Virus record (IMG/VR): IMGVR_UViG_3300001533_000595
Location: 636 to 24,169 of that record
DNA length: 23,534 bases
From: a virus
Direction: 5' to 3' (one strand)
The position numbers and the translations under genes are program-made. Below are positions 1 through 23,534 of the stretch, in pieces. Below the pieces are notes generated by a model. It was not told the origin of the DNA. It worked only from the letters and a program-made list of their open reading frames with translations, and ran no database searches. Position 1 is the first letter of the stretch, and every line of letters starts with the position of its first letter.

Positions 1-110
1 ATTTCCCCGTGCCCGATAGCTCCGACCGGCTGACGAGACGGGAAAAACCTCGCTATCGCCTCGTTCGGCAGTGAATTAGGCGGAAGCCGATTTACACGAA
101 ATTGGTCCAT
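1..110 (-). CDS. Partial tail-region protein, N-terminus only (runs off left edge)
   Basis: The ATG on the minus strand at 110 overlaps the TGA stop of the preceding gene in a TGATG, the junction type used throughout this block. The frame stays open for 36 codons to the window edge and begins MDQFRVNRLPPNSLPNEAIA. It is too short to assign to a family. Its place after the distal tail genes suggests another tail or host-contact protein. The start is supported by the coupling only. Confidence 0.6.
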   Translation of the reverse strand, partial: MDQFRVNRLPPNSLPNEAIARFFPSRQPVGAIGHGE

Positions 111-1006
111 CACGCCAGCTCGATGGCCCAGACTTGAGCCTCTGTTCCTGCACCGCCGGTGCGCTTGATCCTGACGTTGTAGGAAGCGGCCTCGGCAGGT
201 CGCTGGAAGACCCACCGGTACCGTCCATCCGGCAGTGTGGCAGCAGCACGACCATCCCATGAGACCTCGAGGGGGCTGACATCGGCACGACCTTTTACCA
301 CGCCAACGCTGTTCACCGCCGGCATGTAGAACGCTGTGGCGATTGCTGCCCCGCCCGCCACCGTCAGGGTGTCCCAGAGCACTTCGACTTCGAGGCTCGT
401 CGGGTTCGCGGTGTCCTTGTCCACGATGATTGAGAGGTCGGTCGTTCTGTCGTCGAGGTTGATGAAACCGGAGGCATTATCAACGTAGTCGTCGGTGATG
501 GCCTCTTTCGCCCCCGCGCCGTTGTCGAAGATCGACGTCGGACCGGAGAGGATCTGCAGTCTCGACGAGACGGGGACAACGCCGTCAGCAGCGTCGGCAA
601 CAGCCGTGCCGCCGATGTGGGTCACGTCGACAGTGGTCTCGTCCTCGGCTGACTCGTCGATCCCCGTGGCCGCCCGCAGATAGACCGCGGCGTAGGCGAG
701 TGAGCCAGCCCCGCCGCCGGTCCGAGCCAACCTCAGCCGCACTTGGCAGAAAACGGGGCAGCGGAGCAGGAGCAGGTGATCCGCCACAGCCCCGTCGAGG
801 GGGTCGATGTTGATGTCCCTCTCGACCCAGGTAGACCCACCGTCGAAGCTCACCTCGAGGTTGACGGTCACGGACGTCGCAGCGACCCCCGAGAGGGTCA
901 GGTGAACCCAAAGTTCGTTTTCGCTAGCGATCTCGACCTCTGAACCAGCCGCTGCAGCCAGAGCCAGAGCCGCCGCGCCGCCCGAACCGTCTCCCCAGAT
1001 CTCCAT
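110..1006 (-). CDS. Tail-associated protein with two beta-sandwich-like halves
   Basis: This 298-aa protein is not recognised by family. It is Ala/Gly/Val/Thr-rich with alternating hydrophobic strands, typical of beta-sandwich tail or fibre domains. Residues 22-112 contain VSFDGGSTWVERD and end in VRLRLARTGGGAGSLAYAAV. Residues 185-298 end similarly in VRIKRTGGAGTEAQVWAIEL, which suggests an internal duplication joined by an acidic linker near 115-130. The ATG at 1006 has a good GGAGG seven bases upstream and lies two bases after the previous stop. The position at the distal end of the tail cluster suggests a fibre, baseplate-periphery or virion decoration role. That role is inferred from position, not homology. 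Confidence 0.75.
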   Translation of the reverse strand: MEIWGDGSGGAAALALAAAAGSEVEIASENELWVHLTLSGVAATSVTVNLEVSFDGGSTWVERDINIDPLDGAVADHLLLLRCPVFCQVRLRLARTGGGAGSLAYAAVYLRAATGIDESAEDETTVDVTHIGGTAVADAADGVVPVSSRLQILSGPTSIFDNGAGAKEAITDDYVDNASGFINLDDRTTDLSIIVDKDTANPTSLEVEVLWDTLTVAGGAAIATAFYMPAVNSVGVVKGRADVSPLEVSWDGRAAATLPDGRYRWVFQRPAEAASYNVRIKRTGGAGTEAQVWAIELA

Positions 1007-1008
1007 AA

Positions 1009-1404
1009 TCAGACCTCCGCAGTCGAGAGATGCGCGTTGCAGGTTGTACCACCTGTGGCCGACCTGATCCGGAGCTGGAGGGTCTCACCAGCCGGGATGA
1101 TCGGACACATCCCGAACAGGCTGATCGGTGGATAGGTCCCGACCGCTGTGTCGAACCCGATCACATCGGTGGCGATCACCTCTGCGCCGCCGTCGTAGGA
1201 GAGCTCCCACTGAACGGGCTCGATTGCAACGGCCGGCGTGTCGAAGCTCAGAAGACACACGCGAGAGTCCGCGGCGAGCGCCCCGGAAATATCCACGAGC
1301 GCCCCATACGTGTCCGCTGCCCCTGCCGTGAGTGCTGCGCCTGCGGCAGCATCCGGGAAGGTGGCGATGGGGTTCGAAACGATTACAGGTGCATGAGCTG
1401 TCAT
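1009..1404 (-). CDS. Small beta-rich tail-region protein, unknown function
   Basis: This 131-aa protein is not recognised. It has an Ala-rich N-terminus followed by predicted beta strands with WELSYDGGAEV near residue 66, and ends in LQLRIRSATGGTTCNAHLS. Both elements resemble parts of the two halves of the downstream 298-aa protein (VSFDGGSTW, RTGGAG), so the two genes may share a fold. It has the best Shine-Dalgarno sequence in this part of the window (GAGGAG at 1411-1416, six bases before ATG). It is also one of the few genes not overlapping its neighbour, so it may be translated independently and at a high level. A virion surface or fibre role is inferred from position. Confidence 0.75.
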   Translation of the reverse strand: MTAHAPVIVSNPIATFPDAAAGAALTAGAADTYGALVDISGALAADSRVCLLSFDTPAVAIEPVQWELSYDGGAEVIATDVIGFDTAVGTYPPISLFGMCPIIPAGETLQLRIRSATGGTTCNAHLSTAEV

Positions 1405-1440
1405 GATAATCTCCTCTTCCCGCAGGGTACCTTACCCCAC
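1405..1440 (-). other. 36-base intergenic spacer with a small hairpin
   Basis: This is one of the larger gaps between genes in the block. The minus strand contains GGGTA-AGG-TACCC (1425-1437), a five-base-pair stem with a three-base loop. No T-run follows, so it does not look like an intrinsic terminator. It could shape translation or be chance. Confidence 0.3.
1411..1416 (-). promoter_or_regulatory. Strong Shine-Dalgarno of the 131-aa protein
   Basis: The minus strand reads GAAGAGGAG then six bases then ATG at 1404. It fixes this start and differs from most genes here, which rely on stop/start overlap. Confidence 0.7.
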
Positions 1441-2712
1441 TCAATAAACCAAGGATCTGAAAGTTTCCAGGAGCGTGCCAGGCTGGTGATATGACATGGT
1501 GAAAAACGTCGGGTGATCCCCCACCTCGTCCCACTCAACCGTTTCAGCGCAGCCGGCGCAGAGCTCAACGTCCGTGTACCCCGCGGAGCTGATCATCTCG
1601 ATGCGGGTCCAGGAGATCCCCGAGTCCGTGGAGATCCAGATCCGCGTGCCGATGTTCCCGATCACGAGGGTTCCGTACCCGTCGCACACGATCTGGGGGG
1701 CCGTGCCCGCGTAGATCGGCAGGGTTGCCCCTGCTGTCCAGGTCGCTCCGTTGTCGGAACTGTAGAACGTCCCGCCAGCGCCGATGACAGCGACCCACCG
1801 CCGGGTTACACGGTCATAGGCCGCACACTTCCGGGTTGCAGCGGCGCTGAAGCCGTGGAGCTGGTTACTCCAGGTGACGCCGTCGGCGGAGACAAGAGCT
1901 CGTGTCGTCGTCAGGATCAGCCAGGACTCGTTGCCCGAATCATCAGGCCCGAGTGCCCCCGCGGGGTGGTTCGTGTGCCCGATGAAGAAGACCTGCTCCC
2001 AGATGGCCAGCGGCGGGAATGTCGCCACGGCAGCGAAGTTCGCGCCGCCGTCAGACGAGAGGTAGACCGCAGGGGCTGCAGTGCCCCCTGCCCCGCTGTC
2101 GCCGATCAGGATCTCGTTCGCCGCTCGGTCGCACCCGACTGAGATCCAGTCGAGCGCTGGAGCCGCCGCGATGGTCGACAGAGCCCATGCACCCGCGCCG
2201 TAGCCGGCGGAGTAGAACACCCGATCAGTGATCGGAGGAGCAGAGCAGACCACGATCCTGTTGCCCGCGCCGTCGCTGTCCGCGTCGAGCGCCGCGGCCG
2301 GGCCGGGGATACCAGCCACGGGGCTGGATGACGGCACGTAAAAATTCCGCCCGTCCCTGCCCACTCGCTCAACGACGTTCCCCGGGCCCATGTCATCGTA
2401 GAAAAACAGGGATGTGACGAGCCCGCTCGTCGCGTCCGTCATGACACATGATGCCCCGAGGGTCTCCCCGCCCGCGGGGGCGTTCACGCTGTCCTCGAGG
2501 GTCCAGTTCGACGCGAAGAGCTTGGCCGCGAAGCGCTGGACCAGCGCCGAGCGATTGAGCTGCCAGTTGATGATATCCGGCGCGGGCTTGCGCTCCCGGT
2601 AGTAGCCGTCCTCCTTGTGGACGGTCAGCGGCGAGGTCTTCGTGCCGTGGCCGATATCCGGCCCTGCGACGTAAGCATCGTTCTCCGCCCAGGGATGGGG
2701 ACCAGGTCTCAT
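1441..2712 (-). CDS. BNR/Asp-box beta-propeller-like tail protein
   Basis: The product is 423 aa. Four Asp-box (BNR) motifs of the S-x-D-x-G-x-x-W/F type are visible: SSDGGANF (219-226), SADGVTW (275-281), SSDNGATW (318-325) and STDSGISW (361-368), each following a beta-hairpin pattern. Such repeats are typical of sialidase-like or photosystem-stability-factor-like propellers, and in phages they occur in tail spikes and fibres. The first ~120 residues carry no box and may be the virion-attachment part. A CAGC pair (385-388) lies near the C-terminus. No sialidase catalytic set can be claimed by eye, so binding is as likely as hydrolysis. ATG at 2712 overlaps the previous stop (ATGA). Confidence 0.75.
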   Translation of the reverse strand: MRPGPHPWAENDAYVAGPDIGHGTKTSPLTVHKEDGYYRERKPAPDIINWQLNRSALVQRFAAKLFASNWTLEDSVNAPAGGETLGASCVMTDATSGLVTSLFFYDDMGPGNVVERVGRDGRNFYVPSSSPVAGIPGPAAALDADSDGAGNRIVVCSAPPITDRVFYSAGYGAGAWALSTIAAAPALDWISVGCDRAANEILIGDSGAGGTAAPAVYLSSDGGANFAAVATFPPLAIWEQVFFIGHTNHPAGALGPDDSGNESWLILTTTRALVSADGVTWSNQLHGFSAAATRKCAAYDRVTRRWVAVIGAGGTFYSSDNGATWTAGATLPIYAGTAPQIVCDGYGTLVIGNIGTRIWISTDSGISWTRIEMISSAGYTDVELCAGCAETVEWDEVGDHPTFFTMSYHQPGTLLETFRSLVY

Positions 2713-2906
2713 TGACACACCTCTTCCAGCCCATCGACCCATGCACGGTCAGGCCCGATGATGATATCAGCTTCGTTGAGATCCGGCTCGAACTCCACAC
2801 AGCCGGGGAACAGGTCGAAGGCCTCCTGACAGGAGACGGGCTCCTGGCAGTAGATCCTGACAGGTTCAGGGGAGCAGCCCGAGAAAAACAGGAGGATCCA
2901 GAGCAT
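2709..2906 (-). CDS. Small phage lipoprotein
   Basis: The product is 65 aa, MLWILLFFSGC at the start. A hydrophobic segment (residues 2-8) is followed by F-S-G-C, an acceptable lipobox with Cys11 as the lipidated residue. Four more cysteines (20, 26, 36, 64) could form two disulfides, consistent with a periplasmic or outer-surface location. The mature part is acidic. ATG at 2906 overlaps the DUF2612 gene stop (TGATG) and has GGGGGAG about ten bases upstream. A TTG at 2930 would add an eight-residue N-region with one arginine. Lipoproteins beside receptor-binding genes in other phages (for example T5 Llp) block superinfection or receptor inactivation. The same role here is inference; a lysis spanin subunit is less likely because no partner is seen. 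Confidence 0.6.
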   Translation of the reverse strand: MLWILLFFSGCSPEPVRIYCQEPVSCQEAFDLFPGCVEFEPDLNEADIIIGPDRAWVDGLEEVCQ

Positions 2907-3541
2907 CAGTACACCACTCCCCCGGCCCAAGATCCGCCGGTCGTCTGTGTTGCCTCGGTCAGATCCCCGAAGCCCGCGGGGGCGTCCACCGAGTCAGCCC
3001 CCAGGGTGTCCGAGAACCTGAAGGTGCTCGCCGAGGGGGTCTCAGACCAGATCCAGTGCAGCGACACTCCACCGGGCTTCGCGGAGCCGATGATCTCCCC
3101 GATGAGATCCCCGTACTCCTCCCCGGAGATCCACAGCGTGAGCTCCCCGGGGTAGTATTCCGCGGCGTGGACCTCTGTCACCCCGAGGATCTCCAGGATA
3201 TCATAGAGTTCTTCGAGCCGCCCGTTGGATCGGTTGACCAGGATGCGCGCCAGGACATAGAGCCTGTATTGAGCATCGAGCATCCCGCGGCGGGACTGCC
3301 CGACAATCCGCCCGAGGACATCGAGCTGATCCCCGACCGCTGTGAGGGGCCACCGCCCGACGAGAACCTTGAAGGCCACATCCTCGATGCTCTGGAGCTG
3401 CTCCGTGAACGCTCGGAGCCATGCCTGAACCCGGGGCTGATCCCCGCGGTACTGCCACAGGAGCCGAGCGAAACCCATGTTGACGTGATCGAAGACCTGG
3501 AGGTCGTCGGTCCAGAGGGTCATGCTCCAGGATGTCGTCAT
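2906..3541 (-). CDS. DUF2612-like / P2 gpI-like baseplate-distal tail protein
   Basis: The product is 211 aa. The N-terminal ~120 residues are helical: FARLLWQYRG, then LTAVGDQLDVLGRIVGQSR, then YRLYVLARILVNRSNGRLEE. This is the pattern of DUF2612 and P2 gpI-type proteins (an LDxLGxIVGxxR-like element followed by an arginine-rich helix). These connect the baseplate wedge to tail fibres. The C-terminal ~60 residues (FRFSDTLGADSVDAPAGFGD) look like the short repeats often found where the protein meets fibres. It follows baseplate J and the Ig-like gene, the expected place for this role. ATG at 3541 overlaps the previous stop (ATGA). Confidence 0.72.
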   Translation of the reverse strand: MTTSWSMTLWTDDLQVFDHVNMGFARLLWQYRGDQPRVQAWLRAFTEQLQSIEDVAFKVLVGRWPLTAVGDQLDVLGRIVGQSRRGMLDAQYRLYVLARILVNRSNGRLEELYDILEILGVTEVHAAEYYPGELTLWISGEEYGDLIGEIIGSAKPGGVSLHWIWSETPSASTFRFSDTLGADSVDAPAGFGDLTEATQTTGGSWAGGVVY

Positions 3542-4230
3542 AACGTCAACCCCGTCACCGACGTGAGGTCGAGATCAAAGCGCCAGAGCTGCCCCGCGCG
3601 GGGCAGCTCCGGCCACCCGGAGAGCTCGATCAGGATCTCCCTGGGACCGTTCCCGATATCGTCGAGCTCAATGATCGAGCCCGTCCATCCTGCCTGGATG
3701 ACTCCCCCTGTGGTGGCCACCAGAGGCACGCCCACCGGGGGCACCACGGAGAGCTCGATCGTGCTCGTGTCGATGCCCCAGTCGTCCGTCACCTGAGCAT
3801 AGATCCTGGAGAGCTCCGTGGTCGTGCCCACGGGGCCGGAGTCCTGCAGAGCGGGCGCGTCCGCGCTCACGGTCCAGCCCCAGGAGTCCGAGTCAGTCTC
3901 CCCCAGGGTGTCGTCAACGGTGGCCGTAACAGACCAGATCCCGAGGTCCATCAACGGGTGTCCGGTGACCGCAACATCGAAGCCGTTCGAGCCGTTCGCA
4001 GTGATGGTCCCGCTCCATCCGGCCTGGAAGACCCCGTTGACGATGACGTCGATGGTGTTCGCATCGGGGTCCGTGAGCTCAAGCTGGATCGTGTTTTCAT
4101 CGACTTCGATGTCATCCGAGCAGGAGAACGAGATCAGGGCATCTGGGTTCACAATGCCCGAGGGGTTCTCCGGGGTGACAACCGGGGGGTCGTTGTAGAC
4201 CTCCGTGTCGTCTGCCTGCCACGCGCCCAT
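3538..4230 (-). CDS. Tail protein with two Ig/cadherin-like repeats
   Basis: The product is 230 aa. Two tandem ~100-residue repeats are visible, roughly 15-115 and 125-225. Both contain a strand of the form TIQLELT / TIELSVV followed about twenty residues later by VFQAGWSGTI / VIQAGWTGSI. The pattern (proline-rich entry, DDxxVD turn, alternating strands) is that of extracellular beta-sandwich domains of the Ig, Big or cadherin type. In phages these decorate tails and bind surface glycans weakly. No enzyme motif is seen. The gene sits between baseplate J and the DUF2612-like gene, so it is probably a baseplate-periphery component. ATG at 4230 overlaps the preceding gene's stop (TGATG). Confidence 0.7.
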   Translation of the reverse strand: MGAWQADDTEVYNDPPVVTPENPSGIVNPDALISFSCSDDIEVDENTIQLELTDPDANTIDVIVNGVFQAGWSGTITANGSNGFDVAVTGHPLMDLGIWSVTATVDDTLGETDSDSWGWTVSADAPALQDSGPVGTTTELSRIYAQVTDDWGIDTSTIELSVVPPVGVPLVATTGGVIQAGWTGSIIELDDIGNGPREILIELSGWPELPRAGQLWRFDLDLTSVTGLTL

Positions 4231-5399
4231 CAGACCACCGCCGCCGTGACGTCGCCGGACGAGATCGTGGCGATCTCCCGCGGGCCGATGATGATATCCG
4301 CCGCGGCCACAGCCGCCGGGTGAATGGACAGCCGGACCGCGACGACGTTCAGCACCCCGTCGAGATCTGAGACCTCCGCGGAGATCTTGGACCTGTAGAC
4401 CTCGTCACCGATCCCAGGAGGTCCGAAGGCTCCGACAAGGGTCTCAATGGCTGTCTCGAGGGCAGTGTCAGCGACCGTGCCGTCGGAGTTCACGTCCACC
4501 TCGACGAGTATCCGCTGCTCATCTGCCAGGGTATATCCGATGGTGTGCTCATTGCCCTGGGAGTCCTCCACGATCGTGGAGCTCGTGCCGTAGGCTTGAA
4601 TCCCCGCGGTCTTCTCCTCGAAGATCGCGGAGGCGATCTCATCCGTGTCAGCGGCTGCGGCCCCCCCGTCCCAGTAGACGATCTCGATAGAGTGTGGCGG
4701 CATGGGAGCTACGACTCGGTTCGTCGCGTTCTCGTAGCAGTAGACCTCGATGATCCCTGTGACCTGGCTCACTGCGGCGGCGATGGAGTCCACGGAGGTA
4801 GATCCCCCGGTCGTGACCTCGATCTCCCGGCGGAGTCGGAGCTCCGTGTCGGTCTCCTCCTCCGACCCCTCGACGGCGTCTGCAGCGTTCGTGACGGCTG
4901 TCCATCCTGCTACCGGTGTCGTGATGATCGTGATCGTCCCTGCGAGCGCCTGGAGCGCCCCCGCTGTGGCCGCTGTGGCGGTGCCCGTGTAGTCTCCCGC
5001 GGCCACGCTCGTCACGTCCTCGTCGAGGATCCACTGGTTGTCCGGGTCACCGGAGACCGAAGCGATGGACCCTGCAGGGACAGTGATCGCGGCCCCGAGG
5101 GTGAGGGTGAGAGTCACAGACCCGTGGGTGGCCGCGCGCCGATACGTCCCGGTGATCGAACTCACGGCGTCGAGGCTGCGGTTCGTGGCCTGATCAGGGT
5201 CGATGGCGGAGTGGAGTTCCTGGAGCAGCTCCGCAATGGCCTGGATCTGCTCGGTCTGGATCTTGATGAACTGCCCGGTGGGCTGGTCCGTTGAGACGTC
5301 GAGCACCGGGGAGATCGAAGCCCGAAGACCAGCGATCACCGTGGCGACACGGGTTGCGTAGTCGTCGATCTCCAGGCCTGTCGCTGTGAGCTGATCCAT
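4230..5399 (-). CDS. Baseplate J-like protein (wedge)
   Basis: The product is 389 aa. The baseplate J family hallmark is visible around residues 180-225: ETDTELRLRREIEVTTGG, then SVDSIAAAVSQVTGI, then VYCYENATN. This is the (S/T)Dx-E-LRxR...G...S...I...V..V.GI..V.V.EN pattern. A preceding strand-rich section (VPAGSIAS, WILDEDVTSVAAG) matches the usual domain before it, and VEVDVNSDGTV and GDEVYRSKISAEV match the C-terminal part. It is homologous to P2 gpJ and T4 gp6 wedge proteins that form the ring around the tube. ATG at 5399 overlaps the gp25-like gene stop (TAATG). Order gp25-like, J, then I-like is the classical myovirus order. Confidence 0.92.
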   Translation of the reverse strand: MDQLTATGLEIDDYATRVATVIAGLRASISPVLDVSTDQPTGQFIKIQTEQIQAIAELLQELHSAIDPDQATNRSLDAVSSITGTYRRAATHGSVTLTLTLGAAITVPAGSIASVSGDPDNQWILDEDVTSVAAGDYTGTATAATAGALQALAGTITIITTPVAGWTAVTNAADAVEGSEEETDTELRLRREIEVTTGGSTSVDSIAAAVSQVTGIIEVYCYENATNRVVAPMPPHSIEIVYWDGGAAAADTDEIASAIFEEKTAGIQAYGTSSTIVEDSQGNEHTIGYTLADEQRILVEVDVNSDGTVADTALETAIETLVGAFGPPGIGDEVYRSKISAEVSDLDGVLNVVAVRLSIHPAAVAAADIIIGPREIATISSGDVTAAVV

Positions 5400-5836
5400 T
5401 ACATCTGCCCCGCTGAGAGGTCCACCACAATCGGCGCATCGAGCTGATCCGTGGTCACCTGCGTGTTGCGATCCGAGACCGCCTCGAGGGATATTATAGC
5501 ATGCCTGCCAGAGATCTGGACGTCAATCGTTCTGAGATCCTGCACTCCGGGGGTGCTCTCGATGACGTCCCGGAACACTCGGGCGATGACGTCCTTGGTC
5601 GTCCCCTTGCGCCAGATCGACTCTCGCCAGGGAGTCCCCTCCCGGATGTCGAGGTACCACTCCCGCCGCACGAACTTGAGCCGGCAGGCGATCCGCTGTG
5701 CGATCATCTGAGCGTAGGACTCCCGGTCGAGAATGTTCCCGCCGAGCCACTCGAGCTGCCCTGAGTCGTCGAGGTACAGGTCGTGGGTGTTCGGGTTCGC
5801 TGTGCTCGTGGCTGTGACCAGTCGAAGAGACCCCAT
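5399..5836 (-). CDS. Baseplate wedge protein, gp25/W-like (DUF2634 type)
   Basis: The product is 145 aa, the usual size. It contains LKFVRREWYLDIREGTPW, ESIWRKGTTKDVIARVFRDV and STPGVQDLRTIDVQISGR, the arrangement of gp25-like/DUF2634 proteins: a strand pair, a G-P/TPW turn, a helix, then a final beta hairpin. It nucleates sheath polymerisation in the baseplate. Its stop overlaps the start of baseplate J. The start ATG at 5836 abuts the stop of the spike gene (TAA immediately followed by ATG). Confidence 0.85.
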   Translation of the reverse strand: MGSLRLVTATSTANPNTHDLYLDDSGQLEWLGGNILDRESYAQMIAQRIACRLKFVRREWYLDIREGTPWRESIWRKGTTKDVIARVFRDVIESTPGVQDLRTIDVQISGRHAIISLEAVSDRNTQVTTDQLDAPIVVDLSAGQM

Positions 5837-6490
5837 TTAGTCCTCCACCTTCACGACGCTGGACTCATAGCTCCCCGCAGTGATGCCGTTGATGAGAGCT
5901 GTCACCGCGGGTTTCACCCCAGTGTTCCAGCCCCCGGCCTGAAGGGCGAAGCTCCCCCAGGTCGTGCCTCCCCATGTGTTGACGGCCGTCAAGAACGCCT
6001 GCAGATCCCCCAGGAGATCCTCATGGACCACAGCCTTCGAGCTCCCCGATGGGGTCCCGATGTAGACCAGCCCGCCCGCGGCGGCCTTCTCGATCACGAC
6101 CCCATCAGCGGGGATCGTCCGCGCGTCCGTGCTCGGGCGGAGGCCTGGGAGGAACAGGGCGTTCCCAATGTCGTGACGGGCGATGCCTTCGGGAACAGAG
6201 GGGATCTCCCCGGTGCGCCACCAGCGCCGGGGGTTCGAGTCACAGAACAGGACCAGCCCGATCTCCCCGACCTGGAGATCCCAGGCTACCCCTGGGAAAC
6301 AGACCGGTGCCCCCACGATGACAGGGGGGCGCTCCCCGTCCTCTCCTCGGAGGACTGACTGGACGTCCACAACATTCGCGGACCTGTCCCAGGGCCGCAC
6401 CACTTCAGCGACGTCCACGGTCCGGATCTCCGCGGCGTGCTGCTCCAGGATCTGCCCGAGGGTGCCCTGCAGGGTGGGGGTGTCAGGCAT
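5837..6490 (-). CDS. Baseplate spike protein, gp138 N-terminal (OB-fold) type
   Basis: The product is 217 aa. Residues ~30-95 follow the gp138/gp5 OB-fold pattern: ANVVDVQSVLR, PPVIVGAPVCFPG, then VGEIGLVLFCDSNPRRWW. A middle part has HDIGNALFLPGLRP, and a beta-rich section around GGLVYIGTPSGSSKAVVHED precedes a short helical end. These proteins form the trimeric membrane-piercing spike under the hub. The C-terminus lacks an obvious lysozyme domain. It begins with ATG at 6490, overlapping the hub gene by eight bases. Confidence 0.82.
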   Translation of the reverse strand: MPDTPTLQGTLGQILEQHAAEIRTVDVAEVVRPWDRSANVVDVQSVLRGEDGERPPVIVGAPVCFPGVAWDLQVGEIGLVLFCDSNPRRWWRTGEIPSVPEGIARHDIGNALFLPGLRPSTDARTIPADGVVIEKAAAGGLVYIGTPSGSSKAVVHEDLLGDLQAFLTAVNTWGGTTWGSFALQAGGWNTGVKPAVTALINGITAGSYESSVVKVED

Positions 6491-7331
6491 ACTCCTCGAC
6501 CTCGCAGTCTGCGATCCAGTCCGGGCCGTTCGTGTCCCCAGCGAAACGGACCCTCTTGATCATGTAGTCCCCGCGCACGTCCGACGAGTCCAAGTGCATG
6601 ATCCGCCCGGGGTATAAGCCGGGGATCAGCATGCACTTGACTGTGATGGTGACCCGCCCGGTGCGCTCGTCCCGCTTCGCCCGCGTCGGGGAACCTAACA
6701 GCCCGGTGCCGGGAGAGATCCTCACGGCTCGCGTGACAGCGGGGCGCCCCTGCTCCCGGAGCTGGAGCACTCCGTTCTGAACGCTCCAGCGAAGAGAGCA
6801 GGACCGGCAGACACTGTCGAGGGATCTGCTCGCTGGACCATCGAGGGTGATCCCCGTGGCATAGATGTTCTCCCCGTTCTCGAGGGTCGCCCGCGCGGCC
6901 ACCTCCGCGGTGTTCCCCTGGCCGACACCCAGAGCTCCCGCACACGCGGCGATCACCGTCCTGACGGGGGTGTTCGCCGCGAAGGACCTGGAGATCCTCG
7001 CCGTGCGGTATGCCTGCCCCCCGTCCTCAGACTCAATGTGCGTCCACCGGTCAACACCATCCCTGACGGTGAAAATGTCCCGTGCGTCCCCGACGTAGAT
7101 CACGTCCTCGAGATCCCTGTAGCCGGCCCAGAGCTCAACCTGTGGCTCGTCCAGTTCCTCGAGACGCTGGAGGGTGCTCGGGGCCAAGTTCGCGATCTGA
7201 ATGTTGCAGGTGTTCGGCTCCCGCGCCGTGCTCTTCACGACCTCGAACTTCAGGTTGAGCTGGATCTTCGACGTCGTGGAGATCACGCGGATCCCCCCGA
7301 CGTCGAGCGACCATGCCCGGTCAAAGAGCAA
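6483..7331 (-). CDS. Baseplate hub protein (gp27/gpD-like)
   Basis: The product is 282 aa, starting at a TTG codon. N-terminal LNLKFEVVKSTAREPNTCNIQIANL with VELWAGYRD and VIYVGDARDIF is the standard hub-domain opening (a strand, an N-x-x-x-I-x-I-x-N-L element and a G-Y turn). The middle has LDSVCRSCSLRWSVQNGVLQ and LLGSPTRAKRDERTGRVTI, and the end has VRGDYMIKRVRFAGDT. It forms the trimeric hub carrying the spike, which is encoded next. The TTG at 7331 is chosen because GAGGAGG lies six bases upstream and no ATG lies near. It overlaps the previous gene by eleven bases. Confidence 0.82.
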   Translation of the reverse strand: MLFDRAWSLDVGGIRVISTTSKIQLNLKFEVVKSTAREPNTCNIQIANLAPSTLQRLEELDEPQVELWAGYRDLEDVIYVGDARDIFTVRDGVDRWTHIESEDGGQAYRTARISRSFAANTPVRTVIAACAGALGVGQGNTAEVAARATLENGENIYATGITLDGPASRSLDSVCRSCSLRWSVQNGVLQLREQGRPAVTRAVRISPGTGLLGSPTRAKRDERTGRVTITVKCMLIPGLYPGRIMHLDSSDVRGDYMIKRVRFAGDTNGPDWIADCEVEEYA

Positions 7332-7641
7332 CGGTGGCCTCCTCGACGTAGAGCAGGATCGCGTTCTCCCCGAGATCCCGGAGCCCTGGATCTTCCGGGC
7401 TCACGCACATGACCCAGAGCTGGCCTGCAGGACCGAGGAGATCATGAGCCGCGAAGGGCGTGTTGGCGCATAGCTTCCGCGCGGTGATGAGACCCTCCCC
7501 GGCAGCATCCTTGACAGTCAGGAACCATCGCCCCGCCCGGTCATTCCACAAGAGCCGGAGGATGTAATCCACACCGTCGAGGGCAACGACGAACTCGTAG
7601 TTCGAGTCATCTGTCGGAGTTCGGATGATCCGGATCGTCAT
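7321..7641 (-). CDS. Small baseplate plug protein, Pam3 gp18/DUF6983-like
   Basis: The product is 106 aa. Pattern: FVVALDGVDYILRLLWNDRAG, then WFLTVKDAAGEGLITARKL, then AHDLLGP, then LRDLGENAILLYVEE. This is the small strand-rich domain that precedes the hub gene in simple myoviruses, and it matches my recollection of the cyanophage Pam3 gp18 family. It is thought to sit inside or beside the hub. ATG at 7641 overlaps the previous stop (ATGA). Confidence 0.75.
   Translation of the reverse strand: MTIRIIRTPTDDSNYEFVVALDGVDYILRLLWNDRAGRWFLTVKDAAGEGLITARKLCANTPFAAHDLLGPAGQLWVMCVSPEDPGLRDLGENAILLYVEEATVAL
7338..7344 (-). promoter_or_regulatory. Strong Shine-Dalgarno deciding the TTG start of the hub gene
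   Basis: The minus strand reads GAGGAGG-CCACCG-TTG. A near-perfect anti-16S match six bases before a rare start codon supports TTG initiation at 7331. Confidence 0.7.
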
Positions 7642-8318
7642 CGTGAGGCCCCATAATCTTGGAGGGCTCCCCCGAGCTGAGAGAGAGCGGAAGCCCGTTG
7701 TCTCGGACCTGCCGGGGTGCTCGATTCGTCCCCCGTGTCCGCTGCCCGCTCCCGCCCCCGGTCCTTGCTCCTGCGCCCCCTCTCGACCCTGGGGCTCGGG
7801 ACGTCAATCTCCTCAAACTCCGCGGTCTGGATCTCCACGAGGGACACCGTGCAGACCAGAGCGCCCGCAGAGTCGACCTCCCGGGGCGCGGAGATCGACT
7901 CGATGGCCCATCCCTCGATGACGCGGCGCCCGCCTTCAACATCAACGAGAACACCGTCTCGACACAGCGCGCGGAGCTTCTCGAAAGCTCCCGCTGTCCT
8001 GGTCTCTGAGCCGTGATAGGACAGGACTGACGCGACACCGCCGCTGGGGAGGGACACGTCCGAGTAAGAGGCCGTCGAGCTGATCCGGAGGGGGGAGTTC
8101 GAGACGATCCCCACGAGGACCTCCCGGTCCTGGTTCGGGCGGATATGGTCTGTGATCGGTGCCCCGGTCTCCACGACGAGGGACGTCACAGTGGCGCTCA
8201 CGTCGTAGGTCTCGGTCTCGAGGACGTCGAAGGAGAGCTCCCCGAGGTCGTCGAGGATCTCATCCCCGCCCTCAGGAGTCGTGACCGTGCGCTCCCGGTT
8301 CCAGGAGATCGTGATCAT
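7638..8318 (-). CDS. Baseplate/distal tail protein (DUF6046 or Dit-like)
   Basis: The product is 226 aa. Residues 30-90 (DVLETETYDVSATVTSLVV, GAPITDHIRPNQDREVLVG) match the N-terminal pattern of phage baseplate proteins that follow the tape measure: a T-x-Y-x-x-x-x-T-x-x-x-V-E-x-G-x-x-I-x-D-H element. A second part (GAFEKLRALCRDGVLVDVEG, then REVDSAGALVCTVSLVEIQ) continues the fold. The last ~50 residues are Arg/Ser/Pro-rich and likely disordered. It probably lies at the tube-baseplate junction. ATG at 8318 overlaps the tape measure stop (ATGA). Confidence 0.72.
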   Translation of the reverse strand: MITISWNRERTVTTPEGGDEILDDLGELSFDVLETETYDVSATVTSLVVETGAPITDHIRPNQDREVLVGIVSNSPLRISSTASYSDVSLPSGGVASVLSYHGSETRTAGAFEKLRALCRDGVLVDVEGGRRVIEGWAIESISAPREVDSAGALVCTVSLVEIQTAEFEEIDVPSPRVERGRRSKDRGRERAADTGDESSTPAGPRQRASALSQLGGALQDYGASR

Positions 8319-9922
8319 GACGTGCCACCTTGCGCCGCTGCACCAGCGGGGAGAAGTGCTGCCTGGAGCTCCCTGTTCTGCCGCTCTTGGGCCGCCCGGA
8401 CCTTCGTCTCCACGATCCGTCCGACCTCTTGGGCGTCCGTGGCCTCGTTCGCCACGACGTTCACGGTCATCGGTGCCGTCACGGTCTGGTTCACCGGCTG
8501 GTTTCGCGGTGTCATGAGCAGATCAGCCCGAGGGCTCAACCCCCCGGCCCGGAAGCGGTCCGCTGCCGTGGGGGGCGGCGCGACGTCGGGCCGCACGGTC
8601 AGAAGGTGGGCCCGGGGGGCCTCCCCGCCGATCCGCCGTCTTTGAAGCGCCGTGGACTGCGCATCTGTGGCACTGGACCCCAGAGCAGCCCGCGCCATGG
8701 CCGGACCGACGACAGGGATCGAGCTGTAGAAGTCGCTCACGGCGCCTGAGAACCCCCGCTGAATATTTTGACCCTGTTGAAGCCCAAGCTCCCCAAAACC
8801 CCCGTCCTGCGACGAGTCGGTGAAGGCCGGGAGGTTGAGGAGCCCCGCGACGAAGTTGTACGTCTGGGACGCCCGCTGCTGGATCGCCTTCAACGCATCC
8901 GCCATCGCGTTGAGGGCCCTGGTCCCTGCGTTCGTGACCCCGACGAGCTCCCCGCCAGCGTCGATCAGATCCCGGATCACGGACTTGCCACCATTCATGC
9001 CGACCCAGAGGTCATCGATCACGAGGACCAGGGCAGCGACGGCGACGGCGATGACTGCGATGACAAGCGCCGTGGGGCTCATCGCGAGGAGCGCCGTCGT
9101 GGTGAGGGTGATGGCAGCGACGAGTCCCACGAGACCGACCTCCATGATGTGGGAGTGCTCCACGATGTCACCGACCCCGACGATCAGCCTGGTGAAGGTC
9201 CGGGTGATCCAGTTGATGGCGGGGATCACCCGGACGGCGATGGCGGACCTGAAGGAGTCGAAGGAGACCCGGAGGCGCGCCAGTGAGTCGGTCAACTCAA
9301 CGGATCTTCTGACCGCCAGCTCCGACAGACCTCCTCCGAGAGTATCCAGTTCTCGCTCGAGATCCTCCGTTCCGTTGGCTATCGAGGCAAGCATGGGCAT
9401 GAGCCTGGAGCCGGACTCACCCAAGATCCGTTGGGCGATGGCTGTGCGCTCCGTGCTGTTGGTCACTCCCTGAAGCCCGCGCCCTACAGCGATCAGCAGT
9501 TCCCGCCCGGTCAAGAGCTCCCCGTTGGCGTGCCGGACGTCTACCCCGAGCCGCCGGAAATAGTCCTGCTGCATTTGTCTCATCGACTGCGAGAATGCAG
9601 CCGCGTCGACACCCCCGAGCTGTGCGGCATGACGGAATACCTGGAGCTGTCGAACAGTGAGCCCGAGCTGTTGACTCGTCTTGTCAAGATCATCCCCAGC
9701 CCGGATTATCCCCCCGATGAACCGACCCATCGACCGGACCATCGCAGCGCCGCCGACGGCGACAGCGAGGCGCCCGAATGCAGAGCTCGCGGCCTGAACG
9801 ACAGGGGTGAGAGCGCGGAGCCTGTCGCGCACTTGATTGACGCTCTGGTTCCCCCGGGTGAGCTGTCGCCGAGGGTCGAAGCGGATATCGTACTCCGCGA
9901 AAATTTCCCGTAGTGCAGGCAT
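8315..9922 (-). CDS. Tail tape measure protein
   Basis: The product is 535 aa, short for the family. The N-terminal ~250 residues are helical with IIRAGDDLDKTSQQLGLTV and LQVFRHAAQLGGVDAAAFS, typical of tape measure proteins. A long hydrophobic region (261-303) resembles two membrane segments used during DNA entry. The C-terminal third is Pro/Ala/Arg-rich and ends in a helix (RIVETKVRAAQERQNRELQ). At about 0.15 nm per residue the tail would be near 80 nm. Its ATG at 9922 overlaps the stop of the short reading frame after the chaperone (TAATG). Confidence 0.9.
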   Translation of the reverse strand: MPALREIFAEYDIRFDPRRQLTRGNQSVNQVRDRLRALTPVVQAASSAFGRLAVAVGGAAMVRSMGRFIGGIIRAGDDLDKTSQQLGLTVRQLQVFRHAAQLGGVDAAAFSQSMRQMQQDYFRRLGVDVRHANGELLTGRELLIAVGRGLQGVTNSTERTAIAQRILGESGSRLMPMLASIANGTEDLERELDTLGGGLSELAVRRSVELTDSLARLRVSFDSFRSAIAVRVIPAINWITRTFTRLIVGVGDIVEHSHIMEVGLVGLVAAITLTTTALLAMSPTALVIAVIAVAVAALVLVIDDLWVGMNGGKSVIRDLIDAGGELVGVTNAGTRALNAMADALKAIQQRASQTYNFVAGLLNLPAFTDSSQDGGFGELGLQQGQNIQRGFSGAVSDFYSSIPVVGPAMARAALGSSATDAQSTALQRRRIGGEAPRAHLLTVRPDVAPPPTAADRFRAGGLSPRADLLMTPRNQPVNQTVTAPMTVNVVANEATDAQEVGRIVETKVRAAQERQNRELQAALLPAGAAAQGGTS

Positions 9923-10047
9923 TAGCCCTCCGCCTCGTCAAACATGTCCAAGGTTGCGTGAAGATCCAGGATATCGAGGATCGTGTGACGCTCCCGGAGA
10001 TCCGGAAGTGAAACATTGATCCGGGGGTCCGTGGCGAGTCGGAGCAT
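9922..10047 (-). CDS. Short second frame of the tail assembly chaperone (GT-like extension or separate 41-aa protein)
   Basis: In the frame -1 to the chaperone, translation is open from within the end of that gene and stops at a TAA overlapping the tape measure ATG. The segment reads AVEKGWLMLRLATDPRINVS then LPDLRERHTILDILDLHA, protein-like and rich in charged helix. Two readings fit. One is a programmed -1 shift near the C-run at 10070-10075, giving a ~221-aa fusion like lambda G-T. The other is independent start at ATG 10047, which has AGAAGG nine bases upstream. The coordinates given are for the second reading. Its position directly before the tape measure gene is the expected place for a chaperone extension. 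Confidence 0.6.
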   Translation of the reverse strand: MLRLATDPRINVSLPDLRERHTILDILDLHATLDMFDEAEG

Positions 10048-10061
10048 GAGCCAGCCCTTCT

Positions 10062-10586
10062 CTACGGCCGGGGGGACGTGAAATCGAGGGGCGGATCTTC
10101 CCCTTCTCTTGAGCTCCCTTCGATGCCGTCTGAGTCTGCTCCGGGGATCCCCCCGAGCAGACTCAGAGCACCACCGAAAAAATCCGCGAACTGAACCTCC
10201 AAGAAGAGCATGAGGACCGGGATCAAATCCTTCATGTTGAGGCGAAAATGTGTTTGAAGATCAGAGGCTAGCTTCCGCCAGCGGCCATCTTTGCCCCGGA
10301 TCTCAACGTGTCCACTCATGCTGTCCACGAGCGTCGCCAACCGGCGGTTTCCGAGACCTCGGAGGAGCCCGTGAAGGACTCCAGCGATCTGCTCGGTCTG
10401 CAGCGCCCCGAGGTCTATCTTCCGGGTCTCGAGATCCACGGGGAAGGCCCCGAAGAGCTGCTCCAGAGGCCCACCGACCGCTTCGAGGACGAGCTCTTCA
10501 AGGACGAACCAGTCCCCAAGGGGCATCATCACGGAGCGGTACTCCCTGCCGTTGATCCGCTTAATCTTGGACGGGATGGCACTCAT
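10062..10586 (-). CDS. Tail assembly chaperone (G-like)
   Basis: The product is 174 aa. The protein lies between tail tube and tape measure, which is the conserved slot of tail assembly chaperones. It is helical and acidic to neutral: GDWFVLEELVLEAVGGPLEQL, then IDLGALQTEQIAGVLHGLL, then FRLNMKDLIPVLMLFLEVQF. The end is a low-complexity tail (DSDGIEGSSREGEDPP). I do not recognise a named domain with certainty. The -1 frame opens after residue 153, so a fusion product could be made. ATG at 10586 overlaps the tube gene stop (ATGA). Confidence 0.72.
   Translation of the reverse strand: MSAIPSKIKRINGREYRSVMMPLGDWFVLEELVLEAVGGPLEQLFGAFPVDLETRKIDLGALQTEQIAGVLHGLLRGLGNRRLATLVDSMSGHVEIRGKDGRWRKLASDLQTHFRLNMKDLIPVLMLFLEVQFADFFGGALSLLGGIPGADSDGIEGSSREGEDPPLDFTSPRP
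10070..10075 (-). other. Candidate frameshift site (run of six C) at end of tail chaperone
   Basis: In the coding strand the end of the 174-aa chaperone reads TCC-CCC-CGG-CCG-TAG. A Pro tRNA on CCC could slip back one base and re-pair with CCC, entering the frame that ends at the tape measure start. It is not a canonical X-XXY-YYZ heptamer, since the A-site codon does not re-pair. Confidence 0.35.
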
Positions 10587-11023
10587 ACGCTCACCGCGCG
10601 CTCACGGTAGTTGACCCGCGGGATGTACAAATGGAAGGACCACTCAAAGCTCTGCGCCTCGTTGGTCTTCTGGATGTCGGGGACCTTCGTTAGACGGCAC
10701 GTGCCAGTGATCTCGAGGTTCGAGTTGAGATCCTCGAGGAGGAAGTCCCCGACTCCTACCCCGGTCTCGGAGTCAATGTCCGAGTAGTAGAGCGCGAAGA
10801 GATCCTCATTCGCGGGGCTCGGATCGAGCAGGGTGAGAGTCCCCTCCGCGATGTTGTTCCCCATTTTGTACGTGACGACGTCGCCATGGACGCCGGATTT
10901 CGCGCCGAATCCCTCGGGCAGGTTGATCTGGACGAACCCGTCGTCACCGCCGCCGGCCTCGATCAGGATGCCGCAGATTGATAGGTTCACAGCCTCGAGA
11001 TCGTAAACTTTCACGTCAGCCAT
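10583..11023 (-). CDS. Tail tube protein (DUF3277-like)
   Basis: The product is 146 aa, usual for a tube subunit. It reads MADVKVYDLEAVNLSICGIL, DGFVQINLPEGFGAKSGVHG, TYKMGNNIAEGTLTLLDPSP, NEDLFALYYSDID: a beta-sandwich with the G-x-x-G-x-x-T-x-x-L-x-x-x-S-x-x-N-x-x-L motif of DUF3277 tube proteins. It polymerises as hexamers around the tape measure inside the sheath encoded just upstream. The start at 11023 is chosen over an upstream in-frame one because GGAG lies seven bases before it and it lies one base after the sheath stop. The spacing suggests independent ribosome binding, fitting a highly made protein. Confidence 0.85.
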   Translation of the reverse strand: MADVKVYDLEAVNLSICGILIEAGGGDDGFVQINLPEGFGAKSGVHGDVVTYKMGNNIAEGTLTLLDPSPANEDLFALYYSDIDSETGVGVGDFLLEDLNSNLEITGTCRLTKVPDIQKTNEAQSFEWSFHLYIPRVNYRERAVSV

Positions 11024-11024
11024 A

Positions 11025-12410
11025 TCAATACTCCAGTGTTCCGGCAATCGTCACGGTGGCGATCGCGCCCGAGAGGGTGGCACCGAAAACGACGTCTGGG
11101 AGAGTCCTCGTGGCCTTGTCGATCGCTGAGATGTCCGCGGCCTTGGGGACCTCACAGAACTCTGACCCGGTGACGAACCCGTTCGGCTGGTATGCGCGGA
11201 TCGCCGCGAGGACAGCGCCCTTGATCTGTCCGATGCCCTTGTCGGTGTACGGCACCTTTCGGGATGCTCGGAACAAGGCGAGCACTCGGCTCTGAACCTC
11301 GAAGACCAAGGCGTCGATGAGCCGGATCTGGTCGATGAAGGTCTCGGAAGATCCGCAGGTCCAGCCCTTGTAAAGGTTTCCGTTGACGACGGTGACGCCG
11401 CCGACTGAGATCCCCTCATAGGTGTTCGTGTAGTCCGCGTGAGCCAAGGAGCTCTCACTCGTCGTCAGAGCGTCCGGGATCGGGCCGGAGATCGACTTGT
11501 ACATCCAGGCTTCGCTGCCGGGGGTCTCCGGCAAGAACCTTCCGGCGATGCCCGCGGAGAGGTACGTTTTGAGGGATGCTCCTGAGTAGGTCATCATGGT
11601 GCGGGTCCGGTCGGCTGCCACGAGAGTGGCTCCAATGCCCGTCCCTGCGATGACCGCCGCGTCCTGGCTCATCGCGCACATGGTCTTGTTCGTCGCGCTC
11701 TGGATCGACGTCGCCAGGAGGGCGAGCTCTGCGGCCCCGAAGGCGTCCGCGGGGATCAGCATGTACCAGTCTGCGTCCGCGGCCAGGATGGCTGTCATCT
11801 CCGCTGCGATGCCTCGGTCTGCGCTCTGGTCCGTGTAGGTGCAGTTCGTACGGGCGGAGACGTACCAGAGGCCATTTTCCCCGGGACCCGGAACGACCGC
11901 ACGGACCTGGACGACATCACCCACACCCGCGGAGACGAACTCCACAGTGTTACCAGCGGCGCCCCATCCTAAAACGTCCGCTTCGAGAAGGGCCGCAATG
12001 GCTGTGGCCTCCGCGGCCAAGCTCCCGCCCGCTGCTGTTCGGGTGTATGTCCTCGAGACCCCTCCCTTCGTCAAGGTGAACTCGATGGTCTCACCGGCCT
12101 CAAAAGTTGACGGCGCGATGTCGAAATCGTGGGTGAACGTTGAACGCCCGCAGAGTATTTTGAACGTAGGGGGCCTGGGGGTCTGCGCGGCAACAGCTTG
12201 CGCCGCCAGGTAGACCGGGTCCGTCGTGGCGAAGCCGTCCGCGACCAGATCCACCAACCCCGTGGACGTTGAGTAGCGCTTCGTTTTGGCGCTCGCCGCG
12301 ATGACTGTCGTGGGGACGTGGCCGAAGATCCCAGGCTCCCCGAATCCCAGGCGGGTGATCGATGGGGAGCCCACGGAGATCGTGACCGGAATGATGGTGT
12401 TGAGGTCCAT
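11025..12410 (-). CDS. Tail sheath protein (DUF3383-like)
   Basis: The product is 461 aa. The N-terminus (MDLNTIIPVTISVGSPSITR, FGEPGIFGHVP) is the usual sheath opening. The C-terminus has ETFIDQIRLIDALVFEVQSR, SRKVPYTDKGIGQIKGAVLA and FGATLSGAIATVTIAGTLEY, the DUF3383 arrangement in which the last strand exchanges with neighbouring sheath subunits. It contracts to drive the tube through the cell envelope. ATG at 12410 has AGGAG seven bases upstream, and ten bases separate it from the previous stop. A contractile tail (myovirus) is therefore indicated. Confidence 0.9.
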   Translation of the reverse strand: MDLNTIIPVTISVGSPSITRLGFGEPGIFGHVPTTVIAASAKTKRYSTSTGLVDLVADGFATTDPVYLAAQAVAAQTPRPPTFKILCGRSTFTHDFDIAPSTFEAGETIEFTLTKGGVSRTYTRTAAGGSLAAEATAIAALLEADVLGWGAAGNTVEFVSAGVGDVVQVRAVVPGPGENGLWYVSARTNCTYTDQSADRGIAAEMTAILAADADWYMLIPADAFGAAELALLATSIQSATNKTMCAMSQDAAVIAGTGIGATLVAADRTRTMMTYSGASLKTYLSAGIAGRFLPETPGSEAWMYKSISGPIPDALTTSESSLAHADYTNTYEGISVGGVTVVNGNLYKGWTCGSSETFIDQIRLIDALVFEVQSRVLALFRASRKVPYTDKGIGQIKGAVLAAIRAYQPNGFVTGSEFCEVPKAADISAIDKATRTLPDVVFGATLSGAIATVTIAGTLEY

Positions 12411-12420
12411 TTTTCAGCTC

Positions 12421-12975
12421 CTATGGGCCGACGTCGCCGTCCCATACCTCCGACCCCCCGGGGATCTCCAAGCTGGCATCATCGAGGGATTCGATGTAAG
12501 TCGTCGATGTATCTTCGGTTATCGCCGTCGCGTTGAAGGCGATGTCGATCTGGGCAACGGCCTTCTCCCGCCCGTCCTGCATGTCGGGGATCTCCGTCTC
12601 CGCGAGGACAGCGTTGACTGCGAGGTCATGAGCCGCGAAGGTGTATGTGCTACGAATCGGCAGCCGTAAAGAATCGCGGATTAACGAAGTGTAATGCAGC
12701 GCGTCGCCGTCGTCTGAAGCCCTGTCCGTGCGGATCTGCACCACGAGGGTGAAGACCCGCTGCCCGCTCTGGTAGTAGAGCAGATCACCCCCGGAGACCT
12801 CCCGCTGGAGGTCGTCACGGATGCCCAGGGATCTCCTGCCGGTGATCTCGAGGAGCGCGTAACCGGCGGAGTCGAAGCGCATGGAGCGTGGACGCCCACG
12901 CCAATAGACCGGTAGACCTGTGACGTCGGTGACCCAGGTCCCGAGGGTGTCCCGGATGTCACTCCAGTCAGCCAC
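12421..12975 (-). CDS. Tail terminator / neck protein (LIC12616/gp12-like)
   Basis: The product is 184 aa. It starts with helix MADWSDIRDTLGTWVTDVTG, then VYWRGRPRSM, YALLEITGRRSLGIRDDL and RVFTLVVQIRTDRASDDGD. This is the pattern of neck/tail terminator proteins that cap the tail tube: an alpha-beta fold with an amphipathic first helix and an F-x-x-x-V-Q-x-x-x-D strand. The C-terminal 30 residues are acidic and may be flexible. The start is GTG at 12975, supported by GAGGTG four bases upstream, and overlaps the previous gene by eight bases. Its place between the HK97-gp10-like gene and the sheath gene is the canonical one. Confidence 0.75.
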   Translation of the reverse strand: MADWSDIRDTLGTWVTDVTGLPVYWRGRPRSMRFDSAGYALLEITGRRSLGIRDDLQREVSGGDLLYYQSGQRVFTLVVQIRTDRASDDGDALHYTSLIRDSLRLPIRSTYTFAAHDLAVNAVLAETEIPDMQDGREKAVAQIDIAFNATAITEDTSTTYIESLDDASLEIPGGSEVWDGDVGP

Positions 12976-13423
12976 GTTTCACCTCGTAGGTGATCGAGCT
13001 GCGGAGCTGTCCCGTGTCGATGAGCGGGATATCCGCCCCCTTCCGGGCAATCGTGACCGGGGAGAGCGCCGGAGGGATGCCCTTGCTCATCCTCTTCTGG
13101 ATCTCTCCCTGTGCCCAGAGCCCGAAACGCTCGAGCTCTCGGGCTTCGTCTCCACCCTTGGCAATCCGTTGGGCGGCCTTCCGAAGACGTCCTTGGGCCG
13201 CGGAGAGAGCCTCATCGGCCCAATCCGCGATGAAAGATCTCCTCGGGACGCCGATCCCGAACTCATGCATGGTGGCAACGTCCGCGACCGTGTCCACGGC
13301 CACACCACCAGATCTGCCCTGCTTCGGTTTCGCGCCGTCGTCGGACATGACCCCGACGCGGACCCTGGCTGGTCGGAGCTGTTGCAGGAACTTTTTTGCT
13401 CCGTTGTCGCGCTCCCGGATCAT
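12968..13423 (-). CDS. HK97 gp10-like / Mu gpG-like neck protein
   Basis: The product is 151 aa. Visible motifs are MHEFGIGVPRRSFIADWAD (residues 52-70), the HExG...P.R.F. element of gp10-like head-tail proteins, and PLIDTGQLRSSITYEV (133-148), the (L)xDTGxLxxSI ending. Such proteins complete the neck between connector and tail. The start at 13423 (ATGA overlap with the previous stop) is preferred to the long upstream extension, whose Arg/Gly/Pro-rich sequence is a shadow of the neighbouring gene. Confidence 0.85.
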   Translation of the reverse strand: MIRERDNGAKKFLQQLRPARVRVGVMSDDGAKPKQGRSGGVAVDTVADVATMHEFGIGVPRRSFIADWADEALSAAQGRLRKAAQRIAKGGDEARELERFGLWAQGEIQKRMSKGIPPALSPVTIARKGADIPLIDTGQLRSSITYEVKRG

Positions 13424-13737
13424 ATCGAGGCCTTCCAACCGGGCACCCTGTAGGCTGTGCCCTTGAGGATGTCCCGGCGGTCGGCTTCCTTGCGGTAGGG
13501 GTTGATCGTGGCCTGATCCGGCTTGTGCATATCCCGGCCGTAGGGGTGATCGTAGAGCAGAGCACAGGCCTCGAGGTAGCGTCGGTCCGTCTCCTCGTTC
13601 GTGTCCGAATAGAGCTCGAAGGGGATCGCGTTGACCCTCACGAGAACATTGGTAATCACTGCGGGGGTGCTCGTGTTGGCGTCCTCCCATTCGGGATACG
13701 CTGCAACAAGCCCCGCCGCTGTGATTACCACAGCCAT
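13420..13737 (-). CDS. Head-tail connector candidate (DUF4054-like)
   Basis: The product is 105 aa. N-terminal MAVVITAAGLVAAYPEWEDA, then VNAIPFELYSDTNEETDRRY and LEACALLYDHPYGRD. The short helix with a Y-P-E-W/F element near residue 15, a central helical part and an LxxxHPYG-like segment resemble DUF4054/gp6-type connector adaptors, and the position two genes after the capsid is right. The match is by pattern and context only. ATG at 13737 overlaps the previous stop (TGATG). Confidence 0.55.
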   Translation of the reverse strand: MAVVITAAGLVAAYPEWEDANTSTPAVITNVLVRVNAIPFELYSDTNEETDRRYLEACALLYDHPYGRDMHKPDQATINPYRKEADRRDILKGTAYRVPGWKASI

Positions 13738-13964
13738 CAGAGACCCTCGACCCACTGTTGCGCGGTCTTGTTCGCGGGGGTCAACTTCCCAGCCTTAGCG
13801 AAGATCCGGACAGTAGGGTTGTTCCCGTCGAAGATCACCTCTTTTTTGGGCAAGATCCTCGTCTGCTTGAAGACGAGCTCCTTGTCAGGTCGGTCAAGTT
13901 TCACCGACGAGATGAACGGGACGATCATGTCGTTCCGCAGCTTCACGGGGTAGATCTCAGCCAT
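13737..13964 (-). CDS. Small protein between capsid and connector genes, unknown
   Basis: The product is 75 aa: MAEIYPVKLRNDMIVPFISS, then a lysine-rich beta-looking stretch (KELVFKQTRILPKKEVIFDG) and a helical end (ANKTAQQWVEGL). No family is recognised. It is basic, with eleven lysines and four arginines, unlike the acidic neighbours, so DNA or capsid-inner-surface contact is possible. Both ends overlap neighbouring genes (TGATG at 13964 and 13737), which argues that it is real. Confidence 0.7.
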   Translation of the reverse strand: MAEIYPVKLRNDMIVPFISSVKLDRPDKELVFKQTRILPKKEVIFDGNNPTVRIFAKAGKLTPANKTAQQWVEGL

Positions 13965-15097
13965 CAGATCCCGTCCATGTAGCCCACGGTGAGGGGCATC
14001 GAGATAGCCGCGCCGCCGAGCTTCGAGCGACCGGCGACCCGGTAGTTGAATCCATGGCGCTCGGGCATCTCCAGGCTGAAGCGTCGGGGTTCCAGAACCT
14101 TGACCATGTCCGGGCTGTAGGTGAAGGCCATCATGCGAGGGCCTGTTCCTGCCGCGTCGTAGGTGTCCGCTCGGGGCGAAGCCTCGACGATCGACAGCCC
14201 GGGATAATCCTGTTGCAGAGCCGCCAGGACGTTGAGATCCGTCTCGGTTCGACGGACGCTCAGGTATCGCCAGCTCTCCGACGGAACGACCAGCCGGTTC
14301 GGCCGCATGTAGGTCGCCGTGTAGATCCCCTCGATGAGGGCTCTGCAGTCGCCGACGATCTGGTCATGGGTCGCTGTGACCCAGTTGCCGGTGACCACAC
14401 CGGTAGGGGGGATGTTCCCGTCGTTGTAGAGGCCGATGATCCCACGCTCCGGGACACCCTGCAACGAGACGAGCTCGAAGATCCGCTCGGCTGCTCGGTT
14501 GAGCGCCGCCAACTTTTCGGTCTGGAGGGGGACGCCCGCGAAGGCCGCGGCCTCCAGCTCGTCCATCGACCAGGAGAAGGCTCGGGCGAAAGCCAGGAGG
14601 TTGAAAACGTCCTCTTCGCCGTCGATCTCGACCTCGATGATGTCATCGGACTTCGAGGTCAGGATCCCGAGGTCGTCATCATCCCGGTCCACGATCCGGC
14701 GGATCGCGAAGGTCTTCGCGCCCGGGGGGATCGAGGCATCGATCGGGAAGGTCGACCGGACCTTGTTGGGGATGTAGAGGGTCGGGACGAGGCGGGCGAC
14801 AACGTGCTTCAGCATCGTCGCGAAGAGTCTGGTCTCCCCTGCGTCAGCACGCCAGCCCGATGCCGCACACTCGGCGGAGTCCTGAACGAACATCCGAGCA
14901 AGGCGCTCGAGAGCTGCGTCGTTCGGGTTCACGCGGGAGTCCGACCAGTGGCTGCCCAGGACGAAGTCCCGATCAGCCACGGGGAGAGCATCGGCGCGAA
15001 GCTGACGCCCACGGGCGACATCCCGGAGGACACCCTGGCAGATCTGCTCACCCTCAGCATGGGCGCGGAGGATGCTGTCGATGCGTTCTTGGCTCAT
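13964..15097 (-). CDS. Major capsid protein (DUF2184-like)
   Basis: The product is 377 aa. DUF2184/HK97-fold features: KVRSTFPIDASIPPGAKTFA (residues 112-131), FNLLAFARAFSWSMDELEAA (165-184) followed by LQTEKLAALNRAAERI, where El..A...g..L...K..AA is typical. Then GIIGLYND, and late NRLVVPSESWRYLS and FNYRVAGRSKLGGAAISMPL. It has a helical N-terminal part (~90 residues) that could act as a delta domain. The start at 15097 has GGAG seven bases upstream and lies one base after the preceding stop. The longer upstream reading is Arg/Pro-rich and unlike protein. Confidence 0.88.
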   Translation of the reverse strand: MSQERIDSILRAHAEGEQICQGVLRDVARGRQLRADALPVADRDFVLGSHWSDSRVNPNDAALERLARMFVQDSAECAASGWRADAGETRLFATMLKHVVARLVPTLYIPNKVRSTFPIDASIPPGAKTFAIRRIVDRDDDDLGILTSKSDDIIEVEIDGEEDVFNLLAFARAFSWSMDELEAAAFAGVPLQTEKLAALNRAAERIFELVSLQGVPERGIIGLYNDGNIPPTGVVTGNWVTATHDQIVGDCRALIEGIYTATYMRPNRLVVPSESWRYLSVRRTETDLNVLAALQQDYPGLSIVEASPRADTYDAAGTGPRMMAFTYSPDMVKVLEPRRFSLEMPERHGFNYRVAGRSKLGGAAISMPLTVGYMDGI

Positions 15098-15098
15098 A

Positions 15099-15944
15099 TC
15101 ACAGCTCCACTTTCGCGGGCGCATCCGCCTCAGCAGCGGAGACCCAACGGGCCCCCGCGAGTTTCGCATAGGTCGCGGGGGTGTCTGCCCCATCCATGCC
15201 AGTGAGTTGACCTCGGAGATCCGCTCCGTCCTCGAGGATGCGCACGTAGACATCGTCCCCGACGGAGACCGCGTGCTCAGGGATCGAGCAGATCCGACCG
15301 TGGGTCAGGACCGCGATCTCGTCCTCGTCCGCGAACTCCGCGGCTGGGATGGTCGGCTCCATCATGAGCTCGTAGACCGCGATGCCCGGGAAGTCATTCG
15401 GGGAGAGCTCCACGGTGTCGTTCGAGAGGCCGATGGTGGCCGTTCCGCCCGCACCGTTGCACGCCTCGATGTCCAACTCGGTGACGTCACTGAAGGCCAG
15501 CCGGGTGCTCGCAGCGTAGACCACTGCGCCGCAGTTCGGGCGGCTTACGCAGTCCTTAATCCGGGTGCCCGCGGCGTCGAACCCGTAGAGGTCGACCCGG
15601 CACTCACCGGAGGGGGTGTCCCAGTCCGCGCTCGCGTCGAAGTTCACGCTCACGGTACGGGCCGGAGTGATCCGGTCCCGGCCCACGGCACCGTCGAAGG
15701 TCGTGGCGCTGATGTTCTGCGCGGTGGTGGCTGATCCGATGACAGCCGCCGTCGCGATGGCGTCCACGTCCGCAGCGGGGAGCGCGGCCATCGGCTGGAC
15801 CTGTCGCTCAGGGTCCGTGCCGTGCTGTACGAGGTTGCCTGCCGTGATGGCGCCTTCGCAGACACGGGAGATAACCTCGGGCCACGGGCCCTGAATGATT
15901 TGGCCTTTTCTCATAGTAGGATCGGCCACTGCTGTCTGGACCAT
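15099..15944 (-). CDS. Head decoration / structural cement protein (Gp24- or DUF2190-like)
   Basis: The product is 281 aa from ATG at 15944; a GTG lies one codon earlier. N-terminal QGPWPEVISRVCEGAITAGN, a middle beta-rich section, then PGIAVYELMMEPTIPAAEFA, DEIAVLTHGRICSIPEHAVS and VGDDVYVRILEDGADLRGQL. The VLxxGRI...V..GDxVY element is that of cement proteins which stabilise capsid surfaces. The position between protease/scaffold and major capsid genes fits. Its start overlaps the protease stop (TGATG). Confidence 0.72.
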   Translation of the reverse strand: MVQTAVADPTMRKGQIIQGPWPEVISRVCEGAITAGNLVQHGTDPERQVQPMAALPAADVDAIATAAVIGSATTAQNISATTFDGAVGRDRITPARTVSVNFDASADWDTPSGECRVDLYGFDAAGTRIKDCVSRPNCGAVVYAASTRLAFSDVTELDIEACNGAGGTATIGLSNDTVELSPNDFPGIAVYELMMEPTIPAAEFADEDEIAVLTHGRICSIPEHAVSVGDDVYVRILEDGADLRGQLTGMDGADTPATYAKLAGARWVSAAEADAPAKVEL

Positions 15945-16441
15945 CACAAACCTCCGATGTACCGGATCGCGTCATCGATGGAGCCTGCGGCCCTCTGCTC
16001 GACGGTGATCTGGTTGTCAATTTTTTGATGAATCGGGCGCACCTTGTCGATGGGCGCTTCTCTGGTGAGCTCCATCTCGAAGCGGGCCTCGACGTAGGCG
16101 TCGCTCTTCCCAGCCGTGTTGATCTTCAGGGAGTCGAGCACTGCGCGGCGGATCTCTTCTGGTCCCTGCTCATCGGTGACCGTGAGCTTCGGGGAGATCT
16201 TCTTCGCGCTCTCGAGGAGGGCCGCTCGGGCGTCTGCTCGCTCGGCAGCGCGGCGCTTGTCGAGATCCTCGCGGAGGGCGTCACGCTCTGCGGTGATCCT
16301 CTCGAGGTCCTTCTCGAGGCCGTCAGCTCGGACGGTCTCCTGCTTGAACTCCGTGGTGATCTTTTGGATCGCGCTCTGGAGCGACGTGTCGGCGGAGTCG
16401 ACCTCATAGGTGATCTCACCGATTTGGATTTTTTGTTTCAT
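15944..16441 (-). CDS. Internal in-frame start producing free scaffold (nested)
   Basis: Met185 of the protease-scaffold (MKQKIQIGEITYEVDSADTS) begins exactly at the domain boundary. The minus strand has GGGAG nine bases before this ATG. This mirrors lambda Nu3, made from an internal start in gene C, where excess scaffold is needed relative to protease. The product would be 165 aa: coiled coil plus C-terminal end. Existence of this product is inferred from the start signal and domain layout. Confidence 0.5.
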   Translation of the reverse strand: MKQKIQIGEITYEVDSADTSLQSAIQKITTEFKQETVRADGLEKDLERITAERDALREDLDKRRAAERADARAALLESAKKISPKLTVTDEQGPEEIRRAVLDSLKINTAGKSDAYVEARFEMELTREAPIDKVRPIHQKIDNQITVEQRAAGSIDDAIRYIGGL

Positions 16442-16993
16442 ATCGTCTGTCTCCCAGGGTTGATCCCCGTTTGAATCCAGCCGGAGCGCGACCGTAGGCC
16501 CGCCTCGGGCTTGTCCCTGACGGAGAAGCGCAACATGATTGCCCCGGATCTCCGTCTGTCTCGCGTCATAGGTTTCACCCGAGGGGGATACCCCGGGAGT
16601 CTCATCCAGACGTGCCAGGTATCCGACTGAGAGCTCCTGGAGCTCCCGGGACTGTACCTGACCAATGGCCCTGGCGTCGTGCAGCCAGATCGATGCCGCG
16701 ACGTGCTCACCGTCGTCAGATCTGCGGACGTCGTCCCCGACGTGTCCCACCGCGACCTGCTTCCAGGTCTTCCCTGTGACGAGGGACGGGGGGTGTTGAA
16801 TCGTGACGGGCATGGCTCGGAAGGACGTGAGGGAGTCCCCGGAGAAGACCTCCTCCGGGGACCTATACTCCCGGCGCTCGTTGATCCCGTCGCTGTAAAT
16901 CTGGATGCCTGTCCGGGCAAGATGACCATCGACTCGAAGGCGTTCGCCTACAAGCTCGTAAGAATCAATGGTAAAACGGATCAGTCGCCGCAT
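15944..16993 (-). CDS. DUF2213-like prohead protease fused to a scaffold-like domain
   Basis: The product is 349 aa. Residues 1-175 match the DUF2213 protease pattern: PVTIQHPPSLVTGKTWKQVA (His67), VGHVGDDV (His84), RELQELSVGYLARLD (Ser122) and a final RGNHVALLRQGQARGG (His153). A His/Ser-based serine protease like HK97 gp4 is implied. Residues 185-349 are a charged coiled coil (EKDLERITAERDALREDLDK) followed by a folded end, typical of scaffold. The protein would shape the procapsid and then process it. ATG at 16993 is the only reasonable in-frame start, but no convincing Shine-Dalgarno precedes it. A TTGACA/CACAAT pair lies just upstream. Confidence 0.85.
   Translation of the reverse strand: MRRLIRFTIDSYELVGERLRVDGHLARTGIQIYSDGINERREYRSPEEVFSGDSLTSFRAMPVTIQHPPSLVTGKTWKQVAVGHVGDDVRRSDDGEHVAASIWLHDARAIGQVQSRELQELSVGYLARLDETPGVSPSGETYDARQTEIRGNHVALLRQGQARGGPTVALRLDSNGDQPWETDDMKQKIQIGEITYEVDSADTSLQSAIQKITTEFKQETVRADGLEKDLERITAERDALREDLDKRRAAERADARAALLESAKKISPKLTVTDEQGPEEIRRAVLDSLKINTAGKSDAYVEARFEMELTREAPIDKVRPIHQKIDNQITVEQRAAGSIDDAIRYIGGL
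16451..16455 (-). promoter_or_regulatory. Shine-Dalgarno for the internal scaffold start
   Basis: The minus strand reads GGGAG-ACAGACGAT-ATG. The motif lies inside the protease-scaffold gene, nine bases before Met185. Confidence 0.45.
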
Positions 16994-16999
16994 ACGGCG

Positions 17000-17029
17000 A
17001 TTGTGTCACAGGCCGGATCTCTCTGTCAA
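17000..17029 (-). promoter_or_regulatory. Possible sigma70-type promoter before the protease-scaffold gene
   Basis: In the 52-base gap 16994-17045 the minus strand has TTGACA (17029-17024, full consensus), an 18-base spacer, then CACAAT (17005-17000, four of six to TATAAT). A transcript would begin at or next to the ATG at 16993, giving a leaderless message, consistent with the lack of a Shine-Dalgarno there. Only one motif is perfect and host sigma preferences are unknown. Confidence 0.35.
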
Positions 17030-17045
17030 GTCCACAAGATCTGAT

Positions 17046-18218
17046 TTACTCCGGGATGATCGGGATGCCTACACACCGGCACTGGAAGTCTCCACCGGGG
17101 TGCTCGAATCGTCCCGGTGCGACCTCGGGCGGACTGTCCCAGCTCTGTGTCGTGCCATCGAGAGCAGCATGAGTCTCTCGCACCTGTTCATCTCCGGATG
17201 TGCCCCAGGTGTACTTAGTTATTCCGGCGGCCTGTTGGCGGTGTTTGTTGATCTGCCCGTTTAGTTTTAGGGTCTGGTCCCTGGCGATGAGCTCCGCGCG
17301 GCGCTCAGAGACCCCGAACCGATCCACCAGCTCCTGTGCCAGGACCTCGACGCGGATACCCTCCCGGTGTGCCATCTCGATCACGTCTGAGACGTCCCCG
17401 AGAAGACCAGCTCGGAGGCTCGGGGAAGAGCTTGGGGCCATGAGGCCGGACTCGATGAGCCCGACGTTGAGCCGCCGCCATTGGTCAAGCTCCCCCTGAA
17501 CGCCTGGGATGTCCCGGACGTTGATCCCCAGGACCCTGTTCATCTCCCGGGTGTTGAAGAGGTCGAGTTGCCGCCCTGCCCGCCCGACGATGGGGTTCAG
17601 GTGCTCGACCGTGAGGGCCTGGGATGTTGCGAGCTGCACCCACTCCATGGTGCGCTGGATCTCCCGCTGCCCCACGACGTTGAAGGCCGGGGGCATCATC
17701 GGGAGACCGTTCGCCCCGAGGATCACAGGGGCGTACTCCCGAGGGCGAAGCCGGAAGGCGTAGGGTGCTCTTCGAGGGGGGACTATCTCGACGTTGTTTC
17801 GGGCGTCCCTCGGACGAGATGACCGCTCGGCAGCGATGGCTCTGCGGACGTAATCCTCCCCCTGCCCACCGGAGATCCTCCGGACCTCCCCGCGCGAGAC
17901 CGCCCAGGGGGCGAACTCGCGGATCTCCTCGGGCTGGATGCCAGGCCACAGGGCCCGGAGCTCCTGGTCTGAGAGGTTCCAGATCCGAGGGAGCCGTGGC
18001 CGCGGAGCAAGGGGGTTGTAGCTCGGGTCGGTCCCTATGCTCCCCGGGTATGCGCTCCGGACCGTCCGGGGGGGTCGAGCGTCGAGAACTTCTCCGCGGG
18101 GCCACTGCTCCAGGAGCGCGGAGAATCCCCAGGCCATGACCCCCTGCACGACCCGGGAGACCCGGACGAGCTCCCTCATGTAGCGGGCCTCGACAGCCCT
18201 GGGCTCACGCGGGATCAT
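17046..18218 (-). CDS. MuF-like phage head morphogenesis protein (SPP1 gp7 type)
   Basis: The product is 390 aa. The C-terminal MuF domain is clear: IARDQTLKLNGQINKHRQQA (311-330), YTWGTSGDEQVRETHAALDG (336-355) and HPGGDFQCRCVGIPI (373-387), with the conserved R-D-Q-T, T-S-x-D-x-R-V-R-x-x-H and H-P-x-C-x-C elements. These minor head proteins enter the capsid with the portal. The start at 18218 overlaps the portal gene by fourteen bases; the 46 residues upstream in frame are Arg/Ser-rich shadow sequence. The N-terminal half is proline/arginine-rich without recognised domain, and no toxin domain is fused. Confidence 0.88.
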   Translation of the reverse strand: MIPREPRAVEARYMRELVRVSRVVQGVMAWGFSALLEQWPRGEVLDARPPRTVRSAYPGSIGTDPSYNPLAPRPRLPRIWNLSDQELRALWPGIQPEEIREFAPWAVSRGEVRRISGGQGEDYVRRAIAAERSSRPRDARNNVEIVPPRRAPYAFRLRPREYAPVILGANGLPMMPPAFNVVGQREIQRTMEWVQLATSQALTVEHLNPIVGRAGRQLDLFNTREMNRVLGINVRDIPGVQGELDQWRRLNVGLIESGLMAPSSSPSLRAGLLGDVSDVIEMAHREGIRVEVLAQELVDRFGVSERRAELIARDQTLKLNGQINKHRQQAAGITKYTWGTSGDEQVRETHAALDGTTQSWDSPPEVAPGRFEHPGGDFQCRCVGIPIIPE

Positions 18219-19626
18219 CTGCGTCCTCGGGCTCGGGCTCCCCTGCCTGTGGAGGCTCGGGCTCGGGCACACCTTCAGCGACTCGCTCCAAGTCCATCTC
18301 CCGGAGCGAGCTCCGCGTCTCCATGTCGAGCTGGATCGGCCCGTCGTTGAACTCATCGCTGCTGAACCGGGTCTCAGCGACCTCGTCTTCCGTGACGACC
18401 CCGAGGTTGACGTAGATCTGGTCCGTCTCAGCGACAGTCTTATACCGGCCCGCCTGCTCCCCGGCGCTCTCCTGCCAGAGGGGGTTCCATTTGACGCCCC
18501 AGGTCTCGGGAGCGTCCGCGGCGGCGACGATGGCCGCGTAGTAGACCAGGGACTCGAGGAGCGGCTGGATCTTCTTCGTCCGCTCGGCCTGGATCTGGTC
18601 GTACCAGCCGCGGATGTCAGACTCCCCCGTGGCGTTGAGCCCCGCTGGAGACACCCCGAAGAGCACGGTCTGAGGAAGCCCTGCGGCGCCCGCGAGGTCC
18701 TTCCCGCCCCGGTCGAGGAGATCCGCTACCCCAGCGAAGGTGCGCTCGACATACTCGAAGGCCTCGCGCTCTGCGTCGATAGGGAGAATCCGCAGGGACC
18801 GGGCGACCTCCATGATCCTCATCCGGTTCGTGAAGACGGAGATCTCGTTCTCGCCGAGCATCCTGACGAAGTCCTGGATTTTCAGCACGGCTTGGCTGGC
18901 GTCCATGAGCATATGGCCCACACCCTGGTTCGCAGCGTCCCAAGCCCGGAGCTTCGGGTACAGGGCCTGAAGGACCGAGGCGTCACGCCACAAGTTCTCT
19001 GACCGCTTGCGCTTCGAGACCCGGAGGCCCCGGGTCAGGATCACCCGGCTCTCATGGACGAGCTCGGACTCCATGGTTGAGGTGCTCGTCCGCTGGATCT
19101 TCCAGATCTTCGGCTCCCCGTAGTGGGGCTCCGTTGGGTCGTCGTATGTCTCGAAGGCGTTAAACTCCTGGCAGGTCAGCGGCTCGATCCAGCGGAGCCC
19201 CCTGATCCTCTCCGGGCTCAAGGGCTCCTCGGGGTCCTGCCCGTCGTCCAGTCCGAGGAGCAGCCCCCCGCGCCCGTAGAGGCGCCCGTTGCACAAGGCC
19301 TCCTGGAGAGACCCTATGGCACCCTCCTGGGGATCTCCGACAGACCAGAGGATATCCAGGATGCCCTTCTTCATGTCCTCGATGGTCTCGGCGTCGAGCT
19401 GCCCGCCGTAGATGAGCTCGAAGCCGTTGCGGAAGGCTGCATGGATGGGCTCCTCGACGATCCGGCGGGCGTAGGCGTCCGAGTCCCGGAGGTCCTCCAG
19501 CTCATCGCAGTCGTACCAGATCTCCGGGTAGATCCTGTGGTACACCTGTTTGTCATAGGATGTCCCGAGCTGTGTGACCACGTTCTGCCAAGAGTCCGAC
19601 TTCACTAGTCTTTTCAAAAGGTTCAT
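18205..19626 (-). CDS. Portal protein (DUF1073 type)
   Basis: The product is 473 aa. The family signature PQTVLFGVSPAGLNATGESD followed by WYDQIQAERTKKIQPLLESL (328-370) is characteristic of DUF1073 portals. N-terminal IVEEPIHAAFRNGFEL and the G-R-L-Y-G-R-G-G-L-L-L element (about 114-124) also match. It forms the dodecameric ring for DNA passage. The last ~25 residues are a Pro/Glu repeat (PEPEPPQAGEPEPED). ATG at 19626 overlaps the large terminase stop (ATGA). Confidence 0.92.
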   Translation of the reverse strand: MNLLKRLVKSDSWQNVVTQLGTSYDKQVYHRIYPEIWYDCDELEDLRDSDAYARRIVEEPIHAAFRNGFELIYGGQLDAETIEDMKKGILDILWSVGDPQEGAIGSLQEALCNGRLYGRGGLLLGLDDGQDPEEPLSPERIRGLRWIEPLTCQEFNAFETYDDPTEPHYGEPKIWKIQRTSTSTMESELVHESRVILTRGLRVSKRKRSENLWRDASVLQALYPKLRAWDAANQGVGHMLMDASQAVLKIQDFVRMLGENEISVFTNRMRIMEVARSLRILPIDAEREAFEYVERTFAGVADLLDRGGKDLAGAAGLPQTVLFGVSPAGLNATGESDIRGWYDQIQAERTKKIQPLLESLVYYAAIVAAADAPETWGVKWNPLWQESAGEQAGRYKTVAETDQIYVNLGVVTEDEVAETRFSSDEFNDGPIQLDMETRSSLREMDLERVAEGVPEPEPPQAGEPEPEDADDPA

Positions 19627-21116
19627 TTCAACCCCTTCAAGATCTCCGCGTAGGCGGACGCAGATCCGGTCGACAGGTCCAGGAGCGCAAGGCTGGCCGC
19701 GGAGACCTGGTCATCATGCCGGGTCCCGAGGCCATCATAGGACAGGTGCTCTGCGACGAACCCATCGGACCCTCCGAGCCAGTCGGCGCTCTCCGGCAGC
19801 ATAACACACCCGCTCGCCCATGTACCCTCGACCTGTTGCACTCGAGCGAGACAGCCACCGCCGTGGGGGATGGAGATCAAGCCCCGGATCTCCCCCTTCA
19901 TGTCGTCTTCCATGGCTGAGGCATTGGCGGCGTCCTCCAACTTGCACGAGGAGGCGACCCTGTACCGGTCCGCGAACTCCCTGCCCCTCCGCTTCGTCTC
20001 CCGGAAGCCCCATTGCCCCCGGATCTGGTCGATGAGATAGTACAGACCCTGTCGCCGACACCAGAGCTGGAAGACCGCGAAGTCGGATGTTGACTTGCCC
20101 TTGAAGGTTAGGTCGGCGTAGATCCCCCAGATCTCCCCGGGGGCTGCTCTCCCGGACTCGAGGGACCGCTGCATGGAGCTCGGCAGGTGGCTGTACCGGT
20201 GCTCGAGATACTCCGGGCGGATCAGGTAGCCGCCGGGGGGCACGGGGCGTTGTTGGAGCTGCGCGGCGGCGCCGCTAGGACCCAACCGGATCTCCATCTC
20301 CTTGATAGCTTCCGCGTCGTACCTGGACGGCCAAAGGAGCTCTCCGGGCTTCCTTGGGTCGTCCGGGTGAGCGTAAGGGTGATCCGACTCGTAGACCATT
20401 GGGAGGCACACCACCTCGACATCCGGATCTTCTCGGACCCAGCGACCCCCCACGTCGTCAACGTGTATCCGCTGACCGACCTGGAGCTTCGTGGTCAAGC
20501 TCGGCTCTGCCTGCCGGGTTGCCAGATCCCCTGACCAGAACTCCCACGCAGCGGCGAGCTCAAGGCCGTTGGGTGCTCTGGCATCCTTGGTCTTGTTGAG
20601 GTCGTCGCCGCCGATGTCATGGAAGTGATTGCCCGTGATCTCACCGCCGACCGAACCGGAGAATCGAGCACCCTTGGCGTCGTTCTCGAAGAAGGCTGCA
20701 GCATGGGTGTTCTGATAGGGGATCTTCGCGCCCGGGAAGGTCTTCTGGTACCACTCCGAGTTGACCAGGTCACGCATACGGCGAGCGGACTTGAGCGCCA
20801 GCTTACCGCCGTAGGTCGTGTTACAGGAGATCCTCCGGGGGTCGAACGTCCAGACCCAGGCAGGGCCAAACACACTGGTCAAGAGGGTCTTCGTTGTCCC
20901 CGGAGGAACCCAGATGGACAGCTTCCGGATCTCCCGGCGGTAGAGGGCTTCGAGCCTGGAGCAGAGCAGATCATGGTGCCAGTTCCACTCGAGGGCCGTG
21001 GGTATGACGTGTGGCCACGCCAGCCGGATGAACGCCGCGAGACCGCCGGCTTCAACGGCTCGACGTTGAAGAGCTTCGACGGAGAGGCCCTGGAGGATGC
21101 GGGCGGGGGAGCCCAT
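19623..21116 (-). CDS. Terminase large subunit
   Basis: The product is 497 aa from ATG at 21116; a GTG one codon earlier is possible. Numbering here counts from the GTG. An ATPase part has a Walker A-like WVPPGTTKTLLTS (70-82) with Thr in place of the usual second Gly, and a Walker B-like HDIGGDDLNK (167-176). The nuclease part shows the three acidic sites: IYADLTFKG (Asp336), KLEDAANA (Asp396) and GTRHDDQVSA (Asp469/470). It pumps DNA through the portal and cuts it. Its start overlaps the glycosyltransferase stop, so the two are translationally coupled. Confidence 0.93.
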   Translation of the reverse strand: MGSPARILQGLSVEALQRRAVEAGGLAAFIRLAWPHVIPTALEWNWHHDLLCSRLEALYRREIRKLSIWVPPGTTKTLLTSVFGPAWVWTFDPRRISCNTTYGGKLALKSARRMRDLVNSEWYQKTFPGAKIPYQNTHAAAFFENDAKGARFSGSVGGEITGNHFHDIGGDDLNKTKDARAPNGLELAAAWEFWSGDLATRQAEPSLTTKLQVGQRIHVDDVGGRWVREDPDVEVVCLPMVYESDHPYAHPDDPRKPGELLWPSRYDAEAIKEMEIRLGPSGAAAQLQQRPVPPGGYLIRPEYLEHRYSHLPSSMQRSLESGRAAPGEIWGIYADLTFKGKSTSDFAVFQLWCRRQGLYYLIDQIRGQWGFRETKRRGREFADRYRVASSCKLEDAANASAMEDDMKGEIRGLISIPHGGGCLARVQQVEGTWASGCVMLPESADWLGGSDGFVAEHLSYDGLGTRHDDQVSAASLALLDLSTGSASAYAEILKGLK

Positions 21117-21961
21117 CACGTCTTTCTGAGCTCTTCAGGGATGATTTGAGCAACAGCCTTGCTCCAGTTGATCGAGTGGTGGAGACGGGGATTCGTGTTA
21201 TGGAACTTCACGCGGACGCATACGGAGGAGGGGCTCGACATGACCGTATAGAAGCTCTTGATATACGTCCCTGCGTCGAGATATAAATCTGTCATCCCTC
21301 CGGCGTTGCTCTGGGTCTGCTTTTGCTTGAGGTCCACCATCCGCACCGCCAAGAACAGATCCCCGCGACTCCCTCCGAGCACATAGGTGTTAACATCCTC
21401 ATTGATCCGACCGTGGAAGGTGAAGGGCCGCTCCGTTGAACAGATAAACGAGTTCATGGTCTTGCGGACGCTGAACCCGAAGGGGTTCCCTCCCATGAAG
21501 TCCCCGCCCTGGGCCATGGCGATTGTCAAAGCATCAATGCTTTCAAAGTAGTCAACCATGGAGGACCAGATAGCATCGAGATCTTTAATAGAAAGAGTTC
21601 TCATCAGGTATTTCTTCGCGCCATCCCACCTATACCGGAAAAGTGTATAGTCGTCATCAAGCTCAATGAAGTATTTGAACCCTCGCTCCTTAGCGAGGTC
21701 AAAGCAGACGTTGCGGGCATAGATGATAGCCCGCCGGTCACCGAAGTTGTCCCCCTCGTCAATGGTGTTGGCGACCCCTAGCTTGTCAAAGACGATGACC
21801 TTGTCCCCGAATCGCTCCCGGTACTTGTCCACGGTCTTGTCTTCATTATCCACGACGATGAAGACAGGCCCGGTATATCCGCATCTCCCCAGGGTGTTGA
21901 AGGTGATGACTCGGTCTGCCCTGCCGTGCGTGAGGATGAACGCGCAAAAGTCAGGCCTCAT
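21116..21961 (-). CDS. Predicted DNA-modification glycosyltransferase, TAGT/GREB1-like
   Basis: The product is 281 aa. The N-terminus FCAFILTHGRADRV (5-18), then YTGPVFIVVDNEDKTVDKY (29-47), then VANTIDEGDNFGDRRAIIYA (63-82), is a GT-A-type fold. FIELDDDYTLFRYRW (98-112) carries the metal-binding DxD. GRINEDVNTYVLGGSRGDLF (174-193) supplies the later acidic/aromatic site and QSNAGGMTDLY (207-217) the final loop. This matches my recollection of the TET-associated glycosyltransferase family found in phages and in the GREB1 C-terminus, which is predicted to add sugar to oxidised pyrimidines in DNA. No TET/JBP enzyme lies in the window. Start 21961 overlaps the ParB gene; an earlier in-frame start gives Ser/Thr-rich shadow sequence. 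G+C is about 53%, lower than its neighbours. Confidence 0.78.
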   Translation of the reverse strand: MRPDFCAFILTHGRADRVITFNTLGRCGYTGPVFIVVDNEDKTVDKYRERFGDKVIVFDKLGVANTIDEGDNFGDRRAIIYARNVCFDLAKERGFKYFIELDDDYTLFRYRWDGAKKYLMRTLSIKDLDAIWSSMVDYFESIDALTIAMAQGGDFMGGNPFGFSVRKTMNSFICSTERPFTFHGRINEDVNTYVLGGSRGDLFLAVRMVDLKQKQTQSNAGGMTDLYLDAGTYIKSFYTVMSSPSSVCVRVKFHNTNPRLHHSINWSKAVAQIIPEELRKT

Positions 21962-22739
21962 CGGGATAATCCTTGTTGTACTGGTCCGCGATATCATCCG
22001 CGAGCTTGACGTAGCCAAGTTCGATTGCCCGGTTGAAGTCGATGATGACGAGAGCAGAGTCCTCCATGAGCCGCTGGATCTCCTTTGGAGCGTGGGCGTA
22101 GAACTCCGCGATCTTCTTATAGTCGAAGATGGTGTGCCGACATGCTGCCATCAACAAGAACGTCTCGATATCTTTCGGCAAGCCTGCGGCTGCAACAGCA
22201 TCCGAGAGCTTAGATGTTTTCGAGTCATCGTAGAGGCTGTTGACCGGAGGATTATCTCCGGTCGGGCGGTATATCGGGGCCTCCACCTTCTTTGTGTAGA
22301 CTTCCTCGTATTCTTTCTCAGGCTCTTCCACGTCTACCAAAGGGATCTGGTCCAGCAGCCCATCAATATCTAGCCCGCTCACGTAATCATCGATGTGGAT
22401 CTCTTCGATGAGGAGCTCCAGCTCAGCAAAGTCCCACTCGCTCAACTCCCCGAGCCTGTTGTCAGAGACCATCCTGGCGAGGGCCTGGGGCTCGTCATCG
22501 TCTACACGGATCACAGGGACCTCTTCGAGCCCGAGCTTCCGTGCTGCCGCGAGGCGCCCGTGACCGATGAGGAGCTCCCCATCAGGGAGCGCGACCAAGG
22601 CGGAGTGCCAGCCGAACTCCTCTAGGGCCGCAGAGATGGCCTTGACGTCGTGCTTGATCCGGGGGTTCCTGGGGTTGGGCCGGATCTGATCGATGGGTGT
22701 CAGGAGGGGGCGGAGGCCATCAGGGCAATGGACGGTCAT
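21951..22739 (-). CDS. ParB/Srx-fold protein with unusual C-terminal domain
   Basis: The product is 262 aa. Residues 1-105 are a ParB N-terminal-type domain: IRPNPRNPRIKHDVKAISAA, then ELLIGHGRLAAARKLGLEEV with the G-H-G-R motif (59-62), then MVSDNRLGELSEWD (90-103). There is no helix-turn-helix/KorB partition domain and no methyltransferase. Instead residues ~148-262 form a separate domain: KKVEAPIYRPTG, SLYDDSKTSKLSDA, AACRHTIFDYKKIAEFYAHA, then EDSALVIIDFNRAIELGYVK. I recall this C-terminal pattern in other phage proteins but know no function. ParB-type domains in phages act as nucleases, CTP-binding proteins or modification partners. Overlaps TerS (ATGA) and the glycosyltransferase (11 bases). 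Confidence 0.82.
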   Translation of the reverse strand: MTVHCPDGLRPLLTPIDQIRPNPRNPRIKHDVKAISAALEEFGWHSALVALPDGELLIGHGRLAAARKLGLEEVPVIRVDDDEPQALARMVSDNRLGELSEWDFAELELLIEEIHIDDYVSGLDIDGLLDQIPLVDVEEPEKEYEEVYTKKVEAPIYRPTGDNPPVNSLYDDSKTSKLSDAVAAAGLPKDIETFLLMAACRHTIFDYKKIAEFYAHAPKEIQRLMEDSALVIIDFNRAIELGYVKLADDIADQYNKDYPDEA

Positions 22740-23254
22740 ACTCTCTCCAGCTTCGCCAGGAGAACCAACAGGTGTTCTGCTTCCTCCCCGGATAGCCGGG
22801 AGAGGTCCAGCTCGGTCTCGCTCGTCTCGATCCGCTCAGTGGCCTCGCCGACGATGAGCCGCTCGAGCTCCGTGGCGTGCTTGACCAGGGTCATGGCCGT
22901 GCGCGCATCAATGCCCGCTGATCCGGTGTTCTTGGCCTGGAGCAAGAACTCCTTCAGGGCCAGGGTGCCGAGGTGCCTAGCCATCCGAAGAGCGCTGAGC
23001 TGGTCCTTCGCCATCTTTTGGGCCTCGGTCAGGACTACATCCTGCTCCAGCTTGACGACCCGCTCATCCCAGGCGAGGAGCCGCTCAGCCCATTTGAACC
23101 TGGAGCTGTAGTGGCGCATCACGCTCACGCTCTTCTTCTTTTGCATTGCGAAGGTGACAAGGCTCGGACGGGGTACCCCGCGCATGAGGTACTCACGGAA
23201 CAAGGAGAACGGCACTGGTCCCTCTCCCTCTTGTCTATCCCATGGATCTGCCAT
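22736..23254 (-). CDS. Terminase small subunit
   Basis: The product is 172 aa. The N-terminus FSLFREYLMRGVPRPSLVTF with RHYSSRFKWAERLLAWDER (46-64) is a DNA-binding helical part typical of phage small terminases. A helical oligomerisation part (ALRMARHLGTLALKEFLLQA, TAMTLVKHATELERLIVGEA) follows. The C-terminal tail ELDLSRLSGEEAEHLLVLLA likely contacts TerL. It recognises the packaging site. The start at 23254 overlaps the stop of the upstream gene (TGATG), and its own Shine-Dalgarno is weak. Unusually, two genes separate it from TerL. Confidence 0.8.
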   Translation of the reverse strand: MADPWDRQEGEGPVPFSLFREYLMRGVPRPSLVTFAMQKKKSVSVMRHYSSRFKWAERLLAWDERVVKLEQDVVLTEAQKMAKDQLSALRMARHLGTLALKEFLLQAKNTGSAGIDARTAMTLVKHATELERLIVGEATERIETSETELDLSRLSGEEAEHLLVLLAKLERV

Positions 23255-23534
23255 CAGCCTATCAGAAGCATACCTGAACAGGCACAACGATGCAATAGAT
23301 CTTTTATAAGTGCTTGTTTTCTTTCTACTCTCGCATTGTCATGGGAGTGCAACGGGTAGCTGGGTGGCTGCAGCCCAACTCGGCGCCGCCGCTCGGCCGC
23401 CGCGGCGTAAAGCTGTCGGCACGCGTCGCGGTGCTGGTACCTCGAGCACCACCCGCCTAGAGACTCGATGCACGAGTCGCACACGCCTCGCCCGTGTACC
23501 AGTAGACCGCCGCACACCCAGCACCTGCCCCGCC
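23254..23534 (-). CDS. Partial zinc-ribbon-like small protein (5' end outside window)
   Basis: The frame is open from the right edge to a TGA that overlaps the TerS start (TGATG). A CxxC-x10-CxxC pair is visible: CWVCGG ... GVCDSC, followed by WCSRYQHRDACRQLYAAAAE, so a zinc-binding ribbon is likely. A GTG at 23517 could be the start but would split the first CxxC, so the real start is probably upstream. The last ~27 codons are A+T-rich, with AGA, ATA and CTA codons unlike the rest of the block, so the true C-terminus may differ. Function unknown; a small DNA- or RNA-binding regulator before the packaging genes is possible. Confidence 0.5.
   Translation of the reverse strand, partial: RGRCWVCGGLLVHGRGVCDSCIESLGGWCSRYQHRDACRQLYAAAAERRRRVGLQPPSYPLHSHDNARVERKQALIKDLLHRCACSGMLLIG
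23267..23295 (-). promoter_or_regulatory. Weak promoter-like element before TerS
   Basis: In an A+T-rich patch the minus strand has TTGCAT (23295-23290), a 17-base spacer and TATGCT (23272-23267), three and four of six to consensus. It could start the packaging operon, but the match is poor. Confidence 0.2.

Follow-up and report, generated by a model that had tools for sequence, protein, structure and literature searches.

Phage pathways that combine TET, C5-methyltransferase and glycosyltransferase enzymes are said to have been described by Iyer in 2013 and Burke in 2021, and ParB domains recur in phage base-hypermodification neighbourhoods. In phage Mu, Mom is an example of how few genes can modify, at a late stage, phage DNA that is otherwise ordinary; the enzyme is not known to be related to those studied here, and Mu is used only as a comparison of how such a system works, with no homology claimed. 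The TAGT of T2/T6 (beta-glucosyl-HMC-alpha-glucosyltransferase) glucosylates glucosyl-hmC in DNA, according to the available part of PMC13216743. The same part counts solitary TAGTs, i.e. those without an alpha- or beta-GT, in 288 of 753 phage genomes, and these probably include the clade described below; the main text of that paper uses none of the terms ParB, terminase, partner and Rac prophage. With the enzyme of our locus the T2/T6 TAGT shares the Pfam family PF20691 and, by the model in that paper, the GT-A fold. It adds a second sugar in hmC-making phages, whereas the type found here has a separate partner domain (CTD) and usually no detectable hydroxymethylase.

A literature search returned nothing on ParB together with hypermodification, on Rac prophages with glycosyltransferase and terminase, or on TET-associated together with ParB. 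The available parts of the MetaGPA and archaeal-virus papers mention neither ParB nor glycosyltransferase, and that of the phage-eta paper reports a ParB homologue and no modified bases.

The window, i.e. the whole stretch of viral DNA analysed, is 23,534 nt long. On its minus strand lie the genes for the terminase small subunit TerS (172 aa, 22736..23254; phrog_6299, 6.6e-17), a partner protein of 262 aa (21951..22739; phrog_620, 1.4e-40), a TAGT glycosyltransferase of 281 aa (21116..21961; PF20691, 2.8e-30) and the terminase large subunit TerL (19623..21116; phrog_38, 1.5e-65). The partner gene overlaps the TerS gene in an ATGA and the TAGT gene overlaps the partner gene by 11 bases, while TerL starts with the ATG at 21116-21114, within a TGATG, and is translationally coupled to TAGT. 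The sequence-only reading had placed a TAGT and a ParB-fold gene between TerS and TerL, and the flanking matches and all three couplings bear this out.

The 281-aa protein is a true TAGT. It scores 106.2 bits against PF20691 (gathering cut-off 27.5) and matches phrog_842 at 6.7e-73; the DDDY metal motif at residues 102-105 is kept in 195 of 195 relatives. The AlphaFold check proposed for this protein gave an AF2 model (pLDDT 82.8) with a GT-A fold and matches in the PDB with Z up to 13, in agreement with the earlier assignment to GT-A type enzymes with a DxD motif. Protein and polysaccharide glycosyltransferases head the list of fold matches. GT-A folds also act on proteins, lipids and sugars, which we count against a DNA target.

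In the tree, a long branch (6.3) separates the CTD-type TAGT clade from the T-even-like TAGTs, so the substrate may differ in this clade. Relatives in the T4-like phage Aeh1 and in Vibrio phage 1.076.O are 23-24% identical to the window TAGT; the T-even comparison takes its identities from these two relatives and not from the T2/T6 TAGT itself.

The pairing of TAGT with its partner is recurrent. In 35 of 38 first-round IMG/VR loci the gene directly upstream of TAGT is related to the ParB-type gene, and in the remaining three the contigs end within the TAGT gene; as called, the two ORFs overlap by 4-110 bases. Within the partner protein, the CTD, or TAGT-partner domain, spans about residues 148-255 (21972..22298, minus strand) and is recognised at 1e-45 by a profile built from the window CTD and its relatives. 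Each of the 28 phage records in which a CTD was detected (some of them GenBank/RefSeq doubles) is also a TAGT record, as judged by comparing two match lists by hand, the TAGT list showing 40 of 45 records. The Porphyromonas CTD is too distant for this phage-record search and was recognised by the profile only.

Further, two IMG/VR samples were taken, the 80 best-scoring of 586 and of 570 relatives, and more distant relatives may behave differently. Here 80 of 80 CTD loci have a TAGT, 80 of 80 TAGT loci have a CTD, and the two are adjacent in 159 of the 160 loci. Over the last 200 TAGT residues the samples hold 76 and 66 distinct sequences, with 15 in common, and nine sequences are also among loci L002-L039. 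Among ten isolate carriers, gene families from blastp clustering at E 1e-4, which misses distant homologues, are shared by ten (TAGT), nine (partner) and at most five (the next family). In Lactobacillus phage Ld17 the partner is missing and TAGT is shortened. A scan of genome contigs gave one locus, in a Bacteroidetes MAG. In every sampled locus that is not cut off, the CTD co-occurs with the TAGT clade, and the recurrence across phage records and IMG/VR loci rules out a chance neighbourhood. Both genes are under purifying selection, with dN/dS of 0.00-0.18 among 23 close TAGT pairs (pairs not independent) and, for the partner gene, of 0.009-0.34 among 16 such pairs.

The neighbour of TAGT had been described as a ParB-fold protein. 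That fold is indeed present, as a ParB/Srx-fold head at about residues 10-118, but the constant part is the CTD behind it, and the head is variable or absent. Residues 10-98 match ParB 7bnr with Z 12.7 and an rmsd of 1.7 over 89 residues. As to the parS-binding helix-turn-helix middle domain of ParB partition proteins, the fold matches of the protein cover mainly residues 6-118, and rows for the CTD in the same fold search have Z of 2.8 or less. Pfam ParB_N gives 17.6 bits, below its cut-off of 26.3. By profile matches, the head also resembles heads on phage DNA methyltransferases (phrog_498, 3.3e-25; PADLOC MTase_II, 6.3e-17). In those proteins a methyltransferase domain is found instead of the CTD and separate glycosyltransferase of the window type.

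GERR is the CTP-binding motif of ParB. In an alignment of 101 cluster representatives with a recognised head it occurs in none, and G[HN]xR occurs in 89. A plasmid-partition role of the pair was rejected, because this motif is missing and the TAGT, which rather than the CTD was the query, finds no match in 72,556 plasmid records. Three of 1,001 places of TAGT in E. coli are on plasmids.

The invariant residues of the partner protein lie nearly all in the CTD, e.g. Y148, P155, Y157, R201, H202, Y214, Q222, E226 and D234. Median pairwise identity is 31.6% for the heads, 50.9% for the CTD and 50.5% for TAGT. For the CTD (~108 aa) we found no Pfam or NCBIfam model and, among solved structures, no convincing relative (best E 0.033). 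In Vibrio phages it stands alone as a 139-aa gene. The ParB domain is ruled out as an essential partner, because Vibrio jumbo phages and several IMG/VR lineages lack it; one of the headless loci (L015) is probably cut at its start. Mapping the headless state (10 of 127 rows) onto the TAGT tree takes four changes, at least three of them forced by starred branches, and none of 500 shuffles of the labels came as low as four by a quick method in which deep forks are weak. The constant partner of TAGT is the CTD, with a ParB-like head that is exchangeable or missing.

The genes around the pair differ with the presence of the head. In 39 of 41 lineages with headed pairs a co-directional ORF of at least 350 aa starts within 1.6 kb, and among these large genes TerL families dominate. 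They represent several different terminase families, with a mean column identity of 11%. Headless pairs are mostly found near genes for replicative helicase/primase, replication initiation and DNA methyltransferase; terminase matches occur there too, with 2 of 35 neighbours matching phrog_15. Downstream DNA of 2.4 kb was available for this comparison in only 41 of the 104 headed clusters and in 4 of the 9 headless ones. The PHROG scans of neighbours give family counts and not which member matched, for ORFs picked by length (in one pair of scans, 64 of the 92 ORFs downstream and 38 of the 51 upstream).

The pair precedes TerS in E. coli, L. gasseri and Porphyromonas phages, and in a Salmonella phage it likewise precedes a TerS-like gene, annotated as hypothetical. 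In HHTV-2, TerL comes 2.9 kb after the pair. The tie to packaging genes suggested before is recurrent, but the order TerS-pair-TerL is one arrangement among several. Modifying enzymes are seen near the pair in few lineages: in L039 TAGT is followed, two genes on, by a C5-methyltransferase gene, and in L004 a gene of the queuine tRNA-ribosyltransferase type (phrog_887, 3.2e-75) comes after TAGT.

At least 80% of the TAGT gene is present in 865 of 5,426 complete E. coli genomes. The sites inspected, in two E. coli genomes and one phage record, are Rac-type prophages, with the gene beside terminase genes. In K-12-type strains a stump of the partner gene survives as ynaK.

With moderate confidence, we take the pair to be a two-protein glycosylation system that acts on phage DNA and does not need phage-made 5-hydroxymethylcytosine. 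TAGT would do the catalysis; as a GT-A enzyme it should work with a nucleotide-sugar and with a divalent metal bound at the DDD. The CTD would be a dedicated partner that presents or stabilises TAGT and probably binds it, given an acidic CTD (pI 5.0) and a basic TAGT (median pI 9.0; 8.2 in the window), although the basic pI was computed without a control set and is weak evidence. The correlation of pairwise identities between CTD and TAGT is weak (Spearman 0.31) and hardly above those for head and TAGT (0.28) or head and CTD (0.22), so there is little co-evolution support for such binding. The ParB/Srx-like head, fused to the CTD in most lineages, we infer to bring a late-expressed TAGT to phage DNA around packaging. 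Headless pairs, mostly with replication genes, would modify DNA during synthesis. The modification would shield packaged DNA against restriction or CRISPR-type defences. A more specific proposal, which we make only tentatively, is a self-sufficient machine by which finished phage DNA receives a sugar shortly before it is packaged, on a canonical base that carries no hydroxymethyl group or on some other DNA group, and in which the exchangeable ParB-like heads choose the place.

It is unlikely that the target is instead a protein, i.e. that the CTD-held TAGT modifies a virion, terminase or host protein and that its position among packaging genes reflects a phage-head or packaging substrate. The closest folds would fit this, and so would the NCBI name of the E. 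coli TAGT protein, 'GREB1-related', as GREB1 acts on a protein. Most carriers are, in addition, without a C5-methyltransferase or a thymidylate-synthase-like enzyme. However, the neighbouring terminases are diverse whereas TAGT and CTD stay about 50% identical, which makes a specific terminase substrate unlikely. Headless pairs adjoin replication and DNA-methyltransferase genes, and the one phage TAGT with a described activity acts on DNA, in the available part of PMC13216743.

The ordinary 5hmC route, in which TAGT, as in TET or T-even systems, decorates a hydroxymethylated or otherwise oxidised pyrimidine supplied by a diverged phage or host enzyme, appears unlikely as well. The TAGT name, the T-even precedent and the C5-methyltransferase near the pair in L039 point to it. 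Yet among 26 carrier records, chosen by hand and with the IMG/VR ones possibly fragments, a C5-methyltransferase is found in one (controls positive in 10 of 14 genomes). Thymidylate-synthase-like genes are found in three, T4-like Aeh1, Vibrio pv27 and G012 (controls positive in 9 of 14), which counts somewhat for the route; that of pv27 lies next to DHFR and bears the annotation of an ordinary thymidylate synthase. No such gene turned up in the records searched from E. coli, Salmonella, Nocardia, Lactobacillus, HHTV-2 and Porphyromonas. TET/JBP matches are 0 of 26, but the positive control was equally silent, which leaves room for this route. The phage TET pathways, which resemble our locus in having a TAGT-type enzyme in a phage, differ by their C5-methyltransferase.

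The search proposed for the window's own record found neither a C5-methyltransferase nor a thymidylate-synthase-like gene in its 24-kb fragment, and the 50 annotated genes of phage c5 include no annotated candidate for a 5hmC-type enzyme. Nor do the ten isolate carriers share a third gene beyond five of ten. The idea that a base methyltransferase or oxygenase must lie elsewhere in the phage is thus unsupported. Queuosine-type base exchange was rejected as a general acceptor: PF01702 matches 0 of 31 records (controls 14 of 14), and phrog_887 matched 0 of 33 and then 1 of 6 further records (L004), hence one of 39. A PDB search with the L004 protein gave no match. If TAGT acts on DNA, then E. coli-type carriers use an acceptor other than 5hmC from a detectable kind of phage enzyme.

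That a basic TAGT glycosylates a host target and is held in check by the acidic CTD, in toxin-antitoxin fashion, would suit the overlapping genes, opposite charges, exclusive pairing and accessory nature (as in Ld17), but it does not explain why the CTD is fused to ParB-like heads or why the pair lies beside terminase genes, and it is very improbable.

For the two-protein glycosylation system that we favour, the question of what solitary TAGTs do becomes a two-gene problem that can be approached in E. coli. The results suggest that phage-made hmC is not a precondition for TAGT. Should TAGT act on DNA, a modified base may have gone unnoticed in common temperate phages, and this, if true, would be relevant to restriction, CRISPR and phage engineering.

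The record from IMG/VR is 24,169 bases long, of which the window covers 23,534, and its minus strand carries TerS, a ParB-fold protein, a glycosyltransferase, TerL, portal, Mu-F-like protein, protease, cement and major capsid, in that order. The two genes that the sequence-only reading had seen between the small (TerS) and large (TerL) terminase subunits are thus confirmed to separate them, as are the overlaps described for them (ATGA, 11 bases and TGATG). The 281-aa protein (21116-21961) is indeed TAGT-like, with 106 bits against PF20691 (cut-off 27.5) and a phrog_842 match at 6.7e-73. Its 262-aa partner (21951-22739) matches phrog_620 at 1.4e-40, while its Pfam ParB_N score is under the cut-off. 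The folds claimed for the two proteins are also borne out: the TAGT model is GT-A (pLDDT 82.8, pTM 0.85), with the DxD motif present as DDDY in 195 of 195 relatives, and the head of the partner is ParB-like (7bnr, Z 12.7, rmsd 1.7 over 89 residues).

In a scan of viral contigs we found 38 loci at 49-58% identity. A relative of the ParB-type gene lies directly upstream of the TAGT in 35 of them, with 4-110 bases of overlap between the called ORFs; the remaining three contigs stop within the TAGT gene. Among 50,697 phage records 45 match the TAGT; the 40 matches listed include phages of E. coli (nine), Salmonella (one), Lactobacillus, Porphyromonas, Vibrio and Aeromonas, Nocardia NTR1, haloarchaeal HHTV-2 and one faecal phage. 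In L. delbrueckii phages (L044:848-1713, L049:75-833) the pair seems dispensable and decaying, since the TAGT annotation of phiLdb is split over two ORFs, and in Ld17 the TAGT is shortened and the partner missing.

The sequence-only reading had named a ParB-domain protein as the companion of the TAGT. This holds for the 35 loci, but the constant part is the C-terminal tail domain (CTD). In an alignment of 22 partner proteins nearly all invariant residues are within the final ~110 residues, and in Vibrio phage pv27 the gene preceding the TAGT is a CTD alone (139 aa), matched full-length by five more Vibrio phages. A CTD search of the phage collection gives 28 records, identical to the 28 best TAGT matches (with a few GenBank/RefSeq doubles), and none of the 28 lacks a TAGT. 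In IMG/VR the CTD profile has at least 586 relatives and the TAGT profile at least 570; the best 80 loci of the former all have a TAGT, the best 80 of the latter all have a CTD, and the two are adjacent in 159 of these 160 pairs. In the exception (L148:1509-2342) the gene in between resembles a SAM methyltransferase, with no Pfam match, and possibly methylates the added sugar. One locus (L194:2107-4617) has a tandem duplication, CTD-TAGT-CTD-TAGT, with near-identical CTDs and diverged TAGT copies, which would point to two different acceptors or sugars. It is preceded by a fragment of an N6/N4 DNA methyltransferase and by a DnaB-like helicase, and a radical SAM gene follows. The CTD model is helical, with high confidence at about residues 161-230, and no clear match among solved structures was found for it. 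By median pI the CTD is acidic (5.0) and the TAGT basic (9.0; 8.2 in the window).

A ParB head is recognised in 166 of 195 CTD loci; in 3 the head is ParB-like but divergent, 21 have none and 5 are cut. Median pairwise identities in 101 representative headed proteins are 31.6% (head), 50.9% (CTD) and 50.5% (TAGT), and heads are less than 35% identical in 6 of 123 pairs whose TAGTs are at least 65% identical. CTD and TAGT thus remain together even where the head is swapped or lost. Pairwise identities of CTD and TAGT correlate at a Spearman of just 0.31, head and TAGT little lower at 0.28, which speaks against a simple picture of CTD-TAGT co-evolution. No head of the 101 has a GERR motif; 89 have G[HN]xR.

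The presence of a head is tied to packaging genes. We counted 41 headed and 4 headless lineages, taken as TAGT clusters at 90%, whose contigs extend 2.4 kb downstream. In 39 headed lineages (exceptions L009 and L216) an ORF in the same direction, 350 aa or longer, starts within 1.6 kb, with large-terminase matches to phrog_2 (23), phrog_15 (10), phrog_38 (4), phrog_9 (2) and others. In HHTV-2 the distance to TerL is 2.9 kb, with about nine small genes between. Of the headless lineages one has a large downstream ORF, a radical SAM protein. The headless pair of pv27 has primase/exonuclease genes on one side and helicase genes on the other. Among 35 scanned neighbours of headless pairs, from 11 loci, helicase/primase, primosomal and replication-initiation families have four matches each and the DNA methyltransferase family phrog_498 has three; counter to the pattern are large-terminase phrog_15 (2) and phrog_979 (1). 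Mapped onto the TAGT tree, headlessness takes four changes, at least three via well-supported branches, and the window TAGT is placed in a group of 10 rows (98*) together with the headed L173, others and a three-member headless clade. Given these counts and changes the tie is a recurring pattern, although headless numbers are small. In two loci (L124:223-2450, L152:1-1742) the headless pair is preceded by a gene resembling a fusion of GNAT domain and DNA methylase, and then by a cysteine-rich one that matches nothing in Pfam; the methylase-like gene matches Pfam N6_N4_Mtase in L152 alone, under the cut-off, and no Pfam family in L124.

A position between the terminase genes, whose conservation the sequence-only reading wanted checked in related phages, is not the sole arrangement: E. 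coli phage 673R7 has the pair ahead of TerS (trkG, pair, 69-aa ORF, TerS, TerL). The Rac prophage of E. coli MB50 has it placed likewise; this IS-scarred prophage (L053:12001-13717) has an incomplete ynaK, then a TAGT not marked broken. Among 5,426 complete E. coli genomes, 1,572 match all or part of the stretch formed by the two genes; 885 hold 80% or more of this stretch, and 865 hold 80% or more of the TAGT gene. Strain 2FA has a Rac prophage in which ynaK is reduced to an 87-aa stump with ydaY directly after it, TAGT and terminases being absent; DH1 and BW25113 have the same 254-base match. NCBI annotates E. coli TAGTs as 'GREB1-related' in some cases and as hypothetical in others.

What does the TAGT glycosylate? 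The T2/T6 TAGT adds a second glucose onto glucosyl-hmC, a DNA substrate (PMC13216743; PMC13390438). By fold, GnT-I (Z 13.0, rmsd 4.1, 187 residues), ThuS (12.9, 4.0, 201) and protein O-mannose GlcNAc-transferase (12.6, 3.8, 179) are tied, being less than 1 Z apart. A protein target is in keeping with the model; we consider it less likely than DNA. DNA is the favoured target because the heads resemble heads on DNA methyltransferases, headless pairs mostly have replication and DNA-modifying genes around them, and the adjoining terminases vary widely while the pair is constant.

It had been proposed that a base methyltransferase or oxygenase, missing from the window, lies elsewhere, unless the host provides it or the enzyme has another acceptor. 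The first of these options is not supported by 26 TAGT-bearing records: a C5-methyltransferase is found in one (the L039 contig, second gene past the TAGT), a thymidylate-synthase fold in three (Aeh1, pv27 and the record G012), and TET/JBP in none, with the control likewise silent. In the fragment that holds the window neither a C5-methyltransferase nor a thymidylate-synthase fold was found. A 492-aa ORF (L057:1207-2685, contig of L038) has a partial thymidylate-synthase-like match (3.5e-16). N6/N4 methyltransferases match in 7 of 33 at E 0.001, five exceeding the cut-off; TGT in 0 of 31, with positive controls; and phrog_887 in one of 39 records. The latter gene (L004:7666-8403, queuine tRNA-ribosyltransferase type, 3.2e-75), ~0.8 kb past the TAGT of a headless pair, is a possible DNA base-exchange enzyme. 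None of the 50 annotated genes of Lactobacillus phage c5 is annotated as an acceptor-making enzyme and the three hypothetical proteins scanned there match nothing in Pfam. In 673R7 the seven genes scanned give DUFs, DNA-binding families or no match. Across the ORFs of ten isolate carriers, the TAGT recurs in ten, the partner in nine (all but Ld17) and nothing else in more than five. A hidden 5hmC route supplying the acceptor, as the T2/T6 substrate would suggest, seems less likely in view of these counts.

The window type fits the solitary TAGTs of PMC13216743, where 288 of 753 glycosyltransferase-bearing phage genomes have a TAGT without alpha- or beta-GT and novel transferases are suggested. 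The main text of that paper makes no mention of ParB or terminase; to the group it describes, the window type contributes a partner, a rule of gene order and an example that is common in E. coli.
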